Part shown: one piece after another, positions 1 to 64,000 of the stretch
How positions within the stretch are numbered: the first letter of the stretch is position 1
How the letters are laid out: each line of letters starts with the position of its first letter
NCBI RefSeq assembly: GCF_900638555.1
Contig: NZ_LR134525.1
Location: 744,001 to 808,000, forward strand
Reading direction: 5' to 3'
Origin: Neisseria meningitidis
GTDB lineage: Bacteria; Pseudomonadota; Gammaproteobacteria; Burkholderiales; Neisseriaceae
Length of the DNA: 64,000 nucleotides
Made by a program: the position numbers and the translations under genes
Notes under the pieces: generated by a model
Told to the model about the DNA's origin: nothing
The model's database searches: none
Seen by the model: only the letters and a program-made list of their open reading frames with translations

Positions 1-39
1 GGTATTCGGGGCGAATCCCGCTTCAGACGGCATTGCCGG

Positions 40-2046
40 TCAAGGCTTGTCCGAAGGAGGATGTCCCTGTTCTTTGGCGGGCGGGAGGAAAAGTATGCAG
101 GGATTGCTTTTAATCTGATTCCAAAAACTCTTAATCAGATTGCGGATGCTGCCGATTTTCGTGCCGCGCGAGCGCAGGGCGACGAAGAGGGCGAGGCTGA
201 AGCTGACGCAGAGGTTGACCAGGCCGATGGCGAGGACGCTGAAAATGCCGAGTACGAACGTGCCCAAACCGACGTTGCCGCTGACGGCGGCATAGCCGAG
301 GTTGGCGGAGGAAAAGGCGACGTGGCGGATGTCCAGCGGCAGCCCGAGGAGGTGTCCGAAATAGCCGGTCATACCCAAGAGCATCCCGAAGATGAAGTTG
401 CCTGCCAGTGAGCCGTAGTGTTTGTGGATGTAGGCGGCGAGGACGCGGCGGGGTCCGGGGCGCATTATTTTACGCAGCAAGGGGTTGAAGGGCAGGCGTT
501 GGCGCAGGTTGAGGTAGTCGGCGCGGTTGTCGAAGAAGCCTGCGATGATGCCGGAGCAGAACAGCCACAGACCTGCAATGGCGGCATACCACAGCGTCGG
601 GTAAGCGATGATGTCTATGGATTTGAACTGGTAGGCGGCGGTGTGGACATCGAGTATGGGCTGTTGGTGCAGATGGGCATAGCCGAACGATATGGCGCAC
701 GCCAAAAGGATGGCGATGGAAACGTTGCCGAAGACGGCGACACTTTGGGAGCGGCATACGTCGATGAGGAGCTTGGCGAGTTTGTTGTCCACCGCTTTGC
801 CGCCTTCGTTGAGGTCGACCTGTTTGGCAAAGCTGGCGGCAGTCATCGCGGGCTGTTTGGTGGCGACGGTGCAGTGCAGCATATGGATGATCATAAAGCC
901 GATGCCGTAGTTGAACCCAGCCGACAAGGAAGTCAGGAAGGGGCTGAGGCCGAGTGTGCCGATGCGGATTTTGAGCAGCGCCATCAGGGCGATGATGATG
1001 CCGCCGCCTGCCGCCGAGTAGAACATTTTGAAATATTCTTTGCGGTTGCGGGTGATGTAGTGTTCGCCGTGGTGGCTTTTGTTTTCGGTAATGCTGCGGG
1101 CGAGCATACGGATGCTGCTGCGGCGCAGGTGGCGGGTGCTGTATTGTTCGACCGCCGCGTAGATGAGGGAGTTCATCAGCGCGATGGTCAGGCGGTTGCT
1201 GTTGCCGGCACCGGTTTGGATGTCGGTGAGCAGCTTTAGACGGTCTACGGTCTGCCGGAGCCGTTCGAGCAGGTGGGCGACTTTGACCGACGAACCGGAG
1301 CCGGCGCCCGTCCCTTTGCGGCGCAAATAGTCAATCTGGCTGAAACATTGGTCGAACATCACTTCGAGGTGGGCGGTGTCGTAAGGCGTGGTGCCGTTGC
1401 GGTAGTGTTCGACCAGTTTGGCGGTTTCGCGTTGGAGGGCGACGAAGGAAGAATCGGCTTCCAGCAGGCGCGGGGCGATGCGGATGAGGTCGGGTTCGAT
1501 GGCTTCGGATGCCGTCCAGACAGACAGCATTTCGATGGCGCGCAAACGCGCATCGGCAAGGCGGATGCCCGCCGTCTGCAATTTGGACGGCTCGGCGTGG
1601 CTCCGGATGAGTTCGTATAAAACCAGCCATTGGCGGATATTGAGCGTTTGCAGCCATTTGTCGTCGTTTTCGGAATGGAAAAGATAAAGGAAGACTTCGC
1701 CCAAGTTGGCAAAATCTTTATATGACGGGCTGAAGCGTTCGTAGATGCGTATGCCCATTTCCCGGGCAAAGCTGTAGCGCGAGAAGATGCCGAGTTTGAT
1801 GAGTGCCGGATAAATGTGTATTTGCGCGAGCCAGATGTAAAAACACCGGCTGAAGCGGGACAGTAATTCCCTGTCTTGTTTGAATGTGTCGATAATCAGG
1901 TCGAAACGTTCCCCCGCACATTTTTTGCCGCCACGGCGCAAAAATTTAATCAGTGCGTTGAGGACGTTGACAAAATCGGTATGTCCCAAGCTTTCCGAAA
2001 GCAGGGGGCGCAGGTTTTGAGGGGTAATTTTCTTCATATCAGCCAT
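40..2046 (-). CDS. Membrane protein of the 'site-specific recombinase' (SpecificRecomb/Gcr) family
   Basis: Complete 668-residue reading frame. The N-terminal half (about 1-340) is soluble and rich in charged helices. The C-terminal half carries several hydrophobic segments, for example around residues 345-400, 440-465, 485-510 and 555-640, so the protein is predicted to sit in the inner membrane. It matches what I remember of the Neisseria proteins annotated as site-specific recombinase Gcr (Pfam SpecificRecomb). That name is historical: I see no tyrosine or serine recombinase catalytic motif, so the function is uncertain. The start used is the ATG at 2046; a second ATG three codons in (2037) is equally possible. 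A single uptake sequence lies just past the stop (22-33). Monocistronic and divergent from the transporter that follows. Confidence 0.8.
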   Translation of the reverse strand: MADMKKITPQNLRPLLSESLGHTDFVNVLNALIKFLRRGGKKCAGERFDLIIDTFKQDRELLSRFSRCFYIWLAQIHIYPALIKLGIFSRYSFAREMGIRIYERFSPSYKDFANLGEVFLYLFHSENDDKWLQTLNIRQWLVLYELIRSHAEPSKLQTAGIRLADARLRAIEMLSVWTASEAIEPDLIRIAPRLLEADSSFVALQRETAKLVEHYRNGTTPYDTAHLEVMFDQCFSQIDYLRRKGTGAGSGSSVKVAHLLERLRQTVDRLKLLTDIQTGAGNSNRLTIALMNSLIYAAVEQYSTRHLRRSSIRMLARSITENKSHHGEHYITRNRKEYFKMFYSAAGGGIIIALMALLKIRIGTLGLSPFLTSLSAGFNYGIGFMIIHMLHCTVATKQPAMTAASFAKQVDLNEGGKAVDNKLAKLLIDVCRSQSVAVFGNVSIAILLACAISFGYAHLHQQPILDVHTAAYQFKSIDIIAYPTLWYAAIAGLWLFCSGIIAGFFDNRADYLNLRQRLPFNPLLRKIMRPGPRRVLAAYIHKHYGSLAGNFIFGMLLGMTGYFGHLLGLPLDIRHVAFSSANLGYAAVSGNVGLGTFVLGIFSVLAIGLVNLCVSFSLALFVALRSRGTKIGSIRNLIKSFWNQIKSNPCILFLPPAKEQGHPPSDKP

Positions 2047-2128
2047 TGTACCGCATCGGCAATCCGGCGTTAAACGCCCCGATAGCGGGGAGGGCGCGCC
2101 TGCGGTGGGCGGCGCATTTTCCGCCGGT

Positions 2129-2157
2129 TTGAAATCAAACTATATTAATGATATAAT
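2129..2157 (+). promoter_or_regulatory. Predicted sigma-70 promoter of the BCCT transporter
   Basis: TTGAAA at 2129-2134 and TATAAT at 2152-2157 are separated by 17 bp in an AT-rich part of the 288-bp spacer between the two divergent genes. This would give a leader of about 170 nt before the transporter start. The leader is very AT-rich up to about 2220. I see no riboswitch. Confidence 0.6.
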
Positions 2158-2334
2158 AAATATCGATAAATCAATCTGATAGAATAATCCGTATTGATTT
2201 TTAATTTTTTCGATTATAACAATTTCGGCCGGTTTGTGCATTTCGTCATCCGGAAGCCGGTATTTTACCGGCAGGTTTTGACCGCTTTGCCCGATGACCG
2301 GGTTTGTCTGTTTTTAACAAAGGAGTGAGAAGGT

Positions 2335-4361
2335 TTGTCCCTGTCTGAATTTATAGAACGCCGAACGTCATTTAATCCGATGGTTATTTTGACGACTTTG
2401 TTTTTTGTGTGTGTTTTGGTGGTATTGGTTTTAACCGTGCCGGATCAGGTGCAGATGTGGCTCGATCGGGCAAAAGAAGTCATTTTTACCGAGTTCAGCT
2501 GGTTTTATGTTTTAACGTTTTCCATTTTTCTGGGTTTCCTGCTGATACTCTCGGTCAGCAGTTTGGGAAACATCAGGCTCGGACGGGATGAAGATGTGCC
2601 GGAATTCGGCTTCCTGTCGTGGCTGGCGATGCTGTTTGCGGCCGGGATGGGCGTGGGTCTGATGTTTTTCGGCGTGGCAGAGCCGTTGATGCATTATTTT
2701 TCGGACATTACGGCCGGCACGCCGGAACACAGGCAGCAGCAGGCATTGCTGCACACGGTGTTCCATTGGGGCGTTCACGCTTGGTCGGTGTACGGTACGA
2801 TTGCATTGGCTTTGGCTTATTTCGGTTTCCGCTACAAGCTGCCGCTTGCCCTGCGTTCTTGTTTTTACCCCCTGTTGAAAGAAAAAATTTCCGGAAGGTT
2901 CGGCGATGCCATTGATATTATGGCGTTGCTTGCTACTTTTTTCGGCATCATCACCACATTGGGGTTCGGGGCTTCGCAACTGGGCGCCGGATTGCAGGAA
3001 ATAGGCTGGATTGCCGAAAACAGCTTCAGCGTGCAGGTTTTGATTATCGCCGCCGTCATGTCCCTCGCCGTCGTTTCGGCAATATCCGGCGTGGGGAAGG
3101 GTGTGAAGGTGTTGAGCGAGTTGAACCTGGGTCTTGCGTTTTTGCTGCTGTTTTTTGTTTTGGCGGCGGGTCCCACTGTTTACCTGTTGTCGGCATTCGG
3201 CGACAACATAGGGAACTACCTCGGAAATCTGGTGCGCCTCAGTTTTAAAACTTATGCGTACGAACGGGAACACAAGCCGTGGTTTGAATCTTGGACGGTG
3301 CTTTATTGGGCGTGGTGGTGTTCTTGGGCGCCGTTTGTGGGTTTGTTTATCGCGCGCATTTCAAAGGGGCGCACCATCCGCGAGTTTGTCTTCGGGGTTT
3401 TGCTCATCCCCGGCCTGTTCGGCGTTTTGTGGTTTACCGTCTTCGGCAATACGGCGATTTGGCTGAATGACGGGGTTGCGGGGGGAGTGCTCGAAAAGAT
3501 GACCTCCTCTCCGGAAACGCTGCTTTTTAAATTCTTTAATTACCTCCCCTGCCCGAATTGACGAGCATCGTCAGCCTGCTGGTCATTTCTCTGTTTTTTG
3601 TAACTTCTGCCGATTCCGGGATTTATGTCCTGAACAATATTACCTCTCGGGACAAAGGCTTGAGCGCGCCACGGTGGCAGGCGGTTATGTGGGGCGTGCT
3701 GATGTCTGCCGTTGCCGTTTTGCTGATGCGCTCGGGCGGACTCGGCAACCTGCAGTCTATGACCCTGATTGTTTCCCTGCCGTTTGCCCTGCTGATGCTG
3801 ATAATGTGTTTCAGCCTGTGGAAAGGATTGAGTGCGGATAAGAAATATTTTGAGACCCGGGTTAACCCTACCAGTGTATTTTGGACGGGCGGCAAGTGGA
3901 AAGAACGGCTGGTGCAGATAATGAGCCAGACGCAGGAGCAGGATATTTTAAAATTCCTCAAACATACCGCATCGCCCGCTATGCACGAGTTACAACGGGA
4001 GCTTTCGGAAGAATACGGCTTGAGCGTCCGGGTCGATAAGATGTTTCATCAGGACGAGCCCGCAATCGAGTTCGTCATTCGGAAAGAGACGATGCGCGAT
4101 TTTATGTACGGGATTAAGTCTGTCGGGCAGGATGTATCCGACCAGTTGATTAACGACGGCAAGCTGCCGCATATCCGGCATCAGACAACTTACAAACCCT
4201 ACGCTTATTTTTTCGACGGGCGCGTCGGGTACGATGTGCAGTATATGAACAAGGACGAGCTGATTGCCGACATTTTGAAAAACTACGAACGTTATTTGAT
4301 GTTGTTGGATGATGTCGGTCAGGAACTGATGGCGCACGAGCAGGTGGAATTGGCAGAGTAA
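2335..4361 (+). pseudogene. betT: BCCT-family glycine betaine/choline transporter, split by a frameshift
   Basis: Two adjacent frames encode the two parts of one BCCT transporter (Na+- or H+-coupled uptake of betaine or choline across the inner membrane, osmoprotection). Part one (2335-3561, 408 residues) starts at TTG 2335 behind a good AGGAG at 2321-2325. It holds the N-terminal membrane segments, the glycine-rich GMGVGLMFFGVAEP segment and the BCCT signature with WTVLYWAWWCSWAPF and GRTIREF. Part two (3558-4361) holds the last membrane segments and a hydrophilic C-terminal tail of about 180 residues. The break is at a run of four C at 3546-3549: with a fifth C the reading would continue YLPLPELTSIVS without interruption. 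The lesion is therefore one lost base in a short homopolymer: a real null allele, a switchable state or a sequencing error. Which substrate is carried cannot be told from sequence; the gene symbol is by family. Confidence 0.85.
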
Positions 4362-4388
4362 ATATCCTCGCTCCGGCGTTTGCCAAAA

Positions 4389-4420
4389 AAATGCGGTGAA
4401 GCAGATTCACCGCATTTTTT
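4389..4420. terminator. Bidirectional rho-independent terminator
   Basis: 12-bp perfect stem (4389-4400 with 4406-4417), a 5-nt loop, and A/T runs on both sides. It lies between the convergent transporter (+) and acyl-CoA synthetase (-) genes. Confidence 0.85.
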
Positions 4421-4451
4421 TTGCCGGACGGGGCTTCGGACGGCACGGCGT

Positions 4452-6005
4452 TCATTTGTTTCCGTCAAACTGCTCCTTCAACACCCGTTTCAATACCTTG
4501 CCCGTAGCGTTGCGCGGCAGCCCGTCTTTAAAGTGGATTTGTTTGGGGATTTTGAAATTTGCCAGCACGGTACGCAGGTGGCGGCGGATTTCGTTCTCGC
4601 CCAAATCCATACCTTCCTTCAATTGGACGAAGGCGACGATTTCCTCGTCGGCATAACGGTCTTTCACGCCGATGACGGCGGCGGCTTCGACGGCATCGAG
4701 TTTGTAGATTTCTTCTTCGATTTCGCGCGGATAGACATTTTGACCTTTGGAAATAATCAAATCTTTTTTGCGGTCGACGATAAAGATAAAGCCGTCTTCG
4801 TCTATGGTAACGAAATCGCCCGTTTTCAACCAGCCGTTGACGATGGTTTCATCGGTGGCGGCAGGCATATTGAGGTAGCCCCGCATCACCGAACCGCCCC
4901 TGACGATCAGTTCGCCCACTTCGCCGCGCGGCACTTCGACCAATTCTTCATCGACGGCTTTGACTTCCAAACCGGGCAGGGGGATGCCGACGCTGCGGGC
5001 TTTTTGCCTCTCGGGCGTATTGACGGCGACGACGGGCGAGGCTTCGCTCAGTCCGTAGCCTTCCAGCAATTTGGCGCGGGGGAACTTGGCTTTGAAATCG
5101 AGGATGGTTTGTTCCGCCAAAGGTGCTCCGCCGCTGATAAACAGGCGGATGCGGTTGAACCATCTGAAATACCAAGGGATTTTCGTCTTGCTCATCGCGG
5201 TGTAAATCGCGGGCACGCCCAAAAACACGGTCGCGCGTTTGAGCAGTGCCTGTTTCAAAACGTTGGAAAAGGGGAAAACGGATTTGACCAAAATAATCGA
5301 ACACGCCATATAAATCGGCAGCAGCACCATAGCCGTCAGCGTGAAGCTGTGGAACATCGGCAGGAAAACGATAAAGCGGTCGCGCTTGGAGATTTTAAAG
5401 ATGCGTTCGATGCCGTTCAGGTTGGCGAACAGGTTGGCGTAGCTGATTAGCGCACCTTTGGGATGCCCCGTCGTGCCGGAGGTGTAGATGATGTGTGCCA
5501 AATCATTTATCCGGGGTTGGCGGCCCAAGTCGGGTTTTTCGGGGAAGCGGCGCACGTCTTCAAAAAAGGCATCGCCTTCCGCCATTTCGCCGTCCGGACG
5601 GCTTTGGCCCGTCCAAATGATTTTTTCGACGGGCGTTTGCGCCTTCAAGCCCGCCAATTCTTTTGACAGGCCGGCCGAGGCGAACAGGAAGCGCGCCTTG
5701 CAGTCGTTCAGGATATACGCGTATTCGCTGTTTTTCAAAAATGTGTTCATCGGTACGGCAACCGCGCCGATGGCGGATACGGCGAAATAGGCGGTAATAA
5801 ATTCCGTGGAATTGGAAACCGCCAGCGCGACCGTGTCGCCGAACTTCACGCCGATATTTTGCAGATACGCCGCAACGGCTTCGGCTTCCTGCTTGAGCGC
5901 GCGGTAGGCGGTTTTTTCCTTGCCGTCGAACACTGCCGTGCCGTTGCCGTTTTTGCGGCAGGCGGCGGTCAGCATTTCGTAGAAATTGGCATAAGTCCGG
6001 TTCAT
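4452..6005 (-). CDS. fadD: Long-chain fatty-acid-CoA ligase (AMP-binding ANL family)
   Basis: 517 residues, a usual length for acyl-CoA synthetases, which activate fatty acids with ATP and CoA at the inner face of the membrane. The ANL motifs occur in order: the phosphate loop IIYTSGTTGHPKGA in the first half, a YGLSEASP-type motif (GYGLSEASPVVAVN) after the middle, then WLKTGDF and the hinge/lysine region DRKKDLIISKGQNVYPREIE near the C-terminus, with TGKVLKR at the end. I chose ATG 6005 because AAGGAAG stands just upstream; a longer frame to 6137 runs into the insertion sequence and lacks support. Only about 60 bp of native upstream DNA remain before the IS1655-like element, so its promoter may be altered. 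The exact acyl substrate is unknown. Confidence 0.85.
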   Translation of the reverse strand: MNRTYANFYEMLTAACRKNGNGTAVFDGKEKTAYRALKQEAEAVAAYLQNIGVKFGDTVALAVSNSTEFITAYFAVSAIGAVAVPMNTFLKNSEYAYILNDCKARFLFASAGLSKELAGLKAQTPVEKIIWTGQSRPDGEMAEGDAFFEDVRRFPEKPDLGRQPRINDLAHIIYTSGTTGHPKGALISYANLFANLNGIERIFKISKRDRFIVFLPMFHSFTLTAMVLLPIYMACSIILVKSVFPFSNVLKQALLKRATVFLGVPAIYTAMSKTKIPWYFRWFNRIRLFISGGAPLAEQTILDFKAKFPRAKLLEGYGLSEASPVVAVNTPERQKARSVGIPLPGLEVKAVDEELVEVPRGEVGELIVRGGSVMRGYLNMPAATDETIVNGWLKTGDFVTIDEDGFIFIVDRKKDLIISKGQNVYPREIEEEIYKLDAVEAAAVIGVKDRYADEEIVAFVQLKEGMDLGENEIRRHLRTVLANFKIPKQIHFKDGLPRNATGKVLKRVLKEQFDGNK

Positions 6006-6063
6006 GAAACTTCCTTTATGGTTGCGGACGGAGAACGCCCTCATTTGAAAACAATATGCCGAC

Positions 6064-7137
6064 GGATTCGCATTTGAAGTGCAACTTTCCCTAACAGAAA
6101 AAGGCCAGTATGCGGTAGCATACGGCCTTTCCTGCAAGAAAGATTGCCATGAGCTACACGCAACTGACCCAAGGCGAACGATACCACATCCAATACCTGT
6201 TTCGCCACTGCACCGTCACCGAAATCGCCAAACAGCTGAACCGCCACAAAAGCACCATCAGCCGCGAAATCAGACGGCACCGCACCCAAGGGCAGCAATA
6301 CAGCGCCGAAAAAGCCCAGCGGCAAAGCCGGACTATCAAACAGCGTAAGCGACAACCCTATAAGCTCGATTCGCAGCTGATTCAGCACATCGACACCCTT
6401 ATCCGCCGCAAACTCAGTCCCGAACAAGTATGCGCCTACCTGCGCAAACACCACCAGATCACGCTCCACCACAGCACCATTTACCGCTACCTTCGCCAAG
6501 ACAAAAGCAACGGCAGCACGTTGTGGCAACATCTCAGAATATGCAGCAAACCCTACCGCAAACGCTACGGCAGCACATGGACCAGAGGCAAAGTACCCAA
6601 CCGTGTCGGCATAGAAAACCGACCCGCTATCGTCGACCAAAAATCCCGTATCGGCGATTGGGAAGCCGACACCATTGTCGGCAAAGGACAGAAAAGCGCA
6701 TTATTGACCTTGGTCGAACGCGTTACCCGCTACACCATCATCTGCAAATTGGATAGCCTCAAAGCCGAAGACACTGCCCGGGCAGCTGTTAGGGCATTAA
6801 AGGCACATAAAGACAGGGTGCACACCATTACCATGGATAACGGCAAAGAGTTCTACCAACACACCAAAATAACCAAAGCATTGAAAGCGGAGACTTATTT
6901 TTGTCGCCCTTACCATTCTTGGGAGAAAGGGCTGAATGAGAACACCAACGGACTCATCCGGCAATACTTCCCCAAACAAACCGATTTCCGTAACATCAGT
7001 GATCGGGAGATACGCAGGGTTCAAGATGAGTTGAACCACCGACCAAGAAAAACACTTGGCTACGAAACGCCAAGTGTTTTATTCTTGAATCTGTTCCAAC
7101 CACTAATACACTAGTGTTGCACTTGAAATCCGAATCC
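6064..7137 (+). mobile_element. IS1655-like insertion sequence (IS30 family)
   Basis: About 1074 bp with imperfect terminal inverted repeats: 6064-6085 and 7116-7137 match at 20 of 22 positions (core TTCAAGTGCAAC, GAAGTGCAAC on the left). It holds one intact transposase. The left end faces the acyl-CoA synthetase start; the right end abuts AGGCCGTCTGAA at 7139. I cannot identify a convincing target duplication. Confidence 0.85.
6149..7114 (+). CDS. IS30-family transposase (IS1655-like)
   Basis: Intact 321-residue IS30-type DDE transposase. The N-terminal helix-turn-helix (about 1-45) has the typical MSYTQLTQGERYHI opening and KSTISREIRRH recognition helix. The DDE catalytic core supplies D from IGDWEADTIVGKG, the second D from ITMDNGKEF and the E from HSWEKGLNENTNGLIR. 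The C-terminal LNHRPRKTLGYETP is characteristic of IS30 enzymes. No frameshift, so the element may still be mobile. Confidence 0.93.
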   Translation: MSYTQLTQGERYHIQYLFRHCTVTEIAKQLNRHKSTISREIRRHRTQGQQYSAEKAQRQSRTIKQRKRQPYKLDSQLIQHIDTLIRRKLSPEQVCAYLRKHHQITLHHSTIYRYLRQDKSNGSTLWQHLRICSKPYRKRYGSTWTRGKVPNRVGIENRPAIVDQKSRIGDWEADTIVGKGQKSALLTLVERVTRYTIICKLDSLKAEDTARAAVRALKAHKDRVHTITMDNGKEFYQHTKITKALKAETYFCRPYHSWEKGLNENTNGLIRQYFPKQTDFRNISDREIRRVQDELNHRPRKTLGYETPSVLFLNLFQPLIH

Positions 7138-7294
7138 AAGGCCGTCTGAAAACGGAAGGCGGCAGTTTATCATCTTTGCCTTCAGACGGCATATCAAACG
7201 CCGCCTTTGCGCCGTATGCCGGAGGTTCGCCCCCGTCCTTCCGATGCTTGAGGCGAATGCCGGTTGCGTCCGGCAAACCGTGCGCGGGGTGGCT

Positions 7295-7337
7295 ATGCCG
7301 TCTGAAGCAATATGAAGGTATGCGTTTCAGACGGCAT
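7295..7337. terminator. Uptake-sequence inverted pair, terminator of the O-acetylation operon
   Basis: ATGCCGTCTGAA at 7295-7306 faces TTCAGACGGCAT at 7326-7337, making a 12-bp stem downstream of ape1 (minus strand). A further uptake sequence lies at 7139-7150 (AG variant) and an inverted one near 7180. Confidence 0.7.
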
Positions 7338-7374
7338 CCCCCTGTTGCGGAAATACCGTCCGCCTCCTGTCCGA

Positions 7375-8568
7375 TTATTGCCTGATTGCAGCGGAGCGGA
7401 CGAGTTCTTCGAGGCTGTCGGCGAGCATTTCCGCCGACCGTTGGTAGCCTTTGGCGGAAAAGTGTACGCCGTCTTTGGCGGCCCATCCGTGGTTGAGCCA
7501 GTTTTTCATGCTGCAAACGCCGCCCATCGCGTTTTGCCAAGACCAGAACATCGTCTGCCCCTGACGGGCGATGCGCCGCTGCATCTGTTGGACTTCGGTC
7601 AGGCGGACGGGGCGTGTGCCGCATACGCCGAGCGTGTTTTTCAGGGATTCGGGCGCGCCGATGATGAGGATGCCGGCGGCAGGTAGGCTGTCGCGGATTT
7701 GGCGGACGGTATCCAGCCATTTCTGTTCGGTATCGGCAATGTCGATGTTGTCGCCGAAGGCTTCGTTGGTACCGTAGGCAAGGATGACTAGATCGGCGCC
7801 GGTTTGGGCAAGGTCGTTCATACGGTCGGCACGCCATTTCGACCACTGGGTTAATTGTGCGCCGTTGATGCCCATCGCGGAAACGGTAATGCCGCCGGCG
7901 GGATTTTCGATGTTGATGAAGCCGATGTCCCACGGCATTTCGGTGTGTATGGTCAGGGGCAGTGCCGCGCCCGTATCCAGTACCTGCCAGCCGCCGCCGT
8001 TGGCGGAGACGGTGTTGCCGTTGACGGTCAGGGTTTGTTCGGCAAGCAGGGGTTTGGCAAACAGGGAAACGCGCTGCTTGCTTGCTATGCCGTCCGATGC
8101 GGTCAGGGTCATGCTGCCGCCGCTGCCGGTGTGGGCGAGGATGCCGCCGAGCGGGAAGTCTCCGGTGTTGTTCCTGCTGGTGAGGCTTTGCCAGTTACCG
8201 TTGTGCCGGACGGCCGCCATGCGCTGCCCTTTGACGTTGGCGGGGTAAACCCAGCCTATGCCGCCGTCGCCCCAAGTTTTTTGTAGGCGTTTGCGCAGGC
8301 TGTCGGTAAAGAAGTCGCCGGCGGTATGCGAGTCGCCGATTTGCAGGATACGGAAGGTCTCGCCGCTGCCTTGTGCGACGGATTGGAGTTTTTTCATCCA
8401 AGGCGAGGCGGAGGCGTTGCCGTAGTCGGTCAGCAGCCCGTTTGTATCGGTGTAGGGGGCGGACGGGGAAACGGTAACGGTGTCGAGGCTGACTGAGGCG
8501 ACAGGTAGGGCTTCTGCCTGCGTGGCGGCGAATAGGGCGGAAAATGCGATGAGGTGTTTGGGGTTCAT
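7375..8568 (-). CDS. ape1: Peptidoglycan O-acetylesterase Ape1 (SGNH hydrolase)
   Basis: 397 residues. Removes acetyl groups from the C6 hydroxyl of N-acetylmuramic acid in the periplasm, making glycan strands open to lytic transglycosylases. A signal peptide covers about residues 1-20. The nucleophile is Ser80 in IGDSHTAGDFF; the other triad members are Asp366 and His369 in KDGVHFS, exactly where the Neisseria enzyme is known to have them. The start ATG overlaps the stop of pacB by 4 nt (ATGA), so the genes are translationally coupled. Last gene of the operon pacA-pacB-ape1. Confidence 0.93.
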   Translation of the reverse strand: MNPKHLIAFSALFAATQAEALPVASVSLDTVTVSPSAPYTDTNGLLTDYGNASASPWMKKLQSVAQGSGETFRILQIGDSHTAGDFFTDSLRKRLQKTWGDGGIGWVYPANVKGQRMAAVRHNGNWQSLTSRNNTGDFPLGGILAHTGSGGSMTLTASDGIASKQRVSLFAKPLLAEQTLTVNGNTVSANGGGWQVLDTGAALPLTIHTEMPWDIGFINIENPAGGITVSAMGINGAQLTQWSKWRADRMNDLAQTGADLVILAYGTNEAFGDNIDIADTEQKWLDTVRQIRDSLPAAGILIIGAPESLKNTLGVCGTRPVRLTEVQQMQRRIARQGQTMFWSWQNAMGGVCSMKNWLNHGWAAKDGVHFSAKGYQRSAEMLADSLEELVRSAAIRQ

Positions 8569-9548
8569 GGCTGTGTACTTGATGGTTGCGTACTTGGTTC
8601 AAAAACGATTTTTTCCATTATTTTTGCCGCCAGCAGTTTTTGTCCTTCGGCGGTAAAGTGTATGCCGTCCTTGCTGCGGTAGCGGACGGGTTTGCCGTTG
8701 ACGTTGACGGAGTCGGTGTAGCGGTCTTTCCCGCCGCTCAGGGTGTGCGCGGTGGGAATCAGGATGATTTTGCCTTTCAAATATTCCGAAAGCAGTTTGT
8801 CTAGGTAGCGCATCTGTCCGTCGAGCTTGGCTTTTTTCATGTAGGGGATGCCGAGCCAGACGACTTGGACGTAGTGCGTGTGTGCGGCTTCAAGGATGCG
8901 GTCGACGCGTTTCAGGTATTCTTGCGCCCATTCGTCGGAAGCGAATTTGAGGTAGCGTTTGCCAACGGGGAAATCCCACGGGTCGTTCGGACCGAGGAAG
9001 ACGGCGAGCACGCTGATTTCGGGATGTTTTTTCAGGGTTTCTTCAATCGTTTTCGGCCAGTCGAAGAATGAGGGGTAGGACAGCCCCGTGCTTTGTTTGC
9101 TGAGGTTGACGGATTCGATGCCGTATTGCTGTTTCAGGCTTTTTTGCACGAAGGGTGCAACGCCCTGCATCAGCGAGTCGCCGGCGAAAAAGACTTTGTC
9201 CCCTGTTCGGACGGCGGCGGCTTCGGTGTTTTGTTTCCATTCTGTTTCGCCAGTTTGAGGGGCGGTTTCGGGTGCGGCGGCTTCAGACGGCATATCTGCC
9301 GAACCGCCGTCTTGAGCCGTCGGCGGCGTTTCGCCGGACAGGAAGGCTTTGATGCCGTCTGAAAGGGCGTAGGCGTTTTCTTGCAATGCCGCACCGCTCC
9401 GCCACCATCCGTAGGCGGCAAGCGGTTCGAGCGGGCTGTTGCGGTGGTAGGTCTGCTGCCAGTAGGCGTTGATGGGGTTTTGGCTGAACCACACGGCAAT
9501 CAGGGCAGACATCAGTATGGAGGCGAAAAGGGAAAGAAAGTTTTTCAT
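8565..9548 (-). CDS. pacB: Peptidoglycan O-acetyltransferase PacB/PatB (SGNH-like)
   Basis: About 327 residues from the ATG at 9548, which begins the membrane anchor MKNFLSLFASILMSALIAV. A start 8 codons upstream (9572) would overlap pacA. The periplasmic SGNH-like domain has the nucleophile motif AGDSLMQG and the C-terminal acid/base pair in SKDGIHFTAEG. By analogy with characterised Neisseria and Gram-negative PatB proteins it transfers acetyl, delivered by the MBOAT protein PacA, onto muramic acid. A low-complexity linker rich in Pro, Ala and Glu separates the anchor from the enzyme domain. It starts about 10 nt after the pacA stop and overlaps ape1 by 4 nt. Confidence 0.88.
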   Translation of the reverse strand: MKNFLSLFASILMSALIAVWFSQNPINAYWQQTYHRNSPLEPLAAYGWWRSGAALQENAYALSDGIKAFLSGETPPTAQDGGSADMPSEAAAPETAPQTGETEWKQNTEAAAVRTGDKVFFAGDSLMQGVAPFVQKSLKQQYGIESVNLSKQSTGLSYPSFFDWPKTIEETLKKHPEISVLAVFLGPNDPWDFPVGKRYLKFASDEWAQEYLKRVDRILEAAHTHYVQVVWLGIPYMKKAKLDGQMRYLDKLLSEYLKGKIILIPTAHTLSGGKDRYTDSVNVNGKPVRYRSKDGIHFTAEGQKLLAAKIMEKIVFEPSTQPSSTQP

Positions 9549-9558
9549 GTCCAAACCC

Positions 9559-10995
9559 TTAAAAATTGGCATAAATAAAGCCGGGTATCCCCGAGGGGGC
9601 CAATACGATAATCAGCAGCAGGACGGCGGAAACGGGGATAAACCACAGCCACATCGGGATTTTTTCCAAACCTTTGACCGCGCCGTCGAAAGCGCGTTGC
9701 AGGTAAGGGTAGAGCAGCATGGCGGATGCAAACGAGGCAAGCAGCAGCATGTCTGCCTGTTGCGGCGCATTCCAGCCGTTGGCATTAGCAAAGAGGGCAC
9801 TGAAAACTGCGCCTGCATCGTCGGGGTTTGCGGTATTGAAGACGACGAAGGTCAGGCAGACAAAATGGAAGGTGATGAGCCACGAGAGCGGTGCGAGGTA
9901 TTTCAGACGGCATAGTGCGTTGCGTCCGAAATAGCGGTCGCCCGTGTTGAGCAGCACCAGTGCCGTGCCGTGCAGCGCGCCCCAAATGAGGAAATTCCAG
10001 CCGTAGCCGTGCCAGATGCCTGAGAGTACCATCGCCGCCATCAGGTTGAACTGTGTCCGCAAAAAGCCTTTTTTGCTGCCGCCCAAGGGGATGTAGATGT
10101 AGTCGCGTATCCAGGTGGAAAGGCTGATGTGCCATTTGTCCCAAAATGCGCGGATGTTTAAAGCACGAAGCGGTGCGGAGAAGTTTTTAGGCAGCCTAAA
10201 GCCCAGCAGCATTGCCATGCCGATAACCAAATCGGAATATCCGGAAAAGTCTAAAAAGAGTTGGAAGGTATAGCCGTACACGCCCGCCAATACGCTCCAG
10301 CCGTCGAATTGGGCGGGGTTTTCAAATACGGGCGACACCCAGTTTTCCGCCAGCATCCCCGCCAGCCACCATTTTTTGGCAATGCCCAGAAGAATCAGGG
10401 AAACGGCGAGTGCGGGGCGGACGGGCGAACGCGGTTGGCGGGTACGGATTTGCGCCAGTGCGCCCGCCTGCTCGCCGTCCGCGCTTTTGAATGCGGCGGC
10501 GCGGATAATCGGGCCGGAGGTAACGGTGGGGAAAAAACTCAGGTGCAGCAGCAGCTCGTGCCAGCTGAAACGCGCGGCGTGCGGGGCGCGGAAGCAGTAA
10601 ACCAAATAGGCGAGCGACTGGAAGGTGTAATAGGAAAGCCCCAGCGGCATCAGGATGTCGATTGCGCCGCCTTGTCCGGCATATTGGGCAATCATCGGGC
10701 GGAAAAAGTCGAAATATTTGAAAAAGCCCAAGACGGTCAGCGAGGCGGCAATGCCGCACCCCAGCCAGAAACGGCGCGTATTTTCGCGATCGGAACGGAG
10801 CAGTTCGCCCAAAAGGTACACGCAGGAGGAATAAAGGACGACGATTGCCGCAAATACGGGGCTGATATGGTAGAGCCAGCCCATACCGGCAGCCAAAAGC
10901 AGCAGGTTTTGGACGGACGGGTATTTCGCCAAGCCCCAGTAAATCGGCAGGAAGGCGAGAAAGAACAGTGCGAACTCGACAGACAGCAGCGGCAT
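9559..10995 (-). CDS. pacA: MBOAT acetyl transporter PacA/PatA for peptidoglycan O-acetylation
   Basis: 478-residue multi-span protein of the membrane-bound O-acyltransferase family. It carries the MBOAT features: the FQSLAYLVYCFR region, FFPTVTSGPIIR, a long conserved block with LFLDFSGYSDLVIGMAMLLG, FWDKWHISLSTWIRDYIYIP and the catalytic histidine in GIWHGYGWNFLIWGALHG. It is thought to move acetyl from a cytoplasmic donor across the inner membrane to PacB. I used ATG 10995 (AAGGA 7 nt upstream) rather than the TTG six codons earlier. First gene of the operon; an inverted uptake-sequence pair lies upstream at 11081-11117. Confidence 0.9.
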   Translation of the reverse strand: MPLLSVEFALFFLAFLPIYWGLAKYPSVQNLLLLAAGMGWLYHISPVFAAIVVLYSSCVYLLGELLRSDRENTRRFWLGCGIAASLTVLGFFKYFDFFRPMIAQYAGQGGAIDILMPLGLSYYTFQSLAYLVYCFRAPHAARFSWHELLLHLSFFPTVTSGPIIRAAAFKSADGEQAGALAQIRTRQPRSPVRPALAVSLILLGIAKKWWLAGMLAENWVSPVFENPAQFDGWSVLAGVYGYTFQLFLDFSGYSDLVIGMAMLLGFRLPKNFSAPLRALNIRAFWDKWHISLSTWIRDYIYIPLGGSKKGFLRTQFNLMAAMVLSGIWHGYGWNFLIWGALHGTALVLLNTGDRYFGRNALCRLKYLAPLSWLITFHFVCLTFVVFNTANPDDAGAVFSALFANANGWNAPQQADMLLLASFASAMLLYPYLQRAFDGAVKGLEKIPMWLWFIPVSAVLLLIIVLAPSGIPGFIYANF

Positions 10996-11080
10996 AAACC
11001 ATCCTTGGAACAAAAAAATAGGCGTTAAAACACGGCAAAGCCCGTTATTTTAAGCAGGGGCGGATATTTCTTCAATCAAA

Positions 11081-11117
11081 ATGCCGTCTGAAGGGCAGGA
11101 GGGGCTTCAGACGGCAT
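11081..11117. terminator. Uptake-sequence inverted pair
   Basis: ATGCCGTCTGAA and TTCAGACGGCAT form a 12-bp stem. It follows the minus-strand MFS remnant (stop at 11125) and precedes pacA, so it probably ends transcription of the remnant. Confidence 0.65.
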
Positions 11118-11124
11118 CGCGCGG

Positions 11125-11480
11125 TCAGGTTCGGATATGGCGGTTCAAATTCAGGCAGACCCACAAACCTGCCGCCGCCGTCAGCATACCGGCAATGCCG
11201 ATACGGGAAATGCCGACATATTGCGTTACCCAATGTCCCAACAGTGCGCCGCTGCCGATACCGACGTTGTATAGTGGATTAACAAAAATCAGGACAAGGC
11301 AACGAAGCCGCAGACAGTACAAATAGTACGGAACCGATTCACTTGGTGCTTCAGCACCTTAGAGAATCGTTCTCTTTGAGCTAAGGCGAGGCAACGACGT
11401 ACTGGTTTTTGTTAATCCACTATAAATGCGCCGATTGCCAAGGCGATGATGCTCAACCAGGGTTTTTGCGAAGCGTTCAT
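11125..11480 (-). pseudogene. MFS drug/sugar efflux transporter remnant with a CREE in place of its middle
   Basis: The two ends of a major-facilitator protein flank a Correia element. On the minus strand, ATG 11480 starts MNASQKPWLSIIALAIGAF, the usual first membrane segment of DHA1-type exporters. After the 155-bp repeat, the frame YNVGIGSGALLGHW continues through a last membrane helix (TQYVGISRIGIAGMLTAAAG) to the stop at 11125. Only about 18 N-terminal and 50 C-terminal residues of an expected ~390 remain. No function is possible. The symmetry suggests either recombination between two CREEs with loss of the gene body, or deletion followed by insertion. Confidence 0.75.
11270..11424. repeat. 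Correia repeat enclosed element (CREE), 155 bp
   Basis: Begins TATAGTGGATTAACAAAAAT and ends with the inverted copy AATCCACTATA. Full-length type carrying the internal segment absent from the 105-bp form. TA is present at both ends, as expected for a TA target duplication. CREEs are known to be mobilisable, to carry promoter hexamers and an IHF site, and to be cut by RNase III when transcribed. Confidence 0.95.
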
Positions 11481-11626
11481 TTTTGTTGTCCTGATGGGAA
11501 TTGCCGCCATTATGCGCAAGCGTCAGTATTTTTCCAAACCGCCGCACCGTTTCCGTGTTTGCCCAGGTTCACGCTCCGACTTACAATAACGCCCGTCAGA
11601 ATGCAGTACCAACGAAAGGAAAAATC

Positions 11627-11839
11627 ATGGAAACCCTCCTTCTCGACATCGGCGGCATGAACTGCGGCGGCTGCGTTAAAAGCGTTACCCGGATATTGGA
11701 AAGCGTCAAAGGCGTGGCAAGCGTCGAAGTCAGCCTTGAAAACAAAAGTGCGACCGTCGGATACGATCCCGCGCAAACCGATGCAGGGGCGTTGATTGAA
11801 GCCGTTGAAGACGGCGGCTATGATGCCGCGTTGAAATAA
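11627..11839 (+). CDS. CopZ-like heavy-metal-associated (HMA) domain protein
   Basis: 70 residues, a single HMA ferredoxin-like domain. The metal-binding motif is GMNCGGC at about residues 10-16, the Cu+ site of copper chaperones and of the N-terminal domains of P1B ATPases. The start at ATG 11627 follows AAAGGA. Likely a cytosolic copper chaperone that hands Cu+ to an exporting ATPase; a possible partner (CcoI-type ATPase) lies 29 kb away. No copA neighbour is present. Confidence 0.85.
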   Translation: METLLLDIGGMNCGGCVKSVTRILESVKGVASVEVSLENKSATVGYDPAQTDAGALIEAVEDGGYDAALK

Positions 11840-11986
11840 AGCGGCAAAAATGCCGTCTGAAGCCTTCGCGCCTCCCCGATGCCGTCTGAAGTACGCTCCG
11901 CGCCTTCAGATGGCATTTGATTTAGTTGAACGGGTAGGATGAATTGGTTAAACTTGCGGGCAATAGTGCCTTCAGACAAACAAAAT

Positions 11987-13570
11987 ATGCCGAACAAAAA
12001 GAATAAAGCCGCCTTTGCGCGCACTGTAACGAAAAACGGTGCGCCGGACGTGTCCGACATCAAAAATTCATATGATGATTTGATGTACGAATCCGGCGCA
12101 TTCTCTCAAACCGCCATCAATAATTTGGAGGCGCGCGCCCGCCTGATGGGCTTGCAGCCCGCGCCCGCCGCCAATGCCAAGGTCTTGGAGCTGGGCTGTT
12201 CGATGGGCGGAAACATCATCACGCAGGCACTTTATTACCCGGATGCGGAATTTACCGGTATCGACCTGTCCGGCAGGCAGGTTGCACAGGGCAACGCCAT
12301 CATTGAAAAAATGGGCTTGAAAAATGTGCGTCTGGAAGAAAAAGATATTTTGACCGTCGATGAATCATTCGGGAAGTTCGACTATATCATCGTCCACGGC
12401 ATTTGGTCGTGGGTGCCTGACGCAGTTAAAGACAAAATTTTTTCGATTTGCCGGAACAACCTGACCGAACACGGCATTGCCTATATTTCATACAATGTTT
12501 ACCCGGGCTGGAAACGGCAGGAGCAGTTGCGCGAAATTATGTACTTTGCCGGCAGGGATGTGCTTGAAGAACCCTTGGAAGCGCGGACGCGGAAAGGCTT
12601 GGACGCGCTCAAGGCGCTGGCGGAAATTTTGGAAAACGACAAGGGCTTGGACGGCGGCGGCAAACTTCCGGCGATTCAAAAAATATTGAATCATAATTTT
12701 TATTACATCGCACACGAATATATGGAGGCGTTTAACGACCCGATTTACGTCAACGGCTTCATCGAATGGGCTAATCGCCACAGGCTCGCATATATCGGGG
12801 ATACCGATTTGCACGCGTCTTTTGTTTCTTGGATGGCGGAGCATACGCGGGAGCGGATTCTGGCATTGGCAGGGGGCGATTATATTGCCAAAGAATTTTA
12901 CAGCGATATTTTATCCGACCGCCAATTCCGCCGTTCGCTTTTATGCCGTGAGGAAGTCGGGGATACTGTCAGGCGTGACGAGTCGGTTGCCGTCGAAGTG
13001 ATAGAAAGTTTGAATTTCCGCCCGGCAAGAGGAGAAACAATCGACTTTGATGAAAACGATACCCTGCTTTCGGGCATACGCGATGTGATGAAAACCGGAG
13101 AGGCGTTTAAAACGGAAGATGTTGCGGAAAATCTCGCCCGCCGATTTCCCGGTCTGGAATTTGACCGCATGAAAATCAATTCCCAGCTTTTATTGCAAAC
13201 CATTCTCGGGCGTTTTTCTGTTTCATCAGACAATGCGGGCAAACCATTTTTTGAAGACCATAAAACCTATGTGCCGGCGCGTTTTACAGATTATGCCGCC
13301 GCCTTTGTGGAACACGGCGCGGAAGCGTTTGTCCAGCCTGCCAACCGTTACAACGAAAGCACCCCCTCATTCGGGTACGGGCATTTGTACATTATGCGGC
13401 AATTGTCGCGGCCGACGAGCAAACAGGCATTGATTGAAACGGTTGCCGAAAACTTGAACATCGTCAGCACCACGCCCGACGGTTTGACATTCCATCCGCC
13501 TGCCGAAGTGTATGTGGAAGAAATATTGGCAGACTTGGCAGACAGGCATTTTCTCGTTTCGGCGGATTGA
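11987..13570 (+). CDS. Class I SAM-dependent methyltransferase with methyltransferase regulatory domain
   Basis: About 527 residues from ATG 11987 (MPNKKNKAAF). An in-frame ATG at 11939 with a better ribosome site (GGTAGG) would add 16 residues. An N-terminal Rossmann methyltransferase domain has motif I VLELGCSMGGN near residue 65 and the acidic GIDLS strand end, followed by HGIWSWVPD. A middle segment resembles the MethyTransf_Reg family (roughly 220-310); the C-terminal 200 residues are helical and unknown. The same architecture is annotated in other proteobacteria as a predicted regulator methyltransferase; the substrate is unknown. Uptake sequences at 11850-11915 separate it from the HMA protein. 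Confidence 0.8.
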   Translation: MPNKKNKAAFARTVTKNGAPDVSDIKNSYDDLMYESGAFSQTAINNLEARARLMGLQPAPAANAKVLELGCSMGGNIITQALYYPDAEFTGIDLSGRQVAQGNAIIEKMGLKNVRLEEKDILTVDESFGKFDYIIVHGIWSWVPDAVKDKIFSICRNNLTEHGIAYISYNVYPGWKRQEQLREIMYFAGRDVLEEPLEARTRKGLDALKALAEILENDKGLDGGGKLPAIQKILNHNFYYIAHEYMEAFNDPIYVNGFIEWANRHRLAYIGDTDLHASFVSWMAEHTRERILALAGGDYIAKEFYSDILSDRQFRRSLLCREEVGDTVRRDESVAVEVIESLNFRPARGETIDFDENDTLLSGIRDVMKTGEAFKTEDVAENLARRFPGLEFDRMKINSQLLLQTILGRFSVSSDNAGKPFFEDHKTYVPARFTDYAAAFVEHGAEAFVQPANRYNESTPSFGYGHLYIMRQLSRPTSKQALIETVAENLNIVSTTPDGLTFHPPAEVYVEEILADLADRHFLVSAD

Positions 13571-13651
13571 CGGGCAAGTCCCGACGGCAATCCGTCCGAT
13601 ATATTTTCAAACAGGAAAAACACACACTGCGAAAAGCGGTACACGACATAT

Positions 13652-14749
13652 ATGAACCAGACATTTACCTTGCCTGATACGCGCCCGTATCCCCAAAATC
13701 CGATTAAGAACCACCTGCTGCTCAATGCCTACCAGTTGGCGCATAATTCTTCCCAGGCTTCGCGCAAACTCTCGTCCGGCCAACTTCAAACCGAAATCAG
13801 GGGAATGCTTGAGCAAAACCACTATATCAACCTTTCCCTCGCGCTGACGATGTCGCCCGATGCCGGAACTTATGCCGCGCTGCTTTCCAGTGTGAACGCG
13901 GTACTCGATTGCGAGAAAGAAGGCGAAGTGCAGTGGTTCGCCCTGCCGGTCGTGCTGGTGTCCGGCTGCAAGAAAGAACGGGCAATCGAGATGAAGCTGC
14001 CGACGGAGGCATTGTTTGCCTGCCTGCAAAACTATCCGCACCTGCGCGTTTTGACGCAAGAGACGCAATGGCTGCCTTATCTTGTGCATTCGTCCGATTT
14101 GAGTGCGGTCGCGCCGGATGAGTGGTGGCGTGCCAAACAAAATACCGAAGCGGCGGCGCAACACTTACGCCGTTTCGCCCCGCGCCCTTTGCTGTTGCCC
14201 GAAGGGCAGTCCGTCCACGTCGTTTACGCGCTGGGTTTCGGCAGCGGCAAGGTTCAGACGGCATTGGGTCAGAACCTTCTTCAGGCAGGCCTGCCCTTAA
14301 TGCAGGTATGGCAGGAAAATCTTGCATCGGAAGGCGTTACGCTGTTTGCCAATCCACTTTCCCCGGATTCTCCGGTACGCGCGCTTTCAGACGGCAGCCA
14401 CACGCGCCAGCGTATGGCGATGGATGTGTTTGCGGCAAACGCGATACGCGCCGTCCGTATGCAGAGTCCGCGCGTCGGCGTGGTCGCTGCGGCAAAGGCG
14501 GGCGGACAGGTTTTATTCGGGTTTAATGCGACCGACGGCGCGTTTGAAGTCGTGCCGCAGGTGTTTTCGTGGCAGCTTTCCTTTACCGACAATATTGGCG
14601 TTGTTCAGCAAAATTTTTTGGATTTAATGGCAGAATGCCGCGTGGAACACGTTTACCTGTTGCATAATGCCTTGGGCGAACAGGAAAACATCCCGAGCTA
14701 TGCGGAAGCATTGAAACGGGAAGGGCACAATCCGTTTTTCAGCGCATAG
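13652..14749 (+). CDS. Conserved hypothetical protein
   Basis: 365 residues, no signal peptide and no clear membrane segment. I do not recognise a domain. Features seen: an N-terminal helical part (NHLLLNAYQLAHNSSQ), a middle with alternating hydrophobic strands (VQWFALPVVLVSGC), a Gly-rich stretch VVYALGFGSGKVQTALGQ and a C-terminus ending FFSA. Base composition and an internal uptake sequence (about 14254-14265) are native to Neisseria. It follows the methyltransferase after 81 bp and may be co-transcribed with it. Confidence 0.65.
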   Translation: MNQTFTLPDTRPYPQNPIKNHLLLNAYQLAHNSSQASRKLSSGQLQTEIRGMLEQNHYINLSLALTMSPDAGTYAALLSSVNAVLDCEKEGEVQWFALPVVLVSGCKKERAIEMKLPTEALFACLQNYPHLRVLTQETQWLPYLVHSSDLSAVAPDEWWRAKQNTEAAAQHLRRFAPRPLLLPEGQSVHVVYALGFGSGKVQTALGQNLLQAGLPLMQVWQENLASEGVTLFANPLSPDSPVRALSDGSHTRQRMAMDVFAANAIRAVRMQSPRVGVVAAAKAGGQVLFGFNATDGAFEVVPQVFSWQLSFTDNIGVVQQNFLDLMAECRVEHVYLLHNALGEQENIPSYAEALKREGHNPFFSA

Positions 14750-14802
14750 TGATTTGTAGTAGTGATAGGCTTTCTCATTTCTATAATAAATCAAAATAAA
14801 GA

Positions 14803-14831
14803 GCACAACACTTTTTCATTCTGTGTTGTGC
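14803..14831. other. Hairpin upstream of glycerate kinase
   Basis: Perfect 9-bp inverted repeat GCACAACAC / GTGTTGTGC with an 11-nt loop, about 30 nt before the ribosome site of the glycerate kinase gene. No T-run follows, so it looks more like an operator or a leader hairpin than a terminator. Confidence 0.4.
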
Positions 14832-14862
14832 CTTGAGTGAAACGAAAGGATGAATTATAAAT

Positions 14863-15978
14863 ATGAAGATTGTAATTGCACCGGATTCGTTTAAGGAAAG
14901 CTTGACAGCTCAACAGGTAGCTGAAGCAATAAAAAGAGGCTTCCAACAATCGATAGCAGATGTGGAATGTCTCCTCTGTCCTGTCGGTGATGGGGGAGAA
15001 GGCACTGTAGATGCTATCCGACATTCTCTTGACCTAGAAGAAAAATGTCTCCAAGTGACAGGACCTTTTGGACAAAAAGAAGTCATGCGCTATTTTCAAA
15101 AAGAACAACTAGCCCTATTCGAAGTTGCTGATTTGGTTGGTCTTGGAAAAATCCCGCTAGAGAAACGAAATCCATTACAAATCCAAACTCGTGGTATTGG
15201 AGAATTGATTCGCCACCTCATTAGTCAAGAAATTAAAGAAATCTATATTGGCGTTGGCGGTACGGCCAGTAATGATGGAGGTATTGGGATTGCTGCTGGT
15301 TTAGGTTATCAATTTTATGATGAGGATGGAAATACCTTACCCGTTTGCGGTCAATCCTTACTAAACCTAGCTTCTGTTTCAACAGAAAATCGCTATGAAA
15401 TTCCTGAAGATGTTCACATTCGTATTTTAGCAGATGTTGTGAGTCCCTTATGTGGACACCAAGGTGCGACCTATACGTTTGGCAAGCAAAAAGGGTTGGA
15501 TTCTACTATGTTTGAGGCCGTAGATCAGGCAATACAAGATTTTTATGAAAAAGTCTCCCCTGCAACATTAAAACTTAAAGGAGCAGGAGCTGGTGGAGGC
15601 ATCGCTGGTGGTTTGTGCGCCTTTGCTCAGGCAAGTATCGTATCTGGAATTGACACCTGCCTGGACTTGATTGACTTTGATAAGAAAGTGTCAGATGTTG
15701 ACTTGGTTATCATTGGTGAAGGAAGACTAGATCGTCAAAGTTTAGCAGGGAAAGCGCCTATTGGTGTAGCAAAAAGAACCCCTGTCGGAGTTCCTGTTGT
15801 CGCTATTTGTGGCAGTCTCGTTGAAGATTTGCCTTCCCTGCCATTTGAAAATATCCAAGCTGCCTTTTCTATTTTGGAGAAAAGTGAACCTTTAGAAGAT
15901 AGTTTGAAAAATGCCAGTCTCTATTTGGAGCATACGGCTTCTAATATTGGACACTTATTAAATATGCCTAAGATTTAG
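14863..15978 (+). CDS. glxK: Glycerate kinase (GlxK/GarK family), probable import from a Gram-positive donor
   Basis: 371 residues; phosphorylates D-glycerate to phosphoglycerate using ATP. Family marks: [16 protein letters not shown] at the N-terminus, [13 protein letters not shown] near residue 42, [14 protein letters not shown] near 130 and [13 protein letters not shown] near 240. The ribosome site AAAGGA stands about 14 nt before ATG 14863. Codon use is strikingly AT-rich (many AAA, GAA, TTA and ATT codons) compared with both neighbours. No uptake sequence occurs between about 14400 and 16045, unlike the rest of the window. By memory the protein is close to streptococcal glycerate kinases. 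I infer horizontal transfer from a Firmicute, probably a streptococcus sharing the nasopharynx. Confidence 0.88.
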
Positions 15979-16010
15979 CCAAACCATTTCTTCCAGATGG
16001 ATGTTTTGGC
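15978..16010 (+). terminator. Stem-loop after glycerate kinase
   Basis: GCCAAACCAT at 15978-15987 pairs with ATGTTTTGGC at 16001-16010 (9 of 10), starting on the last base of the stop codon. It probably arrived with the transferred gene, because it is not made of uptake sequences like most terminators here. Confidence 0.5.
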
Positions 16011-16045
16011 TGGTTCTGCCTTATGCGGTTACGATTAACCGACCG

Positions 16046-16080
16046 ATGCCGTCTGAAAGGGTTTCCGCTTCAGACGGCAT
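16046..16080. terminator. Uptake-sequence inverted pair
   Basis: ATGCCGTCTGAAAG... and ...CTTCAGACGGCAT form a 12-bp stem immediately before the phosphatase gene. It also marks the right-hand return to native Neisseria sequence after the glycerate kinase segment. Confidence 0.65.
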
Positions 16081-16102
16081 CGCGCCGGAACAGGGAGGGG
16101 AT

Positions 16103-16558
16103 ATGAAAAAACCGAAAATCCTTTTTGTCTGCCTCGGCAACATCTGCCGTTCGCCGATGGCGGAATACATTTTGCGCCGCCGCGCCGCCGAAGCGGGCAT
16201 TCCCCTTGAAGCGGACAGCGCGGGGACATCGGGCTGGCACGACGGCGAAGATATGCACCGCGAGACGGCAAAGATATTGAAAAAACACGGTATCGATGCT
16301 TCAGGCTTTACCAGCCGCAAAATCCGCCAAAGCGATGCGGTGGCGTTTGACTGCATCATCGCGATGGACGGCAAGAATTTGTCCGAATTGGAAAGAACCT
16401 TCGGCAGGCGGTCGGAAAAAATATTCAAGCTGACCGACCTGATACCCGAAAGCGGTTACGACCATGTCCCCGATCCGTGGTACACGGGCGATTTTGAAGA
16501 AACCTTCAGGCTTGCGGATGCGGGCTGTCGGGCATTGTTGGAAAAGATTTCCAAATAA
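16103..16558 (+). CDS. Low-molecular-weight protein tyrosine phosphatase
   Basis: 151 residues, a normal length for the family. The catalytic P-loop CLGNICRS (C-x5-R) is at residues 10-17 and the general acid is in the VPDPWYTGD motif near the C-terminus. Hydrolyses phosphotyrosine in the cytosol; in other bacteria such enzymes often pair with BY-kinases, but none is nearby. The start at ATG 16103 follows GGGAGGGG. A short gap leads to zur. Confidence 0.9.
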   Translation: MKKPKILFVCLGNICRSPMAEYILRRRAAEAGIPLEADSAGTSGWHDGEDMHRETAKILKKHGIDASGFTSRKIRQSDAVAFDCIIAMDGKNLSELERTFGRRSEKIFKLTDLIPESGYDHVPDPWYTGDFEETFRLADAGCRALLEKISK

Positions 16559-16628
16559 AGCAATTGAATACAAATATAAAACCGCCTCCTGCCGTATCGG
16601 TTGTTCAGACGGCATAAACAGGGAATTT

Positions 16629-17105
16629 ATGAAAACAAATTTCAAACAGAAAATTATCGAACAGGCACGCAGCGAAGGCTTGCAGGTAACCGCTTTGCGC
16701 GAGCAGGTATTAGATATTGTCTTGCAGCAAAGCGGCGTGATTAAAGCCTACAACGTCTTGTCGCAGATGCAGCAGCAAAGCGAGGGCGTGCTTGCACCGC
16801 CTACCGCCTACCGCGCCCTTGATTTTTGGGCGGAGCAGGGCGTTTTGCACAAAGTGGCGGCGGTCAACGGCTATATTTTGTGCAGCCACGCGCAGCACGA
16901 GTGCGACGACCATTGCCACGACCACGAAGAAGCCGAAGCGCACCACAGCGCGTTTATTTTGGTCTGCACCGAATGCGGCACGGCGGACGAGCAAACCCTC
17001 AGCCACGAGTGGGCGGCACTGCGCGCAGGCGTTGCCGAAAGCGGCTTTGCGCTGAAAGAAGAACACGTTGTTTTAACTGGGATTTGTAAAAAATGTCAGA
17101 AGTGA
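16629..17105 (+). CDS. zur: Zinc uptake regulator Zur (Fur family)
   Basis: 158 residues. The N-terminal winged helix has the Fur-like segment VTALREQVLDIVLQQ and APPTAYRALDFW. The C-terminal dimerisation domain has CTECG and CKKCQ, the structural zinc site. An unusually His-rich stretch (HAQHECDDHCHDH, about residues 94-106) fits zinc rather than iron sensing. It represses zinc-uptake genes when zinc-loaded. Its last 13 nt overlap the start of the COG0523 GTPase gene, which ties a zinc regulator to a probable metal chaperone. Confidence 0.9.
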   Translation: MKTNFKQKIIEQARSEGLQVTALREQVLDIVLQQSGVIKAYNVLSQMQQQSEGVLAPPTAYRALDFWAEQGVLHKVAAVNGYILCSHAQHECDDHCHDHEEAEAHHSAFILVCTECGTADEQTLSHEWAALRAGVAESGFALKEEHVVLTGICKKCQK

Positions 17106-18019
17106 AAAAAACCAAAGTCCACCTGATTTCAGGTTTTCTGGGAACAGGCAAAACCACTGCGCTCAAAAGCCTGATGGCGCAAAAAGACCCGAACGAAAAA
17201 TGGGTCATCATCGTCAACGAGTTCGGCGAAATCGGTATTGACGGCGCGGTATTGAGCGACAACGGCATCCCTGTGGCAGAAATCGCCGGCGGCTGTTTGT
17301 GTTGCACCGCCGGCCCGCAAATGGGCGTAACCGTGCAGAAAATGCTGCGCGACGCCAAGCCCGACCGCCTGATGATTGAAGCAAGCGGACTGGCTCACGC
17401 AGCCAGCGTCATCGACGAACTCAAAGCCAAACCGCTGGACAGCCTTTTGGAAATCGGCGCCGTCTTTACCGTCGTCAATCCGCGCCAGTTCATCAACCCC
17501 GATTACGCGCAACAGGCGTTGTATAAAGACCAAATCGGCATCTGCGACGTATTGGTCGCCAGCAAAACCGATTTATGCACCACCGAACAGCTTGCCGAAT
17601 TTCACGACAAAGCGGCAAAACTGTTCCCGCCCAAAGCCAAAGTGGTCGAAGTCCAAAACGCACAACTCGACATCCGGTGGCTCGATATTCCCGTCATCGA
17701 AAAATCACGCTACCGCCTCAAAGCCCTGCCGGACAACACCATGGGCTTCCAGTCGCAAGGTTTCACATTCCCCGCCGGACGCGATTTCGACGGCGAAAAG
17801 CTGACCAACTTTTTCAACGACCTGCCCAAAATGACCGAAGGACTCGTCCGCGCCAAAGGCGTGTTTCAAGTATTGGGAACGTGGGTGTGGCTCAACTGGG
17901 TAGACGGACAGTGGGGCGCGAACCAAGTCTCATGGCGGCGCGATTCGCGTTTTGAATTGATTGCCAAATCGTTTGATGCGGATTTAATCGAACAAAAGCT
18001 CAAAGACGCATTGGAATAG
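17093..18019 (+). CDS. CobW/COG0523-family GTPase, probable zinc metallochaperone
   Basis: 308 residues. Walker A GFLGTGKTT at residues 14-22, the invariant metal motif GGCLCC with Cys68, Cys70 and Cys71 (CxCC), NEFGEIGIDG (switch region) and SKTDL (G4 motif). The C-terminal CobW_C domain ends with LIEQKLKDALE. COG0523 proteins deliver metal, mostly zinc under starvation. The 13-bp overlap with zur strongly suggests co-regulation and a zinc role. The start ATG at 17093 has a GGGA about 13 nt upstream inside zur. Confidence 0.88.
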   Translation: MSEVKKTKVHLISGFLGTGKTTALKSLMAQKDPNEKWVIIVNEFGEIGIDGAVLSDNGIPVAEIAGGCLCCTAGPQMGVTVQKMLRDAKPDRLMIEASGLAHAASVIDELKAKPLDSLLEIGAVFTVVNPRQFINPDYAQQALYKDQIGICDVLVASKTDLCTTEQLAEFHDKAAKLFPPKAKVVEVQNAQLDIRWLDIPVIEKSRYRLKALPDNTMGFQSQGFTFPAGRDFDGEKLTNFFNDLPKMTEGLVRAKGVFQVLGTWVWLNWVDGQWGANQVSWRRDSRFELIAKSFDADLIEQKLKDALE

Positions 18020-18031
18020 CGTTCACGCGCT

Positions 18032-18066
18032 TTCAGACGGCATATGAAATGAAAATGCCGTCTGAA
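18032..18066. terminator. Uptake-sequence inverted pair (outward order)
   Basis: TTCAGACGGCAT at 18032-18043 and ATGCCGTCTGAA at 18055-18066. The stem lies between the GTPase gene and the cyclophilin gene. Confidence 0.6.
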
Positions 18067-18083
18067 GGCTTTAGGAGGACGGG

Positions 18084-18641
18084 ATGAAACCCAAATTCAA
18101 AACCGTTTTAACCGCGCTGCTTTTGGCGGTTTCCCTGCCGTCTATGGCGGCAACCCATGTTTTGATGGAAACCGATATGGGCAATATCCGTTTGGTTTTG
18201 GACGAGTCCAAAGCCCCCAAAACCGTTGCTAATTTCGTGCGCTATGCCCGAAAAGGCTTTTACGACAATACGATTTTTCACCGCGTCATCGGCGGCTTCG
18301 TTATCCAAGGCGGCGGATTTACCGAGGACTTGGCACAAAAGGCAAGCGATAAGGCCGTTGCCAACGAATCCGGCAACGGCTTGAAAAACACTGTCGGCAC
18401 CATCGCCATGGCGCGGACGGCCGATCCGGATTCCGCCACCAGCCAATTCTTTATCAATCTGGCGGACAATGATTCACTCAACTACAAAAACGGACAATAC
18501 GGCTATACCGTTTTCGGCAGGGTCGAAAGCGGCATGAACACCGTTTCCAAAATCGCCCGCGTCAAAACCGCCACGCGCGGCTTTTATCAAAACGTACCCG
18601 TACAGCCCGTCAAAATCCGTCGCGTTGTTGTCGGGCAGTAA
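18084..18641 (+). CDS. Periplasmic peptidyl-prolyl cis-trans isomerase (cyclophilin type)
   Basis: 185 residues with a Sec signal peptide (KTVLTALLLAVSLPSMA, cleavage about residue 23). The cyclophilin core is complete: FHRVIGGFVIQGGGF with the catalytic Arg, MARTADPDSATSQFFINL, and YTVFGRVESGM. It lacks the tryptophan typical of eukaryotic cyclophilins, as usual for bacterial PpiA/B enzymes. Speeds proline isomerisation during folding of exported proteins. AGGAGG at 18073 sets the start. Confidence 0.9.
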   Translation: MKPKFKTVLTALLLAVSLPSMAATHVLMETDMGNIRLVLDESKAPKTVANFVRYARKGFYDNTIFHRVIGGFVIQGGGFTEDLAQKASDKAVANESGNGLKNTVGTIAMARTADPDSATSQFFINLADNDSLNYKNGQYGYTVFGRVESGMNTVSKIARVKTATRGFYQNVPVQPVKIRRVVVGQ

Positions 18642-18756
18642 CACGCAGACAGACGTTCAGACGGCGTCGCCCGTTTCCCAAAAAACGCCGTTTAAAGTAA
18701 AAAAATATTTTAAAACAGACAGTTGATATTGACAAATTCAAACCGAGGATTTTAAA

Positions 18757-20685
18757 ATGCTGCCAAGCCAAGCCAAGCCAAGCCAAGCCAAGCCAAGCCC
18801 TGATCTAAGCGACACAGCCGGGGCGAACACCGAGGCAATCTACACTTCAGACGGCATTACCGCCAACTCTACCCAACTCGAACAGCTCAAAAAACTGTTT
18901 CCCGCCTGTTTTGACGCAGACGGAAATTTCCTTATCGACAGATTACAAGCCGAAATTGCGCCACAGACCGACATCGGACGCGAATTTTACGAAATGAACT
19001 GGCTGGGCAAATCATATGCCCGCCTGCTTCGCAACCTGCCGCCCGAAACCCTGATAAGTGAAGATAAGACGCACAACGCCAAGCCCGAAAATGCAGGCAG
19101 CCAAAACCTGCTGATTCGTGGCGACAATCTAGAAGTGTTGAAACACTTAAAAAACGCCTATACAAACAGCGTGAAGATGATTTACATCGACCCGCCCTAC
19201 AACACTGGCTCGGACGGCTTTGTCTATCAGGACGACCGCAAATTCACCCCAGCCGAACTTGCCCGCCTGGCGAATATTGACGAAGACGAAGCCGCGCGGA
19301 TTTTAGATTTCACCGACAAAGGCTCAAACTCGCACAGCGCATGGCTCACCTTTATGTATCCGCGCCTGTATGTCGCCCGCGAACTGTTGCGCGAAGATGG
19401 CGTGATTTTTATCTCGATTGATGATAACGAAGCAGCGCAGTTGAAGTTGCTTTGCGATGAAGTGTTTGGGGAAGGGAATTTTATTAAAGATTTAATTGTT
19501 AATACATCAGAAGGTGGTGGTAATGCAAAATATGTTGTAAATGGGCATGAAACTGTTTTAGTTTATGCGAAAGATATTACTCATTTTGACAATCTAAAAA
19601 GACCAAAAGATATACGCGGCAAAAAAATTGTAATCAATGATGAATTATATTGGATACAGGAAGATGCCGTTCGCGAACAGTTTGGCAAATATGGGAACTT
19701 ACATTACGAAGATATTATTGAAATAAAAGGAATTGAGTTTAAAAACAAAATTGATAAAGATATTGAAAATAATGAATATATCTTAATTCCGAAGTCTTAT
19801 GGGAAAACAATTATTGGAAAACTTAGAAAAGTATCCGATGATTTTTCCAAATTTCATAGCATCTTAAATATTGGAAATATAAGTAAAAATCTTACTAAAG
19901 ATGGTATTCGTGAATTAGAAGAGTTGTTTGAAACTGGAAAAGGTTATTCTCCTTTTGAAACACCAAAACCATTAGATTTATTGAAAAGATTAGTTCTTTC
20001 CGCAACTTTCAAGGGAAATCAAACTGACCTAATCCTAGACTTCTTCGCAGGCAGCGGTACAACCGCCCATGCCGTCATGCAGCTTAACGCCGAAGAACAA
20101 AACGGCAGCCGACGCTATATCTGCGTGCAGCTTCCCGAAAAAACCGCTGAAAAATCCGAAGCCCATAAAGCGGGCTACCCAACCATCTTCGACATCACCA
20201 AAGCCCGCATAGAAAAGGCCGCCGCCAAAATCCGCACCGAACATCCCGATTACACCAGCGATTTGGGCTTCAAAATCTTTCAAACGGCAGACAATTTCAG
20301 GCAGCATCCGGACAAGGATTTTTCGCCCGACCAACCGGATTTGCCGCTTAACGATGAATTAAGCGAAGAACAGCTGCAAACGCTTCTGACCACCTGGACG
20401 CTGTATGACGGGGCGGCACTGACCACGCCGGTTGAGCCTGTGCGGTTAGGGGATTACATGGCGTATTTGTGCGAAAAGCGGCTGTATCTGCTTAACAAGG
20501 GTTTTACTTCCGTCGATTTGTTGGCGTTTATCCGCAAGCTGGACGACGATGCGGCTTTCAATCCCAACCGCGTGATTGTATTCGGCAGCAATATGGCAAG
20601 CGCCATGCAGCACGAACTTGACCAGGCGGTTCGCGGTTATGCCAATAAAAAAGAAATTGAGTTAAACGTGATTATCAGGGTTTGA
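18757..20685 (+). CDS. modB: Phase-variable type III DNA adenine methyltransferase (Mod), frame ON
   Basis: 642 residues. Methylates adenine at a target set by its recognition domain and forms the Mod2Res complex. The (CCAAG)7 repeat begins right after the ATG and is read as repeated PSQAK, staying in frame to the stop. GAGGA at 18745 sets ATG 18757. Beta-class order: motif IV DPPY at residues 145-148, then the recognition domain (about 240-425, clearly AT-rich), then motif I FFAGSGTT at about 429. The res gene follows after 12 nt. The link with zur and the COG0523 gene and the pentanucleotide repeat fit the ModB lineage (ModA has tetranucleotide AGCC). The allele number cannot be given from sequence alone. 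Confidence 0.88.
   Translation: MLPSQAKPSQAKPSPDLSDTAGANTEAIYTSDGITANSTQLEQLKKLFPACFDADGNFLIDRLQAEIAPQTDIGREFYEMNWLGKSYARLLRNLPPETLISEDKTHNAKPENAGSQNLLIRGDNLEVLKHLKNAYTNSVKMIYIDPPYNTGSDGFVYQDDRKFTPAELARLANIDEDEAARILDFTDKGSNSHSAWLTFMYPRLYVARELLREDGVIFISIDDNEAAQLKLLCDEVFGEGNFIKDLIVNTSEGGGNAKYVVNGHETVLVYAKDITHFDNLKRPKDIRGKKIVINDELYWIQEDAVREQFGKYGNLHYEDIIEIKGIEFKNKIDKDIENNEYILIPKSYGKTIIGKLRKVSDDFSKFHSILNIGNISKNLTKDGIRELEELFETGKGYSPFETPKPLDLLKRLVLSATFKGNQTDLILDFFAGSGTTAHAVMQLNAEEQNGSRRYICVQLPEKTAEKSEAHKAGYPTIFDITKARIEKAAAKIRTEHPDYTSDLGFKIFQTADNFRQHPDKDFSPDQPDLPLNDELSEEQLQTLLTTWTLYDGAALTTPVEPVRLGDYMAYLCEKRLYLLNKGFTSVDLLAFIRKLDDDAAFNPNRVIVFGSNMASAMQHELDQAVRGYANKKEIELNVIIRV
18763..18797. repeat. (CCAAG)7 pentanucleotide repeat inside mod
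   Basis: Seven perfect CCAAG units followed by CCC, starting six bases after the A of the start codon. Gain or loss of one unit shifts the frame, so slipped-strand mispairing would switch mod on and off. Seven units puts the gene in frame here. Confidence 0.95.
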
Positions 20686-20697
20686 CGGAGAAAGTTT

Positions 20698-23637
20698 ATG
20701 AGTGGTTTTAATTACGAGAAAAACCAGCCGCACCAAATGCGGGCGGTTTCGGCGGTTTTGGGCGTGTTTGACGGGGCAACGCCCAAATATCGGGCGGCAG
20801 ACGAAAATCCCGAACTTTTGTTTGCTGCAAAACAATACGCAGACAATATCCTGAAAGTGCAAAGCCAAAACGGCATAGACGGCCGATTCCCCGACCGTTC
20901 GGACGACCAAAATATCCTTGATATTTCCATGGAAACGGGCACGGGCAAAACCTATACCTACACACAAACCATGTTCGAGCTGCACCGTTGGCTGGGCGTG
21001 TTCAAATTTATCGTGGTCGTGCCGACTTTGTCCATTAAGGCGGGAACGCGGCAGTTTTTGCAAAGCAAGGCTTTGGCAGAGCATTTTAAACAGGATTTCG
21101 GCGGCGATTATGAAGGCGTACGCCTGAAAACCTATGTGGTGGAAAGCGCGAAAAAGAATAAGGGCAAAAAGTCCAATGCGCCCATAACAATCGAGCAATT
21201 TGTCAAAGCGGAAAACAAAAAGGAAATCCATGTGCTGCTGATTAACGCGGGCATGGTTAATTCGCCGTCCATGACCGATACGGGCGACAAGGCATTGAAG
21301 GATTTGTTTGACAATCCCGTTGATGCATTGGCTGCCGTGCGCCCGTTTGTGATTGTGGACGAACCGCATAAATTCCCGACCCGAGATAGCGCGAAAACGT
21401 GGGGCAATATCAAACGCTTAAAACCGCAATATATTTTGCGCTACGGTGCGACATTTAACGATGAATATTACAACCTGCTTTACCGTCTGACGGCTGTAGA
21501 CGCGTTTAACGACGGGCTGGTCAAAGGCGTGCGCGTGTTTCAGGAAGAAATGCAGGGCGGCATGGATGCGGCGGTAAAACTGGTGTCGTCGGACGGCAAA
21601 GAAGCGAAATTTGAATTAAACGAAAAGGACAAAAAGCAGACGTTCAAACTGGCAAAAGGCGAAGATTTGGCGAAAATCCATCCCGCTGTTTCGGATTTGA
21701 AAATCGACAAAATGAATAAAACCGTGGTGGTGTTAAGTAACGGCTTGGAGTTGAAAACGGGTGCCGTCATCAACCCTTATTCCTATTCGCAAACGGTGCA
21801 GGATGCGATGATGCAGCGGGCGGTTGCCGAGCATTTCAAGCTGGAACGTGCGCTTTTGGCAGAACGCGCGCCACAGCCCAAAATCAAGCCGCTGACACTG
21901 TTTTTTATTGACGATATTGCGGGCTACCGCAGCGGCAACGAGCTTTCAGGCAGCCTGAAAGATAAATTTGAAAGCTGGATTCACGCGGAAGCGGCACGCC
22001 GCCTGAAAACGGAAAGCGACCCGTTTTACCGCGATTACCTGCAAAAGACGTTGGACGATGTATCCGCCTGCCACGGCGGTTATTTTTCCAAAGACAATAC
22101 AGACAGCGACGATAGAATCGAGCAGGAAATCAATGAAATCCTGCACGATAAGGAAAAACTGTTGTCTTTGGACAACCCGCGCCGCTTTATTTTTTCCAAA
22201 TGGACGCTGCGCGAAGGCTGGGACAATCCCAACGTTTTCCAGATTTGCAAACTGCGTTCCAGCGGCAGCACGACTTCCAAGCTGCAAGAAGTCGGACGCG
22301 GCCTGCGCCTGCCGGTAAACGAGCTGATGGCGCGGGTGCGCGATGTGCCGTACAAACTGAATTATTTTGTCGATAGCAGCGAAAAAGACTTTGTGAAGCA
22401 GCTTGTCGGCGAAATCAACGATAATTCTTTTCAGGAAGAAATCTCCAAAAAGTTTACCGAAGAGCTGAAACAAAAAATATTGCAAAAATACCCCGATATC
22501 AAACCGCTGGTATTGGTAAACCAACTGTTTTCAGACGGCATCATTGACGACAATGAAAACTTTGCCGAAGACGGCTATGACAAATTAAAAGCCGCCTATC
22601 CCGAAGCCTTCCCCAAAGGTTTGGACAAAGGCAAAGTCAGCAACGCCAAAGACGAGGGCAAAGACACCATCATCATGCGCGAAGGCAAATATGAAGAACT
22701 CAAGGCCTTGTGGGAGCTGATTCACCATAAAGCCGTTTTGCAGTACAAAATCAAGGATGAAGCCGAATTTGTCGATTTATTTACCGCCTATTTGCGTGAA
22801 AACGCCGCCAAATTCCCGCAGGCAGGCATACGCACGGCGGTAAACGAAGCTTATATCAACAACGGGCTTATGCTTTCCCGCCGCATAGACAGTTTTGAAG
22901 ATGAAGATTTTATCCGTTTCAACACAATGAATTACCGAGAGTTTCTGGAAAAACTGGCACAAACGGCAAAAATCCGCATGCAGACTTTGCATCAGGCGTT
23001 TTACCGCGTCCGCGACGAACTGAACATTGGCGATTTTTTGAATATGCAGACCATCGCCCAAATCAAAAACGGCTTCAACCGGTTTTTGCTTCATCATTCC
23101 TTCCATAAATTCGAACTGGATTACCGGCTTGTCGGCAGCAAAATCCATCCGACCAAATTTACCGATAAAGACGGCAAACCGCGCGCGGTGAAAAAAGCAG
23201 ATTTGGGAAGATTTGAAGATACGGAGCACCGGCCTGCCGCCGGCTATCTCTTCGACGAGATTTTCTACGATTCGGATATAGAACATGAAAATGTCGCCAA
23301 CAACCAAATTGAAGGCGTAACCGTATTCACTAAAATACCGAGAAACTCCATCAAAATCCCTGTTGCCGGCGGCGGCACGTATTCGCCCGATTTTGCCTAT
23401 ATCGTGAAAACCAAAAGCGGCGAGATTCTGAACTTTGTGATTGAAGCCAAAGGGACTGACGGGGCGGAAGATTTGCGAAAAAGCGAAGAGCGGAAAATCA
23501 AACATGCCGAAAAGCTGTTTGCCGAGATTTCCAAAGAAATCAAGGTGGTGTTCAAAACGCAGTTTGACGGCGAGAGGATAGCCGAACTGATCGGGCAAAA
23601 TATGCCCGCAGTCGGGCATTCTGAAAACGGATACTGA
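20698..23637 (+). CDS. res: Type III restriction endonuclease subunit Res
   Basis: 979 residues, intact. The superfamily 2 helicase/translocase domain has Walker A TGTGKT at residues 80-85, DEPH at 221-224 (the DExH equivalent) and EVGRGLRLPVN as motif VI. The C-terminal nuclease domain keeps PD-ExK residues: Asp898 in SPDF, Glu916 and Lys918 in VIEAKG. Together with Mod it would cut between two inversely oriented unmodified sites. Translation starts 12 nt after the mod stop behind GGAGAAAG. Because all motifs are present, turning mod off should also silence restriction, as Res needs Mod to find DNA. Confidence 0.92.
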   Translation: MSGFNYEKNQPHQMRAVSAVLGVFDGATPKYRAADENPELLFAAKQYADNILKVQSQNGIDGRFPDRSDDQNILDISMETGTGKTYTYTQTMFELHRWLGVFKFIVVVPTLSIKAGTRQFLQSKALAEHFKQDFGGDYEGVRLKTYVVESAKKNKGKKSNAPITIEQFVKAENKKEIHVLLINAGMVNSPSMTDTGDKALKDLFDNPVDALAAVRPFVIVDEPHKFPTRDSAKTWGNIKRLKPQYILRYGATFNDEYYNLLYRLTAVDAFNDGLVKGVRVFQEEMQGGMDAAVKLVSSDGKEAKFELNEKDKKQTFKLAKGEDLAKIHPAVSDLKIDKMNKTVVVLSNGLELKTGAVINPYSYSQTVQDAMMQRAVAEHFKLERALLAERAPQPKIKPLTLFFIDDIAGYRSGNELSGSLKDKFESWIHAEAARRLKTESDPFYRDYLQKTLDDVSACHGGYFSKDNTDSDDRIEQEINEILHDKEKLLSLDNPRRFIFSKWTLREGWDNPNVFQICKLRSSGSTTSKLQEVGRGLRLPVNELMARVRDVPYKLNYFVDSSEKDFVKQLVGEINDNSFQEEISKKFTEELKQKILQKYPDIKPLVLVNQLFSDGIIDDNENFAEDGYDKLKAAYPEAFPKGLDKGKVSNAKDEGKDTIIMREGKYEELKALWELIHHKAVLQYKIKDEAEFVDLFTAYLRENAAKFPQAGIRTAVNEAYINNGLMLSRRIDSFEDEDFIRFNTMNYREFLEKLAQTAKIRMQTLHQAFYRVRDELNIGDFLNMQTIAQIKNGFNRFLLHHSFHKFELDYRLVGSKIHPTKFTDKDGKPRAVKKADLGRFEDTEHRPAAGYLFDEIFYDSDIEHENVANNQIEGVTVFTKIPRNSIKIPVAGGGTYSPDFAYIVKTKSGEILNFVIEAKGTDGAEDLRKSEERKIKHAEKLFAEISKEIKVVFKTQFDGERIAELIGQNMPAVGHSENGY

Positions 23638-23677
23638 GAAACAAATGTTTGGGAGCCGTCTGCTTCGGGCTTTTAAA

Positions 23678-23714
23678 ATGCCGTCTGAAACGCCAAACGG
23701 GCTTCAGACGGCAT
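23678..23714. terminator. Uptake-sequence inverted pair, bidirectional terminator
   Basis: A 12-bp stem of facing uptake sequences flanked by A and T runs, between convergent res (+) and ttcA (-). Confidence 0.8.
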
Positions 23715-23729
23715 TTTTGACGGCGGGGG

Positions 23730-24689
23730 TTACGCGCCGCAGGCTTTCGGCTTGTTCGCCAGAATGTTGATGACTTTGCGTTCGGCTTTTTGCGGCTCGA
23801 TTTTGATTTCGCTCTCATCTTCTTCGCTGCCGTCTGAAAAACGTTCGGGCATTTTTTCGCTGTCAAAAGCCAAATCGCCGCCGTGTTTCAGGCTTTGACC
23901 GCGTTCCAATCCGACAAAATCAAAGAGTTCGGTATCGGCAAGGTGGGACGGGACGACGTTTTGCAGGGCAGAGAACATCGATTCGATACGGCCGGGGAAG
24001 CGTTTGTCCCAATCGCGCAGCATATCGCCGATGACTTGGCGTTGCAGGTTGGGTTGCGAGCCGCAGAGGTTGCACGGGATGATGGGGAATTGTTTTAATT
24101 CGGCGTATTTGATTAAGTCTTTTTCTTTTACATACGCCAGCGGACGGATGACGATGTGTTCGCCGTTGTCGCTCACCAGCTTGGGCGGCATGGCTTTGAG
24201 TTTGCCGCCGTAAAACATATTTAAAAACAAGGTGGCGAGGATGTCGTCGCGGTGGTGTCCCAAGGCGATTTTGGTGCAGCCCAATTCTTTTGCAGTGCGG
24301 TAGAGGATGCCGCGGCGCAGGCGGCTGCACAGCGAACAAGTCGTTTTTCCTTCGTCCAACACGCGTTTGACGGTGGAATAAGTGTCTTCTTCGACGATTT
24401 TGTACGGCACGCCGATGCTTTCGAGATAGGTCGGCAATACTTCTTCGGGGAAGCCCGGCTGCTTTTGGTCGAGATTGACGGCGACCAGTTGGAAATCAAT
24501 CGGCGCGCTGGCTTGGAGCCGGCGCAGGATGTCTAACAGGGCATAGCTGTCTTTGCCGCCGGAGAGGCAGACCATGATTTTGTCGCCCGGCTCGATCATG
24601 TTGAAATCGTTAATCGCGTCGCCGACGGCGTGGCGCAGGCGTTTGCTGAGTTTGTTGTTTTCGAGTTCTTGCTTGATTTTTTTGGACAT
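23730..24689 (-). CDS. ttcA: tRNA 2-thiocytidine(32) synthetase TtcA
   Basis: 319 residues. PP-loop SGGKDS at about residues 44-49, the CxxC pairs in [12 protein letters not shown] and IPCNLCGSQ that bind the iron-sulfur cluster, and the GHHRDD motif. Thiolates C32 in the anticodon loop of certain tRNAs. The C-terminal tail (about 40 residues, acidic then KAERKVINI) is longer than in E. coli; an in-frame uptake sequence lies within it (about 23828-23840). Confidence 0.92.
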
Positions 24690-24746
24690 AACGGTTCGGG
24701 TTTGAAAATTGGAAAGGCGGCATTGTAACCGATTGACGGGGCGGCA

Positions 24747-24774
24747 ATGCCGTCTGAAGGGCTTCAGACGGCAT
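24747..24774. terminator. Uptake-sequence inverted pair
   Basis: ATGCCGTCTGAAGGGCTTCAGACGGCAT: 12-bp stem, 4-nt loop, just downstream of the minus-strand ygfZ-like gene. Confidence 0.75.
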
Positions 24775-24781
24775 CGGCGGC

Positions 24782-25648
24782 TTATTCTGCATTTTCGGTT
24801 TTAAAGAAGAGATGAACCGCTTTGAAGATACCGCCGTTTGGGACGGTCAGTTCTTTTTGTGCGGCGGAGAATTTAATCACGGCAAGGGCGGTAAAGTTTT
24901 CCGAATCTTGAACGCTGTCGAGCACGATGCCGGCCTCTTCGCCGTCCGCTGCCAATACGCTGCCCGCTTCGGCTGCCGAATTTCCAGACAATACCGCCAA
25001 GCCGCGTTTGACCTGCCCCCGATACTGGGCACGCGCGATGATTTCCTGTCCCGGATAGCAGCCTTTTTTGAAGTGTACGCCGCCGATGATGTGCTGGTTG
25101 AGCATTTGGGCAACGGCAGTTTCTTTGGTAGCCGCGCATATCCACGGATAACCGCTACGGATTTCGTGCAGCCGCCACGCGTTTTCGGCGGCGGCATCAT
25201 AAGGCGGCAAGGTGTTTTTGGGGGCGATGCGAAGGATGCCGCCATGAGGCAGAGCGATAGAGCAGATGCCGTCTGAATCTTGTTGTGCGGCAAAGGCAAG
25301 GTTGGGTTCTTGCGCGGCAAGCGGTTCGGCGGATGCTTCCAATTCCGCGCCGACGGCGTAATCTTCAAGGATTTCAAAAACGGCTTTGGCACGCAACACA
25401 AACATCCGCAAACGTTTGACCGTTGCTTCAAGCAAGTCTTGCGCCATAATCAGCAGCAAATCGCCGCCTCGGTTGACGACAATCATATTGGCGATGACGC
25501 GGCCTTTGGGCGTGTTGTAAGTCGCATAACACGCCTGCCCGGTCTGAAGATTATTGATGTCGTTGGAAAGCTGTCCGTGCAGGAAGGTTTGGCGGTCTTC
25601 GCCGCTGACGCGTACCACGCCGAAAAAGGGCAGTAAGGTTTTCATCAT
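24782..25648 (-). CDS. ygfZ: YgfZ-type folate-binding protein for Fe-S cluster maintenance
   Basis: About 288 residues from the double ATG at 25648/25645. GcvT-like fold; the signature KGCYPGQE is present (residues about 210-217), containing the conserved cysteine, and the N-terminal block [13 protein letters not shown] is typical. YgfZ/IBA57 proteins use tetrahydrofolate and help repair or assemble [4Fe-4S] enzymes. A longer frame to 25696 exists, but its start shows no better ribosome site. It lies just upstream of the RidA-like gene in the opposite direction of reading order (both minus), 31 nt apart. Confidence 0.82.
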
Positions 25649-25679
25649 TTGCGTACTCTGAAATATAAAGGAAATCTGT

Positions 25680-26042
25680 TTATGCGGTTGCCGCATCTTT
25701 CTTCACGGCGGTTATTTTGATTTCGACACGCCACTCCGGACGGGCGAGCCGTGCTTCCACGCAGGCGCGGGCGGGCGTTCTGCCGGCGGCAACCCAAGCG
25801 TCCCACACGCCGTTCATTTCCGCATAGTCGCCCATATCGCGCAGATAGATGACCGCATCCAAAACGTGCGCTTTGTCCGAGCCGCATTCCGCCAGCCAGC
25901 GGTCGATTTGGGCAAGCACGTCGGCAGTCTGTTCGGCAGCCGTTTCACCGTTTTCGGGAACCATGCCGGAGAGGAAAATCAAGCCGTTTGCGCCGACGGC
26001 TTCGGAATAGCGGGGCGTTGTGCCGAAATATCGGATATCCAT
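25680..26042 (-). CDS. RidA/YjgF-family protein
   Basis: 120 residues, a normal length. Core motifs GLIFLSGMVPENG and the C-terminal PARACVEARLARPEWRVEIKITA give the RidA fold with the conserved Arg and the acidic residue near the end. RidA proteins hydrolyse reactive enamine/imine intermediates; this one resembles the RutC/Rid subgroups rather than canonical RidA, so the substrate is open. The start at ATG 26042 follows AAGGAAA. Probably transcribed together with ygfZ. Confidence 0.8.
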   Translation of the reverse strand: MDIRYFGTTPRYSEAVGANGLIFLSGMVPENGETAAEQTADVLAQIDRWLAECGSDKAHVLDAVIYLRDMGDYAEMNGVWDAWVAAGRTPARACVEARLARPEWRVEIKITAVKKDAATA

Positions 26043-26116
26043 ATCGGTTTCCTTCGATAAAGGGGATATATGGTAACATTGCGCTTGACCGATTTCCATG
26101 TTTTGCATGACGAAAA

Positions 26117-26596
26117 ATGAGTAAACACACTTATCCGATAACACCTGCCGTGCGCGTTTTGCGTGAAAACGGCATCGAATTTGAACCTTTTACCTATGCC
26201 TATGAGGAACACGGCGGCACGGCGCAGTTTGCCCGACTATTCGGCAAAGACGAACACTTGGTCATTAAAACCATTGTTTTGCAAGATGAAAACGGTAAGG
26301 GGCTGATTGTCTTGATGCACGGCGACAAGCAGATTTCAACCCGCAATCTGGCGCGGCATTTGGGTGCGAAACACATCGAACCCGCCACGCCCGTACAGGC
26401 AAACAAGTGGACGGGCTATCTGGTCGGCGGCACAACGCCGTTCGGCATCCGGACAAAATTGGATATTTACGTCGAACAGTCGGTGATGGATTTGGAAACC
26501 ATCTATATCAACGGCGGAAAACGCGGGTTCATTATCGGCATCCGTCCCAGAGATTTAAATATTTTGAACCCGAAAACAATACAGGCGGCGGTTTGA
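26117..26596 (+). CDS. ybaK: Cys-tRNA(Pro)/Cys-tRNA(Cys) deacylase YbaK
   Basis: 159 residues, full length for the INS-like YbaK family. The conserved lysine is in HLVIKTIVLQDENG, and GGTTPFGIRTKLDIYVE is a family block. Hydrolyses cysteine wrongly attached to tRNA(Pro). First gene of a likely plus-strand operon with the J-domain protein (22-nt gap) and the permease. Confidence 0.9.
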   Translation: MSKHTYPITPAVRVLRENGIEFEPFTYAYEEHGGTAQFARLFGKDEHLVIKTIVLQDENGKGLIVLMHGDKQISTRNLARHLGAKHIEPATPVQANKWTGYLVGGTTPFGIRTKLDIYVEQSVMDLETIYINGGKRGFIIGIRPRDLNILNPKTIQAAV

Positions 26597-26618
26597 CGGG
26601 AAAGTATAAAGGAACAAT

Positions 26619-27341
26619 ATGGACAAAGATTTGTATGCCGTATTGGGCGTGTCGCCGCAGGCGGGAGCGGACGAAATCAAACGCGCCTACCGCAAGCTGG
26701 CGATGAAATATCATCCCGACCGCAATCCGGGCAATCCGAAGGCGGAAGAAAAGTTCAAAGAAATCCAACGGGCTTACGATACGCTTTCCGACCTGTCGAA
26801 ACGGATGCAATACGACGCGTCCTTCAGACGGCATGAGGAACGCGGGCGGCAGGAAGAGGCATTCCGCCGCGAACAGGCGCGCAGGGAGCAGTTTTACCGC
26901 GAACAGATGCGCCGCGAACAGGCGTTCAGACAGGCGTTTGAACGGCAGGCATCACGTTCGTGCCATACTTACGAACCGTCCGGCGGCGGAAGCGGGCGCA
27001 ACTATGTCCTCGCCGCCTACATCCTGTTCGGTTTGGGTGCAATCATGCTGTTCATGCCCATAGTCGGCGTGATTTTCGCCTATATGCCCATAGTCGGCGT
27101 GATTCTCGCCTATATGAAACGGAACAGTTTGGACAGCATTGTCTATGCCGCACATACCGAATACCTGATTAAAACCTTTTGGCGCACATTTTGGCTTTAT
27201 ATTTTGGGCGCGCTGACTGCCCTTTTGGGTATCGGCGTGCTGATTATTATTGCAACGAACGTCTGGTATTTCTACCGCATCATCGCCGGCTTTATCCGCT
27301 TCAACGGCGGCAGGGCGGTTGCACCCGAGAAATGGATATAG
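26619..27341 (+). CDS. DnaJ-domain membrane protein
   Basis: 240 residues. An N-terminal J domain (1-67) with the HPD tripeptide in [10 protein letters not shown] stimulates Hsp70 ATPase. A charged Arg/Glu/Gln-rich linker with repeated RREQ units (about 75-110) and two or three hydrophobic segments (about 130-165 and 190-225) follow. Not a DnaJ orthologue: no zinc-finger or C-terminal domains. A tandem 30-bp duplication at 27054-27113 repeats ten residues ([10 protein letters not shown]) within the first membrane segment. GGAA stands before ATG 26619. Its partner may be DnaK at the membrane; the specific role is unknown. Confidence 0.82.
27054..27113. repeat. Tandem 30-bp duplication in the J-domain gene
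   Basis: Copies at 27054-27083 and 27084-27113 differ at one base. Each encodes ten residues of a membrane helix, so the reading frame is kept. Confidence 0.9.
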
Positions 27342-27342
27342 T

Positions 27343-28218
27343 ATGGCTTACCTGTTAATCAGCATCGTGTTCAGCGTATCGGTTTCCATTTTGCTGAAAA
27401 TGGCAAGGAAGAAAAAAATCGACATCGCGCAGGCGGTCGCCGTCAATTATGTGGTCGCGGTCATACTGACCCTGCTGGTATTGAAGCCGGATGTCGGCAA
27501 TATCGGCGCATTTTTGCCGACATGGTGGCTGTTTGCCGCATTGGGCGTGCTGCTGCCGTCCGTATTTGTCATTATGGGCAAATCCGTAGAATCCGCCGGT
27601 ATCGTCAAATCCGACGCGGCGCAGCGTTTGTCGCTGTTTTTGCCGATTGTTGCCGCCTTGACGCTGTTTGGCGAAAAACTCAGCGAAGGCAGACTAATCG
27701 GGCTGTGCCTCGCATTTGCCGCACTGTTCTGCCTGCTTTGGAAACACAGCGGTGGCAAAAAATCAGGAAGCGCGTGGCGGCAGGCGGCATTGCTGCTGGG
27801 CGTGTGGGCAGGTTACGGCATTATCGATATCCTGTTCAAACAGCTTGCCAAAAGCGGAACGGCATTTGCGGGCAACCTGCTGGTTGCATTTGTGCTGGCG
27901 GGTGTGCTGATGTTTGCCTGCCTGTTTGCCAAATCGGTCAGATGGCGTGTTGAGAGTGTGGTTGGCGGCATATTCTTGGGCGGTTTGAATTTTATGAATA
28001 TCGTAACCTACATCACCGCGCACCAAATGATGAAGGATAATCCGACCTTGGTTTTTGCCGGTATGAATATCGGCGTGATTGTTTTGGGTACGCTTTCGGG
28101 CGCATTGTTTTTTAAGGAAAAAATCAACACAATCAATACGGCGGGAATCGTATTGGCACTGTGTTCCATCGCCTGCCTGTTTTATTGGGCGGAGGTCAAG
28201 GCACTGTTCGGCATATAA
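27343..28218 (+). CDS. EamA/DMT-superfamily permease
   Basis: 291 residues with about ten hydrophobic segments in two repeated halves, as in drug/metabolite transporters. Start MAYLLISIVFS at ATG 27343, one base after the stop of the J-domain gene, so translational coupling is likely. The second half contains PTLVFAGMNIGVIVLGTLSG and FKEKINTINTAGIVLALC, typical of the EamA repeat. The transported compound is unknown. Confidence 0.8.
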   Translation: MAYLLISIVFSVSVSILLKMARKKKIDIAQAVAVNYVVAVILTLLVLKPDVGNIGAFLPTWWLFAALGVLLPSVFVIMGKSVESAGIVKSDAAQRLSLFLPIVAALTLFGEKLSEGRLIGLCLAFAALFCLLWKHSGGKKSGSAWRQAALLLGVWAGYGIIDILFKQLAKSGTAFAGNLLVAFVLAGVLMFACLFAKSVRWRVESVVGGIFLGGLNFMNIVTYITAHQMMKDNPTLVFAGMNIGVIVLGTLSGALFFKEKINTINTAGIVLALCSIACLFYWAEVKALFGI

Positions 28219-28240
28219 TCCGGCTGATTGATATAATTAA

Positions 28241-28276
28241 ATGCCGTCTGAAAGGGCACTTCCTTTCAGACGGCAT
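28241..28276. terminator. Uptake-sequence inverted pair, bidirectional terminator
   Basis: 14-bp stem ATGCCGTCTGAAAG / CTTTCAGACGGCAT flanked by A and T runs, between the convergent permease (+) and aspA (-). Confidence 0.8.
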
Positions 28277-28289
28277 TTGTCCGTAATGT

Positions 28290-29687
28290 TTACAGATGAG
28301 GATTCATCAGGTTCTCGGGGGAGAGGATGCGGTTGAGTTCTTCTTCGCTCAACAACCCGCGTTCCAAAACAACCTCGCGCACGCCTTTGCCGGTTTGGGC
28401 GCAGATTTTGCCGACCAAATCGCCGTTGTGGTGTCCGATATACGGATTCAGATAAGTGACCAAACCGATGGAGTTGAAAACGTAACGTTCGCAGATTTCG
28501 CGGTTGACCGTAATGCCTTTGACGCATTTGTCGGACAGGTTGACGGCGGCATTACCCAAGAGGGAAATCGTTTCAAACATACATTGGGCGATGACCGGCT
28601 CCATTACGTTTAATTGCAACTGACCTGCTTCGGCGGCGAAAGTGATGGTGGTGTCGTTGCCGATGACTTTGAAGCAGACTTGGTTGACGACTTCGGGAAT
28701 CACGGGATTGACTTTGGCAGGCATAATGGAAGAACCGGCCTGTAATTCGGGCAGGTTGATTTCTTTCAAGCCGGCACGCGGGCCGGAAGAGAGCAGGCGC
28801 AAGTCGTTGCAGATTTTGGAGAGTTTGACCGCCGTGCGCTTCAATGCGCCGTGTACCATCACATATGCGCCGCAGTCGGAGGTCGCCTCGATCAGGTTTT
28901 CAGTCAGTTTGCAAGGCAAGCCGCTGACTTCGGAGAGTTTTTTGACCACCAGTTCGGCGTAGCCTTTAGGCGTGTTCACGCCTGTACCGATGGCGGTGGC
29001 GCCGAGGTTGACTTCCAAAAGCAGTTGGCGAGTACGGTCGAGGTTGAGGATTTCTTCTTCCAACAACACTTGGAAAGATTGGAATTCCTGGCCTGCCGTC
29101 ATCGGTACGGCATCTTGAAGCTGGGTGCGGCCCATTTTCAAAACGTCTTTAAATTCTTCGGCTTTGGCGGCAAAGGCGTTTTTCAATACGGTCAGTTTGT
29201 CGAGCAATTCGCCGATGCTGTAATACACGGCAAGGCGGAAGCCCGTGGGATAGGCATCGTTGGTCGATTGGCTGGCGTTGACGTGATCCATCGGATTGAC
29301 GATGTCGTAGCGGCCTTTCTCATAGCCCAAGGCTTCCAATGCGAGGTTAGCGATGACTTCGTTGGTGTTCATATTGACCGAAGTTCCCGCACCGCCCTGA
29401 TACACGTCGGACGGGAATTGGTCGAGGCAGCGGTTGTTTAACAAAACTTCGTCGCAGGCCTTTTCAATGGCGGCGGCGATTTCGGGTTTTACTGCACCCA
29501 ATTCGCCGTTTGCCTGCGCGGTTGCTTTTTTCACCATCACCATGCTGCGGACAAATTGTGGCACGTCGGAAATTTTTTGTGTGGAAATTTTAAAGTTTTC
29601 AATGGCGCGCAAAGTATGGATGCCCCAATATACTTCAGCAGGGATCTCGCGGTCGCCCAATAAATCGTGTTCGATACGGACAGTCAT
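28290..29687 (-). CDS. aspA: Aspartate ammonia-lyase
   Basis: 465 residues. Class II fumarase/aspartase family; reversibly converts L-aspartate to fumarate and ammonia. The fumarase-family signature [11 protein letters not shown] with the catalytic serine loop is present, as are [26 protein letters not shown] and [15 protein letters not shown] 29687 has AAAGGT at a good distance; an upstream in-frame ATG (29735) is not needed. Feeds fumarate to respiration or the TCA cycle. Confidence 0.95.
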
Positions 29688-29831
29688 GTTTTTACCTTTG
29701 TAAGTCGGATAATTAATATTGAAAAAATGCGCCATCGGAAAGATGCCGCCGCAGGACGAACACTATACCGGCCGGATGAAATTGTCCATATCGTATGCCG
29801 TCTGAAAACGGGAAACGTTGTTTTCGGGTGT

Positions 29832-29986
29832 TATAGTGGATTAACAAAAATCAGGACAAGGCAACGAAGCCGCAGACAGTACAAATAGTACGGAACCGAT
29901 TCACTTGGTGCTTCAGCACCTTAGAGAATCGTTCTCTTTGAGCTAAGGCGAGGTAACGCCGTACTGGTTTTTGTTAATCCACTATA
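29832..29986. repeat. Correia repeat enclosed element (CREE), 155 bp
   Basis: Full-length copy in the 460-bp spacer between aspA and yceI, both minus strand. It lies upstream of aspA and may add an alternative promoter. The remaining spacer (29987-30094) holds nothing I can name. Confidence 0.95.
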
Positions 29987-30096
29987 CTTTCCGGACTTTC
30001 CGGCAAGCCCTGCCTGCCGCTGAAATATCTTTCGGCGGATTGTGCTCCGCCATATCGGCTTACCGTTGGCGGGGCGGTTTGATGAAGACGGCACAA

Positions 30097-30125
30097 ATGC
30101 CGTTTGAAGGACGTTCAGACGGCAT
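30097..30125. terminator. Terminator of yceI built from an uptake-sequence pair
   Basis: ATGCCGTTTGAA (one mismatch to the uptake sequence) faces TTCAGACGGCAT, flanked by A and T runs, about 20 nt after the yceI stop. Confidence 0.65.
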
Positions 30126-30147
30126 TTGTGCTGATTCGCATCAAGAT

Positions 30148-30711
30148 TTATTGTTTGGCTGCCTCGATTTGGATGTCGATGCGGACGCTTTTGGTCATAC
30201 CAACGTTAACGAGGTAGTCCACGCCCCATTTGGTGCGGTCGATGGTGGTGCTGAAGTCGCCGCCGCAAACTTCGGTTTTCTCCATCGGGCTTTGGTAGCA
30301 GTTGAATTTTTCGGCTTTGAGTTTGACGGGGGCGGTTTTGCCGTGCATGGTCAGGTTGCCGTCAACGGAAACCAGTTTTTTGCCGTTGAAGTTGAATTTG
30401 GTGGAAACAAAGCGGATGTCCGGATATTGGGCGGCATCGAAGATGTCGGCTGATTTCAGGTGGTCGGTAAAGTGTTGCGAACCGCTTTGCAGGTTGGCAA
30501 TGGGGATGGTGATGTCGATTTTACCGTCGCGTTTTGCTTGGTCGAACTCGACGGAACCGGTCAGACCGTAAAAACCGCCGACGTTGGTGCTGGTGTTGAA
30601 ATGGTCGATGGCGAAACGGGCGTTGGCGTGATATTCGTCCACTTTGTAGGTGGCGGCGGAGGCAGTACTGATGGCGGCGGCTGCGAGTGCGGCGAAGATG
30701 ATTTTTTTCAT
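30148..30711 (-). CDS. YceI-family periplasmic lipid-binding protein (GNA1030-like)
   Basis: 187 residues with a signal peptide (KKIIFAALAAAAISTASA, cleavage about residue 20). The mature part is a YceI lipocalin-like barrel: ATYKVDEYHANARFAIDHF, NVGGFYGLTGSVEFD and a polyprenyl-binding pocket by family. In N. meningitidis the YceI protein next to leuB is GNA1030, known as a component of the 4CMenB vaccine fusion and reported to bind ubiquinone-8. The neighbour leuB supports that assignment. AAAGGA stands before ATG 30711. Confidence 0.85.
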   Translation of the reverse strand: MKKIIFAALAAAAISTASAATYKVDEYHANARFAIDHFNTSTNVGGFYGLTGSVEFDQAKRDGKIDITIPIANLQSGSQHFTDHLKSADIFDAAQYPDIRFVSTKFNFNGKKLVSVDGNLTMHGKTAPVKLKAEKFNCYQSPMEKTEVCGGDFSTTIDRTKWGVDYLVNVGMTKSVRIDIQIEAAKQ

Positions 30712-30843
30712 GATGATAATCCTTTGTGTGGGCCGGTAAAGGCGTTTATCCTAACATAGGCAGGGATTTATGGCATTTCCTGCCGGTAAACGGTGGGTTT
30801 GCAGGCGGTTGACGAACGGGGCGGGCGGAAAAGGGCGGATGAA

Positions 30844-30867
30844 AAAGCGCGGTGTGATCCGCGCTTT
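30844..30867 (-). terminator. Rho-independent terminator after leuB
   Basis: 9-bp perfect stem AAAGCGCGG / CCGCGCTTT, with a T run on the minus-strand 3' side, 7 nt past the leuB stop. It separates the leu genes from yceI. Confidence 0.8.
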
Positions 30868-30873
30868 GTTTTT

Positions 30874-31944
30874 TTACAAGGCGGCGAGTACCGCATCGCC
30901 CATTTCGGAGCAGGAAACGAGTTTTGTGCCTTCTTCGTAAATGTCGCTGGTACGCAAGCCTTGTTGCAGCACTTTTTGGACGGCGTTTTCAACTTGTTGC
31001 GCGCGCGCTTCGTCGTTCAGGCTGTAACGCAGCAACATTGCGAGCGAGAGGATGGTGGCCAGCGGGTTGGCTTTGTTTTGTCCGGCGATGTCGGGGGCGG
31101 AGCCGTGAGACGGTTCGTACAGGCCTTTGCCGTTTTCGTCCAGCGAGGCGGAAGGCAGCATACCGATGGAGCCGGTCAGCATGGAGGCTTCGTCGGAGAG
31201 AATGTCGCCGAAGATGTTGCCGGTGGCAATGACGTCGAATTGTTTGGGCGCACGCACGAGCTGCATGGCGGCGTTGTCGACGTACATATGGGAAAGCTCG
31301 ACATCAGGGTACTCTTTGCCGATTTCTTCAAAGATTTCGCGCCACAATTCGGTGGTTTCCAAAACGTTGGCTTTGCCTACGGAGCAGACTTTTTTGCTGC
31401 GTTTTTGGGCGGATTGGAAAGCGACGTGGGCGATGCGGCGGATTTCGCTTTCGCTGTATTTCATGGTGTTGTAGCCTTCGCGTTCGCCGTTTTCCAGAAC
31501 GCGGATGCCGCGCGGTTCGCCGAAATAGATGTCGCCGGTGAGTTCGCGCACAATCAAAATATCCAAACCGGCAACGATTTCAGGCTTCAGCGTGGAGGCG
31601 TTGGCTAATTCGGGATATAAAACGGCAGGACGCAAATTGGCAAACAGGTTCAAATCCTTACGGATTGCCAACAGGCCGCGCTCAGGACGCAACGGACGGT
31701 CGAGGTTGTCGTATTGAGGAGAACCGACTGCACCAAGCAGGACGGCATCGGCTTTGCGGCAGAGGTTTTGCGTGAATTCGGGATAGGGATGGCCGTATTC
31801 GTCGTAGGCTTCGCCGCCCAATGGGGCGTATTCGTAGCCGGCATCCAAGCCTTGGGCGATAAGTTTGTCGAGTACGCGGACGGTTTCGGCGACGATTTCT
31901 GGGCCGATGCCGTCGCCGCGCAAGATAGCGATATGTTTGGTCAT
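30874..31944 (-). CDS. leuB: 3-isopropylmalate dehydrogenase
   Basis: 356 residues. Oxidises and decarboxylates 3-isopropylmalate with NAD+ in leucine synthesis. The isocitrate/isopropylmalate dehydrogenase signature is present near [19 protein letters not shown] and [20 protein letters not shown]; the N-terminal [12 protein letters not shown] is typical. Last of the minus-strand leu cluster. Confidence 0.95.
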
Positions 31945-32037
31945 TTTGTTTTTCCTTTTTTTGTCAATAAAGAGTGGGGATGCCGTCTGAAAAAAGTTCG
32001 GGCAGGTTTAGAGGTCGGATACGCTGCCAAGATGCCG

Positions 32038-32499
32038 TTATAGACGCTCTGTTTCGATACGGATTTTAAATACCGCTTTGCGTATGTTTGCCTTGTCACC
32101 GACTAATGGTGCATGCGCATCATTTGGAAAAAATAGCGCAAATTCGCCTGGTTCCAAGGTCAGCCAAGTTTCTGGCTCGCAGTTGAAAAACTCGATATCG
32201 CGCTTTTCGTTGTAGCCCAAACCGTTTTTCAGACGGCCTCTGTCTATCCAGCCATATGTTTCGCTGCCATCAATCGGCGTTTGAATATCAATATGTTTTA
32301 AGTGCGCTTCAGGCTTGGCTTCTCCCTTCGTCCTCATCGGCTCGCTACCGATAAAAATACGGATATTGGGATTCTTGCATGGCACCTGACCGTCGGGCAG
32401 CTTGGCAAAATCCAAGGTCTGTAACAGATGGAAGGCCTCGGCAAAGTCGGGATGCAAGGCAGCGTAGCGGGTGGCATTGCTTATGGTGTCGGTAATCAT
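32038..32499 (-). CDS. YhcH/YjgK/YiaL-family protein
   Basis: 153 residues from ATG 32499. Cupin-like family (DUF386) whose members bind or isomerise sugars, related to the beta subunit of evolved beta-galactosidase. Motifs ETYGWIDRG, EFFNCEPETWLTLEPGEFALFFPNDAHAP (quoted in parts: ALFFPNDAHAP) hold the probable metal ligands His and Glu. It sits between leuD and leuB, an odd place for a sugar-acting protein. It contains the AG dialect uptake sequence at 32228-32239, and its flank has another, suggesting origin in a commensal Neisseria. Confidence 0.78.
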   Translation of the reverse strand: MITDTISNATRYAALHPDFAEAFHLLQTLDFAKLPDGQVPCKNPNIRIFIGSEPMRTKGEAKPEAHLKHIDIQTPIDGSETYGWIDRGRLKNGLGYNEKRDIEFFNCEPETWLTLEPGEFALFFPNDAHAPLVGDKANIRKAVFKIRIETERL

Positions 32500-32519
32500 G
32501 GTATATTTTTGTAGATTAA

Positions 32520-32555
32520 AGGCCGTCTGAAACACTTAAATTTTTCAGACAGCCT
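32520..32555. terminator. AG-type uptake-sequence inverted pair after leuD
   Basis: AGGCCGTCTGAA at 32520-32531 faces TTCAGACAGCCT (one mismatch) at 32544-32555, 8 nt past the leuD stop. Note AG in place of the usual AT at the 5' end of the uptake sequence. Confidence 0.7.
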
Positions 32556-32563
32556 TTTGTATA

Positions 32564-33205
32564 TCAACCGTTAAACAGCCAAGGCTGACTTTGGCGGCGT
32601 TTTTCTTCAAAGGCGTGAATTTCATCGGCATGTTGCAGGGTCAGGCCGATTTCGTCCAAGCCGTTTAAGAGGCAGTGTTTGCGGTGTTCGGTAATGTCGA
32701 ATGTGAATGTTTCGCCGCCAGGGGTGGTCAGGGTTTGTTCGGCAAGGTCGATGGAGAGCTGATAGCCTTCGTTGGCTTCAACTTCTTTGAAAAGCCGATC
32801 GACTTGTTCTTCGGTCAACACGATAGGTAAAAGGCCGTTTTTGTAGCAGTTGTTAAAGAAGATGTCGGCGAAGCTGGGGGCGATGACGGCGCGGAAGCCG
32901 TAGTCGTCCAATGCCCAAGGGGCGTGTTCGCGTGAAGAGCCGCAACCGAAGTTTTTACGCGTCAACAGGATTTGCGCGCCTTGGTAACGCGGCTGGTTCA
33001 GCGAGAAATCAGGGTTCAACGGGCGTTTGCTGTTGTCCATGCCTGGTTCGCCGTGGTCGAGGTAACGCCATTCGTCAAAGGCATTGGGGCCGAAGCCGCT
33101 GCGTTTGATGGATTTTAAAAATTGTTTGGGGATGATGGCGTCGGTATCGACGTTGCTGCGGTCGAGCGGGGCGACGATGGCGGTAATTTTGGTAAAGGCT
33201 TTCAT
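32564..33205 (-). CDS. leuD: 3-isopropylmalate dehydratase small subunit
   Basis: 213 residues from ATG 33205; an upstream extension lacks family similarity. The swivel domain has [19 protein letters not shown] and [13 protein letters not shown]. With LeuC it isomerises 2- to 3-isopropylmalate. Between it and leuC lie a lipoprotein gene and an uptake-sequence stem. Confidence 0.95.
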
Positions 33206-33227
33206 GGGTTTGCGTCTTGTGCTGACG

Positions 33228-33256
33228 ATGCCGTCTGAAGCGGTTTCAGACGGCAT
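33228..33256. terminator. Uptake-sequence inverted pair
   Basis: 12-bp stem with a 5-nt loop between the lipoprotein gene and leuD. Confidence 0.65.
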
Positions 33257-33266
33257 CGCGAATCGG

Positions 33267-33521
33267 TTATTCGGTGGCGTTTTCGATTTTTCCGCCGAGA
33301 TGGGAAATGCCGCGTCCGACGGCATTGCCGCCTTTTTTGACGGCTTCTTTGGTTTTGTCCCAGCCTTTTTCGACGGCGTTGCCTGTTTGTTCGGCGGCGC
33401 GTTCGGCGGCGGCCTGTGTTTTGTCAAGGTTGCGGGCGGTGTCTTGTTTCGCGCCCTCCCAAGTGCCGGCGCAGGCGGACAAGGCGAGGGCGGACAGGGC
33501 GGTAATGAAAAGTTTGTTCAT
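33267..33521 (-). CDS. Small lipoprotein, late-embryogenesis-like helical repeat
   Basis: 84 residues. Lipoprotein signal [19 protein letters not shown] with lipobox LSAC, so Cys17 is lipidated. The mature part is Ala/Lys/Glu-rich and predicted helical, with repeated GNAVxKG units ([20 protein letters not shown]), resembling small stress-related lipoproteins. AAGGAG before ATG 33521. Function unknown. It lies within the leu cluster between leuC and leuD. Confidence 0.75.
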
Positions 33522-33617
33522 GGTTAAACTCCTTGGTTTGAATATTAAAGGTGTTTCTGCCTTACGGGACATATTTCAGACGGCCGCGTCAAATTCTTAA
33601 AGACCGCCTGAAAATAC

Positions 33618-35027
33618 TTACGCCATCATGCGGATGTCGGTAAAGCGGCCGGTAACGGCGGCGGCGGCTGCCATAGCGGGGCTGACGAGGTGGGTACGTC
33701 CGCCGTTGCCTTGACGGCCTTCAAAATTGCGGTTGGAGGTGGAGGCGCAGCGTTGCCCCGGGGTCAGGCGGTCGGCGTTCATGGCGAGACACATCGAACA
33801 GCCCGGTTCGCGCCATTCAAAACCGGCTTCGATGAAAATTTTGTCCAAGCCTTCTTTTTCGGCTTGTTCTTTAACCAAACCGGAGCCGGGGACGATTAAC
33901 ACGCGCTGTACGTTGGCGGCTTTTTTGCGGTCTTTGGCGATGGCGGCGGCTTCGCGCAAGTCTTCGATGCGGCTGTTGGTGCAAGAGCCGATGAATACGA
34001 TGTCGACGGGGATTTCGTTTAATGGCGTACCGGCTTCCAAGCCCATGTATTCAAGGGCGCGTTCCATACCGCTGCGTTTGACCGGATCGGTTTCTTCGGC
34101 AGGATTCGGCACTTTGCTGCTGATGTCTAAAACCATTTCAGGCGAGGTACCCCAAGTGACTTGCGGTTCGATGTCTTCGGCGTTGAAACGGTATTCTTTG
34201 TCGAATACCGCACCTTCGTCAGACACCAGCGTGCGCCAGTACTCGACGGCTTTGTCCCACGCTTCGCCTTCGGGTGCGAAGGGTTTATCTTTTACATAGT
34301 CGATGGTGGTTTGGTCGACGGCAACCATGCCTGAGCGCGCACCGGCTTCGATCGCCATATTGCATAAAGTCATGCGGCCTTCCATAGAAAGGCTGCGGAT
34401 GGCTTCGCCGCCAAACTCGACGGCGTAGCCTGTACCGCCCGCCGTGCCGATTTGCCCGATGATGTAAAGTGCCACGTCTTTGGCGGTAACGCCCGCTTTT
34501 AATTTGCCGTCAACGGCAATCAGCATGGATTTGGATTTTTTCGCGGTAATGCACTGGGTCGCCATCGTGTGCTCGACTTCGGAAGTGCCGATGCCGTGCG
34601 CCAGTGCGCCGAATGCGCCGTGGGTGGAAGTGTGCGAGTCGCCGCAGACGACGGTCATACCGGGCAGGGTCGCGCCTTGTTCGGGGCCCATAACGTGTAC
34701 GATGCCCTGACCTTTGTCCATAAACGGAAAATAGGCGAGTGCGCCAAACTCTTTAATGTTTTTGTCCAAAGTATCGACTTGCAGCTTGGAAATCGGGTCT
34801 TGGATGCCTTTGTCCCAATCGCCGGTCGGGGTGTTGTGGTCGGCGGTGGAGACGACGCTGTCGATGCGCCACAGCTTGCGCCCCGCCATTTTCAAGCCTT
34901 CAAATGCCTGAGGGCTGGTAACTTCGTGCACCAAATGGCGGTCGATGTAGAGCAGGACGGTGCCGTCTTCTTCTTCGCGGACGACGTGGCTGTTCCAAAG
35001 TTTGTCGTAGAGGGTTTGTGCTGTCAT
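33618..35027 (-). CDS. leuC: 3-isopropylmalate dehydratase large subunit
   Basis: 469 residues. Aconitase-family enzyme of leucine synthesis. The [4Fe-4S] cysteines are in [17 protein letters not shown] and in [28 protein letters not shown] is another signature. First gene of the leuC-lipoprotein-leuD-yhcH-leuB series, divergent from gshA. Confidence 0.95.
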
Positions 35028-35083
35028 GATGTTGTTCTTTTGGATAAATGGTAATGCGGATTGGGCGGATTTTAGACGTATTC

Positions 35084-35111
35084 TTTATACCGCGCAACAA
35101 ATTTTGTCTAA
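35084..35111 (-). promoter_or_regulatory. Candidate leuC promoter
   Basis: On the minus strand TTAGAC (35111-35106) and TATAAA (35089-35084) are 16 bp apart, about 55 nt upstream of the leuC start. The -35 box is part of an 11-bp inverted repeat (35106-35116 with 35150-35160), and TTAGACGTATT occurs twice in direct orientation (35072-35082, 35155-35165). Confidence 0.4.
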
Positions 35112-35286
35112 TTTTTGAGCCGGTGTTATTTTGCAAACAATTTTAACGAAAAAATTAGACGTATTGTCCATTTCAGTAAACAGTTATATCTAAAGCATGA
35201 TTCGATACGAAAGAATACTTGTCGTCATTCTTTTAAAGGCATTATCATCTGCATCTTGTCAAAAAACACACAGAGGCAGACGAAAG

Positions 35287-36636
35287 ATGAAATTACCGGT
35301 GATGTCGCCCGAACATTCGGCGCAACTTCAGGCGTTTGAGGCAAAAATCCTGTCCAATCACGCCAAAATCGAGGCGTGGTTCCGCACGCAGTGGAGCGTA
35401 CACCGCCCGCCGTTTTACGGTTCGGTCGATATACGCAATGCCGGTTACAAAATTTCGTCTATCGATATGAATTTGTTCCCCGGCGGCTTCAATAATCTGA
35501 ATCCCAACTTTATCCCGCTGGCGGCGGTTGCCGCGCAAGATGCGGTGCAACGCGCCTGCGAAACGGCGAAATCCGTATTGATTATTCCCGAAAACCACAC
35601 GCGCAATACGTTTTACCTGCAAAACATTTACGCCCTCGGCGAGATTTTGCGTTCGGCAGGGTATGAAGTGCGCTTGGGCAGCCTGAATCCGGAAGTAACC
35701 GAACCGACCGAATTTGAAACTGCATTGGGCGACAAAATCCTGTTGGAACCTTTATTGCGTACCCGCGACCGCGTCCATCTTGCAGACGGCTTTTCGCCTT
35801 GCGTGGTTTTGTTGAACAACGATTTGTCTGCCGGCATTCCCGACATCCTCAAAGGCATCAGCCAAACCGTTTTGCCGCCGTTGCACGGCGGTTGGACGAC
35901 GCGCCGCAAAACAAATCATTTCGGCGCGTACAACCAAGTTACCGCCGAATTTGCCAAGTTAATCGGCATCGACGAATGGCAAATTAACCCTTATTTTGAA
36001 AAAATCGGCGGTTTGGACTTCCAAGGGCGTGAAGGCGAAGACGCGTTGGCGGAAGCGGTAGAACGTGTGCTGGCGAAAATTCAAGCCAAATACGACGAAT
36101 CGGGCATTACCGACAAACCTTTCGTCATCGTCAAAGCCGATGCCGGCACTTACGGCATGGGCGTGATGAGCGTCAAATCCGCCGACGAAGTGCGCGGATT
36201 GAACCGTAAAAACCGCAATAAAATGGCGAAAGTCAAAGAAGGCTTGGAAGTCAGCGAAGTGATTGTCCAAGAAGGGATTTATACTTATGAAACCTTAAAC
36301 GGCGCGGTGTGCGAACCCGTCGTGTATATGATGGACCGCTTCGTCATCGGCGGCTTTTTCCGCGTACACGAAGGGCGCGGTGCGGACGAAAACCTCAACG
36401 CCGGCGGTATGGTGTTTGTTCCGCTGTCTAACAGCATCCCCACCGGCAACGGCGACAACTCCCAAGAAGCGCCCGAAGCCTGCAAGCGCGTATTCGAACA
36501 ATGGGACTCGCTGGGTATGCCGCGCTCTGAAAAAGACTGCGACGTGGACAACGAACACAACCGCCTCTACGTTTACGGCGTAATGGCACGCCTGTCGCTT
36601 CTGGCGGCTTCAATCGAGTTGGAAGAAACGGCGTAA
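35287..36636 (+). CDS. gshA: Glutamate-cysteine ligase (proteobacterial GshA type)
   Basis: 449 residues from ATG 35287 (CGAAAG ribosome site). Joins glutamate and cysteine, the first step in glutathione synthesis. This is the non-E. coli type: ATP-grasp-like with motifs HGGWTTRRKTNHFGAYN, IVKADAGTYGMGVMSVKS and the C-terminal NEHNRLYVYGVMARLS. A longer frame to 35197 lacks conserved sequence. An uptake-sequence terminator follows at 36655-36690. Confidence 0.9.
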   Translation: MKLPVMSPEHSAQLQAFEAKILSNHAKIEAWFRTQWSVHRPPFYGSVDIRNAGYKISSIDMNLFPGGFNNLNPNFIPLAAVAAQDAVQRACETAKSVLIIPENHTRNTFYLQNIYALGEILRSAGYEVRLGSLNPEVTEPTEFETALGDKILLEPLLRTRDRVHLADGFSPCVVLLNNDLSAGIPDILKGISQTVLPPLHGGWTTRRKTNHFGAYNQVTAEFAKLIGIDEWQINPYFEKIGGLDFQGREGEDALAEAVERVLAKIQAKYDESGITDKPFVIVKADAGTYGMGVMSVKSADEVRGLNRKNRNKMAKVKEGLEVSEVIVQEGIYTYETLNGAVCEPVVYMMDRFVIGGFFRVHEGRGADENLNAGGMVFVPLSNSIPTGNGDNSQEAPEACKRVFEQWDSLGMPRSEKDCDVDNEHNRLYVYGVMARLSLLAASIELEETA

Positions 36637-36654
36637 GACTGTTTTGAAATACAG

Positions 36655-36690
36655 ATGCCGTCTGAAGCGGAAATCCGGTTCAGACGGCAT
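36655..36690. terminator. Uptake-sequence inverted pair after gshA
   Basis: ATGCCGTCTGAA / TTCAGACGGCAT, 12-bp stem, 18 nt after the stop. A further single uptake sequence at about 36721-36732 precedes radC. Confidence 0.75.
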
Positions 36691-36758
36691 TTCGGATATT
36701 TGGCGTGTGGGAACATTTGTTTCAGACGGCATCTCAGACTATTTAAAAAAGGGAAAAC

Positions 36759-37436
36759 ATGAGCATCAAGCAATGGCCGGAAGGCGAAAGACCCAGGGAA
36801 AAGCTGTTGGAACGCGGGGCGGCGGCTTTGAGTGATGCCGAACTTTTGGCAATCCTGCTGCGCGTCGGCACGCGCGGAATGAGTGCGGTCGATTTGGCGC
36901 GTTATTTGCTGCAGGAGTTCGGCAGTTTGGGGAGGCTGATGAGCGCGGAGGTCGGCAAACTGTCGGCATACAAAGGGATGGGGACGGCAAGTTTCACACA
37001 GTTTGCTGTAGTCAGGGAAATCGGGCGGCGGATATTGGCGGAAGAATTGCAGGAGAGCATCGTCCTGTCCGATCCGGATACCGTTGCCGATTATTTACGC
37101 TTTCATTTGGGGCAGGAAAAAGTCGAAGTCAGCGTCGCGCTGCTGTTGAACCGCCAAAACCAACTGATTGCGGTCAGAGAGCTGTCGCGCGGTACGGTTG
37201 CGGAAAACACGATTTACATCCGTGAAATTGTCAAACTGGCATTGGACGAATATGCCGACAGCCTGATTATCGCGCACAACCATCCGGGCGGCTCGCCCGA
37301 ACCTTCGCAGGAAGACATCATGTTCACAAGGCGGCTGGCACAGGCAATGTCGCTGGTCGATGTGTCGCTGCTCGACCATTTTATCGTAACGGCGCAAACC
37401 GTCCGTTCGTTCAGACAGTTCGGGCTGATGCCCTGA
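36759..37436 (+). CDS. radC: RadC-family JAB/MPN-domain protein
   Basis: 225 residues. N-terminal helix-hairpin-helix-like region (GAAALSDAELLAILLRVG), then a JAB1/MPN metalloprotease-like domain with the zinc motif HNHPGGSPEPSQED. Once thought to be a DNA repair factor; its true role is uncertain. The start is set by GGGAAAA before ATG 36759. Confidence 0.92.
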   Translation: MSIKQWPEGERPREKLLERGAAALSDAELLAILLRVGTRGMSAVDLARYLLQEFGSLGRLMSAEVGKLSAYKGMGTASFTQFAVVREIGRRILAEELQESIVLSDPDTVADYLRFHLGQEKVEVSVALLLNRQNQLIAVRELSRGTVAENTIYIREIVKLALDEYADSLIIAHNHPGGSPEPSQEDIMFTRRLAQAMSLVDVSLLDHFIVTAQTVRSFRQFGLMP

Positions 37437-37508
37437 CACCCTGTTTTACATGCGGCGGCTCTGATAAAATAGCCGCTTCAACCGTATTCGACAGATATTG
37501 TTAAGTTA

Positions 37509-38234
37509 ATGGAAACACAAAACAAACCTACCGTTACCGACATTGACCGCCCCATACTCGTCCCGCCCGGCGGACATAAAAAAGTCTTGCTGCATTCCTG
37601 CTGCGCCCCGTGCAGCGGCGAAGTGATGGAAGCTATGCTGGCCAGCGGCATTGATTACACCATTTATTTTTACAATCCCAATATCCATCCGCATAAAGAG
37701 TATATGCTCCGAAAAGAGGAAAACGTACGCTTTGCGGAAAAGTTCGGCATCCCTTTCATCGACAAAGACGACGATTACGAAAACGACCGCAAAGAATGGT
37801 TTGCCAAAGCCAAAGGCATGGAGTTTGAGCCGGAACGCGGCATCCGCTGCACCATGTGTTTCGATATGCGTTTTGAAAAGGCGGCGCAATACGCGCATGA
37901 ACACGGGTTCCCCGTCTTTACCAGTTCGCTGGGCATTTCACGCTGGAAAAATATGGCGCAAATCAACGACTGCGGACACCGCGCCGCCGCGCCTTACGAT
38001 GATGTGGTGTATTGGGATTTCAACTGGCGCAAAGGCGGCGGCAGCGCGCGTATGATTGAAATCAGCAAACGTGAAAACTTCTACCAGCAGGAATATTGCG
38101 GTTGTGCCTATTCCCTGAGGGATTCCAACGCCCACCGCAAATCGCAGGGACGCATCCCCATCAAACTCGGCGTGCTGTATTACGGCGACGAATCGACACA
38201 ATACGAACCTGCACCCATCCGGGTGGACAAATAA
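37509..38234 (+). CDS. queH: Epoxyqueuosine reductase QueH
   Basis: 241 residues. The DUF208/QueH signature [11 protein letters not shown] with the adjacent cysteines, CTMCFDMR, and [11 protein letters not shown] near the end supply the Fe-S and metal cysteines. Performs the last step of queuosine synthesis on tRNA, replacing the unrelated cobalamin-dependent QueG. Followed by an uptake-sequence stem at 38242-38267. Confidence 0.9.
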
Positions 38235-38241
38235 ACACCCG

Positions 38242-38267
38242 ATGCCGTCTGAAGGTTCAGACGGCAT
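38242..38267. terminator. Uptake-sequence inverted pair after queH
   Basis: ATGCCGTCTGAAGGTTCAGACGGCAT: 12-bp stem with a 2-nt gap, immediately after the stop codon. Confidence 0.7.
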
Positions 38268-38386
38268 CGGGTTCGGCATCGGCACGGGGAAAGGTTTGCC
38301 GGTTTGGCAATCTGCAATCGGAAACCGCATTGGCAAGTTTGCCGTTTTGATAAAACACCCCGTTGCCGCGTCGGGAGGACGGCATT

Positions 38387-39667
38387 ATGAAATCCCTTTT
38401 TATTCGGCTGCTCCTGTTGGGTTCGGCGGCCGGCGTTTTCTATCATACCCAAAACCAATCCCTGCCCGCGGGCGAACTTGTCTATCCGTCCGCACCGCAA
38501 ATCAGGGACGGCGGCGATGCGCTGCACTACCTCAACCGCATCCGCGCCCAAATCGGTTTGCACAAGCTGGCACACGCGCCGGTTTTGGAAAATTCCGCCC
38601 GCAGGCACGCACGCTATCTCACGCTCAATCCCGAAGACGGACACGGCGAACACCATCCCGACAATCCGCACTACACCGCACAAAAGCTGACCGAACGCAC
38701 ACGCCTTGCCGGGTATCTCTACAACGGCGTGCATGAAAACATCAGCACGGAAGAGGAAGCCGCCGAATCGTCCGACAGCGACATCCGCACGCAGCAACGC
38801 CAAGTGGACGGATTAATGAGCGCAATCTACCACCGCCTTTCCCTACTTGACCGCCATACGGATGAGGCAGGAGCGGCATTTGTGCGCGAAAACGGTAAAA
38901 CCGTTCTCGTATTCAATCAGGGCAACGGCAGGTTTGAGCGGCATTGCGCCCAAGGCAGAAATCAGCCGGAAGCAGGACGGAAATATTACCGCAACGCCTG
39001 CCATAACGGTGCGGTCGTGTACACCGACGAAGCCATGCCCGCACAGGAGCTGCTCTATACAGCCTATCCCGTCGGCAACGGCGCACTGCCTTATTTCCAC
39101 GGCGAGCGTCCAGACCCCGTGCCGGAATATGAAATCACGGGCAATCCTGCCAGCATTGATTTTTCCGAGGCGGCAGGCAAAATTACGATGAAAAGTTTCA
39201 AGCTGTATCAGGGTAAAAACGAAATCCGCCCCGTCAGGGTTTTAACCGCCGGCAACGACCCCAACGGCAGGCTGACCGCGTACCAATTCGCGCTTTTCCC
39301 GCTCAAGCCTTTGGAATACGGTACGCTTTATACGGCGGTATTCGACTATGTCCGCAACGGACGGCGCGCGCAGGCGAAATGGCAGTTTAGAACCCGAAAA
39401 CCCGATTACCCTTATTTTGAGGTAAACGGCGGCGAGACACTTGCGGTTAGAAAAGGCGAAAAATATTTCATCCACTGGCGCGGACGCTGGTGTTTGGAAG
39501 CGTGTACCCGTTATACCTACCGGCAGCGACCCGGCAGCCGCCTGTCCATAGGAAGGCACGAGGCGGGCGGCATCGTCTTCAGCGTTGACGGAATGGCGGG
39601 CAGCCGCATCACGCTTGCACCGGAAGGAGAAACGGAACGAGGCGTAACCCTTTATTTACAGGATTGA
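38387..39667 (+). CDS. Exported CAP-domain (SCP/PR-1-like) protein
   Basis: 426 residues from ATG 38387 (GGGAGGAC upstream). N-terminal hydrophobic signal or anchor (SLFIRLLLLGSAAGVFY). A CAP domain (about 40-190) has LNRIRAQIGLHKLAHAP, the His/Glu-type pocket in SARRHARYLTLNP and GVHENIS. The C-terminal 230 residues hold a beta-rich domain with an internal cysteine pair, unknown to me. Bacterial CAP proteins are exported and often linked to cell-wall or host interactions. It is 4 nt upstream of hflX. Confidence 0.78.
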   Translation: MKSLFIRLLLLGSAAGVFYHTQNQSLPAGELVYPSAPQIRDGGDALHYLNRIRAQIGLHKLAHAPVLENSARRHARYLTLNPEDGHGEHHPDNPHYTAQKLTERTRLAGYLYNGVHENISTEEEAAESSDSDIRTQQRQVDGLMSAIYHRLSLLDRHTDEAGAAFVRENGKTVLVFNQGNGRFERHCAQGRNQPEAGRKYYRNACHNGAVVYTDEAMPAQELLYTAYPVGNGALPYFHGERPDPVPEYEITGNPASIDFSEAAGKITMKSFKLYQGKNEIRPVRVLTAGNDPNGRLTAYQFALFPLKPLEYGTLYTAVFDYVRNGRRAQAKWQFRTRKPDYPYFEVNGGETLAVRKGEKYFIHWRGRWCLEACTRYTYRQRPGSRLSIGRHEAGGIVFSVDGMAGSRITLAPEGETERGVTLYLQD

Positions 39668-39671
39668 ATAC

Positions 39672-40850
39672 ATGACAGGCAGAACAGGCCGCAACGGCAG
39701 TACCCAAGCGCAACCCGAACGCGTCATGCTGGTGGGCGTAATGTTGGACAAAGATGGCACGGGCAGCAGTGCCACCCGTCTGAACGGTTTTCAGACGGCA
39801 TTGGCGGAAGCTGTCGAGCTGGTCAAAGCGGCGGGCGGCGATTCCGTGCGCGTGGAGACTGCCAAACGCGACCGTCCGCACACCGCGCTGTTTGTCGGCA
39901 CGGGCAAGGCGGCGGAGCTGTCAGAAGCAGTTGCCGCAGACGGCATCGATTTGGTCGTATTCAACCACGAACTTACGCCCACGCAGGAACGCAATTTGGA
40001 AAAAATCCTCCAATGCCGCGTATTGGACAGAGTGGGGCTGATTCTGGCGATTTTCGCCCGCCGCGCCCGCACGCAGGAAGGCAGGCTGCAAGTCGAGTTG
40101 GCACAATTGAGCCATTTGGCGGGACGCTTGATACGCGGTTACGGCCATCTGCAGAGCCAGCGCGGCGGTATCGGCATGAAAGGCCCCGGCGAAACCAAAC
40201 TGGAAACCGACCGCCGATTGATCGCCCATCGGATCAATGCCTTGAAAAAACAGCTTGCCAACCTCAAAAAACAGCGCGCCCTGCGCCGCAAGTCCCGCGA
40301 ATCGGGCACAATCAAAACGTTTGCGCTGGTCGGCTATACCAATGTCGGCAAATCCAGCCTGTTCAACCGGCTGACCAAGTCGGGCATATATGCGAAAGAC
40401 CAGCTTTTCGCCACACTCGACACGACGGCGCGGCGGCTGTACATCAGTCCCGAATGCAGCATTATCCTGACCGATACCGTCGGATTCGTCAGCGATCTGC
40501 CGCACAAACTGATTTCCGCCTTTTCCGCCACGCTGGAAGAAACCGCGCAAGCCGATGTGCTGCTGCACGTCGTCGATGCCGCCGCTCCGAACAGCGGACA
40601 GCAGATTGAAGACGTGGAAAACGTACTGCAAGAAATCCATGCCGGCGATATTCCGTGCATCAAGGTGCACAACAAAACCGACCTGCTGCCGTCTGAAGAA
40701 CAAAACACGGGCATATGGCGCGACGCTGCGGGAAAAATTGCCGCCGTCCGCATTTCCGTTGCTGAAAATACCGGTATAGACGCACTGCGCGAAGCCATTG
40801 CCGAGTCTTGTGCCGCCGCACCAAACACAGACGAAACCGAAATGCCATGA
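39672..40850 (+). CDS. hflX: Ribosome-associated GTPase HflX
   Basis: 392 residues. An N-terminal HflX domain with GIGMKGPGETKLETDRR, then a TRAFAC-class G domain with Walker A GYTNVGKSS starting at Gly221, DTVGFVSDLPH (G3) and NKTDLL (G4). Splits stalled ribosomes under heat or stress. It starts 4 nt after the CAP-domain gene, and its stop overlaps the start of the ATPase gene as ATGA. Confidence 0.93.
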   Translation: MTGRTGRNGSTQAQPERVMLVGVMLDKDGTGSSATRLNGFQTALAEAVELVKAAGGDSVRVETAKRDRPHTALFVGTGKAAELSEAVAADGIDLVVFNHELTPTQERNLEKILQCRVLDRVGLILAIFARRARTQEGRLQVELAQLSHLAGRLIRGYGHLQSQRGGIGMKGPGETKLETDRRLIAHRINALKKQLANLKKQRALRRKSRESGTIKTFALVGYTNVGKSSLFNRLTKSGIYAKDQLFATLDTTARRLYISPECSIILTDTVGFVSDLPHKLISAFSATLEETAQADVLLHVVDAAAPNSGQQIEDVENVLQEIHAGDIPCIKVHNKTDLLPSEEQNTGIWRDAAGKIAAVRISVAENTGIDALREAIAESCAAAPNTDETEMP

Positions 40851-43318
40851 AAAAAACCTGTTTCCACTGCGGTCTGGATGTTCCCGAACACCTCCACCTG
40901 ACTGTCCGTTACGAAAACGAAGACCGCGAAACCTGCTGCGCCGGCTGTCAGGCGGTCGCACAAAGCATTATTGACGCGGGCTTGGGCAGTTATTACAAAC
41001 AACGCACCGCCGACGCGCAAAAAACCGAGCTGCCGCCCCAAGAAATCCTCGACCAAATCCGCCTGTACGACCTGCCCGAAGTCCAGTCCGACTTTGTGGA
41101 AACCCACGGCGGCACGCGCGAGGCGGTTTTAATGCTCGGCGGCATCACCTGCGCCGCCTGCGTCTGGCTGATCGAACAGCAGCTTTTGCGTACAGACGGC
41201 ATCGTCCGCATCGACCTCAATTACAGCACGCACCGCTGCCGCGTCGTCTGGGACGACGGCAAAATCCGCCTTTCCGACATTCTGTTGAAAATCAGGCAGA
41301 TAGGCTACACCGCCGCACCCTATGACGCGCAAAAAATCGAAGCCGCCAACCAAAAAGAACGCAAACAATACATCGTCCGCCTCGCCGTTGCCGGGCTGGG
41401 GATGATGCAGACGATGATGTTCGCGCTGCCGACCTACCTTTACGGCAGCGACATCGAACCCGATTTCCTGCAAATCCTCCATTGGGGCGGCTTTTTAATG
41501 GTGCTGCCCGTCGTATTCTATTGCGCCGTCCCGTTTTATCAAGGCGCGCTGCGCGACTTGAAAAACCGCCGCGTCGGCATGGATACGCCGATTACCGTCG
41601 CCATCATCATGACCTTTATCGCCGGCGTTTACAGCCTTGCGACAAATGCGGGGCAGGGGATGTATTTCGAATCCATCGCGATGCTGCTGTTTTTCCTGCT
41701 GGGCGGACGCTTTATGGAACACATTGCCCGCCGTAAGGCAGGCGATGCCGCCGAGAGGCTGGTGAAGCTGATTCCTGCGTTTTGCCATCATATGCCCGAT
41801 TACCCCGATACGCAGGAAACCTGCGAGGCAGCTGTCGTCAAATTGAAGGCGGGCGATATCGTGCTGGTCAAACCGGGCGAAACCATCCCCGTTGACGGCA
41901 CGGTGCTGGAAGGAAGCAGTGCCGTCAACGAATCTATGCTGACCGGCGAGAGCCTGCCCGTCGCCAAAATGCCGTCTGAAAAAGTAACCGCCGGCACACT
42001 CAACACGCAAAGCCCCCTGATTATACGCACCGACCGCACCGGCGGTGGCACGCGACTGTCGCACATCGTCCGCCTGCTCGACCGCGCCTTAGCGCAAAAA
42101 CCGCGCACTGCCGAGTTGGCGGAACAATACGCCTCGTCTTTCATATTCGGCGAACTCCTGCTTGCCGTCCCCGTCTTCATCGGCTGGACGCTGTACGCCG
42201 ACGCGCACACCGCATTGTGGATTACCGTCGCCCTGCTGGTCATTACCTGCCCCTGCGCCTTATCGCTTGCCACGCCGACCGCGCTGGCAGCTTCTACCGG
42301 TACGCTGGCGCGTGAAGGTATTTTAATCGGCGGTAAGCAAACCCTGGAAACGCTCGCCCAAACCACCGACATTATTTTCGACAAAACCGGCACGCTGACC
42401 CAAGGCAATCCCGCCGTCCGCCGTATCTCATTGTTGAGAGGCACAGACGAAGCCTTTGTTCTCGCGGTGGCGCAGGCTTTAGAACAACAGTCCGAACATC
42501 CCCTTGCCCGCGCCATCCTCAAACACCGTGTTTCAGACGGCAGCGTCCCCGACATTGCTATTAAACAACGCCTCAACCGCATCGGCGAAGGCGTGGGCGC
42601 GCAACTGACCGTCAACGGCGAAACACAGGTTTGGGCATTGGGCAGGGCATCCTATGTCGCCGAAATTTCAGGTAAAGAACCGCAAACAGAAGGCGGCGGC
42701 AGCGCGGTTTACCTCGGCAGTCAAAGCGGTTTCCAAGCCGTGTTCTACCTGACCGACCCCTTGAAAGACAGCGCGGCGGAGGCGGTGTGGCAGTTGGCAG
42801 GCAAAAACCTGACCCTGCACATCCTCAGCGGCGACCGCGAAACCGCCGTTGCCGAAACCGCCCGCGCCCTGGGTATCACGCACTACCGCGCCCAAGCCAT
42901 GCCCGAGGACAAACTGGAATACGTCAAAGCCTTGCAAAAAGAAGGGAAAAAAGTACTGATGATAGGCGACGGCATCAACGACGCGCCCGTTTTGGCGCAG
43001 GCAGACGTATCCGCCGCCGCAGCGGGCGGGACGGATATTGCGAGGGACGGCGCGGACATTGTGTTATTGAACGAAGATTTGCGTACCGTCGCCCACCTGC
43101 TCGATCAGGCGCGGCGCACCCGGCAGATTATCCGGCAAAACCTGATATGGGCGGGCGCGTACAATATCATTGCCGTACCGCTTGCCGTTTTGGGCTATGT
43201 CCAACCGTGGATAGCCGCACTGGGTATGAGTTTCAGTTCGCTGGCGGTTTTGGGCAATGCCTTGCGCCTTCACAAACGGGGGAAAATGCCGTCTGAAAAA
43301 ATGCCGTCCGAACAATGA
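40847..43318 (+). CDS. ccoI: CcoI/FixI-type copper-transporting P1B ATPase
   Basis: 823 residues. An N-terminal Cys-rich domain (Cys5, Cys8, CCAGC at about 31-35; 'ATPase-cat_bd'), an HMA domain with TCAACVW (Cys102, Cys105), eight membrane helices with the ion motif CPC (468-470), TGES actuator, phosphorylated Asp512 in DKTGTLT, and GDGINDAPVL. The domain order fits CcoI/FixI/CopA2, which exports copper slowly for cbb3 oxidase assembly rather than CopA detoxification. ATG 40847 overlaps the hflX stop. The C-terminus is made of uptake sequence: ATGCCGTCTGAA is read as MPSE, followed by a second variant copy. Confidence 0.88.
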   Translation: MKKTCFHCGLDVPEHLHLTVRYENEDRETCCAGCQAVAQSIIDAGLGSYYKQRTADAQKTELPPQEILDQIRLYDLPEVQSDFVETHGGTREAVLMLGGITCAACVWLIEQQLLRTDGIVRIDLNYSTHRCRVVWDDGKIRLSDILLKIRQIGYTAAPYDAQKIEAANQKERKQYIVRLAVAGLGMMQTMMFALPTYLYGSDIEPDFLQILHWGGFLMVLPVVFYCAVPFYQGALRDLKNRRVGMDTPITVAIIMTFIAGVYSLATNAGQGMYFESIAMLLFFLLGGRFMEHIARRKAGDAAERLVKLIPAFCHHMPDYPDTQETCEAAVVKLKAGDIVLVKPGETIPVDGTVLEGSSAVNESMLTGESLPVAKMPSEKVTAGTLNTQSPLIIRTDRTGGGTRLSHIVRLLDRALAQKPRTAELAEQYASSFIFGELLLAVPVFIGWTLYADAHTALWITVALLVITCPCALSLATPTALAASTGTLAREGILIGGKQTLETLAQTTDIIFDKTGTLTQGNPAVRRISLLRGTDEAFVLAVAQALEQQSEHPLARAILKHRVSDGSVPDIAIKQRLNRIGEGVGAQLTVNGETQVWALGRASYVAEISGKEPQTEGGGSAVYLGSQSGFQAVFYLTDPLKDSAAEAVWQLAGKNLTLHILSGDRETAVAETARALGITHYRAQAMPEDKLEYVKALQKEGKKVLMIGDGINDAPVLAQADVSAAAAGGTDIARDGADIVLLNEDLRTVAHLLDQARRTRQIIRQNLIWAGAYNIIAVPLAVLGYVQPWIAALGMSFSSLAVLGNALRLHKRGKMPSEKMPSEQ

Positions 43319-43339
43319 CGGACGGCGTTGCTTTAGACG

Positions 43340-43380
43340 TATAGTCGATTAAAACAAAAATGAGACGATGAAGGATTACA
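43340..43380. repeat. Degenerate CREE-like end
   Basis: TATAGTCGATTAAAACAAAAATGAGAC is close to the CREE terminus TATAGTGGATTAACAAAAATCAGGAC but has no matching right end within 200 bp. Probably a decayed repeat fragment. Confidence 0.4.
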
Positions 43381-43479
43381 AACTTAAAGTATGCATTGTT
43401 ACCGCTCAAACACGTTGGCGTTTAAAATTTGAGATCGAATTGCTAGGTATTTGATTTTATTAAATAAGAGATTATATTA

Positions 43480-43687
43480 ATGAGGAAAAAAAATTAAAAA
43501 GTGGATTTATGCGATAAATGGAATAATGATGTCAATATGGATTATTTTTTTTCCAAATACCGGTTCTGTGTATGACGGTGGCAGAACAACCATTTTCAAT
43601 GAAAACCATCCTTTTCATTTTATTTTCTGCATAACATTTCTTATTGGGACAATTTTTCTTATATATCATGCATATAATGATAACTAA
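43480..43687 (+). pseudogene. Small membrane protein ORF interrupted at a poly-A tract
   Basis: ATG 43480 opens a frame that closes after five codons. Adding one A to the eight-A run (43486-43493), or removing two, would join it to a frame that runs from 43496 to the stop at 43687. The resulting product of about 68 residues has two hydrophobic segments (WIYAINGIMMSIWIIFF and HFIFCITFLIGTIFLIY) and a polar loop between them. The downstream frame could also start inside at ATG 43526 or 43529 (53 residues). A strong terminator just after the stop supports a real transcription unit. Low GC and no recognisable family; possibly foreign. It may be phase-variable, decayed, or use the internal start. 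Confidence 0.45.
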
Positions 43688-43692
43688 TTTTT

Positions 43693-43740
43693 AACATCCT
43701 TATTGTTATATCATGATGAAATGACAATAAGGATGTTTTT
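43693..43740 (+). terminator. Strong rho-independent terminator
   Basis: Perfect 14-bp stem AACATCCTTATTGT (43693-43706) with its complement at 43724-43737, ending in a T run. Unlike most terminators here it contains no uptake sequence. It follows the small A8 ORF by 5 nt. Confidence 0.85.
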
Positions 43741-43769
43741 CTGCTTTGGCTACGCAGAACACCGTCGTC

Positions 43770-43789
43770 AGTCCCGCGCAAGCGGGAAT
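43770..43789. repeat. dRS3-like repeat (degenerate)
   Basis: AGTCCCGCGCAAGCGGGAAT fits the dRS3 form ATTCCC-N8-GGGAAT with one changed base. dRS3 units flank repeat arrays and serve as filamentous phage targets in Neisseria. Confidence 0.6.
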
Positions 43790-43823
43790 CTATATGTTTG
43801 GTTTCTCTTTTATTTTCAGATAC

Positions 43824-43928
43824 TATAGTGGATTAACAAAAATCAGGACAAGGCGACGAAGCCGTAAACAGTACAAATAGTACGGCAAGGCGAGGCACCG
43901 CTGTACTGGTTTTTGTTAATCCACTATA
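43824..43928. repeat. Correia element (CREE), short 105-bp form
   Basis: TATAGTGGATTAACAAAAAT start and AATCCACTATA end; lacks the internal ~50-bp segment. The 759-bp spacer between ccoI and fpr thus holds a CREE-like fragment, the small ORF, a terminator, a dRS3-like unit and this element. Confidence 0.93.
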
Positions 43929-44004
43929 ATGAAACGGATAAGTTTGGATCCTAGCCTGCGCGGAAATGACGGAAATGTGCATTTCTAATTTTTACCCACT
44001 ATAA

Positions 44005-44040
44005 AAACCCGAATCCTGATTGGCAGGATTCGGGTTTTTT
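44005..44040. terminator. Rho-independent terminator after fpr
   Basis: 14-bp perfect stem 44005-44018 with 44024-44037, loop ATTGG, A/T-flanked, 38 nt past the fpr stop (minus strand). Confidence 0.85.
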
Positions 44041-44077
44041 TATCGCTGATGCCGTTCAGACGGGATTTTCAAACAGC

Positions 44078-44854
44078 TTATTGATCTACAAACGCACGCT
44101 CAATCAGGTAGTCGCCGCGCACGCCTGTTTTCGGGGAGACGGTCAGACCGAAATCGTCCAAAACTTTGCAGGTGTCTTTCAGCATCGCGGGGCTGCCGCA
44201 CAGCATCGCGCGGTCGTCTTGCGGGTTGATTTTGGGCAGGCCGATGTCTTCAAACAGTTTGCCGCTCACCATCAGGTCGGTTAGGCGGCCGTGGTGTTCG
44301 AATTCTTCTCGGGAAACAATCGGGTAGTAAATCAGTTTTTCTTTAACCAAGTCACCGAGGTATTCGTGTTCGGGCAATTCTTTGGTAAAGCGGTCGTAGT
44401 ACGCCAAATCTTTTTTGTAGCGCACGCCGTGTACGAGGATGATTTTTTCAAATTGCTCGTAAATTTCGGGGTCTTTGGTGATGCTCAAGAAAGGAGCGAT
44501 GCCGGTACCGGTGCTCAACAAGTAAAGGTGTTTGCCCGGATTCAGGTCGCCGGCAACCAGGGTTCCGGTCGGTTTTTTGCTGATTAACACGTCGTCGCCG
44601 ACTTTGAGGTGTTGCAGGCGGCTGGTCAGCGGACCGTCTTGGACTTTAATGCTGAAAAATTCGAGGTGTTCTTCCCAGTTGGCGGAGGCGACGCTGTATG
44701 CGCGCATCAGCGGCTTGCCGTCCACCATCAATCCGACCATAACGAACTGTCCGTTTTCAAAGCGCAACGATTCGTCGCGGGTGCAGGTAAAGGTAAAATA
44801 TGCGTCTGTCCAGTGGTGTACGGACAATACTTTTTGGGTATTGAATGCTGCCAT
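44078..44854 (-). CDS. fpr: Ferredoxin/flavodoxin-NADP(+) reductase
   Basis: 258 residues, bacterial subclass I length. FAD site MRAYSVASANWEEHLEFF with the RxYS motif, then STGTGIAPFLS (NADP-binding) and LCGSPAMLKD; C-terminal GVRGDYLIERAFVDQ stacks on FAD. Passes electrons between NADPH and ferredoxin or flavodoxin, for iron-sulfur and haem metabolism and oxidative stress defence. Confidence 0.93.
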   Translation of the reverse strand: MAAFNTQKVLSVHHWTDAYFTFTCTRDESLRFENGQFVMVGLMVDGKPLMRAYSVASANWEEHLEFFSIKVQDGPLTSRLQHLKVGDDVLISKKPTGTLVAGDLNPGKHLYLLSTGTGIAPFLSITKDPEIYEQFEKIILVHGVRYKKDLAYYDRFTKELPEHEYLGDLVKEKLIYYPIVSREEFEHHGRLTDLMVSGKLFEDIGLPKINPQDDRAMLCGSPAMLKDTCKVLDDFGLTVSPKTGVRGDYLIERAFVDQ

Positions 44855-44995
44855 TTGGGTTTCCTGTCAGTAAAAGAAATGGATAGTGCTTGTTCGGGAT
44901 GTGCGGCAGAGTGAAAATGTCTGCCCGATTCGGGGTAAAGCTAAAATTCTAAACGAAACGGATGGTTGCGACAATGCTTGATGCGCGTTGGTTAT

Positions 44996-45023
44996 ATGCC
45001 GTCTGAAGGGCTTCAGACGGCAT
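44996..45023. terminator. Uptake-sequence inverted pair
   Basis: ATGCCGTCTGAAGGGCTTCAGACGGCAT, 12-bp stem, just downstream of the minus-strand kinase-like gene (stop at 45042). Confidence 0.7.
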
Positions 45024-45041
45024 CGTGGGGCGGGCGGCGGC

Positions 45042-45836
45042 TTACGGCGGCATATCGGCAAGGGAAATCAGGGAAATCGAGGCTGCCAGCCTGAGCGCGT
45101 CCCGTCCCCAGCGGGGGTGTTCCAGCCTGCGTATCGGGAGGATCGGTTTGACGGTGGCGGCAATCAGCTTTTGTATTTCGGCAGGCTGATCTGACAATAC
45201 GCCGCCCCATTTTTCCGCAGCCGCTTCCAGCAGTCCGCCGTTTTTCAATATCAGCGCGGTCGAATGAATGTAGCAGAGCCAATCGCGGGCTTGGCATTGC
45301 GCTATGGTCAGGACCTCGGAAGGGTCGTCTTCAAAATCCAAAAAGCTGATGTTTTTTCCGTCCGACATCATATTTCGTGCAAACGCCTGACTGAGGAACT
45401 GCTGTTTTTTATGCACGCGTGCAATGGCTTCCAAACCGGCAAGCCAAGCGTCCGCCTTTCCGGCTTCGGCTTCTTGGCGGATTTGCGTATCGAGCGGGAT
45501 ACCTTCCAAATTTCCGAACATAAGGGCATTTTTCCTGACGGCGAGCAATTCGGGAACGGCTATCCCCGCCGCGCGCAATTCGTACAGGCGTTTTGATTCG
45601 GTTGCAATGGCAGGCTCGCCGCCGAGGCTGGGAACCGGCTTCAACACCCCCAGTTTCAAATATCGGGCAACCATACCGAGCAGCGCGTAACGCCATCGCG
45701 CATTGTGCCTGCCTGCTTTGCGTATCCATACCTTGGTTCCGTCGGCAAGCAGGTGGGGGGCGATGGCTGCCTCCTGTTTTGCCGCCAGTTCGTCCAGCAG
45801 TATGGAAAAATGGGTTTCCTGCATAGGTACGGTCAT
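45042..45836 (-). CDS. BUD32-like / lipopolysaccharide-kinase-like protein
   Basis: 264 residues. Weak but visible protein-kinase-like order: Gly-poor N-lobe with KVWIRKAGRHN (candidate lysine), an acidic helix, then ISFLDFEDDPSEVL as the metal-binding Asp motif (DFG-like), with an unusual catalytic-loop region. Such proteins in Neisseria are labelled BUD32-family or LPS core heptose kinase-like; I cannot assign the substrate. It shares the minus strand with thrC, starting 46 nt after the thrC stop, so probably co-transcribed. Confidence 0.65.
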   Translation of the reverse strand: MTVPMQETHFSILLDELAAKQEAAIAPHLLADGTKVWIRKAGRHNARWRYALLGMVARYLKLGVLKPVPSLGGEPAIATESKRLYELRAAGIAVPELLAVRKNALMFGNLEGIPLDTQIRQEAEAGKADAWLAGLEAIARVHKKQQFLSQAFARNMMSDGKNISFLDFEDDPSEVLTIAQCQARDWLCYIHSTALILKNGGLLEAAAEKWGGVLSDQPAEIQKLIAATVKPILPIRRLEHPRWGRDALRLAASISLISLADMPP

Positions 45837-45882
45837 TTTCTTTCAATCTTAAGTTCGGACGGAATGCCGCCCATACGGAACA

Positions 45883-47292
45883 TCAGGCAAGGGTTTGTTC
45901 GATGATGCCTTTTACCGCATCCGCACTGTTCGGCACGGTTTGCACGCGTTGCGGCAGGTTTTCCAAACCTTCCAGCGCGGCAGGGCGCGGAATGGCGACA
46001 TCGCCGACGGCTTCGCGTATGGTCGCATCGAATTTCGCCGCCAACGCGGTTTCCAAACAAACCACCGTTTCACCTTCTTCGCGCACTTCGCGGGCGACTT
46101 TTACGCCGTCGGCAGTGTGCGGGTCGATGAGTTCTTGGTCTTGCTCATAAACCTGTCTGATGGTGGCGAGGCGGTCGGGGTGGGTGGATTTGCCGGAGGT
46201 AAAACCGTATTTGCCACCGACTTTTTCTAAAGCAAACCGCAGGTCAAAGCCTTTGCCCGCCGCTACTTCCGCCCACAGCGTATTGATTTCCTGAGGATCG
46301 CGATCCATCAGGTCGAACACGAAACGCTCGAAGTTGGACGCTTTGGAAATGTCCATCGACGGGCTGGAGGTAACATAAGTATGCGCGCTGTTGCGCGGGC
46401 GGTATGCACCGGTTTTGAAAAACTCGTCCAACACATCGTTTTCATTGGTCGCGACAATCAGGCGGCGGATAGGCAAACCCATCTGTTTGGCGATGTGTCC
46501 CGCGCAAACGTTGCCGAAGTTGCCGCTCGGCACGCAGAAGCTGACTTGCTCGTCATTGCTTTGCGTCGCTTTGAAATAGCCTGCAAAGTAATAAACCACT
46601 TGCGCGACGATGCGTCCCCAGTTGATCGAATTGACCGTACCGATATGGTATTTTTCCTTGAACGCGGCATCGTTTTGCACCGCCTTCACAATGTCCTGAC
46701 AGTCGTCAAACATTCCCTTCACGGCGATATTGTGGATATTCTCGTCTTGCAGGCTGTACATTTGCGCGCGTTGGAACGCGCTCATTTTACCGTCGGGCGA
46801 CAACATAAATACGTTCACGCCTTTTTTGCCGCGCAAGGCATATTCCGCAGCCGAACCCGTATCGCCGCTGGTTGCGCCCAAGATATTGAGTTTTTTGCCT
46901 TCTTTGTTTAAAACATATTCAAACGCATTGCCCAAAAACTGCATCGCCATGTCTTTGAATGCCAAAGTGGGGCCGTTGGATAAGGCTTGGATTTTGATGC
47001 CGTCTGAAAGCGTGCGGACGGGGGTGATTTCCTTAGTACCGAACGCCGCTTCCGTGTAAGTACGGTTCAGAATGTCGCGCAAATCGTCTTCCGGAATATC
47101 CGTAACAAACAGGCGCATGATTTCAAACGCCAATTCGGGATAAGACAAACCGCGCCATTTGTCCAAGGTTTCGCGCCCGATTTGCGGATAATGTTCCGGC
47201 AGCATCAGGCCGCCGTCGGGGGCAAGCCCCATCAATAAAACTTCGCTGAACGGTTTGTGTGCGGTTTCGCCGCGCGTGCTGATGTATTTCAT
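45883..47292 (-). CDS. thrC: Threonine synthase
   Basis: 469 residues from ATG 47292. PLP-dependent; turns O-phosphohomoserine into threonine. The PLP lysine is in GPTLAFKDMAMQFLG, and NILGATSGDTGSAAEYALRG and SGNFGNVCAG are hallmark blocks. Length and motifs fit the long (fungal/proteobacterial) class. Uptake-sequence stems lie upstream (47329-47360). Confidence 0.95.
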   Translation of the reverse strand: MKYISTRGETAHKPFSEVLLMGLAPDGGLMLPEHYPQIGRETLDKWRGLSYPELAFEIMRLFVTDIPEDDLRDILNRTYTEAAFGTKEITPVRTLSDGIKIQALSNGPTLAFKDMAMQFLGNAFEYVLNKEGKKLNILGATSGDTGSAAEYALRGKKGVNVFMLSPDGKMSAFQRAQMYSLQDENIHNIAVKGMFDDCQDIVKAVQNDAAFKEKYHIGTVNSINWGRIVAQVVYYFAGYFKATQSNDEQVSFCVPSGNFGNVCAGHIAKQMGLPIRRLIVATNENDVLDEFFKTGAYRPRNSAHTYVTSSPSMDISKASNFERFVFDLMDRDPQEINTLWAEVAAGKGFDLRFALEKVGGKYGFTSGKSTHPDRLATIRQVYEQDQELIDPHTADGVKVAREVREEGETVVCLETALAAKFDATIREAVGDVAIPRPAALEGLENLPQRVQTVPNSADAVKGIIEQTLA

Positions 47293-47328
47293 GATTTTTC
47301 TCGTCTGTCGAAATTGCAGGAAAACGGC

Positions 47329-47360
47329 TTCAGACGGCATCTGCCTCATGCCGTCTGAAG
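47329..47360. terminator. Uptake-sequence inverted pair between lipoprotein gene and thrC
   Basis: CTTCAGACGGCAT and ATGCCGTCTGAAG form a 13-bp stem just after the stop of the minus-strand lipoprotein gene. Confidence 0.7.
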
Positions 47361-47364
47361 AAGG

Positions 47365-47736
47365 TTAGCGGTACAGGTGTTTGAAGCAGGCGGAAACCGT
47401 TTTGGCGGTCAGGGCGGCAAGTGCCTGATTGCGCGTGGACGGATCCAGCATCTGCATCACATCGTTGCCGGTCAGCTGGTTGGGTGCTTCTTGGGCGACG
47501 CAAGCGCAAATCTTGTTTTCCCATTCCGCCTGTTTTTCGGCACTCATCGCCAGCGCGGTCAAACGCCATTCGCTGCGTTTGTTCAATTCCGCACGGCATT
47601 GGCTTTCTACCGCCATTTTGACGATGCTGCCGCCCATACCTGTGCCGCCGTCTAAGCTGCCGAATGTGTTACCGCCCCCGGCGGCGCAGCCGCCGAGTAA
47701 GATTGCCACCGGCAAAATAGACAAGGTTTTATTCAT
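47365..47736 (-). CDS. Putative lipoprotein
   Basis: 123 residues. Signal TLSILPVAILLGGCAAGGG with lipobox LLGGC (Cys17), then a Gly-rich linker and a helical domain containing four further cysteines (QCRAEL, ICAC, ACFK) that could form two disulfides. No family recognised. GGAATTG before ATG 47736. Alone between two stems, so a single transcription unit. Confidence 0.75.
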   Translation of the reverse strand: MNKTLSILPVAILLGGCAAGGGNTFGSLDGGTGMGGSIVKMAVESQCRAELNKRSEWRLTALAMSAEKQAEWENKICACVAQEAPNQLTGNDVMQMLDPSTRNQALAALTAKTVSACFKHLYR

Positions 47737-47943
47737 CTCAATTCCTTTTCGGTTGAAACCCCGCCTTTTATGGCGATAGAATCTGATTAGCCGCCCCGTT
47801 CGGGATAACGCGAAGGGCGGCGTTTTATGCGCCGTTCCGAGTGTTGGAACAAACCGTTTTGAATATCCGGTTGAAGCCCGGCAACATTATACTTCAATCG
47901 GGAAAATAAAAAATCCCGCCGCCGTCATTTTGCCTGTTTGCAA

Positions 47944-47978
47944 AAATGCCGTCTGAAAGCGGTTCAGGCGGCATTTCC
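47944..47978. terminator. Uptake-sequence inverted pair after the DUF3360 permease
   Basis: AAATGCCGTCTGAA faces TTCAGGCGGCATTT (one mismatch), about 10 nt past the stop of the minus-strand gene. The rest of the spacer 47737-47943 holds nothing I can name. Confidence 0.7.
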
Positions 47979-47987
47979 GATTTCAGC

Positions 47988-49457
47988 CTAGCCCAAAGAT
48001 TTGAAGTGCTCCAAAAACGGCGGGATACCGGGCAGCATCCCGACCGCACCCATCGCCACACACAAGATCAAGAAACCTACTACGGGTATCAATACGCGTC
48101 CGGTGAAACCTAATTGCGCGCTGCGCTCTTTGCAGCCGATTAAGCCCAAATTATCCAACAGCATCGTCAACGCCCAGCCGAAAACCGGATTGACCAAGGC
48201 GGAAGAGAACACCACGGTGGCGGCGGATTGGGTGGTTTTGCCTTTGCGCGTCATTTCCATGCCCGCTTCCAAAAGCGGTAAGTATACGCCTACGACCAAG
48301 GCTACGCTCAATACCGGCTGCCAAATCGCCAAGTCCATCGGATAGCCCCACAACCCGGCGATAATACATAAAACCGCCGTTAAAACCGCACCGCCCGGAA
48401 TGGGGCGTTTGGCAATCGATGCCGGTACGATATAAGTTCCCCAAGAAGAGGTAAAATTTGCACCCCCTAAAATAGAACCCACTGCTTGACGGACAGAACA
48501 ACTTGTCATGGTGTCGTCTATATTCATCAATACCTTATCGGTTTTTTCCGGATAGCTGATTTTTTGGAACACTTGATGTCCTAAAAAATCGGGCGACCAC
48601 ATTGCAACAGCCAATACCGCAAATGGAAAGACAACCAAAAAACTTTCTGCCGTCGGCAACCCCAGATGCCAGCCGCTGTTTTCACCCCACCAATAAGCAG
48701 GACTCATTGGAGGCAGGCCGGGGGCGGTGTGAAACTCAAACGGCGCACCCAATGCAAATGCCGCCACACCGGCAATCAAGCATCCCAAAGGCACGGCTAA
48801 CCAGCGTTTTTTCCAATGCTCCAACAAAGCGTACATCACAATCGTTACAATAATGACGGTAAAAGCGATGTAGGGCATATTAAAACCGCCTGCCCACGAA
48901 AACAATTTTTTTACCTGCCCCGTCGTGCCGATAAAGCCCAAATAGAGTAATAATCCGCCGCATACGCCGTTGCTTGTCAGCTTCGCCATAATACTGCCGC
49001 CGCGAAATAAAGCCATCAGCAGACCTAAAACCGCAATCGAAATGCCGAACGCCAAAGGATGCCCGCCTGCCGACACAACGATGGGAATCATCGGAATCAG
49101 CGGCCCGTGCGTACCGGGCAGGTTGGCGCCGGGCAGAAAAAAGCCCGATACCAATAAGATAAACGCGGCGGCGATTAAAAGCTCATAGCGCACATTTTCC
49201 AGTACAAAGCTGTCAGGCAGCCCCAAAGGTGCGGCAAACGCCGCCGCCACCGCCCCCACCATCACCACTTTTCCAATCGTTCCCGCCATCGCAGGAATCA
49301 AATCCTCCCACTCGAAGCGGTAATCGCGAAAGGGCAGGTTGGGCCGCCAGCGTTTTGGTTGCATAATCTGCAATTCATGTTCCAAATATTCGTCCCGCGT
49401 CGCAAATTCCGAAGCTGGACGGTGCAAATCCCGATAAGTCCCATTATGTTTTTCCAT
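47988..49457 (-). CDS. DUF3360-family membrane permease
   Basis: 489 residues from ATG 49457, chosen for the very strong AGGAGG 8 nt upstream; the frame is open further but without support. About 12 hydrophobic segments, with a Pro/Gly-rich NLPGTHGPLIPMIPIVV block and TSCSVRQAVGSILGGANFTSSWG, distantly like sulfate/purine (SulP, NCS2) permeases. The substrate is unknown. Divergent from a LysR regulator that probably controls it. Confidence 0.8.
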   Translation of the reverse strand: MEKHNGTYRDLHRPASEFATRDEYLEHELQIMQPKRWRPNLPFRDYRFEWEDLIPAMAGTIGKVVMVGAVAAAFAAPLGLPDSFVLENVRYELLIAAAFILLVSGFFLPGANLPGTHGPLIPMIPIVVSAGGHPLAFGISIAVLGLLMALFRGGSIMAKLTSNGVCGGLLLYLGFIGTTGQVKKLFSWAGGFNMPYIAFTVIIVTIVMYALLEHWKKRWLAVPLGCLIAGVAAFALGAPFEFHTAPGLPPMSPAYWWGENSGWHLGLPTAESFLVVFPFAVLAVAMWSPDFLGHQVFQKISYPEKTDKVLMNIDDTMTSCSVRQAVGSILGGANFTSSWGTYIVPASIAKRPIPGGAVLTAVLCIIAGLWGYPMDLAIWQPVLSVALVVGVYLPLLEAGMEMTRKGKTTQSAATVVFSSALVNPVFGWALTMLLDNLGLIGCKERSAQLGFTGRVLIPVVGFLILCVAMGAVGMLPGIPPFLEHFKSLG

Positions 49458-49712
49458 AACCTTCCTCCTTATATATCGCGCCTCGTAAAAGGGGCGCATG
49501 ACTTTTCTTTTTGATACGGGCTGCGTTCGGAAGCCGTAACCCCATTTAAAGCCCAAACAGGCAACAAAACCAATCTTTTTTTTTGATAACCATCATCCGG
49601 AAAACTGATACAATTTACAAACCACTTGATTAAAAAGTTAATTTTCAGCAACAATCCACCTAAAAGATTTCGATTGCACAAATATAGAAAACATCCGCAC
49701 AAGGAGGGATAT

Positions 49713-50627
49713 ATGGATGCCGTACAATTAAAATCATTTGTCGCCGTCGCGCACGAGGGCAACCTTACCCAAGCCGCCAAACGACTTTTCCTTTCCCAGC
49801 CTGCCGTTTCTGCCCAAATTAAAGCCCTTGAAGAATATGTCGGCACGCCGCTGTTCAGGCGCACGGGGAAAGGCATGGTATTGACGCGGGCGGGCGAAAT
49901 ACTGTTGCCCGAAGCGGAATCCCTGCTGCAATACAAACACAAGCTGGAGCATTTTGCCAAAACGCTGGCAGGCGATTATTCGGAAGAGACCAGTTTGGGC
50001 ATTATCCACCCCATCGATTCGGCAAAGCTCGTCGCGCTGACGGACAATATCGGTCAAACAGCCCCCAAAACGCGCCTGCACATCCAATACGGAATGAGCG
50101 GAGAAATCCTCTCGCGCATCCAACACAAAACCCTGCACGGCGGCTTTATACTCGGCAACGCCGCCCAACGCGGCATCCGCAGCGTATTCCTGCAAAACCT
50201 GACCTACGCGCTGATTTGCCCGCAAAGCCAATATCCCCATCTGACCCGCTCCCTTCCGCAGAGCCTGCAAGAATGCGTATGGATAGAAATGTCGGGCGTG
50301 TCCGGAAGTAGGAAGCACCTGCACCAGTTTTGGCGCAGCAACCGGCTCTCACCCAAAAAACAGATCTTGTGCGACTACCCCCAAACCATTATCGATTTGG
50401 TTGCAGGCGGTATAGGTGTGGCAATGGTGCCGGGAAACAAAGCCGAAGCGGCGGCAAAAGAAGGCGCGGGCGTGGCTATTATCGAATCGTGCCGCCACAG
50501 TATGCCGCTCAATTTCATTTATGCGGAAGAATACGAGGATAATCCCCACGTCTCACTCCTGCTCGAGTGCATTGAAAAAGTATGGGGAGTGCAGGCGGTG
50601 CAGCCGCCCGTTGTCTCGGACAACTGA
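49713..50627 (+). CDS. LysR-type transcriptional regulator
   Basis: 304 residues from ATG 49713, behind AAGGAGGG. N-terminal winged helix-turn-helix (about 5-60) with EGNLTQAAKRLFLSQPAVSAQIKALEE, quoted in parts as LTQAAKRLFLSQPAVS. The rest is a periplasmic-binding-like effector domain. Divergent arrangement with the DUF3360 permease across a 255-bp AT-rich spacer suggests it controls the permease and itself; the spacer contains no single promoter I would defend. Confidence 0.88.
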   Translation: MDAVQLKSFVAVAHEGNLTQAAKRLFLSQPAVSAQIKALEEYVGTPLFRRTGKGMVLTRAGEILLPEAESLLQYKHKLEHFAKTLAGDYSEETSLGIIHPIDSAKLVALTDNIGQTAPKTRLHIQYGMSGEILSRIQHKTLHGGFILGNAAQRGIRSVFLQNLTYALICPQSQYPHLTRSLPQSLQECVWIEMSGVSGSRKHLHQFWRSNRLSPKKQILCDYPQTIIDLVAGGIGVAMVPGNKAEAAAKEGAGVAIIESCRHSMPLNFIYAEEYEDNPHVSLLLECIEKVWGVQAVQPPVVSDN

Positions 50628-50748
50628 AATAAATCCTGCTTTGCTGATTGTTTTAAAATAGAAATTTGAATTTTATCACGCTGAAAACACTGAAAACGCC
50701 ATCCGCATTCTTTCAAATACAGCTTAAAATGCCCTTTGGAAATGCCGT

Positions 50749-50903
50749 TATAGTGGATTAACAAAAATCAGGACAAGGCGACGAAGCCGCAGACAGTACA
50801 GATAGTACGGAACCGATTCACTTGGTGCTTCAGCACCTTAGAGAATCGTTCTCTTTGAGCTAAGGCGAGGCAACCCCGTACTGGTTTTTGTTAATCCACT
50901 ATA
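50749..50903. repeat. Correia element (CREE), 155 bp
   Basis: Full-length copy. Its right end supplies the stop codon (CTA, read TAG on the minus strand) of the autotransporter-like remnant, so it cuts that gene's 3' part off. Confidence 0.95.
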
Positions 50904-52193
50904 AACTGACGCAAATGCCGTTTTGTACAATTCCAAAAGTTTTCAATTCCGTTAATGCGATTTTGCCGTTTGGCGAAATGCGTACTGTTCCAGTCGTGGA
51001 TTGAACCCCCACCCTGTATAGTTCTTTCGAAGCATTGGGGTATTGTTTTTTCAAAGCATCGATTAAAGCCGTATTGGTGTCCGGATTTTTAACCTGGACA
51101 ATATTGTCCCCTTCGGCTTCAAGCGTTGCTTTTGCAGAATGCGACGCGATAATGCCTTTTACGGAGGCGTGGTTTTTTACATTTAAATCAACTTCATTAT
51201 TTCCCTTGACGGCTTTGAGTTTGATGGTGCTGATGCCATCAAGGGAAGGTTGGGTAAGGTCGCTTGATTGATTATTGATGAAAATGCCCGTCGTGTGTCC
51301 GGAATAGGGGGAGTTGGACTGGAGACCATTTACGCCCAATCCCAAGCCCTTGCCCTCAGTGGCGATGGATATTTTATTGTTATTCCCCGTTAATACGGTA
51401 TTGGATTTAAAAGCCGTTTCAATGCCCCTTAAAAAACTTGTACTCTCAACATTTCCTGTCGGCATAGGGTCGGCGAGTTCCCCTTTAATCGCAACCACAT
51501 TATCGCTGTCTTCGGCAGTCAGATGAACATCGGTATTGTTGAGGTTGTGAATACCGAAATGGTGTGTGTCTTTATGAACGTTAACGTTCATATTGAACAA
51601 ATTGCCTGTTTTTGAATGAAAGGATATGCTGCCTTTGTCATTTTCATCGGGGGGGCTGATAGTGTTGACATACCGCACTAAGGCACTATTGTTTGTCGGT
51701 ATTTTTTTCCACTGGCTACATCTTGTACCCCATCACCATCGGAAACATTCAAATTAAATTGAATTTTTCCTTTGGCATCCAAATGGATATTTCCGGAATG
51801 GGGCTTCACGTCAACAGATTGGAGATTATTTTTAAATAGAATATCATTATTGCTTTTCACCGATAATTCAGGCGTATATCCTAATTGCGGGTCTGCAAAA
51901 GATTGGATGCCGTAAATTCCATTTACCGTTAAATTTCCATTATCATTTTTACCAGTGGTAATAAGTTCTAATTTTCTAAAGTTTTCACCTTTTTTCCACC
52001 AAGGCACAATATAGTTTTTTACAGTGATTTTTTCATCTTTAAGGGTTATAAGACTATCATCGTCTTTTTGCGGATCAGAAAATAAAGACACCCATTCCAT
52101 CTCTTGAATATTAGTATATTCATGGGCTTCCGCCTCAAAACATAATGCCGATTGAATCAACAAAGCAATGGTAGATAAAGCAAATTTTCTATT
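50899..52193 (-). pseudogene. Autotransporter-like surface protein, decayed 5' portion
   Basis: Minus-strand frames 52163-51678 and 51678-50899 belong together. The N-terminus FALSTIALLIQSALCFEAEA looks like a signal peptide. The remainder is Asn/Thr/Asp-rich with repeated beta-strand patterns (GNLTVNGIYG, NIHLDAKGKIQFNLNV, GNNNKISIATEGKG, ATLEAEGDNIVQV), like beta-helix passenger domains. Three lesions: no ATG at the expected place after AAGGAG (52204-52199 region reads ATA GAA), a frame break at a run of seven A on the minus strand (51702-51708; eight would restore SGKKIPTNNSALVRYV), and truncation by the CREE, which removes any translocator barrel. No product is expected. Which autotransporter it derives from I cannot say. 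Confidence 0.65.
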
Positions 52194-52411
52194 TTAGTCT
52201 CCTTAATGTTTAATTGAAACGCTGATTTGGGTATTGTCATGCCGGTGCGGAATCGGTCTCCGTGCCGGATATATTGTGTGAAGTCTCTCGTCTTTTCCAG
52301 TATGCGCCTAATATCGGCTTAAGGCAAACGGAGGGGCGGAATCCGTATGCGGCACGCCGCCGTTCCCTGCCGTATAATCATATTGTTTGAAAACCTGTTG
52401 ACGGAGCCGTT

Positions 52412-53722
52412 ATGACCGATTTGTTTGCCCGAGAACCCGACGCGCCGCTTGCCGAACGATTGCGTCCGCATACGCTTGACGACGTGGTGGGGCAGGAACA
52501 CCTCATCGGCGAAGGTAAACCTTTGCGCGTGGCGGTAGAAGGCGGCAAGCCGCATTCTATGTTGCTGTGGGGGCCGCCGGGCGTGGGCAAGACGACGTTG
52601 GCGCGGATTTTGGCGCAGAGTTTCAACGCCCAGTTTTTGCCTGTTTCCGCCGTATTTTCCGGCGTGAAGGACATCCGCGAGGCAATCGATAAAGCCGAAA
52701 TCGCTTTGCAGCAGGGACGCGCGACGATTTTGTTTGTCGATGAAGTCCACCGCTTCAACAAGGCGCAGCAGGACGCGTTTTTGCCGCATGTCGAAAGCGG
52801 TTTGCTAACCTTTATTGGTGCGACGACGGAAAATCCGTCGTTTGAAGTCAATCCCGCGCTGTTGAGCCGCGCTCAGGTGTATGTTTTGCAACCCTTGTCT
52901 TCAGACGACCTGAAAAAGCTGATTGCCAAGGTATTGGCTTTGCCTGAATACCAAGAGTTTACGATTGAAACGGATGCGCAAAAATTACTCGTGAATACCG
53001 TCGACGGTGATGCGCGCAGATTGTTGAATTTGTTGGAACAACTTTTACGCGCCGCCGATACACGTCGTCTGAAAAACTTAACCGCCGAATTTCTCGCCGA
53101 CAGTCTCGGGGCGCAAATCCGCCGTTTCGACAAAGGCGGCGAGAGTTTCTACAACCAAATCTCCGCCCTGCACAAATCCGTGCGCGGTTCGCATCCGAAC
53201 GCCGCGCTGTATTGGTTCTGCCGTATGCTCGACGGCGGCACCGACCCGCGCTACCTCGCCCGCCGCATCGTGCGTATCGCTTGGGAAGACATCGGGCTTG
53301 CCGACCCGCGCGCCTTGCAAATCGCCAACGATGCCGCCGCCACCTTCGAACGCTTAGGCTCGCCCGAAGGCGAACTGGCTTTGGCGCAAGCGGTATTGTA
53401 TCTTGCCGCCGCCGCGAAATCCAACGCGGGCTACAAGGCATACAACCAAATGCGCCACTTCGTCAAAGAAAACGCCAGCGACGAAGTGCCCGTCCACCTG
53501 CGCAACGCCCCGACCAAGCTGATGAAGGAATTGGGCTACGGACGCGAATACCGCTACGCCCACGACGAACCGAACGCCTACGCCGCCGGCGAAAGCTATA
53601 TGCCCGACGGCCTGGACGAACCCGATTTCTACCAACCCGTCCCGCGCGGACTGGAAATCAAAATCGGCGAAAAGCTGGCGTGGTTGAAATCGCTGGACGA
53701 AGAAGTATTAAAGGCAAAATGA
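52412..53722 (+). CDS. rarA: Replication-associated recombination protein RarA (MgsA)
   Basis: 436 residues. AAA+ ATPase: Walker A GPPGVGKTTL at about residue 53, Walker B LFVDEVHRF at about 108, sensor GATTENPSF, and the clamp-loader-like C-terminal MgsA domain ending in QPVPRGLEIKIGEKL. Acts at stalled forks with SSB and RecQ-type enzymes. A hairpin terminator (53754-53790) with a T run follows. Confidence 0.95.
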   Translation: MTDLFAREPDAPLAERLRPHTLDDVVGQEHLIGEGKPLRVAVEGGKPHSMLLWGPPGVGKTTLARILAQSFNAQFLPVSAVFSGVKDIREAIDKAEIALQQGRATILFVDEVHRFNKAQQDAFLPHVESGLLTFIGATTENPSFEVNPALLSRAQVYVLQPLSSDDLKKLIAKVLALPEYQEFTIETDAQKLLVNTVDGDARRLLNLLEQLLRAADTRRLKNLTAEFLADSLGAQIRRFDKGGESFYNQISALHKSVRGSHPNAALYWFCRMLDGGTDPRYLARRIVRIAWEDIGLADPRALQIANDAAATFERLGSPEGELALAQAVLYLAAAAKSNAGYKAYNQMRHFVKENASDEVPVHLRNAPTKLMKELGYGREYRYAHDEPNAYAAGESYMPDGLDEPDFYQPVPRGLEIKIGEKLAWLKSLDEEVLKAK

Positions 53723-53753
53723 AGCGATGCCGTCTGAAGCAGAACAGTATGGC

Positions 53754-53790
53754 AAAGCCGGTACACCAAAAAGGCGTATCGGCTTTTTTC
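53754..53790 (+). terminator. Hairpin after rarA
   Basis: AAAGCCG and CGGCTTT pair around a 20-nt loop, followed by TTTT. A single uptake sequence lies at about 53729-53738 just before it. Confidence 0.5.
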
Positions 53791-53834
53791 AGGTCTTATC
53801 CTGTTTATCGATAAAGCCAATAAAGACAAGGTGG

Positions 53835-53989
53835 TATAGTGGATTAACAAAAACCAGTACGGCGTTGCCTCGCCTTAGCTCAAAGAGAACGATTCTCTAA
53901 GGTGCTGAAGCACCAAGTGAATCGGTTCCGTACTATTTGTACTGTCTGCGGCTTCGTCGCCTTGTCCTGATTTTTGTTAATCCACTATA
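53835..53989. repeat. Correia element (CREE), 155 bp, opposite orientation
   Basis: Same full-length sequence as the other three but inverted. It abuts the 5' side of the hsdM remnant. Confidence 0.95.
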
Positions 53990-54328
53990 TTAATCGACGC
54001 ATCGGGCTTGGGCGAAAAAATTAAAGACGGCAAAAAAACCGTACTTTCCTGCGAAGAAGAACAAAAAATCTGCAATACTTTCACGAACAAACAGGCAGTG
54101 GAAGATTTCAGTGTGGTAATCGGCTACGATGAAATCAAAGCGAAGAATCACAGCTTGTCGGCGGGGCAGTATTTCGAGGTAAAGATTGATTATGTGGATA
54201 TTTCCGCCGACGAATTTGCGCAAAAAATGGCGGGATTTTCAGCGGATTTGGATAAACTTTTCGCCGAATCTGCCGAATTGGAAAAAGAGATTAAGGATAG
54301 ATTGGCGATGTTGAAATTCAATTCATAA
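53990..54328 (+). pseudogene. hsdM: C-terminal stub of type I restriction-modification methyltransferase HsdM
   Basis: From the CREE border the frame reads ILIDASGLGEKIKDGKK and continues through a HsdM-like C-terminus: GYDEIKAKNHSLSAGQY, IDYVDISADEF and a coiled-coil end. The IDAS and SLSAGQY-type blocks are those of type I M subunits after the catalytic NPPF region. About 110 residues of an expected ~500 remain; the SAM-binding part, hsdS and hsdR are all absent. Catalysis is impossible. The CREE marks the deletion scar. Confidence 0.7.
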
Positions 54329-54356
54329 ATACCGATGAATGAAACCGGTCAAACTT

Positions 54357-54391
54357 AAAATGCCGTCTGAAAGCCTTTCAGACGGCATTTT
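54357..54391. terminator. Uptake-sequence inverted pair
   Basis: AAAATGCCGTCTGAAAG faces CTTTCAGACGGCATTTT, a 17-bp stem with a 1-nt gap after the hsdM stub. Confidence 0.75.
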
Positions 54392-54416
54392 GTTTGGTTT
54401 GGAAAATACTTATGCC

Positions 54417-55632
54417 GAGACCTTTGCAAAATTCCCCAAAATCCCCTAAATTCCCACCAAGACATTTAGGAGATTTTCCATGAGCACCTTCTTTCAACAA
54501 ACCGCGCAAGCCATGATTGCTAAACACATCGACCGTTTCCCTCTATTGAAGTTGGATCAAGTGATTGATTGGCAGCCGATCGAACAATACCTGAATCGTC
54601 AAAAAACCCGTTACCTTCGAGACCACCGCGGCCGTCCTGCCTATCCCCTGCTGTCCATGTTCAAAGCCATCCTGCCCGGACAATGGCACAGCCTCTCCGA
54701 TCCCGAACTCGAACACAGCCTCATTACCCGCATCGATTTCAACCTGTTTTGCCGTTTTGACGAACTAAGCATCCCCGATTACAGCACCTTATGCCGTTAC
54801 CGCAACTGGCTGGCGCAAGACGACACCCTGTCCGAATTGCTGGAACTGATTAACCGCCAACTGACCGAAAAAGGCCTAAAAATAGAGAAAGCATCCGCCG
54901 TCGTTGACGCCACCATTATTCAAACCGCCGGCAGCAAACAGCGCCAGGCCATAGAAGTCGATGAAGAAGGACAAGTCAGCGGCCAAACCACACCGAGTAA
55001 GGACAAAGATGCCCGTTGGATAAAGAAAAACGGCCTCTACAAACTCGGTTACAAACAACATACCCGTACCGATGCGGAAGGCTATATCGAGAAACTGCAC
55101 ATTACCCCCGCCAATGCCCATGAGTGCAAACACCTGCCGCCGTTGTTGGAAGGGGTACCTAGAGGTACGACCGTCTATGCCGACAAAGGCTACGACAGTG
55201 CAGAAAACCGGCAACATCTGGAAGAACATCAGTTGCAGGACGGCATTATGCGCAAAGCCTGCCGCAACCGTCCGCTGACGGAAGCGCAAACCAAACGCAA
55301 CCGGTATTTATCGAAGACCCGTTATGTGGTCGAACAAAGCTTCGGTACGCTGCACCGCAAATTCCGCTATGCGCGGGCAGCCTATTTCGGACTGATTAAA
55401 GTGAGTGCGCAAAGCCATCTGAAGGCGATGTGTTTGAACCTGTTGAAAGCCGCCAACAGGCTAAGTGCGCCCGCTGCCGCCTAAAAGGTGCCCCGGATGC
55501 CTGATTATCGGGTATCCGGGGAGGATTAAGGGGGTATTTGGGTAAAATTAGGAGGTATTTGGGGCGAAAACAGCCGAAAACCTGTGTTTGGGTTTCGGCT
55601 GTCGGGAGGGAAAGGAATTTTGCAAAGGTCTC
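54417..55632 (+). mobile_element. IS5-family insertion sequence (IS1106-like)
   Basis: 1216 bp bounded by perfect 19-bp inverted repeats GAGACCTTTGCAAAATTCC (54417-54435) and its complement (55614-55632). ATGCC stands directly outside both ends (54412-54416 and 55633-55637) and may be the target duplication. The 3' non-coding part contains a stem at about 55491-55521 (CCCCGGAT / ATCCGGGG). Confidence 0.88.
54480..55484 (+). CDS. IS5-family transposase (IS1106-like)
   Basis: 334 residues, intact. DDE motifs of the IS5 group: SAVVDATIIQTAG (first D), TTVYADKGYDSAENR (second D), and the RYVVEQSFGTLHRKFRYARA block with the catalytic Glu, including the Y-(2)-R-(3)-E-(6)-K type signature region. 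The N-terminal part (PAYPLLSMFKAILPGQWHSL) is the usual DUF772-like region. Probably functional. Confidence 0.92.
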   Translation: MSTFFQQTAQAMIAKHIDRFPLLKLDQVIDWQPIEQYLNRQKTRYLRDHRGRPAYPLLSMFKAILPGQWHSLSDPELEHSLITRIDFNLFCRFDELSIPDYSTLCRYRNWLAQDDTLSELLELINRQLTEKGLKIEKASAVVDATIIQTAGSKQRQAIEVDEEGQVSGQTTPSKDKDARWIKKNGLYKLGYKQHTRTDAEGYIEKLHITPANAHECKHLPPLLEGVPRGTTVYADKGYDSAENRQHLEEHQLQDGIMRKACRNRPLTEAQTKRNRYLSKTRYVVEQSFGTLHRKFRYARAAYFGLIKVSAQSHLKAMCLNLLKAANRLSAPAAA

Positions 55633-55716
55633 ATGCCGTTCTTTCCCTGAAAGAGAGAATCCAAAAAACCAAAGCCACAGGAATTTATCGGAAATGACAA
55701 AAACCCGACGAACCGG

Positions 55717-55736
55717 ATTCCCGCCTGCGCGGGAAT
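55717..55736. repeat. dRS3 repeat
   Basis: ATTCCCGCCTGCGCGGGAAT, a perfect dRS3 unit (ATTCCC-N8-GGGAAT). The stretch 55633-55856 around it is typical Neisseria intergenic repeat DNA; I see no gene in it. Confidence 0.9.
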
Positions 55737-55856
55737 GACGAATTAGAAGTTACCCGAAATTTGCAAAAACAAAATCCAACCCAACAGACCGGGTTTTCGT
55801 TTGCACGGAAATAATGCAATAAATAAAGCAAATATAAAGTATTTGAATTTACTATA

Positions 55857-57194
55857 TTATTTTTCCGCTTCTTCAAAGCCGACGACTTCCAAACCGAAGC
55901 CGGTCAGGCCGGTGAAAGATGAGGGCTGCCCGAGGACGCGCAGTTTTTTGACGTTGAGGCCGACGAGGATTTGTGCGCCGATGCCGTAGCTTTTGCTGTC
56001 CCATTTGTAGGCTTGGTTTGCACCTTTGGGCAGGGTGCGGTCGAGCAGGGATGCGCCGTCTTCGGCGCGGTGTAAGAGGATGACGACGCCGCTTTCGGCT
56101 TGTTGGATGCGCTCAAGGGCTTTGGGCAGCGACCATGAATGGCGCGGATTGGCTTGGATGAAGTCCATCACGCTGAAGGGTTCGTGGACGCGGACGAGGG
56201 TTTCGGTGTCGGCGGCGGGCGTGCCTTTGACGAGGGCGAGGTGGGTTTCGCCGGAGAGTTTGTCGACGTAAACGTGTTGTTGGAACTCGCCCCACGGGGT
56301 TTGTACAGGCGCATTGCCCATGTCTTCAAGCAGGCTTTCGGTACGGCTGCGGTATTCGATGAGGTCGGCAATCGTGCCGATTTTGAGCTTGTGTTCTTCG
56401 GCGAATTTCATCAGTTCGGGCATACGCGCCATCGTGCCGTCGTCGTTGATGATTTCACAGATGACGGCGGCAGGAATCAGCCCGTTCATTTGCGCCAAGT
56501 CGACGCCGGCTTCGGTGTGTCCGGCGCGGACGAGTACGCCGCCTTTTTGGGCGCGAAGCGGGAAGATATGACCGGGTTGGACGATGTCTGCGGGTTTGGC
56601 GGTCGGGGAAACGGCGGTTTGAATAGTCAGGGCGCGGTCGGCGGCGGAAATGCCGGTGGTAATGCCGTGTGCGGCTTCGATGGAGACGGTAAAGTTGGTG
56701 CCGTATTGTGCGCCGTTTTTTTGGGTCATCATCGGCAGCCCGAGTTTTTCGACCATTTCACCGTCCATCGGCAGGCAGACCAGGCCGCGCGCGTTTTTAA
56801 TCATAAAGTTGATGGCTTCGGGCGTGACGAATTGCGCCGCCATCAGCAGGTCGCCTTCGTTTTCGCGGTCTTCGGCATCGGTGATGATGACCATTTTGCC
56901 GGCTTTGATGTCGGCCAGGATTTCGGGAATGGGGGAGATGTGGGACATAGTGCGCCTTTCTTGATGGTCGGTTTGTGCGGCGGGGTTTGCCCGATCCAGC
57001 CACATAGCGGGCATTTTTGCAGCCTGTTCGATTTTACGGGCTTTTTTCTCGCCGAAGGATTTGTTTTTCAAAAGGGCGGAGAGTTCGCCTGTGTTGAGGG
57101 CAACGGCTTCGGCAAAACGGGTTTGCAAACCGCCGTAGTATTTTTCTATCCACTGCCGCAGGTTGCGGCGGCGCAGGTCGGCTGTGTCGGTCAT
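55857..57194 (-). CDS. ribB: HTH-RibB-cyclohydrolase-like fusion (RibBX with N-terminal repressor-type domain)
   Basis: 445 residues. Domain 1 (about 1-70) is a Cro/C1-type helix-turn-helix like phage repressors: RQWIEKYYGGLQTRFAEA then GEKKARKIEQAAKMPAMWLD. Domain 2 (83-285) is DHBP synthase RibB with EDRENEGD and RAGHTEAGVDL, making dihydroxybutanone phosphate from ribulose 5-phosphate. Domain 3 resembles GTP cyclohydrolase II but lacks the three zinc cysteines (it reads VHEPFSVMDF where RibA has VHSECLTGD) and the RQEGRG loop, so it should be inactive; ribA nearby supplies that activity. Two starts have ribosome sites: ATG 57194 (AAAGGA) gives the fusion, ATG 56948 (AAAGG) RibBX alone. The promoter region carries a 17-bp inverted repeat. 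Autoregulation is an inference. Confidence 0.85.
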   Translation of the reverse strand: MTDTADLRRRNLRQWIEKYYGGLQTRFAEAVALNTGELSALLKNKSFGEKKARKIEQAAKMPAMWLDRANPAAQTDHQERRTMSHISPIPEILADIKAGKMVIITDAEDRENEGDLLMAAQFVTPEAINFMIKNARGLVCLPMDGEMVEKLGLPMMTQKNGAQYGTNFTVSIEAAHGITTGISAADRALTIQTAVSPTAKPADIVQPGHIFPLRAQKGGVLVRAGHTEAGVDLAQMNGLIPAAVICEIINDDGTMARMPELMKFAEEHKLKIGTIADLIEYRSRTESLLEDMGNAPVQTPWGEFQQHVYVDKLSGETHLALVKGTPAADTETLVRVHEPFSVMDFIQANPRHSWSLPKALERIQQAESGVVILLHRAEDGASLLDRTLPKGANQAYKWDSKSYGIGAQILVGLNVKKLRVLGQPSSFTGLTGFGLEVVGFEEAEK

Positions 57195-57227
57195 CGTTTC
57201 ATCCTTTGTAGAAATCGGATGTAGCGG

Positions 57228-57256
57228 ATTGTAAGCGCGTATTTACCAAAAAGCAA
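57228..57256 (-). promoter_or_regulatory. Promoter of the HTH-RibBX gene
   Basis: On the minus strand TTGCTT (57256-57251) and TACAAT (57233-57228) are 17 bp apart, predicting a start site close to 57221 and a short leader of about 27 nt. The -35 hexamer lies inside the gene-proximal arm of the 17-bp inverted repeat, an arrangement typical of a repressor site. Confidence 0.65.
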
Positions 57257-57299
57257 ATCTGTTTTTTTCGCCAAACCGAATTATTTGCTTTTTGGTAAA
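57242..57299. promoter_or_regulatory. Perfect 17-bp inverted repeat, candidate operator pair
   Basis: Arms 57242-57258 (TTTACCAAAAAGCAAAT) and 57283-57299 (its exact complement), 24 bp apart and 41 bp centre to centre, about four helical turns. Each arm is itself weakly palindromic. It contains no uptake sequence and no T run to act as a terminator. Likely ligand: the HTH domain encoded just downstream. Confidence 0.6.
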
Positions 57300-57302
57300 C
57301 AG

Positions 57303-57340
57303 ATGCCGTCTGAAGCCGGATTCGTGGCTTCAGACGGCAT
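57303..57340. terminator. Uptake-sequence inverted pair
   Basis: ATGCCGTCTGAAGCC / GGCTTCAGACGGCAT, about 15-bp stem. It would end transcription of the minus-strand glycosyltransferase before the ribB promoter, isolating ribB as its own unit. Confidence 0.75.
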
Positions 57341-57409
57341 TGCCGCAATCCCCGCCGGCGGGGCGGCTGTTTCTTCCCGCCCGCTTCCGATTCGGGGTTT
57401 GCCGGAAGC

Positions 57410-58419
57410 TTATTCCGAAAAAAATTTCTGATAAACGGCCTTGATTGCCGGGTACAGCATAGGCGGTACGAGCAGGCGCAATATCGGCAATCCTATGATG
57501 AATGCGGTCTTCCCGATAAAAACCGGACGGATTGCCTTCGCGCCGAATATCTTTCTGCATTTTTCTTTAAATGAAAAATATTTCCGGTAGATGAGGATAA
57601 TGTTTTTGGAAAAATAAAGCCTTACCAATATAGACCTCAGATAGCCGATATTGTCGAAGACAAATTTTTGCAAACCGCCGTAGATGGGGGAATTTTTGTT
57701 TTCGACTAAAAAATCCACACCCCGGTCGAGATGCGTCAGCACATCGCTGAAATTTTTGTATTTGATGTTGTGGCTGATAGAGCCGCCGAGAACGCGGTAC
57801 TGGTAAAAAGGGTTATCGTAAAAGGCAAAAGTCTTGATAAAACGCGCCAATTGCAAACTGTACGGGAAATCCTCGTGAATGTATCCTTTTGGGAAAAACA
57901 GATTGTTTTTGATGATTATTTCCCGCCTGACGATTTTTGTCCACGCGTTGGCGATATAGTACCGCCCCTCCACCAACGTTTCAAAATGGCGGACAAAATC
58001 ATTATCCGAAAAGTCCGCCCTTTTGGGGATGTCGCGGTAATTGAAGGACGAGGGATGCAGGATCAAATCAACCTTTTTGTCTGCAAGTTGTTGTAAATCA
58101 AAGAGAATCCCCCCGCGTTTTTTGAACGGTTGGTATCGGCCCAATAGTCGTCGCTGTCCAAAAAGATTAGGTAATCGCCTTTTGCCGCCCGGATACCGGC
58201 GTTGCGGGCATCCGACAGCCCGCCGTTTTCTTGATGAATCACTTTTATATGCGGATATTTGCCTGCATATTCGTCGCAAATCTTCCCGCAGCCGTCCGGC
58301 GAACCGTCATCGACCAAAATCATTTCATAATCGGCAAAATTTTCGGCAAGCACGGAATCCACGCAGCAGCGGAGGTATTTTTCCACATTGTAAATAGGGA
58401 CGATGATGGAGAAAATCAT
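57410..58419 (-). pseudogene. Family 2 glycosyltransferase, frame OFF
   Basis: The N-terminal frame (from ATG 58419) has the GT-A nucleotide-sugar fold: FSIIVPIYNVEKYLRCCVDS, ILVDDGSPDG, HQENGGLSDARNAG and the DxD motif FLDSDDYW. It then runs into an early stop at 58063. The rest, about 215 residues from QQLADKKVDLILHPSS to KAVYQKFFSE, is in another frame. One extra base near 58109-58123 would join them as NR(S/F)KKRGGILFDLQQL; the region holds six G and six A in a row on the coding strand. Family members in Neisseria add sugars to LOS or other surface glycans; target unknown. It may be an off phase or a dead gene. ATG at 58419 preferred over TTG 58428. Confidence 0.75.
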
Positions 58420-58574
58420 AAATATCAATCCATTATATTAAGATGTTTGCGCGTATGCCTCAAACCCGCGCTCGCAATGCGTTTGCATCCACTATAAAAC
58501 TTATTGCTTTATCAAGGTATGGAAACCTGTTTCCCGAAAGGCGGCGCAGGATGCCCGTTCCCTGCAACTTTGCC

Positions 58575-59168
58575 TTATTCCGACATCAGATGTCCCAGCT
58601 TGTCTGCTTTGGTTTGGAGGTAGCGTTTGTTTTCAAGGTTTTCCCCGACGTGCAGGGGGATGCGTTCGACCACGTTAATCCCGGCATCTTTCAGGGTTTG
58701 GATTTTTTCGGGGTTGTTGGTCAGCAGTTTGACCGAGCGGATGCCCAGATATTCGTAGATAGATTGCGCCAAACGGAAATCGCGGGCATCGACGGGCAGC
58801 CCGAGTGCCAAATTGGCTTCAACCGTATCCATACCTTGGTCTTGCAGATGATAGGCGCGGATTTTGTTAATCAGCCCGATGCCGCGTCCTTCCTGACGCA
58901 GATAGACGATGATGCCGCGCCCCTCTGTCTGTACCGCCCTCATGGCCGCTTCAAGTTGAGGTCCGCAGTCGCATTTTCTCGAGAACAGCGCATCGCCCGT
59001 CAGGCATTCGGAGTGGATGCGCGTCAGAACCGGATTGCCGTCTGAAAAATTACCGACGGTCAGCGCGACGTGTTCCTGCCCGTTTGCCTCTTCAAAGCCG
59101 TGCATCGTAAATACGCCCCATTCGGTCGGCAGGCGGCAGGATGCCACATGGTTCAACATTTCAGACAT
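58575..59168 (-). CDS. ribA: GTP cyclohydrolase II
   Basis: 197 residues. Opens GTP to the first pyrimidine precursor of riboflavin. Zinc ligands Cys in SECLTGD, and Cys-x-Cys in [10 protein letters not shown] are present, as is [11 protein letters not shown]. This intact enzyme explains how the cyclohydrolase-like domain of the RibB fusion could be lost. The start ATG 59168 overlaps the end of the GAF-like gene by 8 nt. Confidence 0.95.
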
Positions 59169-59838
59169 CTTCACTCCCATCTTTTCCGGCAGACATACCC
59201 AACAGCAGTTTCAAAGGTTCGGACAAAGCCAAGGCAAGAGCCACCCATTCCACCTGTGCTGCCGTACCCGCACACTCTGCGCATTCAAATTCCACATGAA
59301 CCACGCCCAACACACCGCCACTTTCCGTGCAGACCGGAATGGAAATTTGCGCCGCCGAAGCATGATTGCGTTCTCCCGAAAGCTCCCCCAAATCCAACCA
59401 ACGGCGTACATCCGAGGCAACATTCATCCAACCGCTTTGCGCCGAACGGCAAGCCAGCGAAACCTTGCCTGCCGCTTCATCCAAATCCCACAGGTTTTCC
59501 AAAACCTCGCCCTGTCGGGACAGGCATATCAGTTGGAAAGCCTGGTTTTCAGATGGCATCAAGGCATAAACCGCCGCACTCCGCACGTCTGTCGAGCGTG
59601 AAAACACCGAATCCAAAGCCATGAAAAGCCGTTTCAGACCTTCCTCATTCCCGCTGTTTTGCTCCAAATAATCGGCAAGCCTCCAATCCTCATGCTCAAG
59701 CCACAAAACCGAACGCTCAATCGAAGCCATCCCCATATCCATCACCGTCTTTGCGGTCAGATACGCCGTCCGTACCTCGTCTGGCGGCAACTTTAAACCT
59801 TGGGTCAGCAGAAAATCTTTAATCAAAGCAGCAGGCAT
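59161..59838 (-). CDS. GAF-domain-like protein upstream of ribA
   Basis: 225 residues from ATG 59838 (a TTG two codons earlier is possible). The C-terminal half (about 90-205) has the alternating strand pattern of a GAF domain ([41 protein letters not shown]). The N-terminal part is helical, with [21 protein letters not shown]. The cysteine pair CAEC near the end could bind metal. It overlaps ribA by 8 nt, so a flavin- or GTP-related sensing role is plausible but unproven. Confidence 0.65.
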
Positions 59839-59945
59839 ACTCAAATTCCGTCAATAAAATAAAACCGCCGGATTCCGATGCCGAGCGGATGAATAGCGGA
59901 TTTTACCGCTGCAAAGCATAAGCCTCAACTATTACGCCCAAAGCC

Positions 59946-59973
59946 TTGCGCAATCGGACAAAATCTGTATAAT
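59946..59973 (+). promoter_or_regulatory. tRNA-Leu promoter
   Basis: TTGCGC at 59946-59951 and TATAAT at 59968-59973, 16 bp apart, about 12 bp before the tRNA 5' end. Confidence 0.65.
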
Positions 59974-59985
59974 CTCCACCCTTAT

Positions 59986-60070
59986 GCGGATGTGGCGAAA
60001 TTGGTAGACGCACCAGATTTAGGTTCTGGCGCCGAGAGGTGTGAGAGTTCGAGTCTCTCCGTCCGCACCA
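59986..60070 (+). tRNA. leuU-type: tRNA-Leu, anticodon UAG
   Basis: 85 nt including encoded CCA. Acceptor stem GCGGATG / CGTCCGC (one G-U pair), D-loop with GGTAGACGC, anticodon stem CCAGA/TCTGG around loop TTTAGGT giving anticodon TAG at 60020-60022, a long class II variable arm (GCGCCGAGAGGTGT region) and a T arm with GTTCGAGTC. Reads CUN leucine codons. The symbol is only a class label. Confidence 0.95.
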
Positions 60071-60130
60071 ATAAAAATATATAAATCATATTGTTAATGC
60101 TTATTGGGACAATTCGGTGGCACAAAATAT

Positions 60131-60163
60131 AAGCCGTCTGCTTTTCAGCGGGCGGCTTTTTAT
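60131..60163 (+). terminator. Terminator after tRNA-Leu
   Basis: AAGCCGTCTGC pairs with GCGGGCGGCTT (with two G-U pairs) and is followed by TTT. The remaining spacer to purM (60164-60590) has several short open frames in all directions but no convincing gene; I see nothing else I can support in it. Confidence 0.75.
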
Positions 60164-60590
60164 CTGCCTATGTGTTTCAACACATAAAACGGCACATAAA
60201 AGCACCGCCATTTGTTCCGCACCGAATCGGAAGCGGGTGCTTCCGTCCCGCAATCAGATTTTTCCGGCCCGGATGCCGGGGTTTCAACCGGAAAGAAGAA
60301 AATATTGATTTTGATGATGGCATCAAAAAACTCTTCTGCCCGTCCGCCAAAAGAAATGGTTAAGAAAAGTAATGCGTCTTTTGATGGAACGCAATATATA
60401 AGGAATTGAGGGAAAGGGCAGGCGGGTTTCTGCCCGTTAATCCTGCGGACGGTCCCGCCAAACCCGACACGCGCGGGCATATGGCGGACTGTTTACAATA
60501 TTGTCTAAAAATCTGAACCTGCAAACGTGAAATAAGGTAGAATACGCCCCGTTATTTTACCGTCCAATCCCCATTTACCAAGGAAAAACG

Positions 60591-61625
60591 ATGAGTACTT
60601 CATTGAGTTACCGCGATGCAGGTGTCGATATCGACGCAGGCGACCAACTGGTCGAAAACATCAAACCGTTTGCCAAACGCACCATGCGTCCGGAAGTATT
60701 GGGGGATTTGGGCGGTTTTGGCGCATTGGTCGAAATCGGCAAGAAATATAAAAATCCCGTATTGGTCAGCGGTACGGACGGCGTGGGTACCAAGCTCAAA
60801 CTTGCCTTTGATTGGGATAAACACGATACGGTGGGCATCGACCTTGTTGCAATGAGTGTCAACGATATTTTGGTTCAAGGAGCAGAACCTCTGTTTTTCT
60901 TGGATTATTTCGCCTGCGGCGAATTGGATGTTCCGCGCGCAACCGATGTCATCAAAGGCATTGCACAAGGTTGCGAAGAATCCGGCTGCGCCCTGATTGG
61001 CGGGGAAACTGCCGAAATGCCGGGTATGTATCCCGTCGGAGAATACGATTTGGCGGGTTTTGCCGTCGGCGTAGTGGAAAAAGAGAATGTCATTACCGGC
61101 CGCAGCATCGGCGCGGGCGATGTGGTATTGGGTTTGGCTTCCAACGGCGCACATTCAAACGGCTATTCCCTTATCCGTAAAATCATCGAACGCGACAATC
61201 CCGATTTGGATGCCGAGTTTGATAATGGCAAAACCTTGCGTGAGGCTGTTATTGCGCCGACCCGTCTGTATGTGAAACCGATTCTTGCCGCTTTGGAAAA
61301 ATTTACCATTAAAGGTATGGCACACATTACCGGCGGCGGCATTACCGAAAACGTGCCGCGCGTGTTGCCTGAAAACACGGTTGCACAAATCGATGCTAAA
61401 TCGTGGGAATTGCCCAAGCTCTTCCAATGGCTTCAAAAGGCGGGCAATGTGGAAACCCAAGAAATGTACCGAACCTTTAACTGCGGCATCGGCATGGTCG
61501 TTATTGTTGCTGCCGAAGATGCCGATGCGGTTCAGGGTCTCTTGGGTGAACAAGGTGAAACAGTTTACCGTTTGGGTTGCATCCGTGAGCGTCAGGGAGA
61601 CGAGCATCAAACCCAGGTTGCCTGA
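60591..61625 (+). CDS. purM: Phosphoribosylformylglycinamidine cyclo-ligase (AIR synthetase)
   Basis: 344 residues, normal length. ATP-dependent ring closure in purine synthesis. AIRS motifs: [14 protein letters not shown] near residue 60, [31 protein letters not shown], and [19 protein letters not shown] before ATG 60591. It ends in a weak uptake-like stem (61642-61674). Confidence 0.96.
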
Positions 61626-61641
61626 TTGCTTCTATAGCGAA

Positions 61642-61674
61642 ATGCCGTCTCAAACATGGGTTTGGACGGCATTT
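61642..61674 (+). terminator. Terminator after purM from a degenerate uptake-sequence pair
   Basis: ATGCCGTCTCAAA and TTTGGACGGCATTTTT pair with one or two mismatches and end in T5. Confidence 0.65.
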
Positions 61675-61675
61675 T

Positions 61676-61780
61676 TATAGTGGATTAACAAAAATCAGGA
61701 CAAGGCGACGAAGCCGCAGACAGTACAGATAGTACGGCAAGGCGAGGCAACGCCGTACTGGTTTTTGTTAATCCACTATA
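61676..61780. repeat. Correia element (CREE), short 105-bp form
   Basis: TATAGTGGATTAACAAAAAT to AATCCACTATA, without the internal segment. It directly follows the purM terminator. Confidence 0.93.
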
Positions 61781-61808
61781 TATTGATTGATATGAGGGTG
61801 GGTTACAC

Positions 61809-61937
61809 ATGCTTAAACGATATAAGCCATTGTATATTTATGGGATTCGGAATGGAACATTTTACCCTGCATTAGTATTTCCGCTTTTTATTATGCCGTC
61901 TGAAAATATCATGATGATGCGTTTTCAGACGGCATAG
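61809..61937 (+). CDS. Possible small protein (42 residues)
   Basis: ATG 61809 with AGGGTGGG 9 nt upstream; the last third of the frame is an inverted uptake-sequence pair (61893-61935) read as peptide. No family recognised. The spacer 61626-62098 holds otherwise a CREE, this pair, and a single uptake sequence near 62081. It may be only chance reading of spacer DNA. Confidence 0.2.
   Translation: MLKRYKPLYIYGIRNGTFYPALVFPLFIMPSENIMMMRFQTA
61893..61935. terminator. Uptake-sequence inverted pair
   Basis: ATGCCGTCTGAAAA faces TTTTCAGACGGCAT with a 15-nt loop; about 14-bp stem. Confidence 0.6.
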
Positions 61938-62098
61938 CTGATATTGCAGTATCAGATAGGGGCAAACGGAAAACACTGAACCGAACAATATTACTGCTAT
62001 GCCAAGCGTACTTATGGGGGCATAAACTTACATGCTTGGTCTGTTATCCGAATGACCGTACGGGGATTAAAACCCCTAATATGCCGTCTGAACCCGCC

Positions 62099-62755
62099 TT
62101 ATTCCAGCACGGGTTGGGGGACGTTGTGCCGGATGGCGTAAACAGCGGCCTGCACCCGGCTGCTGAGGTTGAGTTTGCGGAGCAGGTTTTGAACGTGGAC
62201 TTTGACGGTGGATTCGGCAAGATCGAGGTGGCGGGCGATGATTTTGTTGCTGTGTCCTGCGGCGAGATAGCCCAAGATTTCCAGTTCGCGAGGGGTAAGT
62301 GAGGAGAGTGCCTGTGTCCCTTGGGCAGGTTGGGGGGAAATCAGGCTTTTAACGAGTTTGGCGGTCATCTCGGGCGAGAATACATTATCGCCTTCGGCGG
62401 CCTTGCGTATGCTTTCGAGCAGAAAGTCGGCGTTGATGTTTTTCAGCAGGTAGCCGCGCGCGCCGATGCGCATACATTCGGTCAAGTCGTCGTTGTCTTC
62501 GGAAACGGTCAGCATAATCACTGCCTGCTGCGGATTGATGCTGATGATTTGGGAGAGTGCTTCGCGTCCGTTCATACCGGGCATATCAAGGTCAAGCAGG
62601 ACGACATCGGGTTGCAGCCGGTTGATCATTTTAATGCCCGAGAGGCCGTCTGCGGCTTCGCCGATGACTTCAAAACCGTGTTGGCGCGACAAAAGGGCTT
62701 TAATGCCGCTGCGGAAGAGGGTGTGGTCGTCTATCAGGATAATTTTAATAGTCAT
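62099..62755 (-). CDS. narP: Nitrate/nitrite response regulator NarP (NarL/FixJ family)
   Basis: 218 residues. Receiver domain with acidic pocket LIDDH, phospho-acceptor Asp in VVLLDLDMPGMNG (about residue 55), and conserved Lys in GYLLKNI. C-terminal LuxR-type helix-turn-helix SSLTPRELEILGYLAAG and KVHVQNLLRKL. In Neisseria NarP activates aniA and the denitrification genes with FNR. The start overlaps the narQ stop (ATGA). Confidence 0.92.
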   Translation of the reverse strand: MTIKIILIDDHTLFRSGIKALLSRQHGFEVIGEAADGLSGIKMINRLQPDVVLLDLDMPGMNGREALSQIISINPQQAVIMLTVSEDNDDLTECMRIGARGYLLKNINADFLLESIRKAAEGDNVFSPEMTAKLVKSLISPQPAQGTQALSSLTPRELEILGYLAAGHSNKIIARHLDLAESTVKVHVQNLLRKLNLSSRVQAAVYAIRHNVPQPVLE

Positions 62756-64000
62756 TTCAAGCTTTCTTCAGATGCACCCGTCAATGAGACGGTGGTTCCC
62801 TGTTGGGGTTGGGAATAGATTTTCAATACGGCGCGGATACGTTTGGCCCGCTCCTGCATGATATGCAGTCCGACATGGCTGCCCGATGGTTCTCCAATGT
62901 TTTCCGTGTCAAAACCCTGTCCGTTGTCTTGAATGGTCATTGTAAAACTTCCATCCTGTTTGAGCAGTCTGAATTTGATATGGGTGGCGTGGGCATGTTT
63001 TCGGATGTTGGACAAGCTTTCTTGCAGGATGAAAATCATTTGGAGCTGCTCGTCCTGTGTAGGCAGGTGCGTGCCGTTTTCCCAAGCGGTTTCGACAGTC
63101 GTGCCGGTCTGTTGCGTAAAGCGCGAGAATAGGTCGGCAACGGCTTCGGGAAATTCTTTATTACTGATTTTGGTACGGAAGTTGAGCAGCAGTTCGCGGA
63201 CATCTTCATAACATTCCTGCACGCCTGTTTTGATGAAGCCGATGTTTTCTGCGGCTTCCTCCCGTTTGTTTTCGGCAAAGGCGGTTTCCAGCATCTGTAC
63301 CTGTAGGTTTAGGAACGTTAATGCTTGTGCGATGCTGTCATGTAATCCTTGCGCAATCAGGTTGCGTTCCTGCAATACTGCAAGCAGGCGTTTTTCTTCC
63401 TCCTGTTTTGCGCCGGCAAGCGATACGCCCAATTGCCTGCCTAGTGTTTGAAGCAGGATGCGGTCGTCTTCATCAAGAGAAATGCCGTTTGGAAAGCTGA
63501 GCAACAGCCTGCCCAATGTTTCGTTCTGGTACTCAATGGGGAAGATTTCCTCATGGTACTTCCCCAAATCCGAAGCTGCTGTGCCGCAATCCGCATGATG
63601 AATGGAAACATAAACATCGGATCCGCCGTCCAAACAAACTCTGCCGGAATCTGCTCCTACGGCGGGCAGGATACGGTTTAGAAAATGTTCTGCAGCCTGT
63701 TGCGGTATGTAGGATTGGTGCAGATCCCGTGTAGTTTGGTACAGCAGGGTCAGGTTTTGATTTTGTTTTTCGAGACTGCGTGTCTGCTCGGCGACTTGTC
63801 CTTCCAAATCATCATATAAAATTTTCAACCTGCCGCCCATTTGATTGAAACAACGCCCGACCTGTTTGAATTCCGGCGTACCGCCTTCGGGAACCGGAAT
63901 ATCGAAACACCTCCGTCCGATGCGTTCCGCACCTTCCCTTAACGCCTGCAGCGGCCGGATAACCCAAATCTGGTGCCAAAACAGCATCAGTACAGACGAC
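62752..64000 (-). CDS. narQ: Sensor histidine kinase NarQ, 5' end outside the window
   Basis: Partial: the frame continues upstream past 64000. Visible order: end of a membrane segment, HAMP (PLQALREGAERIG), a coiled-coil linker (QVAEQTRSLEKQNQ), a GAF-like middle (RVCLDGGSDVYVSIHH), then the HisKA_3 phosphorylation site LIAQGLHDSIAQALTFL, and an ATPase domain with SNIRKHAHATHI and DNGQGFDTEN. Senses nitrate or nitrite and phosphorylates NarP. Neisseria reports describe a NarQ insensitive to nitrate; not testable here because the sensor part is cut off. Confidence 0.9.
   Translation of the reverse strand, partial: SSVLMLFWHQIWVIRPLQALREGAERIGRRCFDIPVPEGGTPEFKQVGRCFNQMGGRLKILYDDLEGQVAEQTRSLEKQNQNLTLLYQTTRDLHQSYIPQQAAEHFLNRILPAVGADSGRVCLDGGSDVYVSIHHADCGTAASDLGKYHEEIFPIEYQNETLGRLLLSFPNGISLDEDDRILLQTLGRQLGVSLAGAKQEEEKRLLAVLQERNLIAQGLHDSIAQALTFLNLQVQMLETAFAENKREEAAENIGFIKTGVQECYEDVRELLLNFRTKISNKEFPEAVADLFSRFTQQTGTTVETAWENGTHLPTQDEQLQMIFILQESLSNIRKHAHATHIKFRLLKQDGSFTMTIQDNGQGFDTENIGEPSGSHVGLHIMQERAKRIRAVLKIYSQPQQGTTVSLTGASEESLK

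Follow-up and report, generated by a model that had tools for sequence, protein, structure and literature searches.

PutA and BirA are autoregulatory trigger enzymes that regulate genes of their own pathway, and in archaea RbkR combines an HTH domain with a riboflavin kinase. The ribBX gene of Neisseria meningitidis described here resembles PutA and BirA in that a metabolic enzyme would regulate genes of its own pathway, a control that we infer; yet only for ribBX are the DNA-binding part and the operators traced to phage. With RbkR it shares the fusion of a riboflavin enzyme to a DNA-binding domain, but the HTH class, the enzyme and the domain of life are all different: the Pfam families found in the fusion are DHBP synthase and GTP cyclohydrolase II only, riboflavin kinase being absent.

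RibBX, in which RibB is followed by a degenerate RibA-like domain, is known from Shewanella and Aeromonas (PMC10012899). The protein described here has the same two enzyme domains, likewise misses the RibA cysteines and is accompanied by a separate ribA; its RibBX part is nearest, among solved sequences, to PDB 6mnz. The usual RibBX, by contrast, has no DNA-binding domain, as in 35 of 78 loci of the Neisseriaceae and, judged by eye, in 20 long-frame loci elsewhere in the order. On the phage side, repressors of the SPC32H/epsilon15/phiV10 type (Rep; PDB 5d50; phrog_5736 and phrog_12107) have HTH sequence and fold in common with the HTH of ribBX, and their operators, too, consist of ATTACC/GGTAAT half-sites near the repressor gene, although the half-site spacer is N5 in epsilon15 and SPC32H and N4 at ribBX. 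These repressors are phage genes with a C-terminal part of their own, whereas the C-terminal part of ribBX is a riboflavin enzyme. The original prediction knew of no account of such a fusion in Neisseria, and in this genus the open-licence literature likewise yielded none of RibB carrying an HTH; the accessible part of PMC12542839 mentions neither Neisseria nor RibBX.

Results

The fusion was analysed in a window of 64,000 nucleotides of the N. meningitidis genome (Table 1). A Cro/C1-type HTH joined to RibB, with a ribosome site at the long start, had been predicted, and both parts were borne out: the 445-residue frame begins at the ATG at 57194 with AAAGGA 5' of it, RibB spans residues 91-281, and the N-terminus is matched by the PHROG repressor families phrog_5736 (E 8.5e-7) and phrog_12107 (E 8.2e-6). 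No Pfam HTH model calls this N-terminus, which exposes an annotation gap: the domain is missed by Pfam, and those of the 120 listed relatives whose records carry a name are described as the enzyme alone. The RibB part is intact and is, from its sequence, a predicted DHBP synthase. In RibX, aligned with the genome's own RibA, the motifs CLTG and CDCG, whose cysteines are presumably zinc ligands, are replaced; the separate RibA (ORF 58575-59180, PF00925 E 2.2e-67) has kept both. Because the second domain is without the cysteines kept by RibA, the enzyme belongs to the RibBX class, and the dead cyclohydrolase domain expected beforehand proves to be of this known type. A full-length structure model from 48 near relatives had a pLDDT of 54 and was set aside.

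Table 1. Features of the ribBX locus, in window coordinates
Feature	Position	Strand	Basis and remarks
HTH-RibB-RibX fusion gene (ribBX with N-terminal phage-repressor-type DNA-binding domain)	55857..57194	-	445 aa; ORF list, Pfam, NCBIfam
RibX, GTP cyclohydrolase II-like domain, residues 294-439	55878..56315	-	PF00925; alignment with the genome's own RibA
RibB domain, residues 91-281	56352..56924	-	PF00926 E 3.7e-86
Variable linker, residues 68-83	56946..56993	-	ends in internal ATG 56948
HTH domain, residues 1-67	56994..57194	-	modelled helices 4-20, 24-30, 35-43, 49-58
Ribosome-binding site AAAGGA, long start	57202..57207	-	sequence; duplex energy -5.4
Promoter-like pair TTGCTT (57256-57251), 17-bp spacer, TACAAT (57233-57228)	57228..57256	-	read from sequence
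Proximal operator TTTGCTTTTTGGTAAA (read on -)	57242..57257		14.4 bits, top of the 64-kb window, phage-derived matrix; covers -35 hexamer
Distal operator TTTACCAAAAAGCAAA (read on -)	57284..57299		14.2 bits, second in the 64-kb window, phage-derived matrix
Inverted pair holding GCCGTCTGAA	57303..57340		inverted repeat I3; likely terminator of upstream gene

The neighbours of ribBX are a family 2 glycosyltransferase gene, ribA and a DDE transposase gene, and phage genes were not found around the HTH, which is thus a captured domain rather than part of a prophage. The transposase gene (54480-55484, + strand, PF01609) is convergent to ribBX. The glycosyltransferase gene (57410-58428, - strand) lies in two frames, split near a G run, with a front part that matches PF00535 and a rear part that matches no family; phase-variable genes are often split over frames near nucleotide runs.

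The HTH has a lambda-repressor-like fold and is related to SPC32H/epsilon15-type phage repressors (39.7% identity to TL-2011b, E 8e-7; PDB 5d50, E 1.8e-4). A scan of viral contigs returned 70 loci with HTH relatives. One of them, L180 (IMGVR_UViG_2879694896_000001), is a Neisseria ribBX locus inside the viral contig collection and the sole one with a RibB motif; it was dropped, leaving 69. Two sites (at most 2 mismatches each), 36-44 bp apart, are located upstream of the HTH in 54 of these 69 loci, and 35 of 47 non-redundant loci carry such a pair at a spacing of 39-41 bp, against a background of 0.4 on average in shuffled sequences and 4 of 548 other windows of the same loci. The epsilon15 record itself annotates repressor sites ATTACC-N5-GGTAAT, and sites of this form surround the repressor gene in epsilon15, phiV10, SPC32H and BUCT554 but were not found around that of Pseudomonas phage AV001; epsilon15-like phages, taken as a negative control, showed cousin sites in 4 of 5. 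Among three chromosomal stand-alone copies of the HTH, the site pair is present at Rhodanobacter fulvus and Caballeronia grimmiae and was not found at Ignatzschineria ureiclastica; the C. grimmiae copy is not independent, since it shares an identical HTH with viral locus L147.

Upstream of ribBX, the 17-bp inverted repeat (57242-57258 / 57283-57299) is perfect, as predicted, yet it consists of two dyad operators rather than one long palindrome. Each arm forms its own imperfect dyad of 16 bp, TTTRC-N6-GYAAA. The earlier centre-to-centre distance of 41 bp gives way to 42 bp between dyad centres here and to a spacing that varies from 35 to 42 bp across genomes, which rules out a fixed helical phasing of 41-42 bp between the sites. 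The operator pair shows 0 mismatches to the dyad, a fit above chance that none of 200 dinucleotide shuffles of the 200 bp 5' of the start equalled (row L010). A matrix derived from the phages (70 sites from the 35 non-redundant viral loci) places its top two positions of the window on these operators, with the third-best at 7.9 bits, so that operators of the SPC32H/epsilon15 type are found beside ribBX. The near arm was expected to lie over the -35 box of a promoter with 17-bp spacing; on the sequence this holds, TTGCTT being located inside the arm, and the hexamer is weak, resembling TTGACA only poorly. The kinship of the HTH with phage repressors is thus joined, as judged by sequence, by phage-type putative operators at the ribBX promoter. 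The inverted pair farther upstream is likely to be a DNA uptake sequence/terminator, and three matches to RNA elements or riboswitches at the ribBX locus all stayed below the Rfam gathering score.

The proposed genome-wide search for the 17-bp arm yielded two exact copies in the whole 2.19-Mb genome, both at this locus. The strict dyad occurs at 16 places, two of them at ribBX; the best matrix scores of the other 14 are 12.1 and 10.1, and no second pair of strict dyads at most 45 bp apart exists anywhere in the genome. Nor does the genome encode a second protein matching the HTH at E 0.001, the fusion being the only one. The lack of both a second HTH protein and another close dyad pair suits a one-gene circuit. 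A looser genome scan for the dyad was judged among the matches listed, and a wider regulon beyond ribBX may exist.

Across the family, 83 Neisseriaceae genomes were surveyed, and one locus was examined from each of the 78 with a ribBX match: 37 carry the HTH in frame (the window locus included), 2 carry it split off, 4 bear a different HTH and the other 35 lack one. Within Neisseria (44 loci) the HTH is in frame in 34, split off in 2 and absent from 8, a correction to the original prediction. In the split loci L032 (G014) and L045 (G042, N. weixii), a frameshift in the linker puts the HTH in a frame of its own; the HTH part, the RibB part and the internal start are all intact in both, and in N. 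weixii the frames overlap as ATGA. A strong site (at least 13 bits) is present upstream in 36 of 39 loci with the HTH versus 0 of 39 without it (34/37 in-frame, 2/2 split, 0/4 different HTH, 0/35 no HTH), and a pair of sites scoring 7 bits or more is present in 28 of the 37 in-frame loci and in both split ones. Where the two sites recur in related genomes, their start-to-start spacing is 35 to 42 bp, and the distal one often reads ATTACC/T-N4-A/GGTAAT. The comparison with relatives that had been suggested, N. gonorrhoeae among them, recovered the repeat in that species, both sites being present (L013, L095). Two N. gonorrhoeae records in the plasmid collection, NZ_CP119140.1 and NZ_CP119142.1, are chromosome-sized (~2.17 Mb). 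In L036, L039, L041 and L043 the distal dyad is perfect (e.g. TTTACTTTAAAGTAAA) and about one half is left of the near site, with the HTH kept.

On the RibBX tree, nine changes are needed to explain the HTH, at least six of them on starred branches. We interpret this as a single gain with several later losses; the HTH may also have passed between species. The HTH tree, which has too few columns for resolution, places Ignatzschineria inside HTH-A, the type found in Neisseria, Eikenella and g5, and HTH-A may have a single origin. When the 1.5 kb upstream of each of the 35 unfused loci was searched for a relic HTH, one match was obtained (E 5.5). Elsewhere in the order, no HTH-RibB fusion was seen by eye in 20 loci with long open frames, among the matches listed (384 genomes with a match).

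Over pairs with a RibB dS of 0.05-0.8, the HTH has a median dN/dS of 0.21, that is, purifying selection as the original prediction demands, versus 1.04 for the linker; RibB and RibX have 0.08 and 0.13. Within residues 34-56, 16 are identical in 37 of 37 fused loci. The linker ends in an internal ATG in 41 of 41 fused loci, which here (56948) aligns with the position where RibB begins in unfused relatives, and the two species with a frameshifted linker appear to depend on it for RibB. For these two reasons a short RibBX form devoid of the HTH may be made as well. The internal ribosome site is only marginally stronger than at other in-frame ATGs (p 0.036), and a strong internal site was therefore set aside as an explanation.

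A different phage-repressor-like HTH (HTH-B) is joined to ribBX in 4 of 7 genomes of genus g8 (L072, L074, L075, L077). It shares 73% identity over 83% of the HTH with P0153, an S24-type repressor (HTH plus S24 part) from a Neisseriaceae MAG, of which an identical copy is present in G061, one of the four HTH-B genomes, whose assembly is rated 7% contaminated. In three of the four loci, TTTGTTATATAACAAA and ATTGTTATAATACAAA stand 41-42 bp apart upstream of the fusion; in L077 the distal palindrome is degraded and 32 bp away. The corresponding dyad, TTTGT-N6-ACAAA, was not found upstream of the P0153 gene, so a transfer of the operator from P0153 is unsupported and the operator part of the g8 case unproven. 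Viral contigs yielded no relatives of HTH-B. In all four g8 loci the ribosome site is strong at the internal start of RibB and weak at the long start.

Of the 83 family genomes, 5 (L089-L092 in g4 and L088 in g6) contain an FMN riboswitch that scores above the Rfam cut-off, and none of the five has an HTH on ribBX. In 46 Neisseria genomes, with stricter filters and the best candidates, at most 33 per genome, scored, none was found.

Discussion

The sequence evidence comprises the fusion itself, the phage kinship of its HTH, phage-type operators at its own promoter, the joint occurrence of HTH and operators from genome to genome, and the selection acting on the HTH. Very probably, ribBX has captured the DNA-binding domain of a prophage repressor together with its operators, and the product now acts as an autorepressor dimerised by the enzyme domain. 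Accepting this, an ancestor of most Neisseria and Eikenella would have gained a repressor HTH and operator pair ahead of ribBX. The resulting protein would form a dimer via its RibB domain, replacing the C-terminal oligomerisation domain of the phage repressor, and would bind the two operators upstream of its own gene; with the near operator over the -35 box, transcription would be repressed and the amount of enzyme kept steady. Since virus-type sites matching its HTH cover its promoter, the enzyme probably controls its own gene. The original prediction of a self-regulating riboflavin enzyme therefore stands as regards an HTH fused to RibB and matching operators over its promoter, with control itself deduced from these, and most of the checks that had been proposed for it turned out in its favour.

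The direction of control could be the opposite, as lambda CI activates from a site next to the -35 box. The near site abuts the promoter, and the poor -35 hexamer leaves room for an activator; however, this site covers the hexamer itself, which favours exclusion of RNA polymerase and makes activation unlikely. Patchy presence, linker frameshifts in two species and decay of the near site in several loci would also fit an HTH that has lost DNA binding and persists as a relic serving structure or stability, the operators being leftovers. We regard this as slightly less likely still, given the invariant residues in the second half of the HTH next to a linker evolving at a dN/dS of about 1, and operators that accompany the HTH and are not seen where it is missing. 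The same absence of strong sites from loci lacking the HTH counts against use of the sites by some other regulator, for example the repressor of a resident prophage, with the HTH on RibB being incidental. The phage type of the sites would suit such a regulator, but the fusion is the sole match in its own genome, and seven Neisseriaceae loci with HTH-B-type repressors score at most 7.8 bits with the phage matrix; this explanation is the least likely of all.

Autorepression might further depend on a ligand, a sub-case of the autorepressor reading in which operator binding by HTH-RibBX would respond to flavin, GTP or substrate in RibX or RibB, much as an FMN riboswitch does. RibX is under purifying selection even without the RibA cysteines, HTH-bearing genomes gave no FMN riboswitch, and in Shewanella the X domain regulates RibB activity by an unknown mechanism (PMC10012899). 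However, unfused Neisseria likewise gave no riboswitch, and RibX occurs without the HTH in 35 of 78 loci, so it did not arise for ligand-gated regulation; we consider such gating possible but rather doubtful, and flavin or GTP sensing by the dead cyclohydrolase domain, as first proposed, is speculation. Slightly better placed, though still somewhat short of an even chance, is the wider idea that ribBX took up a phage HTH on two or more occasions (HTH-A in Neisseria, Eikenella and g5, HTH-B in g8), each with its own operators, replacing FMN-riboswitch control, the enzyme dimer standing in for an oligomerisation domain and occupancy of the active site or RibX site setting repression. Replacement of riboswitch control fits with the five riboswitch genomes having no HTH on ribBX, a weak argument as these are few and related.

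In summary, the proposed captured autorepressor offers a candidate answer to how riboflavin synthesis is controlled in Neisseria, where no FMN riboswitch was found, and it provides defined targets, a 58-bp operator region and an 80-residue domain. Both partners are still recognisable: the domain and operators of a phage lysogeny switch, which would have been recruited to govern a housekeeping vitamin gene.
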